Positions 1 through 64,000 of a DNA stretch of 64,000 nucleotides are shown piece by piece. The notes beneath the pieces were generated by a model that was given only the letters and a program-made list of their open reading frames with translations, searched no databases and was not told where the DNA came from. This stretch comes from Maricaulis sp. (GTDB lineage: Bacteria; Pseudomonadota; Alphaproteobacteria; Caulobacterales; Maricaulaceae). Where the stretch lies: contig NZ_JAEPNI010000002.1 of assembly GCF_017643475.1 (NCBI RefSeq), positions 434,001 to 498,000 of the forward strand, in the 5' to 3' direction. Each line of letters opens with the position of its first letter. The stretch's first letter is position 1. Both the position numbers and the translations under genes were made by a program.

Positions 1-2
1 GT

Positions 3-998
3 ATGCGCCTCAAGACCTTTGCAGCCCAGACTCTGACTCAAGCCATGTCAGACGTCCGCCATGAAATGGGCCCCGATGCCGTCATCATCGCCACGTCGGA
101 CGGCCCGGACGGCGGTGTACAGGTCCGCGCGGCCACCGAAGCGCCCATGCGCAACGAGCCCGTCGAACCAGTCCGGGAGATCTCCGAACGTCTGATTGAG
201 GATGCCGATATCGAGCGCGGTGCTTTCGAGGACGCCCAGCTGGACCGTGTCATCCATGCGCTGGGTTATCACCGTGCGCCGGGTATCGCCGCCCAGGCAC
301 TGATGCGTTCGGCTCAGGATCTGGCCGACGGCCATTCCGTTGCCCGCCTCGCCCATGCCATGGAAAGCCGCTACACCTTCCAGCCCCTGCCCGCAGTTCC
401 CGAACACCCGGTCCTGTTCGCCGGCACGCCGGGTGTCGGCAAGACCTCTACCCTGGCCAAGACCGCCGCGCGCTGTGTCGCCGCAGGGGCGTCACCAACC
501 CTGATTTCCTGTGATGGCGAGCGCGCCGGGGCCGATGCCCGTCTGCGTGCACTGGCCGAAAAGATGCGGGCCGGTTTCCGCGCTGTAGATGATCCGCGCG
601 AGATGGCTGATGTCATGGCCGAGATCGAGGGCCCGGTCCTGATCGACAGCCCGGCGGTCAATCCGTTCGAGCTGGACGATCTAGACATGACGCTCGCCTT
701 TGCCGACAGCGCCGAGGCCGAGATCGTTTATATCTTTGATGCAGGCCTTTCCGCAGAAGATGCTGAGGACGCCGCCTCTCTGTTTGCCTCCATCGGCGCC
801 AGCCGCGCCATTCCGGTCAAGCTGGACTGCGCGCGCCGCATGGGCGCCATTCTCGGTGTCGGAGAAACAGGTCTGGCCTTCGCACAGATTTCCTCCACCC
901 CCTTCATCGGTGGTGGCCTGGCGCCGGCAACGCCGCTGCGTCTCGCTCGTGCGCTGATCGAAGACCGGCTCACCCCCTTTGACGACGAGGACATGTGA
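3..998 (+). CDS. flhF: Flagellar biosynthesis GTPase FlhF
   Basis: This is an SRP-type GTPase that helps set flagellar number and polar placement at the inner face of the membrane. The 331-residue product begins MRLKTF, the usual FlhF start, so the gene looks complete although it lies at the window edge. A basic/acidic N-terminal region (about 1-80) precedes the NG domain. The P-loop GTPGVGKTST is at 141-150, followed by SCDGERAGA (the G2/G3 region of SRP GTPases). The last codons overlap the start of flhG. The ATG is only two bases into the window, so its ribosome-binding site is not visible. The remaining G motifs are less conserved than in classical FlhF. Confidence 0.85.
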   Translation: MRLKTFAAQTLTQAMSDVRHEMGPDAVIIATSDGPDGGVQVRAATEAPMRNEPVEPVREISERLIEDADIERGAFEDAQLDRVIHALGYHRAPGIAAQALMRSAQDLADGHSVARLAHAMESRYTFQPLPAVPEHPVLFAGTPGVGKTSTLAKTAARCVAAGASPTLISCDGERAGADARLRALAEKMRAGFRAVDDPREMADVMAEIEGPVLIDSPAVNPFELDDLDMTLAFADSAEAEIVYIFDAGLSAEDAEDAASLFASIGASRAIPVKLDCARRMGAILGVGETGLAFAQISSTPFIGGGLAPATPLRLARALIEDRLTPFDDEDM

Positions 999-1798
999 TG
1001 AAGATTGCATCGGCACCCCAGTCACGCGCCGCTGGCCGCATCCTCGCTATCGCTTCCGGCAAGGGCGGTGTTGGCAAGACCACGCTCGCCATTGGCATGG
1101 CCCGCGCCCTCTCCCAGATGGATGAACGTGTCCTGTTGATGGATGGCGATCTGGGCATGGCCAATATCGACGTCCAGCTGGGCCTGCAGCCCTCGGCTGA
1201 CATCACCAGCGTCATCAATGGCCGGGTTAACCTGGCCGATGCGACCGCGCCTGCCCTGGGCGGTTCGGAGGAACGCGGTGGTTTTGATGTGATTTCCGGT
1301 CGTTCAGGTTCGGGTGCGCTGGCCAATATCTCCGGTCCGAGCCTGACCAAGCTGGCCAGTGGTGTCGCCGCGCTGGCAATGTCCTATGACCGCGCCATTC
1401 TCGACCTGGCTGCCGGTGCCGACAAATCCACCGTGCGCCTGGCCCTGACGGCCGACGACGTCATCATCGTCATCAATGACGAACCGACCTCGCTGACCGA
1501 TGCCTATGCCTTTGTGAAAACCCTGCGCCTGCATGATGATGGCGCCTCGCCCCTGGTCGTGGTCAACAACGCCCCGACAAGACAGGCGGCCCACGAGGCC
1601 TTCGGCGCATTCAAGAAAACCTGTGAGGCCTTTTTGAGCTTCACACCCACCCTGGCCGGGGTGATCCGCCGCGACGAGGCGGTCCCGGCCGCGATCCGGG
1701 CCCAGGCCTGCCTGTCCGTTCGCTCTCCGGCGAGCGAGGCGGCAAAAGATCTCCAGTCCTTGGCGGGAACACTCGCAAGAGGCAAGGAAGCCGCGTAG
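998..1798 (+). CDS. flhG: MinD-like ATPase FlhG (FleN/YlxH family)
   Basis: This is a ParA/MinD-superfamily ATPase that works with FlhF to control flagellar number and position. The deviant Walker A motif SGKGGVGKTT lies at about residues 20-29, followed by LLMDGDLGMANID, the second family signature. I chose the ATG at 998, which overlaps the flhF stop as TGATG and sits 7 bases after GAGG. A GTG at 995 is the alternative start. The product is 266 residues, normal for the family. The C-terminal half (VRRDEAVPAAIRAQ) matches the FleN/FlhG pattern. The pair is almost certainly cotranscribed and translationally coupled. Confidence 0.85.
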   Translation: MKIASAPQSRAAGRILAIASGKGGVGKTTLAIGMARALSQMDERVLLMDGDLGMANIDVQLGLQPSADITSVINGRVNLADATAPALGGSEERGGFDVISGRSGSGALANISGPSLTKLASGVAALAMSYDRAILDLAAGADKSTVRLALTADDVIIVINDEPTSLTDAYAFVKTLRLHDDGASPLVVVNNAPTRQAAHEAFGAFKKTCEAFLSFTPTLAGVIRRDEAVPAAIRAQACLSVRSPASEAAKDLQSLAGTLARGKEAA

Positions 1799-1841
1799 AC
1801 TGGCCCCGGGGACAAGTTCAGCGCTTGGGGGCGCACCGCGT

Positions 1842-2165
1842 ATGTATGACTCGTTTTATGATCGCCTGTCGCAGGGTTTCACACCGTTTGACTGGTGGCT
1901 GATTATCGTTCTGTCACTGGTCGCCGCGCTGATCATGCGCAAATGGCCACAATGGCCGGCCGCCGCCGCAATCGCCTTCATGGCCGATGCCGTCGCACCC
2001 TTCTTCTACCGCTGGGCGACCGGGGTTCCGGCAGATTTCGCCTTCGACTTCGCCTTCTCCCGCCTGGATGAACGCGGCGGCGTTGTGGTGCTGTTGAGGC
2101 TGGCGATCTACATGGTCACGATCGGTCTGATCTACTGGACCAAACGCCGGTATTCGAAGCTGTGA
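1842..2165 (+). CDS. Small membrane protein of unknown function
   Basis: This 107-residue product has two clear hydrophobic segments, about 19-34 (WWLIIVLSLVAALIM) and 85-100 (LLRLAIYMVTIGLIYW), and a possible weaker one between them. It ends in a basic tail (TKRRYSKL). I do not recognise a family. It lies 43 bases after flhG in the same direction and may be cotranscribed with it. Its stop codon overlaps a GTG of the following reading frame. Its last codons are closely matched by a second copy near 2681-2726, so the gene or its neighbourhood has been duplicated at some point. Confidence 0.6.
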   Translation: MYDSFYDRLSQGFTPFDWWLIIVLSLVAALIMRKWPQWPAAAAIAFMADAVAPFFYRWATGVPADFAFDFAFSRLDERGGVVVLLRLAIYMVTIGLIYWTKRRYSKL

Positions 2166-2630
2166 TCGAGGCAGCGCTTCTGTCTCTGGCCCTTCAGAGT
2201 TCCGAATGCCTCTTCGAGAACGAAGCCATCGGCCCATGGGTGACTGAACACCCTGCGATTTCTGCGGTCATCGCGGACGCACCAGCAAGACACGGTGGCT
2301 GAAGATATGGACCAGTCCGGCCATGAGATCTCTGTCGCGCAATCGGGCTGCGGTGATTTCCTGGTGACCCTGCAAAGTATCGTCCCGACTGAAACCCTGA
2401 ACTCCGGCGAACTCGCTCCTCTCCACACCATGTTGGAGATGACGCCGTGTCTCGCGGACCCGGAACTCATCGCTGAGCTGCTGAACAGCCAATGCCCGGG
2501 GCGAAACATTGATATTGAACTTGATCTACTAGCCAAAACAACCAGCCGGTCCGCGATCGAATTTGGCCTGCGCCAGTCTGTATCGGCGTCTGATCATACC
2601 TGTACGGTTCATTGCACGCTGAATGGCTAG
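2162..2630 (+). pseudogene. Probable frameshifted gene (or two overlapping short ORFs), unknown function
   Basis: A GTG at 2162 overlaps the stop of the preceding gene and opens a 46-codon frame with a hydrophobic start (IEAALLSLALQSS) that ends at TGA 2300-2302. A second frame runs from GTG 2295 to a stop at 2628-2630 and starts VAEDMDQSGHE. The sense reads on smoothly from one frame to the other around APARHGG/VAEDM, so a single secreted protein of about 150 residues with a frameshift near 2295 is the simplest reading. The alternative is two short genes. No family is recognised. The second part contains four cysteines (SGCGDF, TPCLAD, SQCPG, HTCTVHC region). Confidence 0.4.
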
Positions 2631-2680
2631 TGCGTGCCGGGGCGACGTTTAGATCCTACGCATGGCAGCTAGCTTAACAC

Positions 2681-2726
2681 GGTCGGCCTGATCTACTGGA
2701 CCAAGCGGTGCTTTTCGTGGCTTTAG
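2681..2726 (+). pseudogene. 3' remnant of a paralogue of the 1842-2165 gene
   Basis: Read in frame, these bases encode VGLIYWTKRCFSWL and a TAG stop, against IGLIYWTKRRYSKL and TGA at the end of the gene at 1842-2165. Over roughly the first 33 bases only a few differ, mostly at third codon positions (GGT/GGC, AAA/AAG), so this is a diverged coding copy rather than chance. Nothing convincing of the upstream part of the copy remains between 2631 and 2680. Confidence 0.55.
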
Positions 2727-2756
2727 GTGGCTCTACTCCTGACAAGAAAACTTTTC

Positions 2757-2832
2757 CCCCGGACTTGTTCCGGGGCCTCGCAAACGTGGGAGATTTCTCT
2801 CCTCCATTGGTAGGCCCCGGCCTTCGCCGGGG
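2757..2832. repeat. Two REP-like palindromes
   Basis: There are two GC-rich hairpins: CCCCGGA-cttgt-TCCGGGG at 2757-2775 and CCCCGGC-cttc-GCCGGGG at 2815-2832. They are separated by a short stretch in which GTGGGAGA occurs, and it occurs again just after the second hairpin. Palindromes of this kind are common extragenic repeats in alphaproteobacteria. They lie between the gene remnant and the end of the minus-strand DUF6607 gene and could also help end that transcript. Confidence 0.6.
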
Positions 2833-2859
2833 GAAAAGGTGGGAGAGAAAGAGGTACGA

Positions 2860-3837
2860 CTACTCCACCTCAGAAACCTGGCTGCTCAGGACAACCTGCG
2901 CTTCCTCCCAGGCCGTCTCGGTATCGGCTATGCCAAACAGGATACGCTGACCGGCATCCAGGACCGGGCCGTAGAGCAAGGTGCCCTCGGCATCATCATC
3001 GATGTGGAAACGATATCCCGCGTCTTCAGCCTCGAGCGCGTCGAAATACCCACGCACCAGCGCCCAATAGTCCGCCGTAGCGTCCCAGTAATCATACGCC
3101 GCCTGGGCCGAAAACAGTTCGGTGCGGGTATAGGTGTTCACACCCTGCTCGCGCACAATCTCACGCTCGGTACCATCACGCAGGGCGATCTTCGAATTGT
3201 CCTGTTCATGGATCCAGCCCCAACCGGTCACGGTGTGGCGGTTGACGGCGGCGATGGTGTCATAATCATCCCGGGTGGTGTCATCACGGCGCGGCAACGG
3301 ACGCCAGGACACGGGCGGTTCCCAGGTCGACGCCTCCGGCGCGTGATCCCAGGCCGCGACCGCTGCGTAACGCGGGCTGTCATCAACCTGATAGACCGTC
3401 TGCGACCAGGCCCCTGCCCCGTCAACATGGCTCACCGCCTCTACGGTCCATTCGTCATGGCCCTGGAAGGCCAGCACGGTGTCCGGCTCATAGCGCCAGT
3501 CCTGGCGCCAGTGTTTGACGATGAAGGGATTGTCCTCACTGCCAACCACCAGCAGGTGCTGGAGCATGATGAACTCGCCCGTGTCCTCGACGACGACAAC
3601 CACTTCGCGGGCCGGCGTGTGTTTCGGTTCGACAAGTTCATACCCCGGCGCAATGGCCACGGTTTCAATGAACTCGAAGGTCACGGCATACTCGCCCTGC
3701 ATGGCCAGGATCGCCTCGCGATCGCGCTGGAAATCGGCCTCGGAGCGATCAGCGATTGCAGGCACTGACACATCGCTGGTCGTTGCGCAGGCGGTCAGCA
3801 TCATCGAGGCGGCCAGCCCCGGGATCAGAAACTTCAT
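2860..3837 (-). CDS. DUF6607-type lipoprotein
   Basis: This predicted lipoprotein of 325 residues has the signal sequence MKFLIPGLAASMMLTAC with a lipobox (LTAC) at 14-17. The body is rich in Trp and acidic residues (HWRQDWRYE, WDATADYWA, GWGWIHEQ), which I associate with the DUF6607 family often found beside TonB-dependent receptors. The ATG at 3837 follows GGGGAT at a good distance. The frame is open further upstream, but an earlier start would place the signal sequence internally. It diverges from the receptor at 3964 across a region with Fur-like sites, so a role in iron or haem acquisition is inferred from context only. Confidence 0.65.
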   Translation of the reverse strand: MKFLIPGLAASMMLTACATTSDVSVPAIADRSEADFQRDREAILAMQGEYAVTFEFIETVAIAPGYELVEPKHTPAREVVVVVEDTGEFIMLQHLLVVGSEDNPFIVKHWRQDWRYEPDTVLAFQGHDEWTVEAVSHVDGAGAWSQTVYQVDDSPRYAAVAAWDHAPEASTWEPPVSWRPLPRRDDTTRDDYDTIAAVNRHTVTGWGWIHEQDNSKIALRDGTEREIVREQGVNTYTRTELFSAQAAYDYWDATADYWALVRGYFDALEAEDAGYRFHIDDDAEGTLLYGPVLDAGQRILFGIADTETAWEEAQVVLSSQVSEVE

Positions 3838-3868
3838 TTGGATATCCCCAATTTTTCTACATGTAAGA

Positions 3869-3936
3869 TGCGAATGATTCCTACTTGCGTTCGCAGAAAC
3901 TTCTGCCATGAGTATCGCTACTGATAATCATTCGCA
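3869..3936. promoter_or_regulatory. Fur-like operator region between divergent iron genes
   Basis: Two related elements face each other in the 126-base divergent spacer: TGCGAATGATT at 3869-3879 and its reverse-complement form in TGATAATCATTCGCA at 3922-3936. The second resembles the Fur consensus core (GATAATnATTATC-like). The arrangement would let one iron regulator (Fur or Irr) repress both the lipoprotein and the receptor gene. Confidence 0.55.
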
Positions 3937-3963
3937 ACTCTGAACTTCATAAAGGGACGAAAA

Positions 3964-6054
3964 ATGAAACTCGTGTGGTTGAGTTCCGCGGCACTCGCCG
4001 TGGCCCTGGCGCCAGGCGCGCTGACACCGGCAGCTCTGGCACAGGATGATGCAGGAGACCGTGAGGTCATCACCGTTGAGGCGACCAAGACCGAGCTGGA
4101 AAGCTTCATCTATCCCGGCCTCACCTCCTCGATCGATGCGGAGGATCTCGACCTCGCCCAGCCGGTGGATCTGGATGACCTGCTGCGCGCGGTGCCCGGC
4201 GTCGATGTGCCGGGTGGCCCGCGTCGAACCGGACAGACGATCTCATTGCGAGGCCAGGGCCGAGACAACACCACCCTGCTGATGGATGGCGCCCGCCAGA
4301 ACTTCACCTCTGGCCATGATGGCGCGATCTTCGTGGATCCCAGCTTGTTGGTCGGGGTTGAGACGGTTCGCGGGCCGGCCTCCGCACTCTACGGATCAGG
4401 CGCATCCGGCGGTGTGGTCGCCTTCCGCACGGCCGGTGCGCACGACCTGCTCGATGCCGGAGAGAGCTGGGGTTTCGAACTTGGCGCTGGCTATCGATCA
4501 GTGGACGAGGAGCAACGCGGGACCGCGACGGTTTACGGCGTTCGAGGTCAGTTAGACGCCCTCGCCTCCCTTTCCTTCCGAGACAGTGGCGACATCCGCC
4601 TCGGCTCCGGGGCAGACCTGCCGGCGGACGACAACTCGCTTTCCGGCCTGGTCAAACTGGGCGCAGACCTGTCGGTCGGTGTCCGTGCAGAGTTGAGCTG
4701 GCAGTATTTCGATGGCGACACGACCGAGCCGAACAACGGCCAGGGTGTTGCGGGCGTTGGCGCGTTCAACGCCCTCGTCGACAAGGATATCCAGAGCGAC
4801 AACATAAATATGGCATTGGACATAACTCCGCCCAGCATCAGATGGCTGGACATGAATGTCTCGATCTATCGCAACGAAACCGGTGTTACCGAGGCCGAGA
4901 CCGCCAGCACCCGTTTGCTGCGCCGCGACCTGGAAACAACCGGCATCAGTGCTGATCAGCGCTTCGCTTTTGATCTGGGTCGCTATGAAAGCGCCCTCAC
5001 GATCGGTGGTGAATACTATGAAGACACCCAGGATGGCGGCGACAGTGCGGACGCCAACGGCATTCGCGGTGGGGCTCCGGACGCAGAAGCCAGCTTCACG
5101 GCCTTCTACGCCCAGCTGGAGATGCAGGGCCCTGCCCCGTTCGGCCTGCCTGGCGAAATCGTCGTTCTGCCGGGCATCCGCAATGACAGTTTCGAGACGG
5201 CTTCGGCCACCTCACTGGCGGCAGAAAACGATGCGACATCCGCGCGTTTCGGTGTCACCTATGCGCCGATCAGCGCGTTCAACATGTTCGTGAACTGGGG
5301 CGAAGCCTTTCGCGCGCCATCGATCAACGAGCTCTATATCGATGGCACGCACTTCTCGCTGCCACACATCATCCTCGGCCCGCCGACCTTCATCTCCAAC
5401 GAGTTCATCGCCAATCCGAATCTGATGCCGGAAGAGACAGAAACCCTGGAAATCGGCTTCAGCCTGGACCTCGCCGATCGGATCGGTGTCGACCAGCTGA
5501 CCCTGCGCACCTCCTGGTTCGAAACCGACGCGGAAAACCTGATCGACCTGTTTGTCGACTTCCAGTTCGACCCGACCTGTTTCGCGCCGCCCTTCTTTGC
5601 GCCCTGTTCTGCCGGAACCACCCAAAGCCGCAATGTCGGCAGTGCCGAACTGTCCGGTTATGAAGGCCAGATCAATTTCGCCAACGGTCCGCTGAGCATT
5701 GATGCAAGCTGGTCTGCTGTCGATGGCGAGGATGCTGCAACCGGCGAGGCGCTGGGAAGTCTGACGCCGAACCGCATTTTCGTGGATGCACGTTATGACT
5801 TCGGCGATCACATGCTGCTGGGCACGCGTCTCCAGATGGCTGGCGACTATGACAAACCTGCCAATACCGCTGACCACCGCGAAGCCTATACCGTTATCGA
5901 CCTTTATGGCCGCTTCCGTCCCTTCGACAATGGCCTGACCTTGAATGCAGGCATCGAGAATGTCTTTGACGAGGACTATGAGCGCGTTTTTGCAGGCGTC
6001 TCCGAACCGGGTCGGTCGCTGCGTTTTGATGTGAGCTGGCGGCAGAATTTCTAG
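3964..6054 (+). CDS. TonB-dependent outer-membrane receptor, haem/haemoprotein type
   Basis: This gated outer-membrane beta-barrel imports an iron source powered by TonB. The product has 696 residues: a signal peptide (about 1-27, ending ALAQ), a TonB-box-like EVITVEATK (about 35-43), and a plug domain with LLRAVPGVDV, ISLRGQG, LLMDGARQN and VRGPASALYGSGA. The barrel ends in a terminal Phe (SWRQNF), the usual BAM recognition residue. Motifs such as NWGEAFRAPSINELY and the plug sequence resemble the HmuR/HutA haem receptor group. The start ATG follows AGGGACG. The Fur-like promoter region upstream supports iron control. The exact ligand cannot be read from sequence. Confidence 0.85.
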   Translation: MKLVWLSSAALAVALAPGALTPAALAQDDAGDREVITVEATKTELESFIYPGLTSSIDAEDLDLAQPVDLDDLLRAVPGVDVPGGPRRTGQTISLRGQGRDNTTLLMDGARQNFTSGHDGAIFVDPSLLVGVETVRGPASALYGSGASGGVVAFRTAGAHDLLDAGESWGFELGAGYRSVDEEQRGTATVYGVRGQLDALASLSFRDSGDIRLGSGADLPADDNSLSGLVKLGADLSVGVRAELSWQYFDGDTTEPNNGQGVAGVGAFNALVDKDIQSDNINMALDITPPSIRWLDMNVSIYRNETGVTEAETASTRLLRRDLETTGISADQRFAFDLGRYESALTIGGEYYEDTQDGGDSADANGIRGGAPDAEASFTAFYAQLEMQGPAPFGLPGEIVVLPGIRNDSFETASATSLAAENDATSARFGVTYAPISAFNMFVNWGEAFRAPSINELYIDGTHFSLPHIILGPPTFISNEFIANPNLMPEETETLEIGFSLDLADRIGVDQLTLRTSWFETDAENLIDLFVDFQFDPTCFAPPFFAPCSAGTTQSRNVGSAELSGYEGQINFANGPLSIDASWSAVDGEDAATGEALGSLTPNRIFVDARYDFGDHMLLGTRLQMAGDYDKPANTADHREAYTVIDLYGRFRPFDNGLTLNAGIENVFDEDYERVFAGVSEPGRSLRFDVSWRQNF

Positions 6055-6082
6055 CCGAGAATTCTGACCACACTCACACCAA

Positions 6083-6121
6083 GGGCGGGCCGGTTCCCCA
6101 GTACCGGCTCGCCCGTTTTTT
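6083..6121 (+). terminator. Rho-independent terminator of the receptor gene
   Basis: The stem GGGCGGGCCGGT pairs with ACCGGCTCGCCC (6083-6114, one mismatch) around a short loop, and a run of six T follows at 6116-6121. Confidence 0.85.
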
Positions 6122-6163
6122 CGTACGCTGCGGGACGCCGATGCGTTGAATTCCAGACATGAA

Positions 6164-6193
6164 ACGAGCCGAGCCTTGCCAGACCCGGCTCGT
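6164..6193 (-). terminator. Hairpin terminator 3' of fliJ
   Basis: The stem ACGAGCCG/CGGCTCGT encloses a 14-base loop, directly downstream of fliJ on the minus strand. The plus strand carries five T after the stem, the minus strand only three, so it may act in both directions as a back-up to the previous terminator. Confidence 0.6.
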
Positions 6194-6215
6194 TTTTCAG
6201 ATCTCTGGCGCCAGG

Positions 6216-6632
6216 CTAGTGCGCGCGGCGGTGACGGATAGAGGCCATCTCGTCCAGCTCGGCCTGTTCGGCTTCACGCAGGGCTGCCTCGGCCCGTGCG
6301 ACACGGCGCTCTTCGAGCAACTCGTATTTCTTGAGTTCCTGGAACGCCTCGGACAGCCGATTGCGCAAAGCATCGGACTGTGCTTCCACCTCGGACAGCG
6401 ACGCGCGGATGTTGTCCTTGCGCTTGATGACCGCCTGGGCATAGGAGCCATAGGCGAGATAACCGTCCTTGGACTGGGTCGCGACGGCCTGTTCTTCCGG
6501 AACCGAAGCCTCCAGCCGTTCAATCTGACTGATCAGGGCCGCCTTCGAGCGATCGAGCTCGGCCATTTGTTTTTGTAATTCTTCCACCTTGAACCGGGCC
6601 AGCCGAATCAGAGGTTCGTGCGAGCGTGCCAT
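6216..6632 (-). CDS. fliJ: Flagellar export chaperone FliJ
   Basis: This is a 138-residue, highly charged, alpha-helical coiled-coil protein (LARFKVEELQKQMAELD, SEAFQELKKYELLEERR). Its size and composition are typical of FliJ, the stalk-like protein that escorts export chaperones and stimulates the FliI ATPase of the flagellar secretion apparatus. Its ATG overlaps the fliI stop by one base (TAATG), so the two are translationally coupled. Identification rests on coiled-coil character plus position after fliI. FliJ proteins share little sequence identity. Confidence 0.85.
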   Translation of the reverse strand: MARSHEPLIRLARFKVEELQKQMAELDRSKAALISQIERLEASVPEEQAVATQSKDGYLAYGSYAQAVIKRKDNIRASLSEVEAQSDALRNRLSEAFQELKKYELLEERRVARAEAALREAEQAELDEMASIRHRRAH

Positions 6633-7975
6633 TACGCTACTCCTTCACCACCACCTAGTATCCCCGCCAGTGCTGCGAAGGTCGACGGAATGTCCGTCGC
6701 CTCGTCTTTTGACTGACCGAGGAACGCTTCCAACGGATCGTTGAGAGCGATTGCCCGGTCCACCACCGGGTTTGATCCCTGGGTGTAAGCCCCCAGACGG
6801 ATCAATTCCTCCATGTCGGCATAAGCCGACAAAACCTTGCGCGCCTCGGCGACCAGCGGCCGCTCTTCAAGCGCGTAAACCTCCGGCGCCGTCCGGCTGA
6901 CAGACTTCAATACGTCGATTGCCGGGTAACGTCCGCGTTCCGCGATCGCCCGGCTCATCACCACGTGCCCGTCCAAAATACCTCTCACCGCATCCGCCAC
7001 AGGTTCGTTATGATCATCACCATCCACCAAAACAGTGAAAAGTCCGGTAATGGATCCCTGTTTTCCACCATCATTGCGTTCCGGCCCCGGTCCGGCCCGC
7101 TCAAGTAGCCGTGGCAATTCAGCAAATACGGATGGCGTATAACCGCGCGTGGTCGGCGGCTCACCTGCCGCCAGACCGATTTCACGCTGTGCGAGGGCAA
7201 AACGGGTCACGCTGTCCATCAGGCAGAGCACATCCTTGCCCTGGTCCCGGAAAAACTCAGCCGTTGTCAGGGTCAGATGCGCGGCCTGGCGACGCGCCAG
7301 CGCCGGGGCGTCAGAGGTCTCGGTGATGACCACAGAGCGCGCCCGGCCTTCCGGTCCCAGCACATCCTCGACAAATTCACGCGCTTCCCTGCCCCGCTCG
7401 CCGATCAGGCCGATGACGATGACATCGGCATCACAGCCCTGCGCCAGCATGGACATCAAAACGGATTTACCGACACCCGAGCCGGCGAAGATACCCAGAC
7501 GCTGGCCTCGGCGCATGGGAACGAATGTATTGAGCACCCGCACACCCAGATCCATGCGCTCGCCCAGACGTGCACGTCCGTGCGCACTCGGCGGATTGCC
7601 CTTCAGCGGATAGGGATTGGCGCCTTCCATCAGCGGTGCGCCATTGTCCAGCGGACGACCGAAACCGTCGAGCACCCGCCCCAGCCAGCTGGGCGACGGT
7701 CGCACACGCGCGGGTCCCGGCGATAACAGTGTCTTTGCTCCGGGGCGGACACCTTCCAGCGGACCGAAGGGCATCATCAAGGCCGTCTCGCCGCGAAAAC
7801 CGACGACCTCGCACTCTGCAGGTCCCATCGGGGTCTCGATTGTCGCGTGGGCGCCCAGGCTGAGCCCCGCCTGGGGCCCCTCCGCCTCGATCAGCAGACC
7901 ATTGAGAGCCGTGACGCGTCCTTCCAGGACACGTGCATCGAGGCGCTCAATGCGATCGATAAGGGTCTGCATCAT
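6632..7975 (-). CDS. fliI: Flagellum-specific ATPase FliI
   Basis: This hexameric ATPase at the base of the flagellar type III export gate is related to the F1 beta subunit. The 447-residue product contains the P-loop [11 protein letters not shown], the Walker B region [14 protein letters not shown], and the family motifs [23 protein letters not shown] and [15 protein letters not shown]. Length is normal. It heads a fliI-fliJ operon. I recall fliI-fliJ also lying close to ctrA in Caulobacter, so this position fits conserved alphaproteobacterial order. Confidence 0.95.
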
Positions 7976-8269
7976 GGGCGTTTTTGGCTCCGGTCTTCAC
8001 GGACTTCTGTCCGATTCACCAAGAATATAACCCAAGCCGGTTGCGCACGCGTAAACGGGCGGCAGAAATTGCCGTGTTATTTTTTAAGCTGCAGCGGTTC
8101 ACTTCTGCGGCCATCACGTTATGTTCCCGGCCTCATGCGGAGCTGGGGCGCCGAAGATGTGAACGCCCACCTGCTCGAGGCCGGAAGAGTCTCGCACAGC
8201 TTCGATCACGTAGTCATTGCACAGCCGGTTTGGCTTGGTTGTGCCTTAATAGCTGACGGGAGACACCAT
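7976..8269. other. Divergent intergenic region fliI / radical SAM gene
   Basis: These 294 bases hold the promoters of both neighbours. I see a small inverted repeat GGAC-ttct-GTCC near 7999-8010 close to fliI and the strong ribosome-binding site GGGAGA before 8270. Open frames run across it but show no start signal or recognisable protein. I see no RNA gene. Confidence 0.4.
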
Positions 8270-9706
8270 ATGCCGCCCGCCAATACGAATATTATCGCCG
8301 GTTCGCGCCCCAAGAAAAAAGCGCAGAGCCGCCGTCACCGGTCCAATCTTTACGGTCAGATCCAGGACACCAAGTTCAACCGCTACATCCAGCACGACCT
8401 GGCGCAATACCGTCGTTATGTCGAAGAAGGTGGTGCGGCTGTCTATTCCATGTCCGAGCTGGACGCGCTGGCCAAGTCCGGCGTCTCCGATCGCCTGCCG
8501 CCGCGCGCCACGGGATACTATCTCGACCTGGCCAAGCGCAGCGAAGCGATTCGCAACCTGATCAAGGCCCGTCCGGAAGAAACCGAGGATCTGTCCGGTG
8601 AAGCCGACCCGTCCAACCAGCTGAGCTACAGCCCGATCCCGGGCCTGTTGCACAAGTATGAGCTGGTCCTGCTGTATGTCGTACGCACCTGCTCGTCCTG
8701 GTGCCGCTATTGCTATCGCTCGGATTTCCTGACCGGCAAGACCGGCAAGGACACAGCCTCCATCCACGAGATCGTGGAGTATATTGAGGACCACAACGCC
8801 AAGGCGGCACGTGGCGAGACCTCTCGCCCGCGCATCCGCGAAGCCCTGCTGTCCGGTGGTGACCCGATGGTCCTGTCGAACACCAACCTGTTCGACTATC
8901 TCAACGGGCTGGCTGAAGCCGGCCTCGACATCATCCGCATCGGCACCAAGGAAATGGCCTTTTTCCCGGAGCGGTTCGACGACAACTTCTTTGACATGCT
9001 AGACCTGTTCCACGAGCTGCACCCGGATGTGCTGGTCAGTTTCATGGTGCATTTCACCCATCCTGACGAGTTCCTCGCGCTGGATGCGCATGGCGGCTAC
9101 ACCTATGACCATCACGGTCGCCCGGCCCGCAATCCCGCCGTGGAAGGTGTCATCCGTCGTATGCGCAGCCGCTCCTTTGTGACGCTGGAAAACCAGACAC
9201 CGATCATCGACAGCGTCAATGATGACGAGAACACGCTGCGTATCCTGCAGCGCGAAATGAAGCGCCTGGGCGTGAACAATCACTATTTCTTCCAGTGCCG
9301 CGAGATCGAGGGGCATCGTGCCTTTGCCGTACCGGTCGAGCGCTCCTACCAGCTGCACCGGGACAGCCAGCACGGCCTGTCAGGCATTGAACGTTCGCGT
9401 TTCTCCCTGTCGACCGAGGCCGGCAAGATGGAAGTCGTGGGCATGATCGATCCGATGCCGGAAATGGCAGGCGTTGACAGCCACCTCGCCGAGGCGATGG
9501 CGGACGGGCTGATCATCTTCCGCCTGCACCGCACGCCCAAGGAACACCTGCAGGGTGACATCGTGATCGCCCGCCGCAATCCGGACGCCCTGTGGCTGAC
9601 TGGATATGAGGACCGCATTCTCTTTGACGGCCGCAAGGATGATTTCGACGCCCGCGCGGCCACGCTCCTGGCACTGGCGAATTCGCGTCTACAGGCTGCG
9701 GAATAG
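8270..9706 (+). CDS. KamA-family radical SAM enzyme (lysine 2,3-aminomutase-like)
   Basis: This predicted PLP- and [4Fe-4S]/SAM-dependent aminomutase has 478 residues. The radical SAM cluster motif CxxxCxxC is at C141, C145 and C148 (CSSWCRYC), followed by the KamA-type ALLSGGDPMVLS (SAM binding) and FVTLENQTPI. K386 in EAGKMEVVG occupies the place of the PLP lysine in lysine 2,3-aminomutase. The basic N-terminal stretch (RPKKKAQSRRHRSN) is unusual. The ATG at 8270 has GGGAGA 7 bases upstream, whereas the frame is open from 7847. It could act on free lysine or on another amino acid; the standalone position gives no pathway clue. Confidence 0.8.
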   Translation: MPPANTNIIAGSRPKKKAQSRRHRSNLYGQIQDTKFNRYIQHDLAQYRRYVEEGGAAVYSMSELDALAKSGVSDRLPPRATGYYLDLAKRSEAIRNLIKARPEETEDLSGEADPSNQLSYSPIPGLLHKYELVLLYVVRTCSSWCRYCYRSDFLTGKTGKDTASIHEIVEYIEDHNAKAARGETSRPRIREALLSGGDPMVLSNTNLFDYLNGLAEAGLDIIRIGTKEMAFFPERFDDNFFDMLDLFHELHPDVLVSFMVHFTHPDEFLALDAHGGYTYDHHGRPARNPAVEGVIRRMRSRSFVTLENQTPIIDSVNDDENTLRILQREMKRLGVNNHYFFQCREIEGHRAFAVPVERSYQLHRDSQHGLSGIERSRFSLSTEAGKMEVVGMIDPMPEMAGVDSHLAEAMADGLIIFRLHRTPKEHLQGDIVIARRNPDALWLTGYEDRILFDGRKDDFDARAATLLALANSRLQAAE

Positions 9707-9758
9707 CCATCGAATCTGTGGAAAATAACTTTTCCCCACCCAAATGCAGAAACAATTT

Positions 9759-9790
9759 GAGCCCGAAACACACGTTTCGGGCTCTTTTTT
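9759..9790 (+). terminator. Rho-independent terminator
   Basis: A perfect 11-bp stem, GAGCCCGAAAC/GTTTCGGGCTC, with loop ACAC and six T ends the radical SAM gene. Confidence 0.9.
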
Positions 9791-9880
9791 CGACTGGATC
9801 AAGCATACTTTATGCAGGTGATATTTGATACGAGGCCCGTCTGAAAGCCCTTACCTATCAGGGACCTCTCCCATAAACAC

Positions 9881-10038
9881 CTAATGGTTAACGCGGAATC
9901 CGAATCGGTCAGAGTCAATGAAATCCCGCTCAGCTGCGATTCCGAAACATGGTCAAGGCGCAGTTAACTTTCGTTAAGGGTTTCCGCATAGCGTCCGAAT
10001 AAGGTTAATTCAGAGCTGAGACCGGACGACGCTGATTC
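9881..10038 (+). promoter_or_regulatory. ctrA promoter region with GANTC and CtrA-like sites
   Basis: The 275 bases between the terminator and ctrA carry five GANTC sites (9896-9900, 9902-9906, 9912-9916, 9938-9942, 10034-10038), four of them within 47 bases. TTAA half-sites lie at 9888-9891, 9964-9967, 9974-9977 and 10005-10008. The 9964/9974 pair is spaced by 6 bases, close to the TTAA-N7-TTAA CtrA box. In Caulobacter, ctrA is autoregulated and its P1 promoter is sensitive to CcrM methylation, so the same control is inferred here. Exact transcription starts cannot be read. Confidence 0.65.
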
Positions 10039-10065
10039 GTCCGCCATTAAAACCGGAGGCGAGCC

Positions 10066-10761
10066 ATGCGGGTTCTTCTTATTGAAGATGATCGGGCAAC
10101 AGCCCAGTCCATCGAGTTGATGCTTAAATCCGAGGGCTTCAACATCTACACCACCGACCTGGGTGAAGAAGGTGTCGATCTCGGAAAGCTGTACGATTAC
10201 GACATTATCCTTCTCGACCTGAACCTGCCTGACATGCCGGGCTTTGATGTTCTCAAGACGCTCCGTGTCTCCAAGGTCGACACGCCGATCTTGATCCTGA
10301 CCGGCAATGCGGACATCGACAACAAGGTTCGCGGCCTTGGCTGTGGCGCTGATGACTACATGACCAAGCCGTTCCACAAGGACGAGATGATCGCTCGCAT
10401 CCATGCTATCGTACGCCGCTCCAAGGGCCACGCCCAGAGCGTCATCCGCACAGGTTCTGTTGCAGTCAATCTCGACGCCAAGACGGTTGAGGTCGATGGC
10501 CAGCGCGTCCACCTGACGGGCAAGGAATACCAAATGCTGGAGCTGCTTTCCCTGCGCAAGGGCACGACCCTGACCAAGGAAATGTTCCTGAACCATCTCT
10601 ATGGCGGCATGGACGAGCCGGAACTGAAGATCATCGACGTCTTCATCTGCAAGCTCCGCAAGAAACTTGCTGCCGCCACCGATGGCGAACACCATATCGA
10701 GACAGTCTGGGGCCGTGGCTATGTCCTGCGTGACCCGGTCGAGGAAAAGGCAGCGTCCTGA
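10066..10761 (+). CDS. ctrA: Cell-cycle master response regulator CtrA
   Basis: This OmpR-class transcription factor controls cell division, flagellar, pilus and stalk genes, and in Caulobacter also blocks replication initiation. The 231-residue product has a receiver domain with phospho-acceptor D51 (LLDLNLP), acidic residues E7-D8-D9, and switch Lys in MTKPFHK. A winged-helix DNA-binding domain follows ([30 protein letters not shown]). The C-terminus ends EEKAAS, not the terminal AA that serves as the ClpXP degron in Caulobacter. It would receive phosphate through CckA and ChpT; chpT lies about 6 kb away in this window. Confidence 0.97.
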
Positions 10762-10786
10762 TAACCGGTCTCAGTGTTACGAAAAG

Positions 10787-10812
10787 GCCCGGGCAAACGC
10801 CCGGGCTTTTTT
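10787..10812 (+). terminator. ctrA terminator
   Basis: The stem GCCCGGGC/GCCCGGGC (self-complementary) with loop AAAC and six T lies 25 bases after the ctrA stop. Confidence 0.9.
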
Positions 10813-10858
10813 GTGTCTAGCATGCTGGTTGCTGAACCCCGGCACCCAGATCCAAATG

Positions 10859-10884
10859 AAAACGGCCCCGCTTTCGCAGGGCCG
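10859..10884 (-). terminator. Terminator of the che operon (after cheR)
   Basis: On the minus strand the stem CGGCCC/GGGCCG with a 10-base loop is followed by TTTTC. It lies 27 bases beyond the cheR stop and faces the ctrA terminator. Confidence 0.7.
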
Positions 10885-10910
10885 CTGTCAGGGTAAGATC
10901 ACTTGGCAGT

Positions 10911-11756
10911 CTACGCGGCGCGTGTCGTGCGTCCGGAACCGGCTTCTGCACGCCCGTAGAGGCCGCGCTTGCCCTCAACCGGGACAAAGTCCTTGGACAG
11001 ACCGACAACAGTTTCTGCGGCCCCCATGACGAGATAACCGTCATTTGGCGTCTGGCGGGCGATGCGCGAGAGAACCTGTTTCTTGGTTTCCGGATCGAAA
11101 TAGATCAGCACATTGCGGCAGAAGACGACGTCGAAATTGCCCAGGCTGGCGATCGGCTCCAGCAGATTGTGCTTCTGGAAATTCACCATCTGCCGGATAT
11201 TCGGCTTGATGCGCCACTGGTCACCGTTCTGCTCGAAATGCTGGACGAGACGCTGAATGGCCAAGCCACGCTGGACCTCAAACTGGGAATAGACACCGGC
11301 CTTGGCCTTTTCCAGGACTCGCGGCGCCATGTCGGTGGCGACAATCTCGAAACGCTTGCCGCCGAGACGCGCGCGTTCTTCCTCGAGCAGCATGGCCAGG
11401 GAATACGGTTCCTGACCAGAGGAACAGGCTGCACACCAGATGCGGATCGTGGATCCGGCACCGCGGGCGCGGGTCAGCACCGGCAGGATATCGTTCTTGA
11501 ACAGGTCAAACGGCGTGTTGTCACGGAAGAAAAAGGTCTCGTGCGTCGCCAGGGCTTCAGTGATCGCCCACAGCAAGCGGTCGCTCTGATCGCGACGGGC
11601 TGCGGATAAAAGCGCATCAATTGACGGGAAGCCTTCAGCCCGGGCAAGCGGCGCAAGCCGGCTTTCGAGGAGGTAGCCCTTGTCAGCCGACAATACGAGG
11701 CCAGAGCGTTTGAACGCTTCTGCGGCGACGAATGTGATGTCGTCTTGTTTGATCAT
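10911..11756 (-). CDS. cheR: Chemotaxis protein methyltransferase CheR
   Basis: This enzyme transfers methyl groups from SAM to glutamates of chemoreceptors during adaptation. The 281-residue product has the N-terminal helical domain (about 1-70), THETFFFRD, the SAM-binding region IWCAACSSGQEPYSLAMLL, and FDVVFCRNVLIYFD. The ATG at 11756 starts MIKQDD and lies one base after the cheB stop. A start 10 codons upstream would overlap cheB. It is the last gene of the che series before a terminator. Confidence 0.95.
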   Translation of the reverse strand: MIKQDDITFVAAEAFKRSGLVLSADKGYLLESRLAPLARAEGFPSIDALLSAARRDQSDRLLWAITEALATHETFFFRDNTPFDLFKNDILPVLTRARGAGSTIRIWCAACSSGQEPYSLAMLLEEERARLGGKRFEIVATDMAPRVLEKAKAGVYSQFEVQRGLAIQRLVQHFEQNGDQWRIKPNIRQMVNFQKHNLLEPIASLGNFDVVFCRNVLIYFDPETKKQVLSRIARQTPNDGYLVMGAAETVVGLSKDFVPVEGKRGLYGRAEAGSGRTTRAA

Positions 11757-11757
11757 T

Positions 11758-12933
11758 TTACAGCCCACCTTTCGCGCGTTGTACAATGGCAGATCCCATG
11801 TCCTTCAGGGGGAGGATCTCATCCGCCAGACCGGCCTCGGCAACGGCCCCGGGCATGCCCCATACAACACTGGTTTTTTCGTCTTGAGCCAGGACCGTGC
11901 CGCCTGCATTTCGCAGTGCTCGCGCGCCTTCCCGGCCATCATGTCCCATTCCGGTCAGCACCACGCCCAAGGCCACGCCCGAGGTCGCTTCGGCAACAGA
12001 CTGGAACAGCGGATCAACGGCCGGCCGACAGAAATTGATCGGTGGCGTTTGATCCAGGCAAGCATAATACCCGCCGGCATCCTTGCGGATCGTCAGGTGA
12101 AAATCACCTGGTGCAATGTAAAGGGTCGCCGGTTTCAGGCGCTCCTTGTCCACTGCTTCCTTGCAGGTCAGCTTGCCTGCCTTGGTGAGATGTTCACCCA
12201 GAATTTTCGTGAACAGCGCCGGCATATGCTGTGCCAATACGATCGGCGCCTTGATATCAGCGGGTACAGCCTCGATCACCTCGCGCAGGGCCTGCGGACC
12301 ACCGGTCGAAGAACCGATGGCGATAATCTGGGGCATGCCCTTGGCTTTGGGCGTATTTCCACGCGCGATCGGCGACCTGGCAACCGGGGCAAAGGCGCGT
12401 TTGGCGGGAGCCTTCTCCTTGGCCGTCGGCGCACGGAAGGTCCGGCCTGTCGGTTGTCCCGGCTGGGCAACCTTGCCCGCAGGCAATTCCATACGCTTGC
12501 GCGGCGCAAGCGCCTTCAGCTTGGAAATCAACGTGTCGCGGAACTCATCCGCACCAGCCAGACGGCCGGCCTGTGGTTTTGGCGTGTAGTCTGCGGCGCC
12601 CATGGAGAGGGCGCGGATCGTCACCTCACCGCCGCGTCGGGTCAGGGTGGATGCCATCACGACCTTGCAGGTCGGAACCGCCTTGAGCAGCAGGGGAAGT
12701 GCTGCGAGGCCGTCCATTTTCGGCATTTCGACATCAAGAACGATCAGGTCCGGCTGCAACTCCTTGGCGCGCTCGAGACCCTGCTCACCGTCGACAGCGG
12801 AGCCGATCAGTTCGAGATCTCGGTCTTCCTCGATCCAACGGGTCATCAGCCCCCGCGCTACCGCGGAGTCGTCGATGACCAGCACCCGCGCTATGGACTG
12901 GGATGCTGCAGATTGTGACGGATTGGCAGACAT
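11758..12933 (-). CDS. cheB: Chemotaxis response regulator / protein-glutamate methylesterase CheB
   Basis: CheB removes methyl groups from chemoreceptors when phosphorylated by CheA. The 391-residue product has a receiver domain (VIDDSAVAR, D67 in VLDVEMPKMDG, KP at the alpha5 edge), a proline/alanine/lysine-rich linker of about 80 residues, and a C-terminal methylesterase domain. The catalytic Ser lies in AIGSSTGGPQAL, His in AQHMPALF and Asp in MGHDGREGA. The linker is long and strongly basic, which is a little unusual. It lies between cheY and cheR in a tightly packed operon. Confidence 0.95.
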   Translation of the reverse strand: MSANPSQSAASQSIARVLVIDDSAVARGLMTRWIEEDRDLELIGSAVDGEQGLERAKELQPDLIVLDVEMPKMDGLAALPLLLKAVPTCKVVMASTLTRRGGEVTIRALSMGAADYTPKPQAGRLAGADEFRDTLISKLKALAPRKRMELPAGKVAQPGQPTGRTFRAPTAKEKAPAKRAFAPVARSPIARGNTPKAKGMPQIIAIGSSTGGPQALREVIEAVPADIKAPIVLAQHMPALFTKILGEHLTKAGKLTCKEAVDKERLKPATLYIAPGDFHLTIRKDAGGYYACLDQTPPINFCRPAVDPLFQSVAEATSGVALGVVLTGMGHDGREGARALRNAGGTVLAQDEKTSVVWGMPGAVAEAGLADEILPLKDMGSAIVQRAKGGL

Positions 12934-12944
12934 TCAGTGCCCCT

Positions 12945-13319
12945 TCAGGACGCGCGCAACAAACCGGTTTGCTGAAATTTCGATTCGATGATGTCGCCAT
13001 CAAACGGCTTCATGACGTATTCGTCGGCACCGGCACGAAGTGCCTCGGTGATGTGCGCCATGTCGTTTTCAGTCGTACAGAACACGACCACCGGCTGATC
13101 ACCGGCTTCCTCTCGGCGAAGCGCCTTGACGAAGTCCAGGCCGTTCATGACCGGCATGTTCCAGTCGAGCAGAACCGCATCCGGCATCTGCTTGCGGCAC
13201 GCTTCCAGGGCTTCGGAGCCATCTGCGGCTTCGACGCACTCGAAATCGAGCTCTTCGATGATTTTGCGGGCGACTTTGCGAATTACGCGGCTGTCGTCCA
13301 CTACGAGACAAGTTTTCAT
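12945..13319 (-). CDS. cheY: Single-domain response regulator CheY
   Basis: The product is a stand-alone 124-residue receiver domain. Acidic pocket D8-D9, phospho-acceptor D52 (LLDWNMPVMNG), Thr in CTTEND and switch Lys K104 (YVMKPF) are all present, so it should be phosphorylated by the CheA encoded upstream. It would signal to the flagellar motor or act as a phosphate sink. It sits 11 bases after cheW and 11 before cheB. Alphaproteobacteria often have several CheY paralogues, and which role this one has cannot be told from sequence. Confidence 0.9.
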   Translation of the reverse strand: MKTCLVVDDSRVIRKVARKIIEELDFECVEAADGSEALEACRKQMPDAVLLDWNMPVMNGLDFVKALRREEAGDQPVVVFCTTENDMAHITEALRAGADEYVMKPFDGDIIESKFQQTGLLRAS

Positions 13320-13330
13320 CCACTTTCCCC

Positions 13331-13813
13331 TTACGCGGCTTCAGCTCCGGCTGCCGAACCGATCACGGCAGATACATCCAGAACCGCCAAAAGTTCTTTT
13401 TCCAGTTTGTGCACACCCTTGACCATCGAACGGAAAGTTGCGTCGACATGAGCGGGCACTGGTTCGAGTTCAGCGCTTGGTCTGCGAAGAACCTCACCAA
13501 CACTGTCCACGATTAATCCAAAGATTTCGCTACCACGCTCCACACCGAGTGCCATTCCAGCATCTCCGGCCTCGCGCGGCGGCAGTCCAAGGCGGCGGCG
13601 TGCGTCAATTGCGGTGACGATACGACCGCGGAGATTGAGCAGTCCGGCGACTTCTGACGGTGCCAGCGGTACTTCGGTGACGGATTGGGGAGTGAATACC
13701 TCGCGGATCGCATTGACCGGGGCGCCAAAGAGCTGGTCGCCGATACGAACGGATACGTATTCGTTGACGGCTTCTGCACTCAGCTCATTCACATCGTTCT
13801 GGTGACCGGTCAT
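13331..13813 (-). CDS. cheW: Chemotaxis coupling protein CheW
   Basis: This 160-residue scaffold protein links CheA to chemoreceptors at the cell pole. The SH3-like double-barrel signature is visible in VSVRIGDQLFGAPVNAIREV, EVAGLLNLRGRIVTAIDARRRLGL and LIVDSVGEVLR. Its ATG overlaps the cheA stop as ATGA. The C-terminus ends in an Ala-rich stretch (SAAGAEAA). Confidence 0.95.
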   Translation of the reverse strand: MTGHQNDVNELSAEAVNEYVSVRIGDQLFGAPVNAIREVFTPQSVTEVPLAPSEVAGLLNLRGRIVTAIDARRRLGLPPREAGDAGMALGVERGSEIFGLIVDSVGEVLRRPSAELEPVPAHVDATFRSMVKGVHKLEKELLAVLDVSAVIGSAAGAEAA

Positions 13814-16599
13814 GCCGCATTCTCCTGGTGGGAAACTTGGTCAAGGGTTGCGATAAGCGCGCTGCGATCGGAACGCGGCAGTACAGCCGTGAGGCCCTCG
13901 CCGCTACCGTCATCGGGCCAGTCCGTGACAGCGACAGTCGGCAGGTCTGCCCACATGCCAGACGCCTGGATACGCGCCAGCGCTGCCGGATCACCGACAA
14001 GAACATCAAACTGCTCCTCGGCTTCGGCGATGGAGTTGACTTCATGCATGCCGCCCGTCGGGGTGACGTCGTAGCCAGCGGCAGCCAGCAGCGGTGCGAT
14101 CATGCGGCGCGCAAAGGCGTCCGCGTCAACAAGCAGCACGCGGCGGCGGCGCTTGGAGGTGCGACGCTGGATATCGCCAGCCCGGGACTGGTCAAGATAC
14201 CAGGCGATGTCGACGACATCCGTGGCCTTGCCCTTGATGATGGCGGAACCGATAACACCCTCGCGGTCGGAACCCATCTGCAGGTCGACACGCTCTTCGA
14301 CCACATCGACGATCTCGTCGACAGCCAGGCCGATGGAAGTGTGGTTCTCGGCGAAGACCAGAACCGGCTGGCGCTGCCCTTCGGTGCACTGGATCTGATC
14401 GCCCAGCGGTACGATCGGCATCAGGCGGCCACGATACTGGACCACATTGTGGCCGTTCGTGTGCTCGATGTTGTCCGGATCGAATTCCTCGAGACGTGTG
14501 ACGAGAGAGAGTGGAACCGCTTTCGGCTCCTCGCCGCCAGCGCGAACCAGCAGCAGGCGTTGGGTTTGAGGCATGTCACTGTTGGCTGCTGCAAGTGCCT
14601 CTGCAGAGCTTTCCTCTTCCATGGCGGAGACGATATCGCCTGCCAGTCCGTTCGGGTCGAGGATCATGATAACGGATCCATCACCCAGGATGGTCGCGCC
14701 GGAATAGGCGGAGACGCCGCGCAGGCTTTCCGACAGCGGCTTCACAACGATTTCCTCGGTGTCGAGAACATTGTCGACGACCACGCCGACATTGCGGCCG
14801 CCCGCATCGAGAACAACAACAAATCCGGCTTCATCTTCCCCCGGATCGCCACTGTCGAGGCGCAGGACGCCTTGCAAATCGACTATAGGCATCAGACGGT
14901 CACGCAGTCGCATGACGCTGGCGCCGTTGAGCTTCTCAACCGTATGCTCGGAACCCATGCCGACACGCACCAGCTCGCGAACCGCCAGCTGCGGAATGGC
15001 AAAACGCTGTTCCTGGCAGCCCACGATGAGCGCGGAAACGATCGCAAGTGTCAGCGGGATTTTGATGGTGAAGTGGGAACCACGACCAGTCGTGGACGAT
15101 ACATCCACGACGCCGCCGATCTGTTCGATATTCGTGCGCACCACGTCCATGCCGACACCGCGGCCGGAAAGGTTTGTGACCTTGGCTGCCGTCGAGAAGC
15201 CCGGCGCAAAGATGAAGCGATGGATCTGCGCCTCGGTCATACGCGACAGTTCTTCGTGCGTAGTCAGGCCTTTTTCCAGGGCCTTGTCGCCGATGCGCTT
15301 GGTGTCCAGGCCCTTGCCGTCATCGGCAATGGCAATGATGATGTGACCGCCTTCGTGATAGGCAGAGAGCTTGATGATGCCCTTCTCGGTCTTGCCCGCC
15401 TTCACACGATCTTCCGGCATCTCCAGGCCGTGGTCGGCCGAGTTGCGGACCATATGGGTCAGCGGATCCTTGATCAGTTCGAGAACCTGACGGTCCAGCT
15501 CGGTATCCTGGCCTTCCATGACCAGTTCAATCTTCTTGCCCAGATCCGTGGAAACATCGCGGATGATGCGGGGAAGCTTGCGCCAGGCATCTCCGATCGG
15601 CTGCATCCGGGTCTTCATGACACCGTCCTGCAGCTCGCCGGTTACGGCAGACAGGCGCTGTAGCGGGCCTTTCAGGTCATCGTCTTCCAGACCACGCACA
15701 GTCTGCATCAACTGGTTACGTGTCAGTACAAGCTCGGAAACCGTCGTCATCAGCGCTTCAAGCACGTCAACGCCGACACGTACTGTCTGCTGGACACGCG
15801 GCCCGCCTTCGGCGGAAGCAGCATCACCGCCGCCCTTGAGCTCCGCCATGGCTGTGGCCAGAGCTTCTTCGGTGCTCATATCCTTGGTGATCAGATCCGG
15901 CGTGCCCGGCTCCATGCCCGGATCCGGCTCGGCAGCTGCGAAGGCCGCTTCCAGCTCGGCAGCGGAAACTTCGCCCGGACGCAGTTCGCGGCCCAGATCG
16001 GGATCAAAATCACCGGTCTTGAGGTGGCCTTCGCTTTCAGCAGCGGCAGTATCGGCCGGATTTTCGACAGGCACATCTGATTCCGCATTCTGGAACGCGG
16101 CTTCCAGATCGGCGAGAGAGACTTCACCCGGGCGCAGTTCGCGGCCCAGATCCTGGTCGTAGTCATCAGGCACTTCCGGTTCGGCCGGAGCGGCGTCCTC
16201 GGCAGAGGCGCCCGTATTCAGCTTGCCCATGGCTGCGTCTTCGAGACGCTTGATCAGGGCGCCGTCATCGCCGGCCGGTTCGGCACCGGTTGCTTCCAGC
16301 GATTCCAACAGCACCTTGATCTGATCGATCGACTCCAGAACCAGGGTCACCATGGGTGGCGAAACCTGCAATTCTCCGTCACGGAACTTGCCCAGCAGGG
16401 TTTCACCTGCGTGTGCAACCGCTTCCAGGCGCGGCAGCCCAAGGAAGCCGCAAGTACCTTTAACGGTGTGAAGAAGACGGAAGATATTATCGAGGATCGC
16501 CCGATCGTCCGGGTTATTCTCGAAACGCACCAGTTCGGAGTCGATGACGTCAAGACTTTCCGCGGTCTCGGTCAAAAACTCGCTGATGAGATCATCCAT
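13810..16599 (-). CDS. cheA: Chemotaxis histidine kinase CheA with extra CheW and pseudo-receiver domains
   Basis: CheA is the receptor-controlled kinase that phosphorylates CheY and CheB. At 929 residues it is longer than a standard CheA (about 650-750). The order is: Hpt domain with phospho-His H44 (LLHTVKGTC); an acidic linker with two copies of a 20-residue repeat at 150-169 and 201-220 (DLGRELRPGEVS core); dimerisation domain; ATPase (HMVRNSADHGLE, DDGKGLD, GRGVGMDVV); first CheW domain; second CheW domain (RGRLMPIVPLGDQ); and a C-terminal receiver-like domain (RRRVLLVDADAFARR). The last lacks the switch Lys (VLPRSDR), so it is probably non-signalling. No P2-like CheY-binding domain is obvious; the repeats occupy that place. 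Confidence 0.95.
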   Translation of the reverse strand: MDDLISEFLTETAESLDVIDSELVRFENNPDDRAILDNIFRLLHTVKGTCGFLGLPRLEAVAHAGETLLGKFRDGELQVSPPMVTLVLESIDQIKVLLESLEATGAEPAGDDGALIKRLEDAAMGKLNTGASAEDAAPAEPEVPDDYDQDLGRELRPGEVSLADLEAAFQNAESDVPVENPADTAAAESEGHLKTGDFDPDLGRELRPGEVSAAELEAAFAAAEPDPGMEPGTPDLITKDMSTEEALATAMAELKGGGDAASAEGGPRVQQTVRVGVDVLEALMTTVSELVLTRNQLMQTVRGLEDDDLKGPLQRLSAVTGELQDGVMKTRMQPIGDAWRKLPRIIRDVSTDLGKKIELVMEGQDTELDRQVLELIKDPLTHMVRNSADHGLEMPEDRVKAGKTEKGIIKLSAYHEGGHIIIAIADDGKGLDTKRIGDKALEKGLTTHEELSRMTEAQIHRFIFAPGFSTAAKVTNLSGRGVGMDVVRTNIEQIGGVVDVSSTTGRGSHFTIKIPLTLAIVSALIVGCQEQRFAIPQLAVRELVRVGMGSEHTVEKLNGASVMRLRDRLMPIVDLQGVLRLDSGDPGEDEAGFVVVLDAGGRNVGVVVDNVLDTEEIVVKPLSESLRGVSAYSGATILGDGSVIMILDPNGLAGDIVSAMEEESSAEALAAANSDMPQTQRLLLVRAGGEEPKAVPLSLVTRLEEFDPDNIEHTNGHNVVQYRGRLMPIVPLGDQIQCTEGQRQPVLVFAENHTSIGLAVDEIVDVVEERVDLQMGSDREGVIGSAIIKGKATDVVDIAWYLDQSRAGDIQRRTSKRRRRVLLVDADAFARRMIAPLLAAAGYDVTPTGGMHEVNSIAEAEEQFDVLVGDPAALARIQASGMWADLPTVAVTDWPDDGSGEGLTAVLPRSDRSALIATLDQVSHQENAA

Positions 16600-16727
16600 G
16601 ACAGGCCTCGTATCTTAGGAGTGGACGCACGACTGCGTCTGATTCCCTCGAAACGTGCCATGTGCATGGTTAACGGACTGTTGGCCCGCACCAAGCAAAG
16701 TTACGAACAGTGGTTATAGGATATTAA

Positions 16728-17399
16728 TTACGCCGCGCGCTCTGCAGATTCTTCAAGTAGAGCAACAAACTCCACTCGATCTTCATCTGCACGCGCACTT
16801 ACACGGCCACCGGCATTGCGTGCGATGAGGCCTGCGTAAAACGGCTGGATGGAACGACCGTCCAGGCCATTCTCGGGAATCTGGCCGTCCAGGGCCTGTC
16901 CCGCCGCCTCCTCAATCCGGGCGCGACGCCCTTCAGACACGATACGAATACGTGTGCTACCAGCCGTTTCCGTGGCCTCGACGGTCACCGTGCCACCACG
17001 TGGCGCAGCGTCGACACCCATGATGCACAGATTCAGCAGCAGGCGCGACGGGGACTTTTCCAGGCCCGGCGCTTCAACTTTCCAGACAATCTCCGGCTTG
17101 ACCGCCGAGAACATCGCCTCGGTGAGGCGCTGCAGCTCACGCGTATCCAGCGTCGCCGGGGCAGAACCTCCCGCGCCAAACGCGAGGCGCGCAAATTCCA
17201 GCTTGGCCTGGGCCTGGCGTGAACTTTCACGAACCAGCTCCATAGCGTCGTCATGCATGTCAGAGCTGTCCGGATCGTCCAGAACGCTCAGCGCAGCACC
17301 CAGTGCAGAGACGGGGCTGACTAGATCATGGCAGAGACGCGCGCACAGCAGCGCGGCCAGTTGGTCGGAGGCCAGTTCGGCAGGCAGTTCTTGTGTCAT
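16728..17399 (-). CDS. chpT: Histidine phosphotransferase ChpT
   Basis: ChpT passes phosphate from the hybrid kinase CckA to CtrA and CpdR. The 223-residue product has the DHp-like signature LCARLCHDLVSPVSALG with the phospho-His at about H24, then a degenerate ATPase-like domain (LLLNLCIMGVDAAPRGG, where the N-box and G-boxes needed for ATP binding are lost), as known for ChpT. The ATG at 17399 (MTQELP) was chosen; the frame is open 49 codons further upstream but that part does not look like ChpT. It is followed after 128 bases by cheA on the same strand. Confidence 0.9.
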   Translation of the reverse strand: MTQELPAELASDQLAALLCARLCHDLVSPVSALGAALSVLDDPDSSDMHDDAMELVRESSRQAQAKLEFARLAFGAGGSAPATLDTRELQRLTEAMFSAVKPEIVWKVEAPGLEKSPSRLLLNLCIMGVDAAPRGGTVTVEATETAGSTRIRIVSEGRRARIEEAAGQALDGQIPENGLDGRSIQPFYAGLIARNAGGRVSARADEDRVEFVALLEESAERAA

Positions 17400-17415
17400 G
17401 GCGATACGGATACAT

Positions 17416-17506
17416 GATTCTTCGTGAATCTGACCCTTTTTGACACTTTGTAGCAATTCAAGGCGTGGAAAGGACTTGGCAACCAGATCAGGGCAGGACA
17501 TGATTC
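17416..17506 (-). promoter_or_regulatory. chpT upstream region with GANTC palindrome
   Basis: GATTC at 17416-17420 and GAATC at 17426-17430 form an inverted repeat with a 5-base spacer just ahead of the chpT start. A third GATTC is at 17502-17506. Three CcrM-type sites within about 100 bases suggest methylation-sensitive transcription of chpT, as inferred for ctrA. No clear core promoter was identified. Confidence 0.45.
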
Positions 17507-17639
17507 GGACAGCTGGGGAGCTGTCTTTGCAATTCGTGTTTGGCACTGCATATCGGTGCGGAACTTGCTAGAAAGAATTCGCCTGGACATCGAGACGGTG
17601 CCAGGCCGAGGTGAGACCGAGCGGAGTTATAGCAAAGTC

Positions 17640-19139
17640 ATGTCCGGATTTGATGTTACCCGAGCCGACAAGAACCGGGCCCGCGGCCTTGTGGCGCTGG
17701 CATCCCTGAGTGTTTCTGCAGCCCTGGCCATCGCGCTGTGGACCAGTCGCGATGCAGCGGTTCAAGCTGACAGCTTCATCGCCGAGACGGATATCACCGA
17801 ACCTGAGTTCGCCGCACTTGCCCCGGTCCCGCCATCCAGCGTCCGCGACCTTGTCCAGCGCGCCACGGCCCCGTCAAACTATGTTGAACCGTCGCGCCTT
17901 TACGCCGAGCCCTTCATCTTTGCGCCGCGCACGGATCCGATCGCCTTTGACGCCGATGCTTTTGCCGAATGCGATAGCTGCGCACCGGTTGCCCTGATCG
18001 AGCGCTCCGTACCGCGCGGAGGCACGCTTGCGGGCGTGCTGGATGATGCCGGTGTCGACCGTGTTGAAGCGGCCCGGGCGATCGCCGCACTCGGGGACGT
18101 TTTCAATCTGCGCCAGCTTCGTGTGGGCGAGGAAATCAGCATCTATCTGGAAAACACGGACACTGGAAATGCCTCTCTGCGTGGCCTCTCCTTCCGCCCG
18201 GATATCGAGCGCTCCATCACGGTCGCTCGAACCTATGACAACGGCTATCGCGCCCGCGAGACCACGGCTGAGTTCCGCAGCGAAATGGTTCGCGCGACCG
18301 GCTCCATCACCACATCGCTTTATGTTGATGCCCTGAATTCCGGCGCCACCGACCGGGTTGTGGTCGAGCTGGCAACCGTTCTGGGTTACGCCATCGACTT
18401 CCAGCGCTCCATCCATCCGGGCGACGAGTTCGACATCCTGTTCGAGCGTTTCGTCGACGAGGAAGGTGACACGGCGCGTACGGGCGACATTCTCTATGCC
18501 CGATATGATGGGCGCGGCGAACCGATGGATTTCTTCCGCTTCCAGACCGATGACGGCCTGGTTGGCTATTACAGCGCCGAGGGCGAAAGTGCCCAGCGTC
18601 TGTTGATGCTGACCCCGATCAATGGTGCGCGCCTGTCCTCGCATTTCTCACGCGCCCGCCGTCACCCCATACTGGGCTATACACGACGCCATAACGGCAC
18701 CGACTTCGCCGCTCCGCGTGGCACACCGATCATGGCAGCTGGCAACGGTGTCGTGGAACGTGCCAACCGCTTTGGCAGTTTCGGCAATTACATTCGTATC
18801 CGTCACGCCAACGGTTTCCAGACTGCCTATGCGCACCTCAACGGTTTTGCGCGCGGCATTCGCTCCGGCACACGGGTCACCCAGGGCCAGATCATCGGCT
18901 ATGTCGGCACGACGGGGCGCTCCACCGGTCCACACCTGCACTATGAAGTGCACCTCAACGGCAATCCGGTGAATCCGATGACGCTGGACCTGCCGACAGG
19001 TCGCCAGCTGGATGATGACGAGATGCCGGCCTTCTTCGCCGAACGGGATCGTATTATCGCGGTCCGTGATGCGGCGGCGAGTGTGGCTTCCAGCAATCGC
19101 CCCGTGTTGGCCGAGGCTGGCGAAGGCGGCGCGCAGTAA
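17640..19139 (+). CDS. Membrane-anchored M23 family metallopeptidase
   Basis: This is a predicted periplasmic peptidoglycan endopeptidase, or an EnvC/NlpD-like amidase activator. The 499-residue product has a cytoplasmic N-terminus (residues 1-18), a membrane anchor (LVALASLSVSAALAIALW, about 19-36), a mixed central domain with an OapA/LysM-like region (LRQLRVGEEISIYL), and a C-terminal M23 (lysostaphin) domain. The zinc ligands are all present: H and D of HNGTDFA and HxH of PHLHYEVHLNG. It should therefore be active rather than a LytM pseudo-enzyme. I chose ATG 17640; a GTG at 17556 in the same frame would add 28 residues. It diverges from chpT. Confidence 0.85.
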   Translation: MSGFDVTRADKNRARGLVALASLSVSAALAIALWTSRDAAVQADSFIAETDITEPEFAALAPVPPSSVRDLVQRATAPSNYVEPSRLYAEPFIFAPRTDPIAFDADAFAECDSCAPVALIERSVPRGGTLAGVLDDAGVDRVEAARAIAALGDVFNLRQLRVGEEISIYLENTDTGNASLRGLSFRPDIERSITVARTYDNGYRARETTAEFRSEMVRATGSITTSLYVDALNSGATDRVVVELATVLGYAIDFQRSIHPGDEFDILFERFVDEEGDTARTGDILYARYDGRGEPMDFFRFQTDDGLVGYYSAEGESAQRLLMLTPINGARLSSHFSRARRHPILGYTRRHNGTDFAAPRGTPIMAAGNGVVERANRFGSFGNYIRIRHANGFQTAYAHLNGFARGIRSGTRVTQGQIIGYVGTTGRSTGPHLHYEVHLNGNPVNPMTLDLPTGRQLDDDEMPAFFAERDRIIAVRDAAASVASSNRPVLAEAGEGGAQ

Positions 19140-19335
19140 CAAGGTCTGACTTGACCCGGCGCGCTGGGCTTCTTATCTGACAGCCCGGCCCCGGATTGCC
19201 CGCCGCTCGCAGACCTCTGGTCATGGTGAAAATCCGGATCACATCGATCCCATTCCGCACTGCGCGGCATGCGATGCGATGGCAAGGCGAGCCCCATCAC
19301 GCTTTACGCATGCTTGCAACGCATGAGGAAAGACG

Positions 19336-19770
19336 ATGTCTGACACCCTGAACCTGCCTGATCGTTCGACGATCAAGACCCAGGCCAAACGCCTGCGCCA
19401 ATCCCTGGTCGCGGAGGGCAATTTTATGTCCCACTCCGAGGCCCTCGAACTTGTCTCGAAACAGTATGGCTTCCGGGACTGGAACACGATGAGCGCAGCG
19501 CTGGACAAGCCTGGCAAGACCGGGCTGCAAGTCGGCCACCGCGTCACCGGCCGTTATCTCGGCCATGCCTTTACCGGCACCTTGCTGGGTTTGCAGAACC
19601 TGGCCGGCGGTCGCCGCCAGGTCGCCCTGCACCTAGACGAACCCATCGATGTGGTGAAATCCAGCTGGTTTTCATCCTTCCGCCAGCGCATCACGGGCAC
19701 GCTGGAAAAAACCGGCGAAACCTATGCACGAACGTCGGACGGAGAGCCGGTATTGGCGCTCGACTGCTGA
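19336..19770 (+). CDS. Conserved small protein with an N-terminal QAKRLRQ helical domain
   Basis: This 144-residue soluble protein starts after a good ribosome-binding site (GAGGAAAG). The N-terminal 50 residues (TIKTQAKRLRQ, MSHSEALELVSKQYGFRDWNTMSA) match a short helical domain that I recall at the N-terminus of proteins labelled glyoxalase-superfamily or plasmid-related in alphaproteobacteria. The C-terminal part (VGHRVTGRYLGHAFTGTLLGL, LDEPIDVV) is beta-rich and unfamiliar. No function is claimed. It is a monocistronic gene with its own terminator. Confidence 0.6.
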   Translation: MSDTLNLPDRSTIKTQAKRLRQSLVAEGNFMSHSEALELVSKQYGFRDWNTMSAALDKPGKTGLQVGHRVTGRYLGHAFTGTLLGLQNLAGGRRQVALHLDEPIDVVKSSWFSSFRQRITGTLEKTGETYARTSDGEPVLALDC

Positions 19771-19790
19771 TACCGGACAGCTGACAAAGG

Positions 19791-19822
19791 AAAAGGGGCT
19801 GGAAATCCAGCCCCTTTTTTTT
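19791..19822. terminator. Bidirectional terminator between 19336 gene and clpB
   Basis: The stem AAAAGGGGCTGG/CCAGCCCCTTTT with loop AAAT is followed by T on the plus strand, and the A-tract gives T on the minus strand. It serves both convergent genes. Confidence 0.9.
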
Positions 19823-19831
19823 GTTCCGGGT

Positions 19832-22438
19832 CTAGTTGACGGTCTCGCTGACCGGCCTGGCTTCGCTGACAGCGACACCATTGATGACCAGCACACCGGC
19901 CTCCGCACTTACACGGATCTCGTCGCCATCCTTGATATCGCCCTGCAGCAACAGGCGGGCGAGCGGATCCTGGACCTCTTTCTGGATCACCCGCTTGAGG
20001 GGCCGTGCGCCATAGGCCGGATCAAAGCCTTTCACCGCCAGCCAGTCACGCGCGGCAGCGTCCAGCTCGATCGTCATGCGGCGATCCTCCAGAAGATGTG
20101 CGAGACCCCGCAGCTGGATGTCGACAATTGCGCCCATATCCTCCGGCTTGAGCTTGGAGAAGAGGATGGTCTCGTCGATCCGGTTGAGGAATTCCGGCCG
20201 GAAATGTCCGCGCATCACCGCCATCACACCATCGCGCGCTTCGGTGACATCATCGACCAGTTGCAGGTGCTCGGCACCCAGATTGGACGTCATGATGATG
20301 ATTGTGTTGCGGAAATCGACGGTACGCCCCTGACCATCGGTCAGCCGGCCGTCATCGAGCACCTGCAGGAGCACGTTGAAGACATCCGTGTGCGCCTTCT
20401 CGACCTCGTCCAGCAGCACGACCTGATAGGGCCGGCGACGGACGCTTTCGGTCAGGGCACCGCCCTCCTCGTAACCGACATAACCCGGAGGCGCGCCGAT
20501 CATGCGGGCAACGGAGTGTTTCTCCATGTATTCCGACATGTCCATGCGGGTCACCGCAGTCTCGTTATCGAAGAGGAATTCGGCCAATGCCTTGGTCAGC
20601 TCGGTCTTGCCGACACCGGTCGGGCCCAGGAACAGGAAGGAACCGATCGGACGGCTTGGATCCTTCAGACCCGCACGCGCACGGCGCACGGCGTCGGACA
20701 CGGCGACCAGCGCTTCTTCCTGACCGATCACGCGGCCGCGCAATCCGTCTTCCATGCGCAAAAGCTTGTCGCGTTCGCCTTCCAGCATCTTGTCCACCGG
20801 AACACCGGTCCAGCGCGAGACGACATGGGCGATTTGCTCGTCATCGACGACTTCCTGCACCATCTGGTCTTCATCGCCCTGCTGCTCGGCTTCTGCGAGC
20901 TTGCGCTCCAGATCCGGCAAACGGCCGTATTTGATCTCGGAGGCCTTGGCCAAGTCGCCCCGACGCTCGGCATCAAGAAGTTCCTGGCGCGCCCGTTCGA
21001 GGCCTTCCTTCAGCGTGGTCGCCGAGGCCAGCTTGTCCTTCTCGGCGCGCCAGGCGGCGGTCAGTTCGGCGGACCGGGCTTCGAGCTCGGCGATTTCCTT
21101 GCCCAGATTGGCAAAACGCTCGCGGGACGCGTCATCGCTTTCCTTCTTCAGCGCTTCCGCCTCGATTTTCAGCTGGATAGCCCGGCGATCGATCTCGTCG
21201 AGTTCCTCCGGCTTGCTGTCGACCTGCATGCGCAGGCGCGAGGCGGCCTCGTCCATCAGGTCGATGGCCTTGTCCGGCAGGAAACGGTCGGTGATGTAGC
21301 GATTGGACAGATTGGCCGCGGAGACGATGGCACTATCAGCGATACGAACGCCGTGATGCACCTCGTATTTCTCCTTCAGGCCACGCAGGATCGAGACGGT
21401 GTCCTCGACCGTCGGCTCCTCGACCATGACCGGCTGGAACCGCCGGGCCAGGGCCGCATCCTTTTCAACATGCTTGCGGTATTCATCCAGTGTCGTGGCA
21501 CCCACACAGTGCAGTTCACCACGGGCCAGGGCAGGCTTGAGCAGATTGGACGCATCCATGGCGCCATCCGTCTTGCCTGCACCCACAAGCGTATGCATCT
21601 CGTCGATGAAGAGCACGATCTCGCCATTGGCGCTTTCGACTTCCGACAGCACGGCCTTGAGACGCTCCTCGAACTCACCGCGATATTTCGCACCGGCGAT
21701 CAGTGCGCCCATGTCCAAGGCGAGAAGACGTTTTTCCTTGAGGCTTTCCGGCACATCGCCATTGACGATGCGCAGCGCCAGGCCTTCCGCGATGGCGGTC
21801 TTGCCGACACCCGGCTCACCGATGAGAACCGGATTGTTCTTGGTCCGGCGGGAAAGCACCTGGATGGCGCGGCGGATTTCCTCGTCCCGGCCGATCACCG
21901 GATCTAGCTTGCCCTCGCGCGCAACTTCCGTCAGGTCGCGGGCGTATTTCTTGAGCGCCTCATAACTGTCTTCCGCCGACTGACTGTCCGCCGTGCGGCC
22001 GGCACGCAGATCATTGATGGCCGTGTTCAGCGCCTGCGGGGTGACACCCGCAGCCTTGAGCGCGTCATGGGCCTTGTTGTCGGGATTGAGGGAAATCGCC
22101 TGCAGGATACGTTCAGCGGAGACGAATTGATCGCCGGCCCGCTTGGCGGCGTCATCTGCAGCGCCGAACACCTTCGCCGTTTGCGGGGCGAGATAGAGCT
22201 TGCCCTGGCCGCCTTCCACTTTCGGCATGGCGTCGAGGGCCTGGTCGACGGCGTCCTGCACCTGGCGCAAACGCCCGCCTGCAGCCTGGATGAGGTTTCC
22301 GGCCAGACCGGTTTCGTCGTCCAGCAAGGCTTTCAGAATGTGTTCGGGCGCAAATTGCTGGTGGCTGGATTTGAGCGCCAGCCCCTGAGCGGCCTGGATT
22401 ATGGACCGGGCCCGGTCCGTGTAGTTTTCAAAGTCCAT
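19832..22438 (-). CDS. clpB: ATP-dependent disaggregase ClpB
   Basis: ClpB is a hexameric AAA+ chaperone that pulls proteins out of aggregates with DnaK. The 868-residue product has the Clp-N domain ([16 protein letters not shown]), NBD1 ([15 protein letters not shown]), the coiled-coil middle domain characteristic of ClpB (about 400-520, [20 protein letters not shown]), and NBD2 ([20 protein letters not shown]). There is no ClpP-binding IGF loop. Length and motifs are standard. A heat-shock promoter would be expected upstream of 22438, but I could not assign one with confidence. Confidence 0.97.
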
Positions 22439-22590
22439 GTCTATCTCCCGTTAGAGGCGAGATGGGTGCGAAGGACCGCCCTGATAAGGCACGGCAAATT
22501 CGCTTTTCGTATGGCATGTAGGTGTGGCACAACCATCACACAAGAGGTGGTCGCGCGACATTCTGACCACCCAGCGGAGATTCCACCTTC

Positions 22591-23346
22591 ATGCCCAAGC
22601 TTAGCGCCATTCACCGGTTTCCCGTCAAAGGGTTCAGCCCGCAAGTCCTGGACCAGATCGAGCTGACACAGGGAAAAGGCCTGCCATTTGACCGCCACTG
22701 GGCGATCGAGAACGGCCCGGGACAGTATGATGCGACCGCACCGGGACATGTCTCCAAGAAGAATTTCCTCATGCTCGCCGCCCAGTCTGACCTGGCGGGC
22801 TGGAGCACGCGTTTCAACGCTGAACACCAGATCTGGACCGTCATCGCGCCGGATGGCACCTGCCTCCAGGTCGATCTCAATGATGCGGAAACACACGCGG
22901 CACTGTTCGACCATCTCAGCCAGGCCCTGTCGGACCAGGTCCGCGGACGCCTGCGCCTGATTCAGGCGGGCAGCCAGGCCATGACCGATATCCCCGATCC
23001 CTACCCGTCCATCATCAATCTTGCCTCGGTGCGCGATCTGGCGGAACGCACCGGCCAGGCGCTCGATCCGGTCCGCTTTCGCGGCAATCTGCTGATCGAT
23101 GACCTGGAACCCTGGGCCGAGCTGGACATGGTGGGCGAACGCCTGGTGATTGGCGAAGCCGAGGTCGAGATCCGCGCCCGCATCCGCCGCTGTGTCGCGA
23201 CCAGCATCAACCCTGTCACCGCGGCCAGGGACGCCGACATCCCCAAGGCCCTGTTCGACAGTTTCGGGCACATGGATTGCGGTGTGTATGTATCGGTGGA
23301 ACGCGGCGGCAGCGTCGCGGCAGGGGACAGAGTTTCAGGCAAATAA
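22591..23346 (+). CDS. MOSC domain protein (YcbX/mARC-like)
   Basis: This 251-residue protein has an N-terminal MOSC-N beta-barrel (IHRFPVKGFSP, PFDRHWAIENG) and a C-terminal MOSC domain. The typical molybdenum-cofactor-binding region occurs in RFRGNLLIDD and RIRRCVATSINPVTAARD, where Cys is the expected Mo ligand. Family members reduce N-hydroxylated compounds or pass sulfur/cofactor. A soluble oxidoreductase role is inferred. It diverges from clpB. The start follows TTCATG with only a weak ribosome-binding site. Confidence 0.8.
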   Translation: MPKLSAIHRFPVKGFSPQVLDQIELTQGKGLPFDRHWAIENGPGQYDATAPGHVSKKNFLMLAAQSDLAGWSTRFNAEHQIWTVIAPDGTCLQVDLNDAETHAALFDHLSQALSDQVRGRLRLIQAGSQAMTDIPDPYPSIINLASVRDLAERTGQALDPVRFRGNLLIDDLEPWAELDMVGERLVIGEAEVEIRARIRRCVATSINPVTAARDADIPKALFDSFGHMDCGVYVSVERGGSVAAGDRVSGK

Positions 23347-23347
23347 A

Positions 23348-23376
23348 AACCCGCGATCGCCAGGCAATCGCGGGTT
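23348..23376. terminator. Terminator between MOSC gene and DUF4167 gene
   Basis: The stem AACCCGCGAT/ATCGCGGGTT lies between two convergent genes. The minus-strand side runs into TTTTTATTT, so it should stop the DUF4167 transcript efficiently and the MOSC transcript less well. Confidence 0.75.
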
Positions 23377-23398
23377 CAAATCTTGAAACCTACAGCGT

Positions 23399-23986
23399 TT
23401 AAGCAGCTTCGCTTTCGCTGTCCTCGGAGGATTTTTCGCCGGCTTCGGCAGACGCTTCAGCGCCGTCGGAACCTTCCGATGCGCGCGGACGACGCGGGCG
23501 GCGGGTGCGGCGGCGCGGAGCCTCCTCATCACCTTCCGGAGCCGCAGCGGCTTCCTCGGACGACTCTTCGCCATCAGCCTTGGCCGCTTCGGACTGCTCG
23601 CCTTCCGGCGTTGCATTATCCTCTTGCTGGCGGCGGCCACGTCCGCGACCACGGCCACGACCGCGACGGTCATTGCCCTCGCCCTGGGACTGGTCCTCGC
23701 CCTCGGCGTTCTCGCCATTGGCTTCCGCGTTCTCGGCACCTTCCTCAGCAGCGGGATCGCGCTTGGGCTGGTTGGCCTGGATGATGCGGTAATAGTGTTC
23801 GGCGTGCTGATACAGGTTCTCGGCCCGGACGCGGTCGCCCGAGGAGGACGCATCGCGCGCCAGCTGGAGATACTTGTCGTGGATCTGGGTCGCATTGCCC
23901 CGGATCTTCACCTCAGGACCATTGCTCTCAAAGGTCCGGTTCGCAGGATTGCCTGGCTTCCGACCTCGACCGCGCTGACGCTTCAT
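23399..23986 (-). CDS. DUF4167 protein, RG-rich, possibly RNA-binding
   Basis: The 195-residue product has the conserved alphaproteobacterial N-terminal DUF4167 region (RTFESNGPEVKIRGNATQIHDKYLQLARDA, quoted only in part here: SNGPEVKIRGNA and HDKYLQLARDA). A long disordered tail follows with an RG-repeat block (DRRGRGRGRGRGRRQQ) and alternating acidic and basic stretches. RG-rich tails commonly bind RNA, and the conserved domain is usually linked to ribosome or RNA biology. The actual role is unknown. It lies downstream of prmC and prfA on the same strand, as in related genomes. Confidence 0.8.
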   Translation of the reverse strand: MKRQRGRGRKPGNPANRTFESNGPEVKIRGNATQIHDKYLQLARDASSSGDRVRAENLYQHAEHYYRIIQANQPKRDPAAEEGAENAEANGENAEGEDQSQGEGNDRRGRGRGRGRGRRQQEDNATPEGEQSEAAKADGEESSEEAAAAPEGDEEAPRRRTRRPRRPRASEGSDGAEASAEAGEKSSEDSESEAA

Positions 23987-24193
23987 ATCGTCGTTCCCTG
24001 TGTAAACAGCGGTAATAACCTCTGGCCTAACCGTGCAGCTGCAATGATAAGCCTGTCGCCTGTTCGGGGTTGTTCAATTAGCCGGATCTGTCAGGTGGTT
24101 CATCCGGCCGCGCACGGCCCCCAAGGCGCGTCCACCTGATGAACGGAACCTAGACCGCCCTTTGCAGCTTTCCAAGCCCTTTTAGCCGTTTCT

Positions 24194-25126
24194 TTATGAC
24201 AAAGACCCGAGCACGACACGATCATGCCCGGCCAGATCCTTGATTATGGCGATTCCCGACAGGCCTTGAGCGCCCAGCAGCCCGCTCACCGCCTCGCCCT
24301 GGTCATAACCGATCTCGAAAGCCACCAGCCCGCCGGGTTTGACCAGGCCCTGCGCCTCCTCGAGGATGGCGCGATAGGCATCCAGCCCGTCCAAGCCACC
24401 GTCCAGCGCCAGGTGCGGTTCGTAATCACGTACTTCCGGATCCAGCGTCTCCATGACATCAGAGCGAATATAGGGCGGGTTGGACACCAGGATGTCGAAC
24501 GTCGCGGCCGGCAGTCCCCGCCCCCAGCTCGCCTGCAGGAATTCAGCCCGCTCATCCAGACCACAACGGCGTGCATTCCTCGCCGCGACATCCAGGGCCG
24601 CCTCGGACACATCCACGCCGACGCCTTGCCAGGCTTGGCGCTCGCTGAGCAGGGCCAAAAGGATCGCACCGGAACCGGTGCCGATATCCAGCACACGCGC
24701 GGTCTCGTCTGCCCGTTCCTTCAGCACCGCCTCGACCAGGGTTTCGGTATCCGCGCGCGGGGTCAGCACATCGCCTGTGACCTCCAGCTCGAGCGTCCAG
24801 AAGGGCTGGGTGCCCAGAACCTGTGACATCGGCTTGCGGTGGATGCGCTCCCAGGCCAGCTCAGCCAGATGGCTGATCTGTTGCCAGGAACACAGCGCCG
24901 GGTCTGCCACGGCCTCCGCAAAACCGGCGGGCGCCAGCACATGCGCCAGCAGAAAACGTGTATCCGTCTCGGCCTCGCCAATGCCGGCCTCGCCGAGGCG
25001 TCTGACCAGGTCCGCACGCACCTCCACCAGGCCCAGCTCAGCCCAGGCATCGCGCAGGGGCTTGCTGGCGCTGGCGTCAAAGACGGTGCGGGCATCCACA
25101 ACCATTTTATCAAAATCGGAGTTCAC
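24194..25126 (-). CDS. prmC: Release factor glutamine methyltransferase PrmC
   Basis: PrmC methylates the GGQ glutamine of release factors RF1 and RF2. The 310-residue product has the N-terminal helical substrate-binding domain and a Rossmann SAM-binding domain (VLDIGTGSGAILLALL), with the catalytic NPPY motif in ILVSNPPYIRSD. The next gene upstream on the same strand is prfA, its substrate, though a palindrome array separates the two. The 20-residue N-terminal extension (SDFDKMVVDARTVF) is slightly longer than in E. coli. Confidence 0.93.
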   Translation of the reverse strand: MNSDFDKMVVDARTVFDASASKPLRDAWAELGLVEVRADLVRRLGEAGIGEAETDTRFLLAHVLAPAGFAEAVADPALCSWQQISHLAELAWERIHRKPMSQVLGTQPFWTLELEVTGDVLTPRADTETLVEAVLKERADETARVLDIGTGSGAILLALLSERQAWQGVGVDVSEAALDVAARNARRCGLDERAEFLQASWGRGLPAATFDILVSNPPYIRSDVMETLDPEVRDYEPHLALDGGLDGLDAYRAILEEAQGLVKPGGLVAFEIGYDQGEAVSGLLGAQGLSGIAIIKDLAGHDRVVLGSLS

Positions 25127-25147
25127 GGTGGCTCAGCCTGTCTAGCT

Positions 25148-25298
25148 CCTCGCCCTTGATGGGCGAGGTCCCCGGACCCGTCCGGGGGGAGTGGGTGCGC
25201 GGCGCAGCCGCAAAAACGACCGTTGGCTTCGTGCCTTCGGCACGTCACCCTATCCGAACCCGATTTCATCGGGTCCACCTTCCCCATCAAGGGGAAGG
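25148..25298. repeat. Array of five extragenic palindromes between prfA and prmC
   Basis: There are five consecutive hairpins: CCTCGCCC/GGGCGAGG (25148-25168), CCCCGGA/TCCGGGG (25170-25187), CGTGCC/GGCACG (25230-25244), ACCCGAT/ATCGGGT (25258-25274) and CCTTCCCC/GGGGAAGG (25278-25298). No open frame or T-tract accompanies them. They sit inside what is otherwise a two-gene operon, so they may modulate mRNA stability or transcription between prfA and prmC. Confidence 0.75.
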
Positions 25299-25302
25299 AA
25301 AA

Positions 25303-26376
25303 TTACCCGTCCTGCTCCATCGCGGCCAGACGCGCAGCCTGGTCCTCGGAGATCAGAGCGGTGACAACCTCGTCCAGCCCGTCTCCGGCGACAATCTGAT
25401 CCAGCTTGTAGAGCGTCAGATTGATGCGGTGATCGGAAACACGGCCCTGCGGATAATTATAGGTGCGGATACGTTCGGAACGGTCGCCGGAACCGATCTG
25501 GTCCTTGCGCTCGGCGGCCCGTTCAGCAGCCGCGGCTTCGCGCTTCATGTCATAGAGCTTGGCCGCAAGCAGCTCGGCGGCCTTGGCACGGTTCTGGTGC
25601 TGGGACTTCTCGGCGCAGACCACCATGATGCCCGTCGGCAAGTGGGTCATGCGAACCGCGGACTCGGTCTTGTTGACGTGCTGGCCACCGGCACCGGACG
25701 CGCGCATCGTGTCGACACGAACCTCGCTCATATCCAGCCCGCTCTCGATATCGTCCGGCTTGGGCATGATCGCCACCGTCGCCGCAGACGTGTGGATACG
25801 GCCCTGGCTTTCCGTCGCCGGCACACGCTGGACACGGTGCACGCCGCTTTCAAACTTCAGACGCCCGAACACGCCCGCTCCGGAAACAGAAGCGATAACT
25901 TCCTTATAGCCGCCATGCTCGCCTTCCGACGCACTGTCCAGCTCCCAGGTCCAGCCCTGCAGCTGGGCGTAACGCTCATACATGCGATAGAGATCGCCGG
26001 CGAACAACGCCGCCTCGTCACCTCCGGTTCCGGCCCGGATCTCGACCAGGGCGTTGGCGCTGTCATCCTTGTCCTTGGGCAGAAGCAGGAGATTCATCCC
26101 GTGCTCCAGCTCGGGCAGGCGCTCCTTCAGCTCGTAGAACTCGTCCTTGGCCATTTCCGCCATCTCGGCATCGTCGGAATTCATCATCTCCTCGAGATCG
26201 ATGAGTTCCTGACGCGCCGCTTTCAGCTCGGCAGCCTTTTCGGCCACCGGGCGAAGCTCGGCGTGTTCCTTGGAGAGTTTGACGATCTCCTCCGCATCGG
26301 CGGCAGCGCCAAGACGGGCTTCGACCTGGTCAAATCGGTCGATGACTTGTTCGAGTCGGGCTTCAGGTGCGTGCAT
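25303..26376 (-). CDS. prfA: Peptide chain release factor 1
   Basis: RF1 ends translation at UAA and UAG. The 357-residue product has the GGQ peptidyl-hydrolysis motif at 230-232 (GAGGQHVNK) and the RF1 codon-recognition tripeptide PAT at 186-188 ([14 protein letters not shown]), which separates it from RF2 (SPF). Length is typical. It is followed by prmC, which modifies the GGQ glutamine. Many genes in this window end in TAG, which RF1 reads. Confidence 0.97.
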
Positions 26377-26424
26377 GGGCGTGAGGTATCATTGCGCGCG
26401 ACAATTGGAAATGCCTTGACGCTG

Positions 26425-26838
26425 TTATCCCAGCGCCAGCGCTGCCCGCACACCGATGACCATCATGACGATGGTGCTGGCGGCGAAGATGAAGAAGCGC
26501 ACAGGTATGAAATTCCACAGGGCCTGCACCAGGCTGTGTGAAACACGCAGGCCGACATAGGCCCAGGCCAGGGCGATGTTCAGACCGTCCGCGACGCCGG
26601 CCAGGTGGCAATAGATGACCAGCGCGAAAAAGATGGTGGGCTGTTCGTGTAGGTGATTGAAATTGTCCGCGATGCGCTTCACCTCGATGGGCAGCACATC
26701 CATCTCGGACTTGGCTTTCATCTTGGCGGCATTGATGCCTGCCTTCTGCATGGCGGGGATTCGGGTCGCATACATCCAGAACCACATGACAAAGGTCCAG
26801 ATGATCAATGCCAACATAGGTGTGAGAATGGAATTCAT
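26425..26838 (-). CDS. MAPEG family membrane protein
   Basis: This small integral membrane protein of 137 residues has four hydrophobic segments (about 5-23, 70-85, 90-105, 113-135). The MAPEG pattern is visible in HLHEQPTIFFALVIY, where E and P of the conserved ExP motif occur, and in GLRVSHSLVQALWN. Eukaryotic relatives conjugate glutathione or make eicosanoids. Bacterial members are poorly characterised. It lies upstream of prfA on the same strand with a 48-base gap. Confidence 0.8.
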   Translation of the reverse strand: MNSILTPMLALIIWTFVMWFWMYATRIPAMQKAGINAAKMKAKSEMDVLPIEVKRIADNFNHLHEQPTIFFALVIYCHLAGVADGLNIALAWAYVGLRVSHSLVQALWNFIPVRFFIFAASTIVMMVIGVRAALALG

Positions 26839-26918
26839 CGAATCGCCCCTGAAAAACCAACCAGTCGGGTCGGAGATTAGAGCGCTTCGCCGGAAAAAAG
26901 CGAGCGAAATTCCGGTTG

Positions 26919-27500
26919 TCAGGTCTGCAATGTTTTCAGGCGCACATCCGCGGCAGGCGCCTCATAGCTATCAAACTGTTCCAGCAGGCCTTCCACCCGG
27001 TCATCCACCTTCAGTGCGCCACGATGTTCAGGCGCCAGGAAACCCTGTTCCGTCATCGTGTCGAGGAAGCCGACCAGGTCATCATAATAGCCGTCCACAT
27101 TCAAAAGACCGACCGGGTGGCGGTGTTGGCCGAGCTGTCCCCACGTCCAGATCTCGAACATCTCCTCCATCGTGCCGATCCCGCCCGGCAGGGCAATGAA
27201 AGCGTCTGAAAGCTTGACCATCTTGGCCTTGCGCGCGTGCATGGACTGCACGACGTGCAGCTCGGAAAGATCCATGTGGGCGATTTCCTTGAGCGCCATG
27301 AATTCGGGGATGACACCGACGACACGCCCGCCGGCGTCCAGTGCCGCGTCGGCGACCTCGCCCATCAGGCCAACCTGGCCCCCGCCATAGACGACTTCGA
27401 TCCCGCGCCGCGCCAACACCTGGCCGACCTTGCGCGCAGCGGTGACATAGACCGGCTTCTTACCAGGATTGGAACCACAGTAGACGCAAATGGATTTCAT
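26919..27500 (-). CDS. LOG family protein (cytokinin riboside monophosphate phosphoribohydrolase-like)
   Basis: The 193-residue Rossmann-fold protein has the family signatures CVYCGSNPG near the start, YGGGQVGLMG, the catalytic PGGIGTMEEMFE and HxRKAxM (MHARKAKMVKLSDAF). Such enzymes release adenine-type bases from nucleoside monophosphates and were formerly mis-called lysine decarboxylases. The ATG at 27500 starts at MKSICVYC; an upstream extension of 9 codons lacks family similarity. Confidence 0.88.
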   Translation of the reverse strand: MKSICVYCGSNPGKKPVYVTAARKVGQVLARRGIEVVYGGGQVGLMGEVADAALDAGGRVVGVIPEFMALKEIAHMDLSELHVVQSMHARKAKMVKLSDAFIALPGGIGTMEEMFEIWTWGQLGQHRHPVGLLNVDGYYDDLVGFLDTMTEQGFLAPEHRGALKVDDRVEGLLEQFDSYEAPAADVRLKTLQT

Positions 27501-27569
27501 CGAGATCAATCCCTGTTGGAACCCCACCCAACTCCTCTATCCTGCTTCCGGCGGAGGAGGAATATGCAA

Positions 27570-28673
27570 ATGAAGTTCGCACTGCTTGCGCTCGCCCTTA
27601 CGAACCAGCCCGTCGCGGAAACCGTGTCCGGCAATGAGCCCGAATTCCCGATCACCGTGCCCAGCGAGATGTGTCGCGGTTATTTCTTTGTCCCGGTGAC
27701 CCTGCGCCCCGGCGAAGATGGCGCGGAAGACCGGACGCTCTGGTTCATCTATGACACCGGCGCCTCAACCACCTATGTCGATCCGGACAGTGTGGCGCGC
27801 ATTTCCTCCACCCGTGTGCGCGAGGGCCAGCGCGCGAACTTTCCGGAAATGTCGATGGGCCCGCTGCGGGTGACCAGCCTGCGCGCCCGTGTACAGGATC
27901 TCGATCATCTCTCCCTGGCCCTGGGCCGGGAGGTCGATGGCATTCTCGCCTTTGATGCCTTTGATGATTATCTGCTGACGCTGGATTATGCCCGCGATGA
28001 AATGCGTATCGAGCCGGGGGAACTGCCGCGACCGGACCGCCAGACCGTGTTCAATGCCAGCGGACCGGATGACCGCCCCTGGCTGCGGATCGAGTTTTCC
28101 AACCGTACCCGGCGCATGCTGATCGATAGCGGCGCGGCGCTCTCCGGCTTTTCGGTCAATCATATCGACCGTTTCGAGACGACCGCCGATCCCGTCGCGT
28201 CCGGCGCCTCCTTCCGGCTCAATCATATCGAGCGCCGCTCTTCGGCCCGGCTCAGCGAGAATGCGCGGTTTGGCCCCAACGAGCTGGTCACCCCGACCAT
28301 CCAGTCCACTCCCGGCACCGAGCTGATCGGTGGCGAGATCATGCAACATTTCATCTGGACCTTTGACCAGCGCCGCGAACGTGTGCGTATCGAACGCATC
28401 GATCCGGACGCACCGATCACGTTTGAACCGGTCGTCAGCCACGGCATGGTCTTTCAGCCCGAGCCGAACGGCTTCCGCGTCGCCGACATCCTGCCGAACA
28501 CGCCGGCCTCACGGGTCGATATTCGCGCAGGCGATCTGATCACCCATTTCCACGGCACACCGATCGGTGAACGCGGCTGTAATCCGCCCGAGGCAAACAC
28601 CCTGCCCCTGATCATTGAACGCGACGGCGCAGTGATCGAACGCGTGCTGGAGATGTTTGCGATCGTCGACTAG
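27570..28673 (+). CDS. Secreted retropepsin-like aspartic protease with PDZ domain
   Basis: The 367-residue product has a short signal peptide (MKFALLALALTNQPVAE). Two aspartic-protease motifs follow, YDTGASTTYVD near residue 70 and IDSGAALSGF near 190, and a C-terminal PDZ-like domain (FRVADILPNTPASRVDIRAGDLITHFHG). Two D-S/T-G-A motifs in one chain mean a pepsin-like pair of lobes can form without dimerisation. The ATG at 27570 is 9 bases after GGAGGAGG; the ATG at 27564 is too close. A periplasmic protease or ligand-binding role is inferred. Its stop codon overlaps that of the convergent lyase gene in CTAG. Confidence 0.7.
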   Translation: MKFALLALALTNQPVAETVSGNEPEFPITVPSEMCRGYFFVPVTLRPGEDGAEDRTLWFIYDTGASTTYVDPDSVARISSTRVREGQRANFPEMSMGPLRVTSLRARVQDLDHLSLALGREVDGILAFDAFDDYLLTLDYARDEMRIEPGELPRPDRQTVFNASGPDDRPWLRIEFSNRTRRMLIDSGAALSGFSVNHIDRFETTADPVASGASFRLNHIERRSSARLSENARFGPNELVTPTIQSTPGTELIGGEIMQHFIWTFDQRRERVRIERIDPDAPITFEPVVSHGMVFQPEPNGFRVADILPNTPASRVDIRAGDLITHFHGTPIGERGCNPPEANTLPLIIERDGAVIERVLEMFAIVD

Positions 28674-29749
28674 GCCAGCCGCCTGGCCAGCCCGGCAAAC
28701 GCCTCGATCACACGTTCCGGCGGCATGTCGTAGAGCTTGGCACCCACCGTAACCTCGATGGCCGGACGCTCCTGTTGTGGCAAGTCCCAGCAGCGTGAAA
28801 ACAGCCAGACGCAATGGTCACGCGCGACCGCATCACGCGCGGCATCAATAGCGTCGACCGAGGCATCAGCCTCGACGTGAAAGAGATTGGTCTGCACTGG
28901 GGAGGGCGTCACCGACAGACCGTCCAGCCGGTCAATCGCGTCGCCCAGCATCCTCGCCCGCGCCACCAGTTCCGGCATCAATTCAACCTGTTCGTCCAGC
29001 AGGCGCAGCGCATCGGCCGTGTTCGGCCAGGCCATGGGAAACATGCCGCCCAGCCGGGCGCGCCAGGTGCGCATCTGTTCGATAAAGGCCTCTTCCCCGG
29101 CCAGGACCGCCCCGCCAATCGCGCCAATATCCTTGTAGAGCGAGACATAGACCGAGGCGAAACCCTCGCAGATCTCGGCATAGGAACGATCGTCGAAATG
29201 CGGCCGGGTTGACCACAGGCGGGCGCCGTCCATGTGCAGGGGCAGGTCCAGCTCGGCAGCCCGCGCCTTGAGCGCTTCCAGCACACCCCAGCGCGGCAGG
29301 AGACCACCATTATGGCGCTGGCCCAGCTCAACGATCGCGCAACCGGCATTGTCGGGCAGATCACTTGCGGTGAGCACCTTGGCCCACTCCCCCATCTCGA
29401 CCGGGTCGAGCCCGTGCACATAACGCGCGCCCTCCTGCTCGTGCAGCAGGAGGTGGGAATTTGGGTGCAGGGCGAGGCGGTAATTGCCCCGGCTTTCACA
29501 ATGCAGCCGCGCCGCCAGCGCCTGGCCCATCGTTCCGGTGGGCATCCAGACCGCAGCCGGCTTTCCGGTCAGTTCGGCGATGCGCTGTTCCAGCGCCTGG
29601 GCGGTCTCGCCGGTGACATAGAGTTCCCAGCCCTTGCCGTCCGCCTCCATCCAGTCCGCAATCGCGCGCAGGCGCTGCGCCGGTGTTTCCGGTCGGTGAA
29701 AGGGGAAACCCAGATCCAGCTCGCAGCCCGCTTTCAGCGCCTTGTCCAT
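28670..29749 (-). CDS. PLP-dependent beta-eliminating lyase, threonine aldolase-like
   Basis: This 359-residue fold-type I PLP enzyme resembles low-specificity L-threonine aldolase. Visible are PTGTMGQALAARLH (phosphate-binding region), LHMDGARLW (Asp for the pyridine nitrogen) and SLYKDIGAIGGAVLAG with the probable Schiff-base Lys. The classical motif is SxxKGLGAPVG, so KDIGA is a variant and the substrate may differ from threonine. I chose ATG 29749 (MDKALK). It lies one base after the ArsC/Spx-like gene, suggesting one transcript. Confidence 0.75.
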   Translation of the reverse strand: MDKALKAGCELDLGFPFHRPETPAQRLRAIADWMEADGKGWELYVTGETAQALEQRIAELTGKPAAVWMPTGTMGQALAARLHCESRGNYRLALHPNSHLLLHEQEGARYVHGLDPVEMGEWAKVLTASDLPDNAGCAIVELGQRHNGGLLPRWGVLEALKARAAELDLPLHMDGARLWSTRPHFDDRSYAEICEGFASVYVSLYKDIGAIGGAVLAGEEAFIEQMRTWRARLGGMFPMAWPNTADALRLLDEQVELMPELVARARMLGDAIDRLDGLSVTPSPVQTNLFHVEADASVDAIDAARDAVARDHCVWLFSRCWDLPQQERPAIEVTVGAKLYDMPPERVIEAFAGLARRLA

Positions 29750-29750
29750 C

Positions 29751-30089
29751 TCAGACCAGCCCCGCCTGGCTCGCCGCCGTCCAGCCGACACGCACCTCGC
29801 CCGCATGTTCAATCACCGGGCGTTTGACCAGGGTCGGGTTTTCCGCCAGCAAGCCCGCCGCATCCGTCTCGACACGCGCCCGCTGGGCCTCGTCCAGACC
29901 GCGCCACGTGGTCGAGCGGGTATTCACCAGCGCCTTGGCACCCACAGCCTCCAGCCAGAGCGGTGCCTTCGCCGCCAGGTCAGCCTCGGCGCGGATGTCG
30001 ACAAATGTGTAGGCCGTGCCCGCCGCATCCATCGCCTTCATGGCTTTCTTGCAGGTGTCGCAATTCTTCAACCCGTACAGCGTGGTCAT
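29751..30089 (-). CDS. ArsC/Spx-family thioredoxin-fold protein
   Basis: The 112-residue product begins MTTLYGLKNCDTCKKAM, with a CxxC (C10, C13) typical of the YffB/Spx branch rather than single-Cys arsenate reductase. A late KRPVIEH motif matches the family signature RPI/V. There is no arsenic-resistance gene nearby, so arsenate reduction is unlikely; a redox or unknown function is more probable. The start at 30089 follows GGGAGACATC. The next gene is nearly contiguous. Confidence 0.8.
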   Translation of the reverse strand: MTTLYGLKNCDTCKKAMKAMDAAGTAYTFVDIRAEADLAAKAPLWLEAVGAKALVNTRSTTWRGLDEAQRARVETDAAGLLAENPTLVKRPVIEHAGEVRVGWTAASQAGLV

Positions 30090-30103
30090 GATGTCTCCCG
30101 GAA

Positions 30104-30135
30104 TCAAAAAGGGAGCAGAACTAGGCCCGCTCCCT
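30104..30135 (-). terminator. Terminator after the M1 peptidase/permease gene
   Basis: On the minus strand AGGGAGC and GCTCCCT form a stem around a 12-base loop, followed by TTTTT. It lies just past the 30169 stop and before the ArsC/Spx-like gene. Confidence 0.8.
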
Positions 30136-30168
30136 CTTTTCATTTCAAGCGTGAAACGCTGATCGGTT

Positions 30169-33100
30169 TTACTCGATCGTCACGCGCGACAGGTTGTCGT
30201 CGGAATTACGATCGACCAGCTTGTTGTACGGATCGATACCGACATAAAGCGGCTCCTCGTCAACGATCAGCTCGAACCGCATCGTGTTCTCGTTCACACG
30301 GTGCTTCTCCATGTAGAGCACGTGGTCGGAACCCTCGATAGCTCCCTCGAGATCACGGGTGAACACCCCGATATCGATCAGATAGTCGATCGCCTCCTCG
30401 GTCTGCTGGCCTTCGCCATCAGCCTCGAACTTGCGGGCCTCGACATCGATCACGACATCCCAGCGGCCATCTTCCCGCTGCGTCGCCGTCGCGTCGGTGA
30501 CCTGCAGATCAAACAGGATGATCCGCTCGAAGAAGTCGGTGATCACACTATCCCACTCCGGACCGGCTTCCTCGCGTAGTATACGCAGGAAATCGAGCGT
30601 GGTGGCATAGGGTTCGGACGAGAAGGCCCGCTCCTCGATCAGACGCTGCAGGGCCCGGTTCACGGTGTCTTCACCGATATAGTCCTGCAGGGCGTACATG
30701 ATCACAGAGCCCTTGCGATAGTGGATGTATTGCTGGTTCTCGACCCGATAGAGCGGCTGCTCCTCGATGGCTTCTGAACCACGCGATCCCAGATAGCTGT
30801 CCAGCTCGTATTTGAGGAAGCGACGCATCGCGTCCTCGCCATACTCCTGGCGCATGACCATCAGCGCAGAATATTGAGCGAAGGATTCGATCAGCATCGT
30901 GCCACCCTGGACATTGGCTGCCATCACCTGGTGCGCCCACCACTGGTGCGCCGCTTCGTGCGCGGTGACGTAGTAGACATAGTCAATGGCGTCCGGATCC
31001 GTCAGATCACCGATGAAACCAATGCCTTCCGAATACGGGATCGTGTTCGGGAAGGATTGGGCAAAGGTCTGATAGGACGGGAATTCCAGAATACGGAACT
31101 GGCTGTACTGGAACGGGCTGTGCACCTGGGAGAAGTAACGCAGGGAGTCAGCCGAAGCCTCAATCATGCGCTCGACATTCCAGTCATGCGGCTGGTGATA
31201 GAAGACCTGCAGATTGATGCCGTCGAACTCCTGTTCGGCAACTTCATAATCGGCAGACAGCCACGAGTAGAAGTTCAGGATCGGGCGATCCATGATGTAC
31301 TCGTAACAGGCACGGTCACGACCGGATGCGTCCTGTTCGGACCATTCCCGCTCAAGATAACCCGGTGCCACCGCGATTTCGCCCGCCACGGTGCAGACCT
31401 CCGTGCGGAAATCGACAAAGTGGGCAGACTGGCCAAAGCCACTTTCAAACCAGCGATGCTCGTCCTCAAGCGGATAGGCCCGCGGCAGAGGCTCCAGACC
31501 TTCACGACGACGCTGCTGCCGATCCTGCAGGAACCATCCCTGGTTCACACCGATCTGCGGCATGGACTCGCCGTTGTTAAAGAAGGTGCCGTTGTAGTTG
31601 ACCGTCGTCACATTGCCGCTGTTACGAAAACCGGGATTGTTGCGATGGACCTCAAAGTCCAGCGTCCGTACTTCGCCCGGCTGCATCGGCGGTTCCAGCG
31701 TGAAGGAATAGATGTACATGCCTTCGTCAGTCGTGTCGGGCGTTGCGCCTTCCATCTCTTGACGGACCACAGTCGTGCCCGCGCCATAGGACAGCCAGAG
31801 CGTATCCAGCGGCGCCTCGGTCTGGTTTTCCATCACATACTGACCCACCGCTTCATACCGGCGGTCTTCCGGATAAATCTCGACTTCATAGGATGTCGCC
31901 GTGATCGTCGGCTGAGGCAGATCTACGAGATGGTCGTAGGTCCGCTCATACTCCGCACGCATGGTGCGCGCCTGCGGTCCGGAGACATACTGGTTGATGA
32001 CATTGGTGTTGTAGAAGATCCAACCACCGGTCACCCCGGCACCGATCAGCGAAATCATCGCCAGACCTGCCGTTGCGGGGGTAAAGCCGACAAACAGGTT
32101 CTTCAGACGAGTACCGATCGGGGTGAGCGCGCCACGGCTCCAGAGCTGATAGGCCAGTACCATGAGGAACAGGGCCCAGAAGCTCCAATACAGCGTGAAC
32201 CAGAGTGAGATGCCCAGGAAGTGGCCATACCCGTTCATATCCGAATACGGAGCTCCGGGTGAACCGCCATACTGATAGAGATTATGGTCAAAACCGATCT
32301 GGCTCATGATCAACGAAGCCACAAAGAAGACCAGCATGGCCGCCATGCCCAGCCAGCGATTATTCAGCAGAACCTGCAGGAAAATCGCCAGCGCGGACAG
32401 CAAGGCCGCCGGCACAATGATCTCCATCACCGACCGGATGAAGTACTGATCCATCTCGATGGCCGTATAACCCATCGCCAGCTGAGACAGTGCCGCAGCA
32501 ACAACGGCCACTACGGCTAGCGAAAGGATGACGACCATCATCGCCAGGAATTTCGAGGTGATAAATACCCAGCTCGGTGTCGGCGTCGCATCCGTGATTT
32601 CGTTGAAACGGAAACGACGTTCGCGCCACATCAGTTCAGCCGCGTAATAGATCACGATGATGATCGGGATGATCGAATAAGCACCATTGATGGTGTTCAT
32701 CATGACCCGAGTGACCGGATAATTATCTGTGCCGTAAATGCCATTGGCGAAGAAAAATCCGGGCACGGTATTGAACAAACCGAACGCCAGGATCACCCAG
32801 AAGGCGACGTTCAGGACAACACCTTTCACCTCGAATCCGAGGCGCGCGACGAACTGCTGACGCGTTGTCGTCCCGTTCAGGACCGGCTGCATGCGCGGCA
32901 GTTCAAGATCAGAGATCGCGCTCTTCGGTCCAACAGCCGCCTGCGCCTTGCTCTTCTTGGACGCGCTCGCCGAACCGCCCTTGCGGAAGCGGAAAGTGAA
33001 CACGCTGAGCAGCAACAAGGCCAGACCGATACCGATCCAGATCAGGCGGTTCATCAGGAACAGCCCCTCGAACGGAATGACCTGGGTATTGGCCTCGAAT

Positions 33101-33774
33101 GCGGTCCAATAGCGTGTCACTTCGCCGAATGTGTTGAAGGCAAACGGATCGATCAGCGCGAACTCGTCACGCAATTCCGGCTCCTGGCCGGCGATTGCGC
33201 TGCCGACAAAATAGAGCACCAACAGGCCGAGGAAGGCGACCCAGACGAAGATCTGGGAGCGGGTGAAATTGGCGACGGCGAACAAGACCGTGCCCACGAC
33301 CCACATATTGACCAGGCCGATGGAGGCATAGACGTAGAGATACCAGCCCAGATTGGTCGGTCCGATCAGCTCCTGGTCCAGCCAGGGCATCATGGAACCG
33401 ATCAGGAAGGCGAGCGGTACGGATGCGAAACACAATGCCGTCGCGATGAAACCGCCTGTGAACCGTCCCAAGACAAAGTCGAACTCCTTCACCGGACGGG
33501 AGAAGAAGAGCTCTTCCGACTTGAAACTTCGGTCACGAATTACGCCGGACGACAGAAACGCCGCCGGGATCAGCCCCCCGAAGAGGGAGAAAATCATGAT
33601 GTTGATGGTCAGGGCGTTGGGCGAATTGATATTCGTCGCACCGCCGCCGCCCACCTGGATGTTGTCAATGGTGACACCGCCAAACACCAGCAGGAAGAAG
33701 ATGGCGAAGACGGCAATGAATACGGGAGAGAAGAGCTGATAGCGAACCTCAAACCCGGCGATCTTGGAGAGCAT
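30169..33774 (-). CDS. ABC transporter permease fused to an M1 family aminopeptidase
   Basis: This 1201-residue protein has two parts. Residues 1 to about 590 contain roughly twelve hydrophobic segments in two blocks (starting FEVRYQLFSPVFIAVFAI), resembling ABC-2 type permeases. Residues about 620-1201 form an extracytoplasmic gluzincin domain with the zinc motif H939-E-A-A-H943 (VTAHEAAHQWW) and a downstream Glu in MLIESFAQYSAL, as in M1 aminopeptidases. Zinc and catalytic residues appear intact, so peptidase activity is plausible. It pairs with the ABC ATPase encoded 29 bases upstream. Substrate and direction of transport are unknown. Confidence 0.88.
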   Translation of the reverse strand: MLSKIAGFEVRYQLFSPVFIAVFAIFFLLVFGGVTIDNIQVGGGGATNINSPNALTINIMIFSLFGGLIPAAFLSSGVIRDRSFKSEELFFSRPVKEFDFVLGRFTGGFIATALCFASVPLAFLIGSMMPWLDQELIGPTNLGWYLYVYASIGLVNMWVVGTVLFAVANFTRSQIFVWVAFLGLLVLYFVGSAIAGQEPELRDEFALIDPFAFNTFGEVTRYWTAFEANTQVIPFEGLFLMNRLIWIGIGLALLLLSVFTFRFRKGGSASASKKSKAQAAVGPKSAISDLELPRMQPVLNGTTTRQQFVARLGFEVKGVVLNVAFWVILAFGLFNTVPGFFFANGIYGTDNYPVTRVMMNTINGAYSIIPIIIVIYYAAELMWRERRFRFNEITDATPTPSWVFITSKFLAMMVVILSLAVVAVVAAALSQLAMGYTAIEMDQYFIRSVMEIIVPAALLSALAIFLQVLLNNRWLGMAAMLVFFVASLIMSQIGFDHNLYQYGGSPGAPYSDMNGYGHFLGISLWFTLYWSFWALFLMVLAYQLWSRGALTPIGTRLKNLFVGFTPATAGLAMISLIGAGVTGGWIFYNTNVINQYVSGPQARTMRAEYERTYDHLVDLPQPTITATSYEVEIYPEDRRYEAVGQYVMENQTEAPLDTLWLSYGAGTTVVRQEMEGATPDTTDEGMYIYSFTLEPPMQPGEVRTLDFEVHRNNPGFRNSGNVTTVNYNGTFFNNGESMPQIGVNQGWFLQDRQQRRREGLEPLPRAYPLEDEHRWFESGFGQSAHFVDFRTEVCTVAGEIAVAPGYLEREWSEQDASGRDRACYEYIMDRPILNFYSWLSADYEVAEQEFDGINLQVFYHQPHDWNVERMIEASADSLRYFSQVHSPFQYSQFRILEFPSYQTFAQSFPNTIPYSEGIGFIGDLTDPDAIDYVYYVTAHEAAHQWWAHQVMAANVQGGTMLIESFAQYSALMVMRQEYGEDAMRRFLKYELDSYLGSRGSEAIEEQPLYRVENQQYIHYRKGSVIMYALQDYIGEDTVNRALQRLIEERAFSSEPYATTLDFLRILREEAGPEWDSVITDFFERIILFDLQVTDATATQREDGRWDVVIDVEARKFEADGEGQQTEEAIDYLIDIGVFTRDLEGAIEGSDHVLYMEKHRVNENTMRFELIVDEEPLYVGIDPYNKLVDRNSDDNLSRVTIE

Positions 33775-33803
33775 GACGTGCTCCTTTCAGACAGGGTTTG
33801 AAA

Positions 33804-34691
33804 TCAGGCCGCAGCCGCTTCGGATTGACCACCACGGATGGTGGCGAAATAGACGTCTTCCAGATCCGGCTGGATGGATTCAAAGCCATCACCCGGGTCG
33901 CTGTCCGCCAATACGTGGATACGCACCTTACCGACCGTCAGACGCTCGGAGATGATCTGGTACTTGCCACGCAGGCCCGCCAACTCGGATTTCTCGATTG
34001 TCTTTGCCCAGACCTTGCCGTTCAGATCTGCAATGAGGTCATTCGGCGCTCCGGCAGAAACAATCTGGCCGCGGTTCATGATGGCCATTTGCGGACACAG
34101 GTCAGCCACGTCTTCAACGATGTGCGTGGACAGGATAACCACGACATTCTCACCGATTTCAGACAGCAGGTTGTGGAAGCGGTTACGCTCTTCCGGGTCG
34201 AGGCCGGCAGTCGGCTCGTCGACGATGATCAGCTGCGGGTCACCCAGCAAGGCCTGGGCGATGCCGAAACGCTGGCGCATGCCGCCGGAATAACTGGCAA
34301 CGGCCTTGTTGGCGTGCTGGGACAGATTGGTCTGTTCGAGCAGTGTCTCCACCACAGTCTTGCGCTCCTTGGCGTTCGACAGGCCCTTGAGCACAGCCAG
34401 GTGGTCCAGCATGGCGCGCGCCGACATGCGCGGATAGACGCCGAAATCCTGGGGCAGATAACCCAGCGTGGCGCGCAGGGCCTGCGGGTCCTTGAGAATA
34501 TCGATATCACCAAAGGTCAGGCTGCCCTGATCCGGTGATTGCAGCGTGGCGATCGTGCGCATCAGCGACGACTTGCCCGCGCCATTCGGGCCCAGCAGCC
34601 CGAACATCCCCTTGGGGATGGAAAGCGACACGCCATCGAGCGCGCGCACCTTGTTGCCATAGGTTTTCGTAAGTCCGGATAGTTCCAGCAT
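33804..34691 (-). CDS. ABC transporter ATP-binding protein
   Basis: The 295-residue ATPase has Walker A (LGPNGAGKSSLM), Q-loop (GYLPQDFGVYP), signature SYSGGMRQR, Walker B (LIIVDEPTAGLD) and the H-loop (VVILSTHIVED). The C-terminal 70 residues form a regulatory extension. The ATG at 34691 has GGGAGC 5 bases upstream. It is the partner of the permease/peptidase fusion downstream and is probably cotranscribed with it. Confidence 0.9.
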   Translation of the reverse strand: MLELSGLTKTYGNKVRALDGVSLSIPKGMFGLLGPNGAGKSSLMRTIATLQSPDQGSLTFGDIDILKDPQALRATLGYLPQDFGVYPRMSARAMLDHLAVLKGLSNAKERKTVVETLLEQTNLSQHANKAVASYSGGMRQRFGIAQALLGDPQLIIVDEPTAGLDPEERNRFHNLLSEIGENVVVILSTHIVEDVADLCPQMAIMNRGQIVSAGAPNDLIADLNGKVWAKTIEKSELAGLRGKYQIISERLTVGKVRIHVLADSDPGDGFESIQPDLEDVYFATIRGGQSEAAAA

Positions 34692-34857
34692 AACAGCTCC
34701 CACGGGCCCTGTCGGCCCGGTCCCTCGCAATGTAACTCCTAGCATAAGCCTATTCTGGCTCAGCCGTGCCGGACAAATGAGCTTTTGTTTAGTCTTGGCG
34801 AAAGGGGGATGGTTTGCGGGAGCGTCCCGCTAGGTTGTGACTTCCGTCGCAGCGCGT

Positions 34858-35529
34858 TCAAGAGCTGCTGGATCTGCCAGTCCAAGCCAAGGCATTTATG
34901 GAGACGGGCGCTCCAACTTGGGCCACGTTTTCACGCTTCGCATACTTGTTCATCTGCTCACGAACCCAATGCCAATGAATCCGTCTGGTGATGTATTGCA
35001 CCGCTGTCGCACCAGCGAACATCACCGCCATGACCGTCAGCTCGGACTGCACAGCATCCGGCGAAAACCCTGGGAAACCGACAGAAGCCAACAATGACGG
35101 AGCGAAAGCCACCAAGCCGCCCAATAAGGCACTATGGGTGAGGACGAGCCAGCGGGACCGCCCGTCGAAAAAGTACAGCGGATTGTATTTTCGCACCCCG
35201 GCGCCGCTCAATCGCTTGGCCCGGAAATATGACCGTGGAAGCTGCCTTGCCAGCCGAAAGCGGACGCGTTCCACAGTTGTTGGAGCAAAGGCTTTCCACC
35301 CAAGCTGAACTGTGAACCGGGCTGCAACGACGGCTGCGACAAAAATCGGCAGCAGCGCTATGACCTTGAATGGCCAATCCGGAAGGCTGAGTTCGTTCAG
35401 GACAAGATTCAAAACCACAACCAGCATAACGGACAGGCCAGCAACCATGACCACAAATGCATACTCTCGACTCTGCAAAAGCCAGTATTCGCGTGGTATC
35501 CTGATTGATCTGTCTTGAGCCCGAAGCAT
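34858..35529 (-). CDS. Membrane protein of unknown function
   Basis: The 223-residue product has four probable transmembrane segments: two near the N-terminus (VVMVAGLSVMLVVVLNLVL and VIALLPIFVAAVVAARF) and two in the second half (HSALLGGLVAFAPSLLAS and ELTVMAVMFAGATAVQY). A basic loop (RVRFRLARQLPRSYFRAKRL) lies between the pairs. No family is recognised. I give ATG 35529, though a TTG at 35589 overlapping the ispG stop (TTGA) would make a 243-residue product and a tightly coupled operon. Confidence 0.5.
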   Translation of the reverse strand: MLRAQDRSIRIPREYWLLQSREYAFVVMVAGLSVMLVVVLNLVLNELSLPDWPFKVIALLPIFVAAVVAARFTVQLGWKAFAPTTVERVRFRLARQLPRSYFRAKRLSGAGVRKYNPLYFFDGRSRWLVLTHSALLGGLVAFAPSLLASVGFPGFSPDAVQSELTVMAVMFAGATAVQYITRRIHWHWVREQMNKYAKRENVAQVGAPVSINALAWTGRSSSS

Positions 35530-35585
35530 CACTTTACCGTGACGATTGGTGCGCCCGTCTGCAAGCGAAAATCGCGAAAATCGCG

Positions 35586-36719
35586 TCAAACGTTCTCGGT
35601 TTCAGCACGCATTTCCTCAGCGCGTTTCTCAACCATTTCAACGATATGTTCGACCATCTCCTCGTTGGAGACATTGTGGTCGGGTCGGCCGGAGACATAC
35701 ATCTTGCCACGGCCAGCACCACCGCCGGTAAATCCAAGATCGGTCATCAGCGCTTCACCCGGACCATTGACGACACAGCCGATGATGGACAGCGAAATGG
35801 GTTCGGAAATGTGCGCCAGACGCTCTTCCAGCGTCTGCACCGTGCGGATCACGTCAAACCCCTGACGCGCGCAGGACGGACAGGCGATGATATTGACGCC
35901 TCGCGTGCGCAGGCCCAGCGATTTGAGGATATCAAAACCGACACGGACCTCTTCCTCCGGCTCGGCCGACAGGGACACACGGATGGTGTCACCGATGCCC
36001 GCCCATAGGAGGGAGCCGATACCGATGGAGGATTTCACCGTGCCGATGCGCTGCCCGCCGGCCTCGGTGACACCAAGATGCAGCGGCGCATCAGTCGCTT
36101 CCGACAAAGCCTGATAAGCGGCCACGGTCAGGAAGGCGTCGGACGCCTTCACCGAGATCTTGTAATCGCGGAAATCGAGATCCTCGAGGATGCGGGCGTG
36201 GTCCAGCGCGCTTTCCACCATCGCCTCGGGACAGGGCTCGCCGTATTTTTCCAGCAGGTGTTTTTCCAGCGAACCGGCATTCACACCGATGCGGATGGCA
36301 CAGCCATGATCGCGCGCGGCCTGGACGACATCCCTTACCCGGTCCATCGAACCGATATTGCCCGGATTGATGCGCAGGCAGGCTGCGCCCGCCTCTGCCG
36401 CCTCGATACCGCGCTTGTAGTGAAAATGGATATCGGCAATCAGCGGCACGGTCGCTGCGCGGGCGATTTCCCGGAACGCGGCAGTCGACGCCTCGTCCGG
36501 ACAGGACACACGCACCATATCGACGCCGGCCTCTTCACAACGACGGATCTGGTCGATCGTCGCGCCGGCATCGGCAGTCACGGTATTGGTCATGGTCTGG
36601 ACGGTAATCGGCGCATCACCGCCGACCTGCAGATCACCGACCTTGATCTTGCGGCTCTTGCGACGCTCGATCATGCGCCACGGACGAACGCTGCGCGGAT
36701 CTTTGCTGAGGTCGGACAT
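35586..36719 (-). CDS. ispG: 4-hydroxy-3-methylbut-2-enyl diphosphate synthase IspG (GcpE)
   Basis: This [4Fe-4S] enzyme carries out the penultimate step of the MEP isoprenoid pathway. The 377-residue product has the TIM-barrel start ([23 protein letters not shown]), LRINPGNIG and VSVKAS, then the cluster-binding cysteines in [12 protein letters not shown] and [10 protein letters not shown]. The ATG at 36719 follows GGAG. Such enzymes use flavodoxin or ferredoxin as electron donor. Confidence 0.96.
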
Positions 36720-36792
36720 GCGAAAACGCTCCAATCAGGTTTCAGACCCGATATAGCGGCTTCATGTGGCGCTTTCGAGAGGATGAACTCGC

Positions 36793-37638
36793 TTAGCGCT
36801 CACCTTGTGCAGTTTCCGCCTGGGCCAGAACCGGCTGGTTCTCTACGGATAGGCCTTCCTCGCCCAGCGAACCGACAAGCTCGCCGTCTACCTCCAGCTG
36901 GATGGCACCGGCATTGCGGGCGGAAACGGTCAGACCGTCTTCCTGGGCCCGATAGGCTTCACCTGCCGCCAGCTCACGCGCAAAAAGCACACGGCCAGAG
37001 GCGTCGCGCACTTCAAACCAGGTCGGCGCTGTGGCCCGCATGATCACGTCCTGTGGTACGGTGGCCGTTCCCAGCGGCAGGTCCGACCAGATATCGGCGA
37101 CCGTCACCGGCTGGCGATTGGCGGCGAAATCCTCGCGCGCCCAGGCCGGAGCAGCGTCCGGCGGCGATGGCATATTGGTCAGGCCGGTGTCATTGCCTGC
37201 CTGCTCGGCATACCAGAAGGCAACAGCCGCAACGCTGGCCAGGATCATGGCAGCGCCAAAAACACCGCGTGGCAGCTTGATTTCGCGACGGGTCTGGGCC
37301 GCAGCTGTCGGCTGGGCACGACCTGTTTCGGTATCCACTTCACGTTTGAACTGGTCAACGATGGCGATGCTGTCCAGGGACAGGAAACCGGCATAGGTCC
37401 GCAGATAACCAATAGCATAGGCACGCGCCGGAAGGCCGCGCGGATCCATGGTTTCAATCGCTTCAAGATAATCCTTGCGGATACGGGTCTGGGTGGCGGC
37501 CTCATCCAGGCTCAGCCCGGCTTTTTCACGCGCCTCACGCAGGCGTTCACCTGCAGAAAGCTGGAGAATATCTACGCCTTCATCTGCAAACACAGCATCA
37601 ACTGGGACAAAGCCCGTGCTCATAGCTTGACTCGACAT
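36793..37638 (-). CDS. RodZ-like helix-turn-helix membrane protein
   Basis: The 281-residue product has a cytoplasmic Xre-type HTH (GERLREAREKAGLSLDEAATQ, quoted in part), a basic juxtamembrane stretch, one transmembrane segment (FGAAMILASVAAVAFWYA) and a periplasmic DUF4115-like beta domain (PTWFEVRDASGRVLFARELAAGE). This is the RodZ layout, and RodZ links MreB to the envelope. Alphaproteobacterial genes of this kind sit upstream of ispG, as here. ATG 37638 is used; ATG 37623 is equally plausible. Confidence 0.8.
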   Translation of the reverse strand: MSSQAMSTGFVPVDAVFADEGVDILQLSAGERLREAREKAGLSLDEAATQTRIRKDYLEAIETMDPRGLPARAYAIGYLRTYAGFLSLDSIAIVDQFKREVDTETGRAQPTAAAQTRREIKLPRGVFGAAMILASVAAVAFWYAEQAGNDTGLTNMPSPPDAAPAWAREDFAANRQPVTVADIWSDLPLGTATVPQDVIMRATAPTWFEVRDASGRVLFARELAAGEAYRAQEDGLTVSARNAGAIQLEVDGELVGSLGEEGLSVENQPVLAQAETAQGER

Positions 37639-37721
37639 TACCACCCATCGCTCATTTCAAGAGCGACCTCACCCAAATGCGCAATCTGAATAGCCCCCTC
37701 AGCTCGCGCACCTCGATTAGA

Positions 37722-40019
37722 TCAAATCTTAACCACATTATCAACTGCCGCACCTGGCAGCCCGGCCTCTTCACCTGCTTCGAGCATCATCGAACGCAAG
37801 CTATTGACCGGTTCATTCATGTGATCAGCAATCCAGGTGCCAAGCTTGTTCGCATCCATTTGCGAAATCATGCTTTTGACCGGACCGATATTTGAGGCGG
37901 ACATGGAAAGGCTTTGGAAACCAAGAGCAATCAGCACCGCAGCTTCGAGCGGACGGGAGGCGGTTTCACCGCAAACAGAGACCGGAATCTCGTATTTCTG
38001 ACAGGTCTGGCTGATCTGCTGGAACAGTCCCAGGGCGGGCGGGCTCAACACATCGTACCGATCCGAGACACGGGCATTGTCCCGGTCCGCCGCGAAGAAG
38101 TACTGCATCAGATCATTGGCGCCGACGGACACGAAATCGATGATGTCAACGACTTGTTCCATGGCCCAGGCGATGGCGGGAGTTTCCAGCATCATGCCGA
38201 CCTGGACTTCGCTGGGCAGTTCGTGTCCCCGCTTTTCCGCCTGACGCAGTTCGCGATCGAGCATGTCGCGCGCCGCGCGCATTTCCCACGGCGCGGCGAT
38301 CATCGGGAACATGACTCTCAGCGACCGGCCGGCCGCAGCCCCGATCAGCGCCCGCAGCTGGTAACGCAGCAGGCCGGGCCGATCGAGCCCCATGCGGATG
38401 GCCCGCCAGCCCAGCGCCGGATTCGGTTCAACAGCTGATGGCGCAAAAGGCGCTACCTTGTCGCCGCCCAGATCCAGCGTGCGGAACACCACCGGCTTGT
38501 CCCCGGCAGCTTCCAGAACAGATCGATAGACTGTGGCCTGCTCGTCCAGGCGCGGCAGGGTATCGGAGACCATGAACTGGAATTCGGTGCGGAACAGCCC
38601 CACACCATCGGCGCCCAGTTCTTCCAGCTGTGTCATTTCGATCAGCAGGCCGGCATTCATCTGAACCGTGACCTCACGTCCATCCCGGGTCCGGGCCGGA
38701 CCGCGCAGCTGGGCGTAACGTTCCTGACGGGCCGAACGAGCCTCGATGCGTTCGTCATAGGTCGCGACAACATCATCGGTGGGTCGAATGTGCAGCAGGC
38801 CAAACTCGCCATCCAGGATCAGCGGGTCGCCATCCTCGGCGCGGTCGAGCGCGCCCTCCAGATTGCCGACCAGCGGGATGCCGAGCGCCTTGGCGACGAT
38901 GGCGGCGTGCGAGGAGGCAGACCCCTCCTCCAAGGCTATGCCCTTGAGCTTGTCACGATCGAAATCGAGCACTTCCGCGGGGCCCAGATTGCGGGCCACG
39001 ATGATCGCATTGTCCGGCAGTTTGATGCTGGCGCCCGTATAGGCCTCGTCCAGGTGCCGCAGCAGGCGGTTGGCCAGGTCTTCCAGATCATGCAGGCGAT
39101 CGCGGAAATACGGATCCGGCGATTTCATCAGGCGGGCACGGTTCTCGTTTCGCACCCGCTCGACCGCAGCCTCGGCAGTCAGACCAAGACGGACGGCCTC
39201 GCGCAGACGTTCCAGCCAGCCCCGGTCCTGGGCAAACATGCGATACGCCTGCAGGACTTCGCGGGTTGGGCCACCAAAGGCACCGCGGCCACCCTCGAGC
39301 ATCTCGTCCACGGCGGCCCGCAAGGCGGTCAGCGCCAGTTCGAGCCGTAGCTCCTCGCGCTCCATGTCGTCGGCGATCAGATGGTCCGTGCCGACATGCG
39401 GCTCGAACAGGACAGCAACGCCCTTGGCCAGACCGCTGGCGAAGGCCCCGCCCTGGAAACGCTCCGGCTTGGACTGGCGAACATCCAGTTCCGCCATTTC
39501 CTCGGCTTCGGCGATATCGCCACTGGCGACGATCTCGGCCAGGACCATGGCGACGGTCTGCAGCGTCTCGACTTCCTCCTCGGAAATCTCCCGCTTGGCC
39601 GCCGCCTGGGCCGTCAGGACCCCCACCAGGCGACCACCGCGCAGAATTGGAACACCGACAAAGGTGTCGAAGGGTTCCTCACCGGTTTCCGGCTTGTAGG
39701 AGAAGGCCGGATGCTGGCTGGCGCTTGATGTCGTCAACGGACGGGCATTGCGGGCGACCAGGCCGACAAGGCCCTCGCCCGGCTTGAGACGAACCTTGTG
39801 AACGGACTCGGTTTTCAGACCGTGCGTCGCGCACAGCTCAAGCGAGCTGGATTTTCGCGACAGGTAGATCGAGCACACATCCCAGCCCGCCTCCTCCGAA
39901 ATCATGTCGGTGAGGTGGTCCAGTCGCTCCTGCGCATTTTCCTGCACGGCCATAAGCTCGCGCATGCGCGTCAGCAGCCTGCGGGGATCCCTGACGGCCG
40001 GTTGGGTCGTTTCGGTCAT
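37722..40019 (-). CDS. ptsP: Nitrogen PTS enzyme I, PtsP
   Basis: PtsP takes phosphate from PEP and passes it to NPr in the regulatory nitrogen-PTS. The 765-residue product has an N-terminal GAF domain (about 20-165, WDVCSIYLSRKSSSLELCATHG), a PEP-utilising mobile domain with the phospho-His in EGSASSHAAIVAKALG, and a TIM-barrel PEP-binding domain (GVGLFRTEFQFM, FDFVSVGANDLMQY-like IDFVSVGANDLMQYF). Its start overlaps the lysC stop (ATGA). The lysC-ptsP-prfA order is familiar in alphaproteobacteria; here prfA lies elsewhere. Confidence 0.95.
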   Translation of the reverse strand: MTETTQPAVRDPRRLLTRMRELMAVQENAQERLDHLTDMISEEAGWDVCSIYLSRKSSSLELCATHGLKTESVHKVRLKPGEGLVGLVARNARPLTTSSASQHPAFSYKPETGEEPFDTFVGVPILRGGRLVGVLTAQAAAKREISEEEVETLQTVAMVLAEIVASGDIAEAEEMAELDVRQSKPERFQGGAFASGLAKGVAVLFEPHVGTDHLIADDMEREELRLELALTALRAAVDEMLEGGRGAFGGPTREVLQAYRMFAQDRGWLERLREAVRLGLTAEAAVERVRNENRARLMKSPDPYFRDRLHDLEDLANRLLRHLDEAYTGASIKLPDNAIIVARNLGPAEVLDFDRDKLKGIALEEGSASSHAAIVAKALGIPLVGNLEGALDRAEDGDPLILDGEFGLLHIRPTDDVVATYDERIEARSARQERYAQLRGPARTRDGREVTVQMNAGLLIEMTQLEELGADGVGLFRTEFQFMVSDTLPRLDEQATVYRSVLEAAGDKPVVFRTLDLGGDKVAPFAPSAVEPNPALGWRAIRMGLDRPGLLRYQLRALIGAAAGRSLRVMFPMIAAPWEMRAARDMLDRELRQAEKRGHELPSEVQVGMMLETPAIAWAMEQVVDIIDFVSVGANDLMQYFFAADRDNARVSDRYDVLSPPALGLFQQISQTCQKYEIPVSVCGETASRPLEAAVLIALGFQSLSMSASNIGPVKSMISQMDANKLGTWIADHMNEPVNSLRSMMLEAGEEAGLPGAAVDNVVKI

Positions 40020-41239
40020 GCGTTGATATGGTCCAGTCCGTAAGCTGCATGCAAGGCCCGCACAGCCTGCTCCACAGCATCATTCTCGATCAGTGCAGAA
40101 ATCTTGATCTCCGAAGTTGCAAGGACCTTTACGGCGATTCCTGCCTGGCCGAGAACTCCAAAGAGGGAACGGGCGATGTCGGCGCGCTGGCGCAGGCCTG
40201 CACCGACAACGGAAACCTTTGCCAGACCGGTCTCATGCGAAAGCACGGATCCGTCCGCGGCCTCTTCAACCGCCGCCAGCGCGCCCCTGAGATCACGCTG
40301 GGAAACCGAAAACTCCAGATTATGGCGGCCGTCATCGCGGCCATGCGCCTGGACGATCATGTCCACGCCAATGCCTGCATTCGCGAGCGCCTCGAACACG
40401 GTTTCCGCAAGACGGCTCGGCTCCGTCGCGCCCAACAGCGCAATACGCGCCTGGTCACGGGCATAGGCCACACCACTGACCAGTCGGCGCTCGCCCAGCG
40501 CTCGCTCAGGCACAACATGGGTCCCCCGACTTTCTCCCGGCGCGGCAAAGCTGGAGACGACTTTCATCTCGACGCCCTGGGCCTTGGCATACTCGACAGA
40601 TCGCGGCTGCAGGACTTTCGCGCCCTGGCTGGCGAGCTCCAGCATTTCGTCATGACTGACGGCGTCCAGGCGCGTCGCCTGCGGCTCGACACGCGGATCG
40701 GTCGTGTAGACACCATCCACATCGGTATAGATGTCACAACGTGCTTTCAGCGCTGCGGCCAGCGCCGCTGCGGACAGATCGGTTCCACCTCGCCCCAGCG
40801 TCCGCAATTCGGCCTCACGCGTAATGCCCTGATATCCGGCCAGCACAGGCACTTCGCCTGCCGCCAGCGCGTCCTCGAAAATCTGCACATCCATGTCGGC
40901 GATGGAGGCAGCGCCACAGGGGCCCGTCGTCACGACCGGCGCCTGCCAGCCCATGATGGAGCGCGATTTCAGTCCCAGTTCACGCAGAGCCAAGGCCATA
41001 AGCGAGGCAGAGACCTGTTCGCCAGCGGCCAGGGCGACATCGGTTTCACGATCGCCCAATCCACCACCCAGTTCGCTGGACAGGCCCAGCAGGCGGTCGG
41101 TTTCACCGGACATGGCGGAAACAACGACGATCGGCGTTTCGCCTTGCTCGACAGCGTGTTGGATCAGGCGGGCGGAGTGCCGAATTCTCTCGATAGAGCC
41201 CACAGAAGTTCCGCCAAACTTGGCGACAACACGTGTCAT
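40016..41239 (-). CDS. lysC: Aspartate kinase
   Basis: The enzyme phosphorylates aspartate at the head of the lysine, threonine and methionine pathways. The 407-residue product begins MTRVVAKFGGTSVGS, with the kinase domain to about 240 (GRGGTDLSAAALAAALKA, DVDGVYTTDPR) and two C-terminal ACT domains (RIALLGATEPSRLAETVFE and VSVVGAGLRQRADIARSLF) for feedback control by end products. Length is that of monofunctional class II-like aspartokinase. It is coupled to ptsP. Confidence 0.95.
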   Translation of the reverse strand: MTRVVAKFGGTSVGSIERIRHSARLIQHAVEQGETPIVVVSAMSGETDRLLGLSSELGGGLGDRETDVALAAGEQVSASLMALALRELGLKSRSIMGWQAPVVTTGPCGAASIADMDVQIFEDALAAGEVPVLAGYQGITREAELRTLGRGGTDLSAAALAAALKARCDIYTDVDGVYTTDPRVEPQATRLDAVSHDEMLELASQGAKVLQPRSVEYAKAQGVEMKVVSSFAAPGESRGTHVVPERALGERRLVSGVAYARDQARIALLGATEPSRLAETVFEALANAGIGVDMIVQAHGRDDGRHNLEFSVSQRDLRGALAAVEEAADGSVLSHETGLAKVSVVGAGLRQRADIARSLFGVLGQAGIAVKVLATSEIKISALIENDAVEQAVRALHAAYGLDHINA

Positions 41240-41447
41240 TCAGGCCGTCCCTCGCTGCCCCGACTGCTCTATGGCTGCATATAATTGCGCGCGGGCCTCG
41301 ATTACACCCCGGCCTGCGGCCATATTAAGGCGCGACGCGCCAATCCGTCGCCTGTCCTAATGCGCTGACAGCCGCTATGCAATGTCACAACGCAAGGGAC
41401 GACGACTCGTGACCGTCCAGAACCGTGGGAATATCAAAGGACAAGCC

Positions 41448-42206
41448 ATGGGCAGCCAAGCCGCACCGGACACTCTCAACCGCCCCTCGATCGACCCGGA
41501 AGAGGTCGAGAAATTCTCGCGCATTGCCGCGGAATGGTGGGATCCGGACAGCAAGTTCAAACCCCTGCACAAGTTCAACCCGGTCCGCCTGGACTTCATC
41601 CGCGACACCGTCAGCCTGCACTTCAACCGCTCCGGCGACAAACCCTTTGCAGGACTACGCGTGCTGGACATTGGCTGTGGCGGCGGACTGGTTTCCGAAC
41701 CCATGGCTCGCCTCGGCGCTGAGATGGTGTCGGTCGATGCCTCGGAAGCCAATATCAAGACTGCCAGCGTGCATGCACAGGAAGTCGGGCTGGAGATCGA
41801 CTATCGCCACGGTGTCGCCGAGCAATTGCTCGAGGCCGGCGAACAATTCGATGTCGTGCTCAATCTGGAAGTGATGGAACATGTCGCCAATCCGCACACT
41901 TTCCTGATTGATTGCGCGCACCTGGTCAAACCGGGTGGTCTGATGATCTGTGCCACCATCAACCGCACGCCCAAGGCCTTTGCACTGGCCATTGTCGGGG
42001 CGGAATGGATCATGGGATGGCTGCCGCGCGGCACGCATCGTTTCGGCAAGCTTGTACGCCCCTCGGAAATCCGCACAGCCCTGTCCCAGGGCGGCATGGA
42101 AACCGAACCACCGGTTGGCGTGACCTATAACCCGCTCAATGACCAGTTCTCGATCGGCAGCGACGTCTCGGTGAATTACATGATGGTCGCACGCAAGCCG
42201 GACTAG
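41448..42206 (+). CDS. ubiG: Ubiquinone biosynthesis O-methyltransferase UbiG
   Basis: UbiG performs both O-methylations of the ubiquinone ring. The 252-residue product has [11 protein letters not shown] at the N-terminus, the SAM-binding loop [20 protein letters not shown] and the UbiG-specific [29 protein letters not shown] region (quoted in part). The ATG at 41448 has AAGGA 7 bases upstream. Its stop overlaps the stop of the convergent CYTH gene in CTAG. Confidence 0.95.
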
Positions 42207-42694
42207 GCCTGGTCGCGCCAGTCCCGATAAGGGTTCAGCGCCAGATTGATATTCTTGAAACGCGGATCGGTGCTGACCTCGGCGCCGCACCAGTCGGGCA
42301 GATCAACGACCTGGTCTTCTTTGTCCAGCTCGATCTCGGCCATCACCAGTCCCGCATTGGCGCCGGCGAAGACATCCAGCTCCCAGACCAAACTGCCCTG
42401 CGGCAGCAGGTAGCGCGTCTTCTCCACCACCACGCTCGCCCTGAGCACCTGTGCCATTTCGCGGGCATCGGCGAGCGGGATCTCGTATTCGAACTCCGGC
42501 GCAGCAAGACCGGTGGACCAGCCCTTGATAGTCAGCCAGGCCTGTGTCTCGTCGACGATGCGCACACGCAAGGCCGGATCAAACCCCTCACCCAGATAGA
42601 ACTGGCTGAGCCGCTTCGCCTGCAAACCCGACAGCGGCGGCAATCGCTCCGGCAGGACACGGAATTTCCGCTCGATCTCGACATTCGCGCCCAT
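42203..42694 (-). CDS. CYTH domain protein
   Basis: The 163-residue triphosphate-tunnel protein begins with the ExExK signature VEIERKF. Alternating charged strands follow ([54 protein letters not shown]), as in CYTH/ygiF enzymes that cleave inorganic triphosphate or thiamine triphosphate. It is the last gene of the comF-grxC-nitrilase-DUF1178 series, 4 bases after DUF1178. Confidence 0.85.
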
Positions 42695-42698
42695 GCGC

Positions 42699-43121
42699 TC
42701 AGTTCGCTTTCTTGGGCGGTGTCGGGGCAAATGCATCCGGCAGGGGCGCTACCGGAACCCCGTCATCCTTGAGGGACTTGCTCTCCTCGGCGGAGGTCTC
42801 CCCATAGATCAGCCGTTCCGGCTTCTCGCCCTCATGCATGGCCCGGGCTTCGGAGGCGAATTCATCGCCGACATAGTCGTAATTGTCCCGGATATGCGCG
42901 CGAACTTTCGAGGCCATCTGCTTGACCTGCTCCTCCGGCGAGGCTTCGCGCTTGCGCGAGGTCCGCACCGCAGGCGCCATCAGCGCCTTGCGCACTTCCA
43001 GCGAGCCGCAATGCGGGCATTCAACCAGATTGCGAGCGACCTGGTCGTCATAGGATGCCGAATTGGAGAACCAGGCTTCGAATTCATGGTCCTGGTCGCA
43101 AAGCAGGGCGTATTTGATCAT
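42699..43121 (-). CDS. DUF1178 family protein
   Basis: The 140-residue product has the DUF1178 start IKYALLCDQDHEFEAWFSNS and a possible zinc-ribbon half (ECPHCGS), then a charged helix (QVKQMASKVRAHIRDNYDYVG) and a Pro-rich tail. Function is unknown. Its ATG overlaps the nitrilase stop (ATGA), and this neighbour order is conserved in many alphaproteobacteria. Confidence 0.88.
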   Translation of the reverse strand: MIKYALLCDQDHEFEAWFSNSASYDDQVARNLVECPHCGSLEVRKALMAPAVRTSRKREASPEEQVKQMASKVRAHIRDNYDYVGDEFASEARAMHEGEKPERLIYGETSAEESKSLKDDGVPVAPLPDAFAPTPPKKAN

Positions 43122-43960
43122 CGTATCAATCTCTCGCGAAACGCTGCCTGGAGCGTTAACTCGCGATCATGCTCCAGCGCAGGGATCCGCCGGCGTGCCT
43201 CGGCCACTTTTCGCAGATCCAGATCGGCGTGCAAGATACCAGGTTCCGCATGCTCCAGCTGGGCGACGATCTCGCCCCACGGGCCAACGATCATCGAATG
43301 CCCCCAGGTCTTGCGCCCATCCTCGTGCAGCCCGCCCTGGGCGGGTGCGATGACATAGCTGCCGGTCTCTATCGCCCGGGCGCGCAACAGGACCTCCCAG
43401 TGCGCCCGCCCGGTCGGACGGGTAAAGGCCGCCGGCACGGAGATGATCTCCGCCCCCGCCTTTGCCAGCGCCCGGTAAAGATAGGCAAAGCGCACATCAT
43501 AACAGATGGACAGCCCCAGCCGGGCCTCGCCCAGATCGGTCACGCTGAGCGTCTCACCGGCCTGATAGTTTGCGCTCTCGCGATAAGTCTCGCCCTGGCC
43601 CAGGCCGACATCGAACATGTGCGCCTTGTCATATCGCGCCAGGACCTCGCCCTCGGGCCCAAACAGGAAAGAGCGATTGGCGGCCTTGCGCTCGCCCAGC
43701 CATATGGCCAGCGAACCGATCAACAGCGTGATACCCAGCTCTTTCGCCAGCGCCGAGAAAGCCGGGATGGCAGGCTCATCTGCCTCGGGCTTCATGACGG
43801 CAAAGGCCTGATCGGCATCCTTCTGCACCAGATGAGTTGTCTCCGGCGTCGCGATAAACTCCGCGCCCTCCGCGGCAGCCCGACGGATCATCTCGCAGGC
43901 CGTCTCGATATTGGCCTGCGGGTCGATACCCGAACGCATCTGGATAAGGGCGCAGCGCAT
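43118..43960 (-). CDS. Nit-type carbon-nitrogen hydrolase
   Basis: This 280-residue nitrilase-superfamily amidase probably repairs deaminated glutathione or hydrolyses omega-amides. The catalytic triad is visible as Glu in FIATPETTH, Lys in YDKAHMFDV and Cys in LGLSICYDVRF. It lies 3 bases after grxC and overlaps DUF1178. The gene's presence beside a glutaredoxin fits a glutathione-related role, which is inference. Confidence 0.9.
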   Translation of the reverse strand: MRCALIQMRSGIDPQANIETACEMIRRAAAEGAEFIATPETTHLVQKDADQAFAVMKPEADEPAIPAFSALAKELGITLLIGSLAIWLGERKAANRSFLFGPEGEVLARYDKAHMFDVGLGQGETYRESANYQAGETLSVTDLGEARLGLSICYDVRFAYLYRALAKAGAEIISVPAAFTRPTGRAHWEVLLRARAIETGSYVIAPAQGGLHEDGRKTWGHSMIVGPWGEIVAQLEHAEPGILHADLDLRKVAEARRRIPALEHDRELTLQAAFRERLIR

Positions 43961-43963
43961 GGA

Positions 43964-44227
43964 TCAGAGATCCGCAGCGAGCATGGCGTCGAGCTTGCCG
44001 GCACGTTCCAGCGCCATCATGTCGTCGCATCCACCAATGTGAGTATCGCCGACAAAGATCTGCGGGAAGGTACGGCTGCCATTGGACTTCTCGAACATTT
44101 CCCGGCGCGCCGCGGCATTCATGCCGGCGTCGATCTCGGTGAAATCAGCCTTCTTCTCTTTCAACAGCGCGACAGCGCGGGCGCAGTAACCGCACATCGA
44201 GCGCGTATAGATCGTGACTTGGGACAT
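43964..44227 (-). CDS. grxC: Glutaredoxin GrxC
   Basis: The 87-residue dithiol glutaredoxin has active site CGYC at 12-15 (SMCGYCARA), FPQIFVGDTHIGGCDD with the cis-Pro and glutathione-binding GG. It reduces mixed disulfides using glutathione. It is second in the comF operon. Confidence 0.95.
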   Translation of the reverse strand: MSQVTIYTRSMCGYCARAVALLKEKKADFTEIDAGMNAAARREMFEKSNGSRTFPQIFVGDTHIGGCDDMMALERAGKLDAMLAADL

Positions 44228-44245
44228 AGAATTCTCCTTTGCTCC

Positions 44246-45001
44246 CTAAATAGTCAGATCTGTTTCTCTTACAACTCGGCAAAGTGTCACGACGTCCACA
44301 CGCCCTGATCCAGATCGCTTGAGCAGACTGGCGCAGGCATTCACCGTTGCCCCAGTGGTGAGCACATCATCGACCAGCAGGATATCCTGGCCCTCAAGCT
44401 TACCGGTCAGTTCAAACGCGCCTGACACATTGCGCTTGCGCGAGCGGGCGCCCTGACCCGCCTGGCTGGGCGTCGCCTTCCGGCGCAGGAGAAGATCCGG
44501 CTCGAAACCCAACCCCGCCTGCCGCGCCATCGCCCGGGCCAGAAGTCCCGCCTGGTTGTAACGACGCTTCATCAGGCGTTTCCAGTGCAGCGGCACGGGC
44601 AAAATCAAGGCCCCATCCTGGACCTGTCGGCCGATACTCATCCACATCCAGCGCGCGAAACGCTCCACACTCTCGCGCCGGTCAGCATGTTTGAGCGGCA
44701 GAACAAGATCCCGCGACACCTCGTCATAAACCAGTGGCGCACGGGCCCGGTCATAATATGGTGGTCTGGCGATGCAGCTGGCACAAAACCTACCCGTGAC
44801 ATCGGCTCCGCCAAACGGGTAGTCAAAAGGCAGCCCGCAGGTCCTGCACAGCGGGTCGGCGACAAATCGCAGGCGGGACCAGGCCTCTGCCGCCAGCTCG
44901 CCATGTGCCCGCACCGGCTGGTGAGACACGGGGCATAGCGGTGGCCAGATCAGATTCTGGGCTTCACTCAATACTGCACGCCACGGCGCCGACATCTTCA
45001 T
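44246..45001 (-). CDS. ComF family phosphoribosyltransferase-like protein
   Basis: The 251-residue product has an N-terminal zinc-ribbon (CPVSH, CRTCGLPFDYPF, CASC) and a C-terminal PRTase fold with ILLVDDVLTTGATVNAC. ComF proteins take part in DNA uptake in competent bacteria. The start could be ATG 45001 (MKMSAPW) or ATG 44995. It heads the five-gene operon down to CYTH. Only about 30 bases separate it from the divergent methyltransferase gene. Confidence 0.88.
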   Translation of the reverse strand: MKMSAPWRAVLSEAQNLIWPPLCPVSHQPVRAHGELAAEAWSRLRFVADPLCRTCGLPFDYPFGGADVTGRFCASCIARPPYYDRARAPLVYDEVSRDLVLPLKHADRRESVERFARWMWMSIGRQVQDGALILPVPLHWKRLMKRRYNQAGLLARAMARQAGLGFEPDLLLRRKATPSQAGQGARSRKRNVSGAFELTGKLEGQDILLVDDVLTTGATVNACASLLKRSGSGRVDVVTLCRVVRETDLTI

Positions 45002-45031
45002 ATCGCCGGCAAAGAGGGTATATGCACAGGC

Positions 45032-45946
45032 ATGACCGATCTTCCTCCCCAGCTGTTCGACCGCGCATTGCTGAAACACCGCCGCAACCGCGCAGCGGGC
45101 AATCTATCGCATTACAGCTTCCTCGCGAAGCGGGCTTTTGACGACATGCTGGATCGGGTGGAGAGCATTACCCGCGATTTCGACCGTGCCCTCATCCTGG
45201 GGGGTGGGCCGGATCTGCGCGAGGAGCTCGCCCAGCGCTCGGCAGCCGGAAAGATTGGCTGGCTGGCCCAGAGCGATCTGGCACCTGCAGTGGCTGCGCG
45301 GCTTGGCCACCCGGCCCTCGCCATCGATGAGGAATACCTGCCGGTCGCCGAACATTCGCTGGACCTGGTCCTGGCGCCGATGAACCTGCACTGGACCAAC
45401 GACCTGCCCGGCGTGCTGGTCCAGATCAACCGCGCCTTGAAACCGGACGGATTTTTCGCCGGAGCCCTGTTCGGTGGCGCCTCGCTGACCGAGCTTCGCC
45501 AGTCACTGATGACCGCCGAGAGCGAACTGACCGGCGGTGCCAGCGCCCGCGTCTCTCCCCTCGCTGGGACCTTCGACATGGCGGCTCTGCTACAGCGCGC
45601 AGGCTTTGCCATGCCCGTCGCAGACATCGATCGTGTCACCGTGCGTTATGACAATGTTTTCAAGTTGATGCACGATCTCCGTGGAATGGGCGAAACGAAT
45701 ATTCTCGCCGAGCGCAGCCGTAAGCCGGCGACACGCGCCCTGATGATGCGAACAGCCGAAATCTACGCAGACCGTTTTGCGGACGCGGATGGGCGGATTC
45801 GGGCAAGTTTCGAGATCGTGCATTTTGGCGGCTGGGCGCCGCACCCCGACCAGCCCCGGGCCAAGCGTCCGGGCTCGGCCACGACACGACTGGCGGACGC
45901 GCTGGGCGTCAAGGAACATTCGGCCGGTGAAAAGGCGGGTGGTTAG
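45032..45946 (+). CDS. SAM-dependent methyltransferase, BioC/NDUFAF5-like
   Basis: The 304-residue product starts PQLFDRALLKHRRNRAA, a segment characteristic of the alphaproteobacterial NDUFAF5-type proteins. A class I methyltransferase core follows (ALILGGGPDLREEL, DLVLAPMNLHWTNDLPG, ALKPDGFFAGALFGG). The mitochondrial relative hydroxylates a complex I subunit, whereas BioC methylates malonyl-ACP. Which reaction applies here is open. Its stop codon overlaps the stop of the Flp pilin gene. Confidence 0.8.
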   Translation: MTDLPPQLFDRALLKHRRNRAAGNLSHYSFLAKRAFDDMLDRVESITRDFDRALILGGGPDLREELAQRSAAGKIGWLAQSDLAPAVAARLGHPALAIDEEYLPVAEHSLDLVLAPMNLHWTNDLPGVLVQINRALKPDGFFAGALFGGASLTELRQSLMTAESELTGGASARVSPLAGTFDMAALLQRAGFAMPVADIDRVTVRYDNVFKLMHDLRGMGETNILAERSRKPATRALMMRTAEIYADRFADADGRIRASFEIVHFGGWAPHPDQPRAKRPGSATTRLADALGVKEHSAGEKAGG

Positions 45947-46104
45947 AAAGCGCCGCCAGCGTCCGTGAACATGGTCATCACCGCCGGTCCGATCAGCATG
46001 AGCGCTGCCACTCCGGCAATGGAAATCAGCACTGCGATCAGTGAATACTCGATCGCCGAACCACCGTGTTCGCAAGCCAGGAATTTGCGCATCAACTGTC
46101 TCAT
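45943..46104 (-). CDS. Flp/Fap-type IVb pilin, solitary
   Basis: A short gene of 53 residues: MRQLMRKFLACEHGGSAIEY continues into SLIAVLISIAGVAALML. The basic leader, the glycines before the cleavage region (GGSAIEYSLIA) with E and Y directly after, and one hydrophobic helix are the Flp pilin signature processed by CpaA/TadV prepilin peptidase. The ATG overlaps the mutT stop as ATGA, and the stop overlaps the convergent methyltransferase stop (TTAG). No tad/cpa assembly genes are in the window, so it must use machinery encoded elsewhere or be a minor pilin. Confidence 0.85.
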   Translation of the reverse strand: MRQLMRKFLACEHGGSAIEYSLIAVLISIAGVAALMLIGPAVMTMFTDAGGAF

Positions 46105-46517
46105 AACCGGTCCCTTATTTCCGCTGCCAGCGGCATGTCAGCAGCCGGCATGGGGTATTTGCGGAGGTTTTCCTTGCGGACCCAGGCCAGTTCCTGGCCT
46201 TCATTGGGTTGCGGGAAACCATCCCAAGTACGGCACAGGAAGAGCGGCATGACGATGTGGAAATCGTCATAAGGGTGCGAAACGAATGCGAAGGGATGCA
46301 GGCATCTCTCACAGGGCTCAACACTCAATTCCTCTCTCAGCTCGCGGATCGCGGCCTGTTCCGGCGTTTCTCCGGGCTCGATCTTGCCGCCCGGAAACTC
46401 CCACAGCCCCGCCATGGGTTTGCCCTCGGGACGTCGTGTGAGCAGGATGCGGCCATCCGCATCGAGCAAGGCACACGCAACAACGTAGAGGACCTTTTTG
46501 GGGCCTTGGTCATTCAT
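46101..46517 (-). CDS. mutT: Nudix hydrolase MutT (8-oxo-dGTP diphosphatase)
   Basis: The 138-residue product has the Nudix box GGKIEPGETPEQAAIREL followed by REELSV, with all metal-binding glutamates. Length and the sequence GLWEFPGGK are MutT-like; it would clean 8-oxo-dGTP from the nucleotide pool. The ATG at 46517 is preferred to a TTG 9 bases upstream. It is followed by the Flp pilin gene with a 4-base overlap. Confidence 0.9.
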   Translation of the reverse strand: MNDQGPKKVLYVVACALLDADGRILLTRRPEGKPMAGLWEFPGGKIEPGETPEQAAIRELREELSVEPCERCLHPFAFVSHPYDDFHIVMPLFLCRTWDGFPQPNEGQELAWVRKENLRKYPMPAADMPLAAEIRDRL

Positions 46518-46567
46518 TATGGGCAATCTCCCTTAAAGACCGGTGCAGAAACACGGTTAATCAAGCC

Positions 46568-47497
46568 TTATTCAGGCGTCTCGGCAGGGTTGGGATCGGA
46601 TACATCCCTGCCCTCAACCTCCGCCGGAGCGGGTTGGATGATCGTGATTTCGGCCCCGTCCCGCAGCTCGACCAGCAATTCATTGATGCGCTCGAACATC
46701 CGGATCTCGACGATACGCTGCTGCAGCGTCTCGAACGAAGGCGCGGGTTGGCGACGACGATCGACAACGGTCAGCAAATGCCAGCCGAATTCCGTCTCGA
46801 AGGGACGCGAAACCTCGCCGACCGGGGTGGCAAAAGCCACCTCGCCAAAAACACTGGAAACACCCGAGCGCGTGAAATAGCCCAGACTGCCACCATCCAG
46901 TCGCGTGGCGTGATCCAGGCTGATCCGAACAGCCAGATCAGCGAAATCCTCACCCGCATCGAGCAGCGCCCGGGCTGCGTCGGCCTGCTCCCGGGTCTCC
47001 ACGAGAATGTGGCGCGCCATGATTTCGTCGTCACGCGGGACCATGCGCACCTGTTCCTGGTAGATACGCTCGATCATTTCCGGCGAAGTCGCTTCGTCGA
47101 TCTCGCTCTCCAGCAGGACATTGCCCAGGATCTGCTCCTCGGCCTGGGCCATGCGGCGGCGCGCTTCCGGGCTGCGGTGCAGGCCGCGGCTGCGCGCTTC
47201 GAGTGCCAGCAGTTTCTGGTCCACCAGTTCGCCAACCACCGCGTCAAAAACTTCCGTACCGCGCTCCGGCATTGCGGCCAGATCGTAATCACGCGCCTGG
47301 AATTCTCGATGCACATCGGACAGCCGGATCATGCTGTCATTGACCCGGGCGATCACCGGATCGATCTCGTCGGGCTGGACGATCTCGCTCTCGCTGACAA
47401 TTTCCTCGGTCGTTTGCCGGGGCTCAGGACCGCACGCGCTCAGCGACGCAACCAGTAGCAGTGCGGCTGAAACCGAAGAAAAGGTCGAAATTTTCAT
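46568..47497 (-). CDS. Peptidylprolyl isomerase lipoprotein (PpiC/SurA-like)
   Basis: The 309-residue product has a lipoprotein signal (LLLVASLSAC, Cys about 22), a SurA-N-type helical region (IARVNDSMIRLSDVHREFQ, VVGELVDQKLLALEA) and a parvulin domain (DDEIMARHILVETREQA, LDGGSLGYFTRSG, PFETEFGWHLLTV). It would assist folding of exported proteins in the periplasm. It diverges from secA, a common arrangement in alphaproteobacteria. Confidence 0.9.
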   Translation of the reverse strand: MKISTFSSVSAALLLVASLSACGPEPRQTTEEIVSESEIVQPDEIDPVIARVNDSMIRLSDVHREFQARDYDLAAMPERGTEVFDAVVGELVDQKLLALEARSRGLHRSPEARRRMAQAEEQILGNVLLESEIDEATSPEMIERIYQEQVRMVPRDDEIMARHILVETREQADAARALLDAGEDFADLAVRISLDHATRLDGGSLGYFTRSGVSSVFGEVAFATPVGEVSRPFETEFGWHLLTVVDRRRQPAPSFETLQQRIVEIRMFERINELLVELRDGAEITIIQPAPAEVEGRDVSDPNPAETPE

Positions 47498-47668
47498 CAC
47501 TTACCGCCCCGTAACAAAGACTGATAGCCGCGCCGATTGATTGACACACACTCGCCCCATCCTTAAGTCAGCTCAAGGTTTCAAAGCAATGCTAGTGTTA
47601 GTGCCACTTCTTGCAGATCCGTGGTAGGGAGCGCTGGCCCTTTTATATAGTTCGCAAAGCACAAACTC

Positions 47669-50527
47669 ATGCTGTCCATCGTCCGCAAACTTTTCGGCAC
47701 CGCAAATGATCGTCTCATCCGTCGCATGAAACCGACGGTAGAGAAAATCAATGCTCTAGAGCCGGACTTTCAATCTCTGTCCGACGACGAGCTCAAGGCC
47801 AAGACCCAGGAGTTCCGGGACCGTCTGGAAAAGGGCGAAAAGCTCGACGACCTGTTGCCGGAAGCGTTCGCAACGGTTCGGGAAGGCGCCAAGCGCGCAC
47901 TCGGCCTGCGTCACTATGATGTCCAGATGATGGGCGGCATGGTCCTCAATCAGGGCTCGATCGCCGAGATGAAGACCGGTGAGGGCAAGACCCTCGTCGC
48001 GACCCTCGCCTGTTACCTCAACGCCTTGCCAGGCAAGGGTGTGCATGTCGTCACGGTCAACGACTACCTGGCCCAGCGCGATGCCGAATGGATGGGCAAG
48101 GTCTACGCCCAGCTGGGCATGACAACCGGCGTGATCACCAATGGCATGCAGAAGGATGAGCGTCGCGACGCCTATGCCTGTGACATCACCTACGGCACCA
48201 ATAACGAGCTCGGCTTCGACTATCTGCGCGACAACATGGAACATTCCACGGAAAACATGGTGCAGCGCGGTCACGCCTACGCCATCGTGGACGAGGTCGA
48301 TTCAATCCTGGTCGACGAGGCGCGTACGCCGCTGATCATCTCCGGCCCGACCGAGGACAAGACCGAGTTCTACCTCAAGATCAACGAACTCATTCCGCTT
48401 CTGGGCGATGAGTGTTTCGAGATCGACGAGAAGGCCCGCTCCATCCTGCTGACGGAAGAGGGTAATGAAGAGATCGAGCGCATCCTGAAAGAGCGCGAGA
48501 TGATCGCCGAGGATGCGGACCTCTATGACGTCGACAACGTCATGGTCGTGCACCACGTCAACCAAGCGATGAAGGCCCACAAGCTGTTCAATCGCGACAA
48601 AGATTACATCATCAAGGACAATGCCGTTGTCCTGATTGATGAGTTCACCGGCCGCATGATGCCGGGCCGCCGCCTGTCCGAAGGCCTGCACCAGGCCATC
48701 GAGGCCAAGGAAGGCGCCCAGATCCAGCCGGAAAACCAGACCCTGGCCTCGATCACCTTCCAGAACTATTTCCGCCTCTACGGCAAGCTGTCCGGCATGA
48801 CCGGTACAGCGGCGACCGAGGCCGAGGAATTTCACGACATCTACAAGCTTGGTGTTGTTGAAATCCCGACCAATCGTCCGATTGCCCGTATCGACAATGA
48901 GGACGAGGTCTACCGGACCTATGAGGAAAAATACGCCTCCATCATCGACGATATCGTCGATTGCCAGGAGCGCGGCCAGCCCGTCCTCGTCGGTACGGTC
49001 TCCATCGAGAAGTCGGAACAGCTCTCCATGCTGCTGAGCGACAAGGCGAGCTTCCGCAAGGCGCTGGGCCATCTCTACCCGAAGGACGAAAAATCCGTCG
49101 AGGAATTCAGGAAGACCGGTCGTCCGGATGCCCGTCCGCTGCCGGAAATGCTCAAGCTTATCCCGATTGATCACCAGGTCCTCAACGCCCGCTACCACGA
49201 GCAGGAAGCCCTGATCGTCGCGGAAGCCGGTGTTCCCGGGGCAGTGACCATCGCCACCAACATGGCTGGCCGTGGTACCGATATCCAGCTCGGCGGCAAT
49301 GTCGAGATGCGCCTGTCCGGCTGGCAGACCGAAATGGAAAAGGCCGGCAAGGCTCTCACCGAGGCCGAAATTGCCGAACAGCGCGAGAAGATCGTGGCTG
49401 ACATTGCGTCCAAGAAGGAAACCGCGCTCAATGCCGGCGGTCTTTATGTTCTCGCGACCGAACGCCACGAGAGCCGCCGTATCGATAACCAGCTGCGTGG
49501 TCGTACCGGCCGCCAGGGTGATCCGGGTCGCTCAAAATTCTTCATTTCCGTCCAGGACGACCTGCTGCGCATCTTCGCGCCGGAACGTCTTGACGGTATC
49601 ATGCGCACGCTGGGCATGAAGGAAGGCGAGGCCATCCAGCACCCGTGGATGTCCAAGGCCCTGGAAACCTCGCAGCGCAAGGTCGAACAACGCAATTTCG
49701 ACATCCGCAAGAACGTCCTCAAATACGACGACGTGATGAATGACCAGCGCAAGGCGATCTTTGAACAACGCATTGAATTCATGACAGCGGACGATGTCTC
49801 TGACGTTATCAGCGACATGCGCCACCAGACGCTTGAGGACATGGTGGAGCGCCACATCCCGCCGAAAGCCTATGCGGACTCCTGGGACATCCAGGGCCTG
49901 AACGAGGAGTTCAGCAAGACGTTCGGCTTTGAACAGCCGATCAAGGAGTGGGCGCAGGAAGACGGTATTGCCGACGAGGAGATCCTGGAGCGTCTGAGCG
50001 CGGAAGCCGACAAGGTCTACGCTTCAAAAGCGGAAGAGGCCGGGCCGGATCTGATGCGTACAATCGAGAAACGCTTCCTTCTGAGCGCGATCGATCTCAA
50101 CTGGCGCGAACACCTTCAGGGCCTCGACGCAATGCGTTCCATGATTGGCCTGCGTTCGTATGCCCAGCGCAACCCGCTGAACGAGTTCAAGACTGAAGCC
50201 TTCACCATGTTCGAACGCATGATGGATGGACTTCGTTCCGAAGTAACTGCGCGTCTGATGATGGTCCGTTTCGAGCGTGCACCGGCACCGCCACAACCGC
50301 CGCAGGGTCTGACCGAGACGCATATCGATCCACGCACCGGCCGCAACGAGATGGATGGTCCCGGTGGAGCACCCGTCGCTCCGCGCGTCGCGCCGACGCA
50401 TCGTCGTGCCCCGACGGCACTGGATCCGAACAAGCCGGAGACCTGGGGCCGTGTCGCCCGCAACGCCCCCTGCCCGTGTGGCTCCGGCAAGAAGTACAAA
50501 CACTGCCACGGTGCCCTCAACAACTAG
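47669..50527 (+). CDS. secA: Protein translocase ATPase SecA
   Basis: SecA drives preproteins through SecYEG. The 952-residue product has the N-terminal helix ([15 protein letters not shown]), Walker A ([14 protein letters not shown]), [19 protein letters not shown], the preprotein cross-linking domain, NBD2 ([14 protein letters not shown]), the long helical scaffold and a C-terminal SEC-C zinc motif ([13 protein letters not shown]) for SecB binding. Length is normal for alphaproteobacteria. The upstream region (47501-47668) holds divergent promoters but no clear regulatory stem (secM-like) was seen. Confidence 0.98.
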
Positions 50528-50551
50528 GTCCGCACCGGCATAGACAATCAC

Positions 50552-50585
50552 AACAGCCGCTCCTTCCGGGGCGGCTGTTTTGTTT
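50552..50585 (+). terminator. secA terminator
   Basis: The stem AACAGCCGC/GCGGCTGTT is followed by TTGTTTGTT, 25 bases after the secA stop. Confidence 0.85.
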
Positions 50586-50680
50586 GTTCCGTCATCTCCA
50601 GCCGGAGAAAGTTCGCGCGCAAACGGCGCAAGTGTTGATTCACCGTTTCCTTTGCCCCACAACACCTTCTGCAAGGTTTC

Positions 50681-50689
50681 GGGGGGGGG
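50681..50689 (+). repeat. Homopolymeric G9 tract upstream of the ATP-grasp gene
   Basis: Nine consecutive G lie 12 bases before the ATG at 50702. The same frame stays open from TGA at 50636-50638 through the tract, so a start upstream of the G-run (only CTG or other rare codons are available) would make the tract part of the coding region. Such runs are prone to slipped-strand changes or to assembly error. Confidence 0.6.
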
Positions 50690-50701
50690 ACCCAAGGAAG
50701 A

Positions 50702-52462
50702 ATGCATCAGGGTCGATCGCATACGCAATTTTGGCCCCTGCCACGGGGCCGGTTCTGGGATCGAGTCTTCGCCTTCGCCAAATTCATCAAGAATAATGGG
50801 CGCTTGCCATCTCGCCAGATGCGCTTGAACGACGTGCTCTACCGGATGAAGACTGACAGGGCCTTTCCGACGCCCCAGCAGGTGCTGACCGCAGACAAGG
50901 AATTGGCCAAGGCGTATGTCGCCGAGCGTGTGGGCCGCGAGCACACTGTGCCGACCCTGGCTATCCTGCGAACGCCGGAAGAGGTCCACAACTTTGACTA
51001 TCCCGAGGTCTGTGTGATCAAGGCGACGCATTCGAGTGGCAAATTCTATATCCGCTACAAGGGTGACCCCATCGATCCGGCGATGATCGCTTCCTGGCTG
51101 GATGATGATTTCTATATGCGCAGCCGCGAGGCCCAGTACCGCCCATTGGAGCGCAAGATCATCGTCGAACCCCTGGTTTTCAACCGGGAGGACCCGGAAG
51201 ATTTCCGATTTTTCTGTTTCAAGGGGAAAGTGCGGGCGATCCTGCATGAACCGAACCACTCCAAGGACCTCGCGCGCTTTTACACCAGACGGTGGGAACC
51301 GCTGGATTGCTCACTGGGCATGCCGGTTCTCAACTCAACCCGACCCGCTCCCGACTGCCTGGAGCCGCTTCTGCGCGATGTCGAACGCCTGGCGAGGGAT
51401 TTCTATTTCGTCCGCATCGATGTGTTCTGCAGGAGAGACGAATACGTGTTCGGGGAGTTGACCCATATTCACGGCAACGCGTCCGAACAATTCCACCCCG
51501 CAGAGGCAGAACAGGAAATGTCACGGCTGATGTTTCAGGGGGCTTCAGCGGAGAATCTGACGCATGCATCGAGGCCCGCACATGCCCCACGATCCAGCCG
51601 TCCGGGCTTCAAGACGCGTCTACGGAACGTGCTGTTCCACCTTCTGCCGGCTTCCGGTTTCGGGGACTGGCTGGCTGGGACGCTCAAATTCGTGTGGACC
51701 CAGGGCCGCCTGCCACGCGACCAGATGCTGTTCAACGATGTGCTCTACCGTATCAAGACCGATGGCACCCTGCGCGATGCCTTGCGCAAGCGCACGACGG
51801 ACAAGGTCGAGGCCAAGTCCTATATCGCCCAGCTGGCAGGACAGCAGCATGTCGTGCCAACTCTGGCGGTGCTGAACACGGCAGACGAGATCCGCAGTTT
51901 CGACTTCCCGCCGATCTGCGTGGTCAAGCCGGCACATTCCAGCCAGCACGTGATCCTGCGCACAGGCGGCGAAGAGATCGACCGCGAGGAGATCGTGGGC
52001 TGGCTCGACGAGGACTATTACCGGATCAGCCGGGAAGCGAACTATCAGGGACTGCCGCCGCGCATTATTGTCGAGACCCTGATCTTTGGTCAGACCGAGC
52101 CTACCGATTACAAGATCTTCTGCCATCGCGGCGAGCCTCGCATGATCCAGTGTGATCTGGATCGCCAGACCCGGCACACACGCCAGCTGTTCGACACGGC
52201 GTGGAATCGCCTGCCGTTCTCGCTGTGTTACGAGGGCACCGACCAGGATCATCCTTGCCCGGCCAATCTGGACGCGCTGCTTGATCTGGCAGGGCGACTG
52301 GCCCAGCCGTTCGAATTCGTGCGCGTTGACCTCTATACTGACGGGACCGCCATTCTTGTTGGCGAGATCACGCACTGCCACGGCAGTGCCAGTGAAGCCT
52401 TCATCCCCCGCTCGGCCGAGCAGCAAGCCTCGCGCCTGATTTTTGGAGCCAAACGCCCGTGA
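50702..52462 (+). CDS. Tandem TupA-like ATP-grasp protein (two fused copies)
   Basis: The 586-residue protein is an internal duplication. Residues about 18-290 and 315-586 align along their length: NNGRLPSRQMRLNDVLYRMKTD with WTQGRLPRDQMLFNDVLYRIKTD (quoted in part), VCVIKATHSSGKF with ICVVKPAHSSQHV, IIVEPLVF with IIVETLIF, and VFGELTHIHGNASEQFHP with LVGEITHCHGSASEAFIP. The pattern is that of the TupA-like ATP-grasp family, which is linked to teichuronopeptide and polysaccharide-linked peptide synthesis. Both copies keep the Lys of the VxKxxHS strand and the E-T-H/GN(S)A end, so both could bind ATP. The ATG at 50702 has AAGGAAG unusually close. A GNAT gene follows with a 4-base overlap. Confidence 0.75.
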   Translation: MHQGRSHTQFWPLPRGRFWDRVFAFAKFIKNNGRLPSRQMRLNDVLYRMKTDRAFPTPQQVLTADKELAKAYVAERVGREHTVPTLAILRTPEEVHNFDYPEVCVIKATHSSGKFYIRYKGDPIDPAMIASWLDDDFYMRSREAQYRPLERKIIVEPLVFNREDPEDFRFFCFKGKVRAILHEPNHSKDLARFYTRRWEPLDCSLGMPVLNSTRPAPDCLEPLLRDVERLARDFYFVRIDVFCRRDEYVFGELTHIHGNASEQFHPAEAEQEMSRLMFQGASAENLTHASRPAHAPRSSRPGFKTRLRNVLFHLLPASGFGDWLAGTLKFVWTQGRLPRDQMLFNDVLYRIKTDGTLRDALRKRTTDKVEAKSYIAQLAGQQHVVPTLAVLNTADEIRSFDFPPICVVKPAHSSQHVILRTGGEEIDREEIVGWLDEDYYRISREANYQGLPPRIIVETLIFGQTEPTDYKIFCHRGEPRMIQCDLDRQTRHTRQLFDTAWNRLPFSLCYEGTDQDHPCPANLDALLDLAGRLAQPFEFVRVDLYTDGTAILVGEITHCHGSASEAFIPRSAEQQASRLIFGAKRP

Positions 52463-52920
52463 CCGCCCCCAAACTCCGCCCGGCCCGTACCGGCGAGGAA
52501 GACCAGCTCTCCGAACTCTGCCTCAAGTCCAAGGCGGTCTGGGGATATGATGCCGAATTCATGGACGCCGTCGCGCCGCATCTGCGTGTCACCGCCGAGG
52601 CCATCCGCGAAGGCCGTGCCACGGTTGCCGAGAGCGAGGATGGCGAAGTTCTGGGCGTCTGCCAGATCGAGCCGGGCAGTGATCACGGCTCGCTGGACCT
52701 GCTTTTCATCTCGCCCACCGCGATCGGCCAGGGTGTTGGCCAGCTCCTGTTCGAACACGCCAAGGATCTGCTGCGTGCCCGCGGCGAGACGGTCATGACG
52801 ATCCTGTCCGATCCCTATGCCGAACCGGCCTATCTTCACATGGGCGCCAAACGGGTCGCCATGCGCCCGTCCGACGTGTTCAAGGGGCGGGAATTGCCCT
52901 GGCTTGAAATCACGCTGTAG
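52459..52920 (+). CDS. GNAT family N-acetyltransferase
   Basis: The 153-residue acetyltransferase has the acetyl-CoA-binding region LLFISPTAIGQGVGQLLFEHAKDLL (Q/RxxGxG loop in GQGVGQ) and a C-terminal AEPAYLHMGAKRV strand. It starts at GTG 52459, overlapping the stop of the ATP-grasp gene (GTGA), so the two are probably coupled and act on a common product. The substrate is unknown. Confidence 0.8.
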   Translation: MTAPKLRPARTGEEDQLSELCLKSKAVWGYDAEFMDAVAPHLRVTAEAIREGRATVAESEDGEVLGVCQIEPGSDHGSLDLLFISPTAIGQGVGQLLFEHAKDLLRARGETVMTILSDPYAEPAYLHMGAKRVAMRPSDVFKGRELPWLEITL

Positions 52921-52937
52921 CGCCTTGCGGACAGGCA

Positions 52938-52969
52938 GTAGCCGGCTCTGTGGGAACAGAACCGGCTAC
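52938..52969. terminator. Long hairpin between GNAT and the minus-strand repeat gene
   Basis: GTAGCCGG..CTGT pairs with ACAG..CCGGCTAC, a strong stem between two convergent genes. No T-tract follows on either strand, so it may act as a transcription barrier or 3'-end stabiliser rather than a classical terminator. Confidence 0.5.
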
Positions 52970-53027
52970 CTGGGATGCAATGGAGTTTGAGGGCTGTCAT
53001 CGCATCCGTCCCTGGAATGCGCTTGGA

Positions 53028-53963
53028 CTAGAAGTCGGTGATGGAACTCACCGATACAGAGTTGCCGATGGCGGCTGCGGTTGCCGAGACATCACCGCTC
53101 ACATCCGCAATCGTCGCGTTCGCAACAGCGCCGGTATAGGCATTGTTCAACTGCGTGGAATTGATGTTCACATCAGCCGTATTCGGCAGTGTGGAAACGC
53201 TGAGCGAGTTGGAGATCGCCGCCGTCGTCGAAGTGACATCGCCCGCAACATCCTCAACACCAACGTTGGAATAGGCGCGCGGGTCGATATTCGTGGTCTG
53301 GTAGTTATTGACATTCGCCCAGTCGGTGGACTCGATCTGGAACGAGGCGGAGTTTGCAATTGCCGCCGACGTCAGGGCGACCTCGCCCGTCACGTTCTCG
53401 ACATGACCATTCAGTTCGGATACGGCATCACCACGGAAAAACTGGCGATTGTTCAGGTTGGCGCCCGAACCGGCGACTTCAACAGACAGCGAGTTACCGA
53501 TCGCAGCGGCCGTACCGCTTACATCTCCGGCGACACCGTCAACACCGATATTGAGGTCCGCATCGAAATTGCCAATGGCGGCCTGGTAGTTGTTGACGGA
53601 TGCATAATCACCTTCGGCAGCAATGCTGGCGGAGTTTCCAATGGCAGCCGCCGTCGTTGAGACATTGCCAGTCACACCGTCGATGTCAGCGTTCAGTTCC
53701 GCCGCCGCACCGCGGATCGTGTACTGCGCATTGCGGATCTGGGCGTCACCGGCCACATCCGCGGAGAAGGAATTGTTGATCGCCGCAGCGGTCAACGAGA
53801 CCTCACCATTGATGTTCTCGATGTCGGAGTTGAGCTGCGCACGCGCCTGTGCCCAGTTTGACTGAACATTGTTGATCGTGCGGTCCTGGGCGACCGCTGT
53901 TCCAGCGAAAGCAGCAAGGGCGAGTGCGGACGCGGCGTACTTATAAAGAGTCTTGGTTGTCAT
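53028..53963 (-). CDS. Secreted six-repeat protein, HfaD-like holdfast anchor candidate (copy 1)
   Basis: The 311-residue product has a signal peptide (about 1-25, ending AVAQ) and then six repeats of 46-49 residues. Each repeat has the core VxGxVxxTAAAIGNSxS; the Ser after Asn falls at 65, 111, 158, 205, 253 and 302. Between the cores lie Asn- and Gln-rich segments (VNNYQ, NLNNRQ). No cysteine, membrane segment or enzyme motif is seen, so it is probably a beta-structured extracellular fibre or anchor protein. The name HfaD-like rests on its place beside hfaA-hfaB and on its repeat nature. ATG 53963 follows AAGGAT. It diverges from hfaA copy 1. Confidence 0.6.
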   Translation of the reverse strand: MTTKTLYKYAASALALAAFAGTAVAQDRTINNVQSNWAQARAQLNSDIENINGEVSLTAAAINNSFSADVAGDAQIRNAQYTIRGAAAELNADIDGVTGNVSTTAAAIGNSASIAAEGDYASVNNYQAAIGNFDADLNIGVDGVAGDVSGTAAAIGNSLSVEVAGSGANLNNRQFFRGDAVSELNGHVENVTGEVALTSAAIANSASFQIESTDWANVNNYQTTNIDPRAYSNVGVEDVAGDVTSTTAAISNSLSVSTLPNTADVNINSTQLNNAYTGAVANATIADVSGDVSATAAAIGNSVSVSSITDF

Positions 53964-54527
53964 GTGTGGATCCTTCCAACTTGATGTTCGCCGAACCCCC
54001 GTCCGGCAGCACCTGGAAAGTCGCAATTGACGGCCCACCCAATTCGTAACCGATACGTTAAGCTTTACTGGGGGTTAAAATACTTCATCGTATTAAAAAC
54101 AAATACGAATTTTGCCCGCAATCATCGGCCGTCGAGGAAATGGTTAAAAAGATCAAGTTTTCGCGGCAAAATTAACTCAAATTTCGGCACACAATATTTT
54201 AATTTGTTTCATTCGGGCACATCGTTTGGTTGATCAAGTCTTAAGATTTCGATCGTGCCAATTTGAACTGTTTCATATTTTTCCCACTCAATTCATAGCC
54301 GTAATAAGAATATTCAACTCGCGCACCAGGCGACAAAATCTGTAGAATTTTATCTATCTCGGCTTATTCTCAGGTGAATATTTACGAAGACTTAACCTTA
54401 ACGAAATATCGCGAAATCACTCAACTGGTTGTTTTTATTAAAAATTGAATCAAATTACAGTGCGGACGCTCTCCTGCTGGCCCCCTCGTTGCAGCGTGGT
54501 GGTCAAGTTTTTATTTTGGAGCGCAAA
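53964..54527. promoter_or_regulatory. AT-rich divergent region of the first holdfast module
   Basis: These 564 bases between the repeat gene and hfaA are strikingly AT-rich for this genome. They hold TTAA half-sites (54058-54061 region, 54074-54077 region, and TTAACCTTAAC near 54392-54402) and one GANTC (54447-54451) preceded by TTTTTAT (54432-54438). A short frame from 54027 has no family resemblance. Both divergent promoters must lie here, and CtrA/CcrM-type control is possible. Low GC may also reflect recent acquisition. Confidence 0.5.
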
Positions 54528-54950
54528 ATGAGTTACCCACTATATTATATAGCTCTTGTGGGCGCCCTGGCCGCCAGCATGCCTGCGAACGCCCAGTCGA
54601 ACGCGCAACAGGGCACACCGCAGACCCAGCCCTATGGCATGAATGCCGGCGACGCCTCGCGCCCCTACACGCCACCGGCCCGGGACGAGAACGGCAATCG
54701 CATTGTCATAAACGGCCAGGTGATCGGGTCCGGTACATCCAATCCGGCGCGCCGCTCCGGCAGCATCGCCAGCCCGGGCGGATCCACCCTGCCGAACTCC
54801 ACGCTGGGTGCAGCCGGTGTCACGGCCGTCAGCATCGGTAACAGCGTCTCGATCAACGGCACGTTTGGCAGCACGATCATCATCAACCAGACCAATAACG
54901 CATCGCAGACGGTCAATGTGAATGGTACCGAACAGGACGGGGGGAACTGA
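54528..54950 (+). CDS. hfaA: Holdfast anchor protein HfaA (copy 1)
   Basis: This small secreted protein of 140 residues has a signal peptide (about 1-23, ending NAQS) and a Pro/Gly-rich middle. The shared motif RDENGNRIVINGQ lies at about 52-64, and the C-terminal segment VSIGNSVSINGTFGSTIIIN at 101-120 is followed by QTNNASQTVNVNG. The last part resembles curlin-type Gln/Asn strands, in keeping with HfaA being a surface protein exported by HfaB in Caulobacter. ATG 54528 follows TTGGAG. hfaB starts one base after its stop. Confidence 0.75.
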   Translation: MSYPLYYIALVGALAASMPANAQSNAQQGTPQTQPYGMNAGDASRPYTPPARDENGNRIVINGQVIGSGTSNPARRSGSIASPGGSTLPNSTLGAAGVTAVSIGNSVSINGTFGSTIIINQTNNASQTVNVNGTEQDGGN

Positions 54951-54951
54951 G

Positions 54952-56178
54952 ATGTCGCGATTGATCGCCCCGCTGCTCAGCGCGCTCACCCTTTCGGCCT
55001 GCGCCACAAGCATTGACCCGAACGAGCCGGTCGCCCATGTCCAGCCCTTGTCGGGGAGCCCGGTGATGGAAGTCACCAGCGACTACAGCGCCGCCCTGCA
55101 ATGCCTGTCAGATTATGCACGCGCTCAGCCCTATCCGGCACCGCGTGTTGCGGTAGGTCACATCTCTGACCTTACCGGAGCAGAAGACTATCTATCGGGT
55201 CGTCGCCTGACGCAGGGTGCAACGCTGATGGCAATTACAGCGACGTCGGAAGCCGGCATGCGTCTGGTTGAGCGTTTCGACATGGGCGTGGTCCAGGTCG
55301 AGCTGGACTATGCCCAGAGCGGTCTGCTGCGCGATGCGCCAAATGTCCTGCGCACGGTTCAACAGGGACAAATGGAGGGCGCCGATCTTTATCTCGTAGG
55401 CGGTATCACCGAGTTCAATCCGAATATCCGCTCCAGCGGCACCAATGCCTTCGCCAATACCAGCGGAGAAACCGGTGGCGCCCTGGCTGTCGGTGGCAGC
55501 GACTATGTCGTCGATGTCGGCATCGACCTGCGCCTGATTGATGTCCGCTCTACCGAAGTCCTCGCCGTCCGCTCCCTGCGCAAGCAGATCCGCGGCCGAG
55601 AGGTTGAGGCCGGTATTTACGCCTTCCTTGATGGCACCGTGCTGGATATCGGCGGCGGCGAACGGGCACTGGAACCGGTTCAGACCGCTGTACGCAGCAT
55701 GATCGACCGCGCAGTCTTCGAGTTCATGGGCATGCTCTATGATCTGGAATCGGGATCCTGCGTGGGGGGCCAGCCCGCCATCGCGATCCAGCGCCAGACC
55801 GCGGCGGCTGCGCCTGCCGCGCAGCCCGCTCCACAACAGCAACAAATGGCCAACACCGCAGCGCCGGTGCAGACCCAATTGCCCGAGGCACAATTGCCGC
55901 CCGCCAACGGGTATGGCCTGCACATCGCATCGCAGCACACCGTCTGGCAGGCCAACCAGGACTGGCGTGAGCTGCGGGTCATGTATGCCGATGTCCTGGC
56001 CGGACGCGACGCACGGATCACCCGTCTGCAAACGCCGGATCGCGGTGTCGTCTTCCGACTGCTTGCTGGCAGCTGGCAAAACGAGACCGAGGCTTCCGGC
56101 GCCTGCGAACAGATCCGCGCGCGCGGCGGGGATTGCCGTGTCACCGCCTATCAGGGATTGCCGGTCATGCGATCCTAG
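54952..56178 (+). CDS. hfaB: Holdfast secretion lipoprotein HfaB, CsgG-like (copy 1)
   Basis: HfaB is thought to form an outer-membrane pore for HfaA and partner. The 408-residue product has a lipobox (LSAC, Cys17) and a CsgG core: [44 protein letters not shown] (transmembrane hairpin region), [17 protein letters not shown], and [18 protein letters not shown]. After a Gln/Pro/Ala-rich linker (about 285-318), residues 320-408 resemble a SPOR domain (FRLLAGSWQNETEASGACEQ, RGGDCRV). SPOR domains bind denuded peptidoglycan glycans and could localise the pore. A strong GGGGGAA ribosome-binding site precedes the ATG. Confidence 0.85.
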   Translation: MSRLIAPLLSALTLSACATSIDPNEPVAHVQPLSGSPVMEVTSDYSAALQCLSDYARAQPYPAPRVAVGHISDLTGAEDYLSGRRLTQGATLMAITATSEAGMRLVERFDMGVVQVELDYAQSGLLRDAPNVLRTVQQGQMEGADLYLVGGITEFNPNIRSSGTNAFANTSGETGGALAVGGSDYVVDVGIDLRLIDVRSTEVLAVRSLRKQIRGREVEAGIYAFLDGTVLDIGGGERALEPVQTAVRSMIDRAVFEFMGMLYDLESGSCVGGQPAIAIQRQTAAAAPAAQPAPQQQQMANTAAPVQTQLPEAQLPPANGYGLHIASQHTVWQANQDWRELRVMYADVLAGRDARITRLQTPDRGVVFRLLAGSWQNETEASGACEQIRARGGDCRVTAYQGLPVMRS

Positions 56179-56215
56179 GCAGTAGCGACCTCAGGTTTGC
56201 GATCGATGGCGAGCC

Positions 56216-57175
56216 CTAGAAGCCGTCAGTCGCTATGGTGAGCGAGTTGCCAATCGCAGCCGCCGTGGCTGCCACATCATCACCGATCGCCCCGACACGT
56301 ATGTCGGCAACCGCGCCGACATAAGCCGTATTGCCCTGTGCCAGGCTGGCATCCATTTGGGACAACCTGGGCAGCGAGTTGGCGGAGAACGAGTTGCCGA
56401 TGGCCGCTGCGGTTACATCTACGTCATCTTCAACCTTGCGAACGATAGAGCTGAGCTCCGCGAAACGCGCACCTGTATTGGTTTGTTCCGCATCTATACC
56501 AACCCGGCGCACTCGTTCGAGATCCAAACTCGCCGAATTACCAATGGCCGCCGTCGTAAGGCTAACATCCTCTCCGACCCGCGATATCCGGGCATACATC
56601 TCGGCAGTCGAAGGCGCGCGAGCGACCTGTTCAATCCCCAGCTCAGCACGCCGAATCCGGTTCACCGAGACTGATGCGGAATTGCTCAGTGCCGCACTGG
56701 TGCCGGCAACATCGCCGCCAACACGCTGCAGCTGATACAGGTTCAGATCGGCCAGCGTCGCACCGTCAGCAACCTGGTTGACCTCAACGTCCGACCGACG
56801 ACGCCTTGCGGCGCGGACCGCGCCATCCAGGTCGACTGAAAGCGAGTTGCCGATCGCTGCGGCCGTCGAGGAAACACTCTCCCCCACACCAACGACAGAG
56901 ATATCGCTGATCGCAGAAGCACCCTGTCGCGCAATCTGGGAGACATCGAGCCCCACACTTCGGTTGAGCGAGACTGAGGCCGAGTTGTTGATGGCCGCAG
57001 TCGTCAAATCGACATTTTCGCCTATCCGCCGTATGCCGGCATTCAACTCGGCACGCGTGTAAGCCCAACTATCCTGTGTGGCATCGACATTGCGCGATTG
57101 CGCGTGCGCACCGCCAGCATCCAACAAAAAAACTCCAGCCAGTACCAAGAGCGCGACTTTTCGGGCGTTCCGCAT
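56216..57175 (-). CDS. Secreted six-repeat protein, HfaD-like holdfast anchor candidate (copy 2)
   Basis: The 319-residue product has a signal peptide (about 1-26, ending AHAQ) and six repeats with the core GEDVxxTAAAIGNSxS; the Ser is at 65, 111, 166, 214, 262 and 311. The first two positions coincide exactly with those of copy 1. The third interval is longer (55) owing to an Arg-rich insert (AARRRRSD), and copy 2 is more basic than copy 1 throughout. It ends ATDGF, and copy 1 ends SITDF. It is convergent to hfaB copy 1 and divergent from hfaA copy 2, repeating the arrangement of copy 1. Confidence 0.6.
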   Translation of the reverse strand: MRNARKVALLVLAGVFLLDAGGAHAQSRNVDATQDSWAYTRAELNAGIRRIGENVDLTTAAINNSASVSLNRSVGLDVSQIARQGASAISDISVVGVGESVSSTAAAIGNSLSVDLDGAVRAARRRRSDVEVNQVADGATLADLNLYQLQRVGGDVAGTSAALSNSASVSVNRIRRAELGIEQVARAPSTAEMYARISRVGEDVSLTTAAIGNSASLDLERVRRVGIDAEQTNTGARFAELSSIVRKVEDDVDVTAAAIGNSFSANSLPRLSQMDASLAQGNTAYVGAVADIRVGAIGDDVAATAAAIGNSLTIATDGF

Positions 57176-57531
57176 TTCGCTTTCCCCTTTTTTCAAGTTT
57201 AACGACGCTCGATAGACCTCAAAATTGAGCCCGGTCTCGGGGGAGGGTGGCGAGCTGAACAAAATCGATTAAATTCAACGCCTTGAAGTATATGTTTGGC
57301 GCCCCCTTCCACTCCCCAGAATGGCCGCCAACTCATATCGCATCGGTTCGCTTGCAAATTGCGAGGCGGCCATTTGGCGAAATGCGAACAACACTCCAGC
57401 ACTCAACGTTATCGCAGCGCACCCACACAAACCAAGCCATTGTTTTAAATGTATTTTTATGAATCAAAAGCACTGGAGCAACGATCGGACCTGCTCATGC
57501 ACCCTCCTGATTGAAGGTCTTAGGAGGAAAC
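57176..57531. promoter_or_regulatory. Divergent region of the second holdfast module
   Basis: These 356 bases contain a 9-bp inverted repeat, ATGGCCGCC at 57321-57329 and GGCGGCCAT at 57365-57373, enclosing a smaller possible stem. One GANTC lies at 57461-57465 directly after TTTTTAT (57454-57460), the same TTTTTAT / GAATCAAA elements as upstream of hfaA copy 1. A strong TAGGAGG ribosome-binding site precedes hfaA. No other gene was found. Confidence 0.45.
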
Positions 57532-57948
57532 ATGTTCGCAACCAATGCTCTGTTACTATCCGCATGCTTGGCGCTCGGGTCTTCGGCCGCCGCTCAGGTT
57601 TCTGCTGGCCATCCGCAGACCGAGCCCTGGGCTCAAATGATGCGAGTCTATGAAGCGCCCTTCCATCCCTACGCGAGAGACGCATCCAACAATCGCATCA
57701 TCATCAACGGCGAGGCGGTCACGCTCCGCTCGCCGGGGGGACTATCGCACCATTCCCATCGCCTGCCCTCACCGGGGGAGCATATCGCGCTTCGGGGTCC
57801 CCGGGCGATCGCCGTAGGCAATTCCGTCAACATCACCGGAGCTGTGTTCAGCACAATCGTCATCCACCAGATCAATTCCGGAGACCAAAACGCCACCGTT
57901 GTGAACCACCACCAAGGACGCTCCGATGACGATCAACCCAATCCGTAA
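57532..57948 (+). CDS. hfaA: Holdfast anchor protein HfaA (copy 2)
   Basis: This 138-residue secreted paralogue of copy 1 has a signal peptide (1-21, ending AAAQ), PQTEPW, RDASNNRIIINGE at about 49-61, a His-rich middle (LSHHSHR), and IAVGNSVNITGAVFSTIVIH at 93-112. Only the framework motifs are shared with copy 1, so the two have diverged and may not be interchangeable. The start has an excellent ribosome-binding site (GGAGG). Its last 23 bases overlap the start of hfaB copy 2, unlike copy 1, where the genes are one base apart. Confidence 0.7.
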   Translation: MFATNALLLSACLALGSSAAAQVSAGHPQTEPWAQMMRVYEAPFHPYARDASNNRIIINGEAVTLRSPGGLSHHSHRLPSPGEHIALRGPRAIAVGNSVNITGAVFSTIVIHQINSGDQNATVVNHHQGRSDDDQPNP

Positions 57949-59128
57949 TATCCTGGCCAGCGCCTTTGGAGCAGGGCTGATTGCAGGCTGTGCATCGACC
58001 ATCGACCCCAATCGCCCTGTTGCCCATGTTACGCCGCTTCAAGGCAGCGAAATCGTCGGCGCGGACACCGAATACACACAGCGCCTGGCCTGTTTGGCTG
58101 GTTTTGTAGGTCAACAGACTTTTGAAGCGCCGCGCGTTTCGGTAGGCCATATCAACGACCTCACCGGAACGCACGACTATTTTAATGGCCGCCGGCTGAC
58201 ACAAGGCGCGACGCTGATGGCCATGACCGCGATCGGGCAGTCCGGACTAAGATTGGTCGAGCGCTATGACATGGGCATTCCCCAGGTCGAACTTGAACTG
58301 TCCCAGTCCGGGCTGGTGCGAGACGCTCCGGACCAGCTGCGCCGGATCGAGCAGGGCCAGATCCAGGGGTCTGACCTTTACCTCGTCGGCGGCATTACCG
58401 AATACAATCCCAACATCAGATCCGGCGGCAATAATGCGTTCGCCAATACGGCAGACCGTGATGGCATCGGCGTGACCTTGCGCAACAGCGATTACATCAT
58501 CGATGTGGGCATTGATCTGAGATTGATTGATGTGCGCTCGACTGAAGTCGTCAGCATCCGGGCATTTCGCAAGCAGATCCGCGGTCGAGAAGTCGAGGCC
58601 GGCGTTTTTGCTTTCCTCGATGGCTCAATCATCGATATTGGCGGCGGGGAAAGAGCACTTGAACCCGTACAGACCGCGGTGCGCTCGATGATCGATCGTG
58701 CCGTCTGGGAATTTGTTCTGGAGCTCTACAATCTGCCCGAAACCTATTGTGATCGACAGTACGCTTCCTACGCTGAAACCCGTTCTGTCCCGACCTCCGC
58801 CGGCTCATATTCCCCAGGCCCAAGGTCGGCCGCGTCGTATGATCTGGATGTCGCTCCACACCCGCACTTCGCGATACACCTGGCGTCGTATGGTTCTCAA
58901 ACAGCGGCGCGCTACGGATGGCTTGAATTCAGATATCGATATCCCGAGCTGCTCGGGCAACGTTCAGCACGCCTCACAACAATCTCTCGAGACGCCATTG
59001 AGCCCTTTCATCGGCTGCAAGCGGGGGCATGGCCAACACGCGGCGCAGCCGAACGGGCATGCAGAATACTACATAGGGACGGTTCATATTGTGAAGTGAC
59101 CGAGCTGGCGGGCGAGCCGCTAGGCTAG
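57926..59128 (+). CDS. hfaB: Holdfast secretion lipoprotein HfaB, CsgG-like (copy 2)
   Basis: The 400-residue paralogue has a lipobox (LIAGC, Cys22), [16 protein letters not shown] and a CsgG core that matches copy 1 nearly word for word ([66 protein letters not shown]). The linker is short and Ser/Pro-rich instead of Gln-rich, and the C-terminus (about 313-400, [36 protein letters not shown]) is SPOR-like. ATG 57926 follows AAGGACG. The stop overlaps the stop of convergent accA in CTAG. Confidence 0.82.
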
Positions 59129-60108
59129 CCCGCCTCGGCTTCCAGACGACCGATGGCCAGGAAGCGCTCGCGGCGTTTCTGGCGCAGGGCTGCGGCGTCC
59201 AGACCGTCCATCTTGGCCAGGTTGGACTCGATCGCATCACCCACGGCGCGCATGGTCGCGGTCACGTGGCGGTGCGCTCCACCGATGGGTTCGGGGATGA
59301 TCTGGTCGACGATCTTCAGGCCCAGAAGGTCCGGGCCGGTGATCTTCATGGCGACAGCCGCATCCTTGGCACGAGCGCTGTCCTTCCACAGGATCGAGGC
59401 ACAGCCTTCCGGCGAAATCACCGAATAGATGGAGTGTTCCAGCATCATGACGACGTTGGCACTGGCCAGGGCCACAGCACCACCAGAACCACCCTCACCC
59501 GTAATGACCGAGATCAGCGGCGTACCCAGCGACAGGCAGCGCTCGGTGGAGCGGGCAATGGCTTCCGCCTGGCCACGCTCTTCAGCGCCCAGGCCCGGAT
59601 AGGCACCGGCCGTATCGACAAATGTCAGAACAGGCAGGTTGAACTTCTCGGCCATGTCCATCAGGCGGATCGCCTTGCGATAACCTTCCGGACGCGCCAT
59701 GCCGAAATTGTGCTTCAGACGGCTCTCGGTGTCGTGACCCTTTTCATGGCCCATGACGACAACGGAACGCCCGCGGAAACGGCCCAGACCACCGACAATG
59801 GCATTGTCCTCGGAGAAACGGCGGTCACCGCACAGCTCCTCGAAATCCTCGATCAGCGCGGCGCGGTAGTCACGGAAATGCGGACGCTCGGGATGGCGCG
59901 CGACCTGGGTCTTGCGCCACGGGTCCAGCTTTCCATAAATCGCTGCGAGCTGTTCTTCCGCCTTCTGACGAAGCCTGGCGGTCTCTTCAGCCGTGTCCGG
60001 CGCATCATCACCGGAAGCGCGCGAAATACTCTCCAGCTCTTCGATCTTGGCTTCAAGCTCGGCGAGCGGACGTTCGAAATCGAGATAGGTACGGGTCGGA
60101 TCAGACAT
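59125..60108 (-). CDS. accA: Acetyl-CoA carboxylase carboxyltransferase subunit alpha
   Basis: AccA with AccD transfers CO2 from carboxybiotin to acetyl-CoA in the first step of fatty-acid synthesis. The 327-residue product has the N-terminal [16 protein letters not shown] helix, [38 protein letters not shown] (quoted in part), [11 protein letters not shown] and [13 protein letters not shown], with no zinc domain (which is in AccD). Length is normal. Confidence 0.97.
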
Positions 60109-60286
60109 TTAGTGCCACTGTCCTGAACACTGCAAAAGAGCCCGCAAACTAACCAGACCCGACGGGTGTCACAAGAGCGCAATACGGCTGGGGTGCAGGG
60201 GAAGCGAACAGGGTTTGCGGAGTGGACGGGTGTTTACGGAATTTCGCTCGGGCGGCGAGACGACAATCCTTCCCACCGGAAAGGTG

Positions 60287-60396
60287 TCCTTCGTAGCCTT
60301 GGCGAAGAAGGACGGAGGTTCGCTCGCTGCGCTCGCCCCCTTCGACCTCGCCTACGCCAAGGCTTCGGCGAGCCCACTTCCCCATGAATGGGGAAG
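60287..60396. repeat. Extragenic palindrome array between xerD and accA
   Basis: The 294-base gap 60109-60402 holds no gene. I see TCCTTCG/CGAAG-AAGGA (60287-60312), CTCGCC/GGCGAG (60347-60372) and CTTCCCC-atgaat-GGGGAAG (60377-60396), with a further weak CTCG/CGAG stem around 60247. The last element is a close relative of the CCTTCCCC-atcaa-GGGGAAGG hairpin at 25278-25298, so this is a dispersed repeat family of the genome. Confidence 0.7.
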
Positions 60397-60402
60397 ATCA
60401 CC

Positions 60403-61326
60403 TCACCCCCTTTTTGCCAGCGGGTGGGCCGAGTTGACGAGTTGTTTCAGACGTTCGTCCAGCACATGGGTATAGATCTGGGTGGTCGAGACATCGGCAT
60501 GTCCCAGCAGCACCTGTACACTGCGCAGATCCGCGCCGCGACTGAGCAGGTGGGTGGCAAAGGCGTGGCGCAGGACGTGCGGCGAGATCCCGGACGGATC
60601 CAGCCCCGCTGCGATGGCGAGCTCACGCAGGATCTGAGCGAAACGCTCGCGGGTCATATGCCCCTGCCTGGACGTCGCCGAGGGAAAGAGAAACTTCCCG
60701 GCCCGGCTCCTGTTCTCTTCCGCCTTGGGCAGGTGTGCGGCGCGCACGGCCTTGTAGGCCTCGACCGCCTCCAGTGCGGACAGGGTCATCGGCACCAGCC
60801 TCTCCTTGTTGCCCTTGCCCTTCACAAAGATCATGCGCTCGCCCGTGGCGAACGCCTGGAGGGGCAGGCTGACCAGTTCGGTCACACGCAATCCGCCCGC
60901 ATAAAGCACTTCCATCAGCGCCCGGGTGCGCAATCCTGCCGCGTCGGTTTTTGCAGAACAGGCGGCAAACAGGCGATCAACATCGGCCTCGGCGAGAACT
61001 TTGGGCAGGCTGCGACCCTGTTTGGGTCCGCTCAGCGCGTGGCAGGGATCATCCGCGCGAATGCCTTCGGAGAGCAGGAAACGGTAGAAGCGTTTCAGGG
61101 CGGACAGTCGCCGCGCCGCTGTGGCGGGTGACAGGCCGTCTGCGCGCAGGTCCGCGAGCACACGCTCGATATCCGCTGTTGCGGCCTTGTCCAGATCCAC
61201 ACCTCGCGCGGCCATGCGCGCGGCAGCATCGTCCAGATCGCGGCGATAGGCATCCAGCGTGTTCTGCGCCGCTCCACGTTCGGCGGCCATCATGTCGAGG
61301 AACAAACCTATCGAGGTCTGGCTCAT
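60403..61326 (-). CDS. xerD: Site-specific tyrosine recombinase XerD
   Basis: XerD with XerC resolves chromosome dimers at dif. The 307-residue product has the N-terminal SAM-like domain (AAERGAAQNTLDAYRRDL) and catalytic residues Arg in AGGLRVTELVSL, His-xx-Arg in SPHVLRHAFATHLL, His in LLGHADVSTT and the nucleophile Tyr in QIYTHV. The start overlaps the 3' end of the upstream gene as ATGA. It is housekeeping, not phage-related: length, and the accA/aroKB surroundings, are standard. Confidence 0.93.
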   Translation of the reverse strand: MSQTSIGLFLDMMAAERGAAQNTLDAYRRDLDDAAARMAARGVDLDKAATADIERVLADLRADGLSPATAARRLSALKRFYRFLLSEGIRADDPCHALSGPKQGRSLPKVLAEADVDRLFAACSAKTDAAGLRTRALMEVLYAGGLRVTELVSLPLQAFATGERMIFVKGKGNKERLVPMTLSALEAVEAYKAVRAAHLPKAEENRSRAGKFLFPSATSRQGHMTRERFAQILRELAIAAGLDPSGISPHVLRHAFATHLLSRGADLRSVQVLLGHADVSTTQIYTHVLDERLKQLVNSAHPLAKRG

Positions 61327-62918
61327 GAGGATCGCTGGATCAATCTTTCAAGCACCAGCTCAAGCATGGCCCGGCGCAGTCCCAGCTCGTTGAGAACCGG
61401 TGCCGTGCGCGCCATGGTATCGACATCCTGCGAAGCGTTGAGCGCAGCAACGGCAAACAGGCCGGCCTCGGCACGGGCACCAACAGCAGCCGCCTCTTCC
61501 ATCGCCAGCACATAGGGCGAGACCGTTTCCGGCTCGCGACCGGCAAGGCGTCCGCGCAGGTTTTCAACCGCCGGAGCACCGAGGCGCTGCAGGGCAATGA
61601 CATCGGCCAGCACCGTATCGCCATGACGTTCCAGATAGGCAGCCAGCAGGGCTTCCATGGACGGCGTTTCGACCCGGTCTTCCGCCAGCGCCATCGCCAG
61701 TTGAACGGCCACGATCTGGTCCGCGGATGCCGGTGTCCATTCCGACGCCACCTCTGCGCCCTCGAGTGCCTCACCCGCCACATCGGGTTTGCCCGGGAGC
61801 TCGCCCGGCATCATGTCCGGGGCCGGCGGGCCATCGACCATACCGTTGAGCCAGCGACGTGCCGTGCGGATATCTCCGGCGAGGACAGCGGCCATGGCGA
61901 AACGTTCGGCATGGACCAGCGTGTCAGCATCGACCTGGATGCTGGACACATCGGAGCCATAGAGGCGCAGCCCGTCGAGCGGGTCCGCCTCGTCCGTCAT
62001 CAGCAGGTTCAGCGCTGTTGCGGCGGCGGCATTGTCGCCGGGTGTCGCAAGCACGGAGATCAGCGCGATCCGGCGCTGATGCCCGTCCAGTGTCTCGGCA
62101 CGGGCGAGTTCAGCTTGCGGATCATCTGTCTGCAGGAAATTGGGCAGGCGCGGCTCGCCGACCGCATTGACCAGCCAGACCGGTGTACCTTCCGCAAACG
62201 GAACGCCCGCGCTCTGATCAGCCGCCGTGACACGATAGAGCGCCATGTCGACAGCACTGTCGACGGCCGGCATCTCGTCCTCGATCATCTGCCCCAGCGT
62301 GAAGGCAAAGAACATCCGGTTATAGTCCGGATCGGGCTCGATCGTATCGGCCAGTTCAGCCGTCAGCTCGGCAGCCGAGTTCTGGCCTTCCGCGGCCATG
62401 CACAGGGCGCGAACCCGCACCCAATAGGCGCTGTCGCGTTCATCCAGCAGGGCGCGCGCGGTGTAACAAGCCCGTTCCACATTATCGGTGGCGAAACCCA
62501 GATCTGTGTGCAGGCGCGCCAGTTCCGGACTGCGATTGAGATTTGGGGTACGCTCGAGCAGGTCGAACCCGTCATAGGCCCCGCCCGCAGCCAGCAGACG
62601 GTCGGCGCGCAGGGCCGCCAGGCTGGTCTCTCCGCGGGCACCAGATGGCGGATAACCACCCGAGACCAGAATCGCCCGCGACATTTCGGCCAGCGCACTG
62701 GAAGCATATCCCTCGCTGTCGGCTGCAGGCAGCTGGCTGAGCGCGGTCCGGGCCAGCATGGCCGTCGTGCCGTCCCACAGCGTCATATCGAAAATGGCGC
62801 CGGGAAGTCCGACTTCCATCGGGTCCAGGGCGTCCAGGCTCTGAACCTCGATATCATCCTGCGCAAAGGCATTGGAGCCCAGCGCGAGGACCAGCAGGCT
62901 AGCGCGGAAAATCATCAT
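61323..62918 (-). CDS. Secreted alpha-helical repeat protein of unknown function
   Basis: The 531-residue product has a signal peptide (IFRASLLVLALGSNAFAQ) followed by Ala/Leu-rich helices that resemble TPR-like or solenoid repeats (ALRADRLLAAGGAYDGFDLLE, ACYTARALLDERDSAYWVRVRALC, quoted in part). Proteins of this sort commonly lie between xerD and aroK in alphaproteobacteria without known function. It overlaps the microprotein gene upstream by 20 bases and xerD downstream by 4. Confidence 0.65.
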   Translation of the reverse strand: MMIFRASLLVLALGSNAFAQDDIEVQSLDALDPMEVGLPGAIFDMTLWDGTTAMLARTALSQLPAADSEGYASSALAEMSRAILVSGGYPPSGARGETSLAALRADRLLAAGGAYDGFDLLERTPNLNRSPELARLHTDLGFATDNVERACYTARALLDERDSAYWVRVRALCMAAEGQNSAAELTAELADTIEPDPDYNRMFFAFTLGQMIEDEMPAVDSAVDMALYRVTAADQSAGVPFAEGTPVWLVNAVGEPRLPNFLQTDDPQAELARAETLDGHQRRIALISVLATPGDNAAAATALNLLMTDEADPLDGLRLYGSDVSSIQVDADTLVHAERFAMAAVLAGDIRTARRWLNGMVDGPPAPDMMPGELPGKPDVAGEALEGAEVASEWTPASADQIVAVQLAMALAEDRVETPSMEALLAAYLERHGDTVLADVIALQRLGAPAVENLRGRLAGREPETVSPYVLAMEEAAAVGARAEAGLFAVAALNASQDVDTMARTAPVLNELGLRRAMLELVLERLIQRSS

Positions 62919-63039
62919 CCAACTCTACTCTGACTTCTTCACGAGTGGGCTCCATGCCGTTGGCGATCAGAACCAGCGCGCCGAAACCTGTCATAACAAG
63001 CACCGCAACGACCGCAAAACCGATCAGAAAACCCCGCAT
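62899..63039 (-). CDS. 46-residue single-span membrane microprotein
   Basis: This short frame, MRGFLIGFAVVAVLVMTGFG onward, has one hydrophobic helix (about 4-27), then a charged tail (EPTREEVRVELDDDFPR) and a TAG stop. GAGGGGAT lies 4 bases before the ATG at 63039, a very good ribosome-binding site. Its last 20 bases overlap the start of the 61323-62918 gene in another frame, so it probably drives translation of that gene. No family is recognised. Confidence 0.6.
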   Translation of the reverse strand: MRGFLIGFAVVAVLVMTGFGALVLIANGMEPTREEVRVELDDDFPR

Positions 63040-63061
63040 GAATATCCCCTCGTGTCCTGGC

Positions 63062-63078
63062 GTGACCGGCATGGTCAC
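63062..63078. promoter_or_regulatory. Perfect inverted repeat, possible operator
   Basis: GTGACC-ggcat-GGTCAC lies in the 106-base divergent gap between the microprotein gene and aroK. A 6-bp perfect dyad with a 5-base spacer fits a dimeric regulator site, but no regulator is identified. Confidence 0.3.
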
Positions 63079-63145
63079 TGCAAACTCTTCGGCGCAAGAG
63101 CCTAACCGCGATTGCGGCGATTTCCAGACGCTTTATACCAAAGAT

Positions 63146-63688
63146 ATGAGTTTGCAGTGCGCGCCGGATAAAACCATCACCCTCATTGGCCTTATGGGTG
63201 TGGGAAAAACAACCGTTGGCCGCCGCCTGGCACAGGCGCTGGATCTGCCGTTCCGCGATGCCGATGAAGAGATCGAACGCGCCGCTGGCCGTTCAGTCAG
63301 CGAGATTTTTGCCGATTTCGGCGAGGCCGGCTTTCGCGAGGGCGAACGCAAGGTCATCGCCCGTCTGCTGCAGGAACCGCCCATGGTGCTGGCGCTGGGT
63401 GGCGGTGCCTTTGTCGATCCCGATACGCGCGCGCTGATCAAGGCCCATGCGACCTCGATCTGGCTGACAGCTGATGTCGACACGCTGGTCGCACGTGTGA
63501 AACGCCGGGATACCCGCCCACTGCTGCGGGGCAAGAACCCCAGAACCGTGTTGGGCGAGCTGCTCGGCAAGCGCACGCCGGCCTATGCCGAGGCCGATCT
63601 GCACGTCGATGCGGGCGGGAGCTCCCACCAGGGAACCCTTGACCGTATCGTCGAAGCGCTCAAAACCTTGAATCAGAACAATGTCTGA
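63146..63688 (+). CDS. aroK: Shikimate kinase
   Basis: The enzyme phosphorylates shikimate in aromatic amino-acid synthesis. The 180-residue product has the P-loop GLMGVGKTTVGRRLA, DADEEIERAAGRSVSEIF (Asp for shikimate), LALGGGAF and RPLLRGKNP (lid). I chose ATG 63146 (MSLQCAPDKT). The frame is open 67 codons further upstream, but that part has no kinase similarity. It overlaps aroB by 8 bases. Confidence 0.93.
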   Translation: MSLQCAPDKTITLIGLMGVGKTTVGRRLAQALDLPFRDADEEIERAAGRSVSEIFADFGEAGFREGERKVIARLLQEPPMVLALGGGAFVDPDTRALIKAHATSIWLTADVDTLVARVKRRDTRPLLRGKNPRTVLGELLGKRTPAYAEADLHVDAGGSSHQGTLDRIVEALKTLNQNNV

Positions 63689-64000
63689 TCTGATCACCGT
63701 CGAGATTCCCCTCGGGGAGCGCAGCTATAATGTCGTCATCGGCCCGGAAGCGCTGATGACGGTGTCTCCGCTTGTCGCCGAGATGATGCAGCGTGGCCGG
63801 GCGATCATCGTGACGGACGAGATTGTCGCCCAGCACCACCTGGCCGGTGTCAAAACCCTCCTGACGGCCCAGGGACTCACCGTGGAAACCATCACCATGC
63901 CACCGGGTGAAACGAGCAAGAGTTTCGCCGGCCTGGAAGGTGTGGTGAGCCGCCTGCTCGATCTCAATGTTGACCGCAACGAGACCATCATCGCCCTGGG
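63681..64000 (+). CDS. aroB: 3-dehydroquinate synthase (5' part, runs off the window)
   Basis: The first 106 codons are present: VEIPLGERSYNVVIG, GRAIIVTDEIVAQHH, TMPPGETSKSF and NVDRNETIIALG, a typical AroB N-terminal NAD-binding half. The catalytic and metal-binding residues lie beyond the window. The ATG at 63681 overlaps the aroK end, so both are coupled in the shikimate operon. Confidence 0.95.
   Translation, partial: MSDLITVEIPLGERSYNVVIGPEALMTVSPLVAEMMQRGRAIIVTDEIVAQHHLAGVKTLLTAQGLTVETITMPPGETSKSFAGLEGVVSRLLDLNVDRNETIIAL

Follow-up and report, generated by a model that had tools for sequence, protein, structure and literature searches.

The closest described systems are the holdfast anchor HfaABD of Caulobacter, in which a CsgG-like outer-membrane component (HfaB) is accompanied by a small protein, HfaA, and a repeat protein, HfaD, and the curli system with CsgG and CsgA/CsgB. 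In Caulobacter, HfaA multimers depend on HfaD (PMC6707917). SPOR domains bind denuded glycan and have a septal location (PMC6895207).

The region analysed here comprises positions 53028-59128 of a 64,000-nt stretch (the window) of Maricaulis sp. (GCF_017643475.1, contig NZ_JAEPNI010000002.1). It carries two modules in the order D1 (-), A1 (+), B1 (+), D2 (-), A2 (+), B2 (+), each with an HfaD-like repeat protein on the minus strand and HfaA-like and HfaB-like genes on the plus strand, which confirms the order and strands given in the preliminary description. With moderate confidence, these are read as two tandem copies, long diverged, of an Hfa-like secretion module that is paralogous to the genome's canonical holdfast anchor and distinct from it.

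Gene content and family membership

Table 1. Features of the two modules (window positions). The likely start positions of the six genes (the higher coordinate for D1 and D2) were chosen by eye from signal peptides.
Feature	Position	Strand	Evidence
D1, HfaD-like repeat protein	53028..53963	-	NF037936 2.7e-10, 40.1 bits; signal peptide by eye; AlphaFold pLDDT 88.9
D1/A1 divergent intergenic region, AT-rich	53964..54527	.	GC 0.41
A1, HfaA-like small protein, predicted to be secreted	54528..54950	+	NF037934 3.6e-8, 33.8 bits; one repeat-like unit near the C-terminus
B1, HfaB/CsgG-like lipoprotein	54952..56178	+	CsgG 2.5e-19; SPOR 5.2e-4; LSAC lipobox by eye
B1 C-terminal SPOR domain	within 55876-56175	+	isolated end 5.3e-5
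D2, second HfaD-like repeat protein	56216..57175	-	NF037936 9.5e-16, 58.1 bits
D2/A2 divergent intergenic region	57176..57531	.	GC 0.49
A2, second HfaA-like protein	57532..57948	+	NF037934 4.7e-4, 20.5 bits
B2, second HfaB/CsgG-like lipoprotein	57926..59128	+	CsgG 4.8e-19; SPOR 0.023; IAGC lipobox by eye
B2 C-terminal SPOR domain, weaker than that of B1	within 58826-59125	+	among the 10/10 isolated ends at E <= 0.05

All six proteins match the holdfast anchor families NF037934 (HfaA), NF037935 (HfaB) and NF037936 (HfaD) in the NCBIfam profile search, which supports the HfaB and HfaD homology proposed beforehand and, for the products at 54528 and 57532, bears out their homology to HfaA. The scores of the A and D proteins (Table 1) are below the curated cut-offs of 50 bits for HfaA and 100 bits for HfaD, as are those of B1 (5.1e-83, 278.3 bits) and B2 (9.7e-80, 267.5 bits) below the 300 bits for HfaB. 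A canonical hfaABD set is located on another contig of the same genome (C7, about 1470735-1473292, minus strand) and exceeds all three cut-offs (HfaB 411.1, HfaD 126.5 and HfaA 71.8 bits). Missing such a cut-off is weak evidence on its own: HfsG and HfsH of this genome also score below theirs, and the HfsG cut-off is passed by only 20 of 398 genomes.

In the phylogenetic tree, the module HfaBs do not group with canonical HfaB and form a separate clade (21 of the 46 tree rows, branch 1.76, support 100/100). With the canonical set lying apart and above the cut-offs, and the HfaBs in another clade, the idea that the modules are copies of the canonical operon is not supported.

An exact TTAA-N7-TTAA box is absent from the eight intergenic regions searched (seven D/A and one B/D, the latter in G108) and CtrA control was therefore set aside; boxes with one mismatch and single half-sites do occur there. 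The genes next to the Maricaulis modules, secA and accA, are housekeeping genes and were rejected as a clue to function. Of the four g5 loci, three have EAL or TPR-EAL genes nearby and two have histidine kinases.

Divergence of the two copies

B1 and B2 are identical at 155 of 236 core positions (65.7%) and at 27.4% in the tail, while D1 and D2 share 38.5% and A1 and A2 35.6% identity. Thus, the clear divergence reported earlier for HfaA and the repeat proteins stands, whereas the divergence of the HfaB core is little only in a relative sense. A recent tandem duplication is rejected, since a tree with B1 and B2 forced into one clade is rejected (p-AU 0.00689), with the caveat that the B2 branch is long; judged from the sequences, the two modules are anciently diverged copies and not a recent duplicate. 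Module 1 is under purifying selection, with dN/dS of 0.05-0.10 for B1, 0.085 for D1 and 0.19-0.26 for A1 (dS 0.6-1.7).

Module 2 might instead have been acquired from a relative outside the sample, or be a copy that evolves fast and is being lost, rather than a second working system. Among the 19 genomes of the genus it is seen only in that of the window, its proteins have long branches (B2 0.87, A2 2.09, D2 3.81) and its GC3 is 0.62-0.68, against 0.68-0.77 in module 1. However, the reading frames of A2, B2 and D2 are intact, B2 aligns over its full length including the lipobox cysteine, and the tree places it, weakly (88/70), beside the Maricaulis B1 clade. Import or decay is considered somewhat unlikely.

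Occurrence of the clade and holdfast synthesis

By score, module-clade HfaB is present in 25 of the 398 genomes of the order. HfaA- and HfaD-like partners lie alongside 18 of the 21 HfaB copies of the clade; of the other three, two are at contig ends and one, in G108, has no HfaA that could be found. Gene order varies across the carriers: the f4 g22 members have A-B-D, a one-strand order that the window lacks, D being divergent in both modules. In G066 and G099 one module lies next to accA at the corresponding position, and G056 has an HfaA-HfaB pair at a contig end.

Two additional true holdfast anchors, serving another stage, pole or surface beside the canonical HfaABD, would account for the homology of all three families to HfaA, HfaB and HfaD. 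The genome of the window has an HfsG/HfsH/Wzy/Wzz/HfsD-like holdfast synthesis cluster elsewhere, and all ten module carriers of its family possess HfsG and canonical hfaB, so that a holdfast role in this family is possible. Against such anchors stand the separate HfaB clade, the three equivalog cut-offs missed by the modules and passed by the genome's other set, and the retention of the clade in five genomes in which HfsD, HfsG and HfsH were not found.

HfsG is present in 20 of the 25 clade carriers. The five others (G179, G219, G259, G394 and G380, from two other lineages) have the module-clade HfaB as their only HfaB, as placed by the tree in four and by score in G259. The best score in these five is 50.4 bits for HfsD (at least 142.6 in 36 of the 38 other genomes examined), 33.2 bits for HfsG (at least 160.2 in 37 of 38) and 39.0 bits for HfsH (at least 164.5 in 21 of 21). 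The module can therefore exist without a holdfast, and a view of the modules as the organism's main holdfast anchors is not supported. Among the 10 genomes whose one HfaB is of this clade, HfsG is present in 5 and absent in 5, as compared with 196 and 7 among the 203 other HfaB genomes (the exceptions being G118, G133, G146, G148, G220, G353, which is 63% complete, and G366); Fisher's test gives p 5e-5, for genomes that are not independent and represent two lineages. In G126, hfaB stops at contig edges; assembly breaks may thus account for the missing canonical hfaB of the five f4 g22 genomes in this set of 10.

Additional holdfast anchors are regarded as unlikely. The outcome named at the outset as one that would refute the anchor reading, CsgG-like proteins that cluster with a curli-type system unrelated to the holdfast, is realised in part: the separate clade and the five genomes agree with it, but the carriers in the family all have HfsG and canonical hfaB. 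Taken together, the data suggest a distinct system for the export of surface proteins, one that does not necessarily act for the holdfast.

Domains, probable mechanism and comparison with known systems

The Pfam CsgG domain is matched by B1 (69.9 bits) and B2 (68.9 bits) above the cut-off of 20.8, and in Foldseek the PDB fold closest to the B1 model is that of CsgG (1.8e-11). Residues 320-398 of this model show the order b-a-b-b-a-b (block pLDDT 82-93). When the C-terminal ends were isolated from 10 of the 11 module HfaB copies in the window's family (Maricaulis and its sister genus), all 10 matched SPOR (PF05036) at E <= 0.05, the best at 3.5e-8; the eleventh, in G122, matches a profile built from the ends themselves. 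The isolated B1 end scores 23.9 bits, above the cut-off of 21, whereas on whole proteins the match is marginal and falls below it (B1 20.7, B2 15.5 bits), and no more than 8 of the 9 HfaBs of module type in the alignment designated A1 reach E <= 0.05. The 32 other HfaBs, which were scanned at full length and not as isolated ends, gave no SPOR match. A PDB sequence search with this C-terminal end retrieved DamX only at E 0.39, which does not set it apart from unrelated chains. SPOR was not found in the HfaBs of G394 and G380, and in those of G179 and G219 the end resembles SPOR only weakly (E 3.8e-4 and 0.023 in a set of 46 sequences). The unconstrained tree needs two changes in SPOR and does not favour a single origin, although the topology test does not reject one joint SPOR clade (p 0.275). 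The titles and abstract openings searched, with thin coverage of subscription papers, name neither a SPOR-bearing HfaB or CsgG nor tandem hfa modules.

D1 and D2 each carry six motifs of the T-x-A-A-I-x-N-S type, spaced by 46-49 and 46-55 residues respectively; in 2000 shuffled versions of D1 the motif count averaged 0.02 and never exceeded 1. D1 is predicted to be an all-beta solenoid, its model matching no PDB fold at E <= 0.001 and CsgA and FapC only at E about 0.8-1. A1 matches the D repeat in a single pairwise profile comparison (E 1.2e-4, probability 55%). Pfam curlin repeats are matched by none of A1, A2, D1 and D2 at E <= 1.

From its family and fold, the module HfaB (here termed HfaB2) would be a CsgG-type outer-membrane lipoprotein pore. 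The added SPOR domain, by its known binding, would tether it to denuded septal peptidoglycan and therefore place it at the new pole. Its cargo would be two proteins, the beta-solenoid repeat protein related to HfaD and the small one related to HfaA; the latter, carrying one D-type repeat, could polymerise on the solenoid, on the model of the Caulobacter HfaA multimers. The exported proteins would form a surface layer that resembles curli and serves in adhesion. Some relatives have the module but no holdfast synthesis. That HfaB2 is no secretion pore but a periplasmic ring like PelC or FlgT, tethered by SPOR, with A and D exported otherwise, is very improbable: the B1 model does also match FlgT, PelC and HpaA, which are of related fold and are not known to export curli-like subunits, but CsgG is the best match and A- and D-like partners accompany most HfaB copies of the clade.

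A more speculative, and on balance doubtful, extension of the secretion-module reading is a septum-aimed CsgG-type system that covers every new pole with a beta-solenoid or amyloid-like protein coat, without dependence on the holdfast, in two tandem versions with different cargo; the holdfast anchor itself could be a relative that was taken from a pole-marking protein system of this sort to serve polysaccharide. The module-type HfaABD set is an older cousin of the ordinary holdfast anchor set in a marine stalked bacterium. An HfaB paralogue with its own septal wall-binding domain, in a clade occurring also where holdfast synthesis was not found, offers a case in which the export of protein fibres is naturally separated from the anchoring of polysaccharide, and in which pole targeting can be tested by adding or removing one domain.

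In comparison with Caulobacter HfaABD, the same three families are present, but the modules score below every equivalog cut-off, their HfaB belongs to a separate clade and has a SPOR end, their D gene is on the opposite strand, and the clade is found in genomes without HfsD, HfsG and HfsH, while this genome has the canonical set as well. The CsgG domain and fold, the lipobox and the pairing of a repeat protein with a small subunit are shared with curli, from which the modules differ in that their A and D proteins do not match the curlin repeat and D1 does not match a PDB fold at the threshold used. With the septal proteins FtsN, DamX, DedD and RlpA they share a C-terminal SPOR domain, which here is joined to a CsgG-type protein.

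Module assignment and the SPOR end of HfaB

The two modules are located between a GNAT gene and accA, each comprising one minus-strand repeat protein (D1 or D2) and two plus-strand genes (A1-B1 or A2-B2). Their products match the NCBIfam models HfaD, HfaA and HfaB, every one under the curated cut-off; Pfam identifies CsgG in B1 and B2, with a weak SPOR domain at the C-terminal end, and B1 is 93% identical to the HfaB of a Maricaulis MAG, in keeping with close relatives that place the window genome in this genus. The window genome carries three CsgG matches, the third being the HfaB of a canonical HfaA-HfaB-HfaD set (71.8, 411.1 and 126.5 bits, respectively, all exceeding the NCBIfam cut-off). 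Its own holdfast system sits apart from the two modules. HfsG-like (250.7 bits, under the cut-off of 500), HfsH-like (232.1 bits, under 400), Wzy-like, Wzz-like (slightly under its Pfam cut-off) and HfsD-like export genes are grouped together on contig C4. A TupA-like protein precedes the GNAT gene (see table); no such ORF was found at the corresponding place in loci L042 or L040.

In whole-protein scans, SPOR was detected at E <= 0.05 in 8 of the 10 members of an HfaB alignment (nine module HfaBs and one canonical) and in none of 32 other HfaBs (10 belonging to the module-HfaB clade but found in other families, 2 of the third type described below for L047/L048, 20 canonical or other). Searches restricted to the last 100 residues matched 10 of 10 module HfaBs at this threshold, and a profile built from their ends revealed a weak SPOR-like end in G179 and G219. 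The B1 AlphaFold model is modest overall (pLDDT 66.8), with a confident b-a-b-b-a-b arrangement at residues 320-398; CsgG heads the Foldseek matches listed, and no SPOR structure is among the best 50.

Distribution and relation to holdfast synthesis

SPOR-type HfaB occurs in 6 of 19 genus genomes (7 copies, the window genome being the only one with two) and canonical-type HfaB in 16, the exceptions being G119 and G123 (65-69% complete) and G092 (99% complete). Across the order, 25 of 398 genomes carry module-type HfaB (26 copies, at least 362 bits with a profile of module HfaBs; remaining copies at most 307.4), while in a class sample of 385 genomes the window genome alone attains 362 bits (next best 310.0). 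In a tree of 21 module-type copies and 25 other HfaBs, the former constitute one clade (branch 1.76, support 100/100); G259, G142, G174, G190 and G126 were assigned by score alone, outside the tree.

HfsG accompanies module-type HfaB in 20 of the 25 carriers, and all 10 carriers in the window's family have this holdfast marker together with canonical hfaB. G179 (assembled as one contig), G219, G259, G394 and G380 each have a single HfaB, of the module-type clade, and in none do the matches to HfsD, HfsG or HfsH rise above those of generic family members. None is among the 241 of 398 order genomes listed for HfsG. The clade is therefore not tied to the holdfast.

Forty of the 398 genomes (such as G092, G008, G011, G012 and G018) have HfsG and no HfaB-like match at E <= 1e-30, representing synthesis of the holdfast type for which no anchor is known. 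In G126, ends of HfaB lie at the edges of contigs, which suggests that duplicated canonical hfaB of f4 g22 genomes was lost to assembly breaks; G182, a single-contig f4 g22 genome, has two further HfaB copies (286-287 bits). Several f3 genomes show three or four HfaB matches. A third HfaB type, in G026 and G076, has a very long branch, lacks SPOR and has an HfaD-like partner on the same strand (with a weak HfaA-like ORF in L047). Next to it are genes for an H-NOX (haem-NO-binding) protein and for a histidine kinase with a PAS domain, and an ORF resembling a response regulator was recognised by eye; nitric-oxide control of a surface structure is possible.

Features of the window and of related loci
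Feature	Locus or contig	Positions
586-aa protein with a pair of TupA-like ATP-grasp segments, lying between the secA and GNAT genes	window	50702-52462
Third HfaB type	L047	7780-10041
Third HfaB type	L048	8161-9986
Two HfaB-like genes side by side, next to HfaA-like and HfaD-like genes	L129 (G377, f3)	6299-9541
HfaD-like gene	L044 (G072)	4855-5820
HfaD-like gene	L044 (G072)	9415-10380
EAL/TPR-EAL	L043	990-3566
EAL/TPR-EAL	L044	10583-12292
EAL/TPR-EAL	L046	3493-6081
HfaB end	C61 (G126)	36198-36278
HfaB end	C63 (G126)	5-85

Gene order and origin of the pair

D and A-B are divergently oriented in the window, in G066, G099, G120 and G122 (the Maricaulis loci showing D) and in G004 and G052. Other orders are A-B followed by D on the opposite strand (G394, G380), B-D-A (G179, G219), D-A-B (G266), A-B-D (f4 g22: G162, G254, G182, G134), single-strand D-B-D-A (G072) and D-B (G108, in whose locus HfaA was not found). 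The cargo gene is thus duplicated outside the window genome too, in G072. Proteins of the EAL or TPR-EAL type, which contain a c-di-GMP phosphodiesterase domain, lie near SPOR-type modules in three of four g5 genomes, and histidine kinases do so in two.

G066 and G099 have one module only, between the secA side and accA, and in G056, where a contig end falls inside the module, an HfaB 93% identical to B1 adjoins accA; the additional module is therefore module 2, which lies between B1 and accA. B1 groups with G056 within the Maricaulis clade (support 100/99), and B2 falls outside it (88/70) on a long branch. A single B1+B2 clade was rejected (p-AU 0.007). The A and D trees show long branches for A2 (2.09) and D2 (3.81), both of unsure placement. 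An old duplication accompanied by losses, rapid divergence, or acquisition from a relative outside the sample would each account for the pair. Comparison with G056 and G066 shows purifying selection on the genes of module 1, weakest on HfaA; module 2 had no close orthologue for this comparison.

Proposed mechanism

AlphaFold models D1 as an all-beta chain resembling a solenoid (pLDDT 88.9), with no confident PDB fold match. A profile match (E 1.2e-4) identifies one stretch (A-IGNSV ... Q-N) common to HfaA and the D repeat, and visual inspection of canonical HfaA and HfaD shows a similar stretch. SPOR may hold a predicted pore of module-type HfaB2 at the septal wall. The module-type HfaD2 would template HfaA2 outside this pore by analogy with Caulobacter, where, according to PMC6707917, HfaD is required for HfaA multimers and HfaB is required by both HfaA and HfaD to reach the outer membrane.
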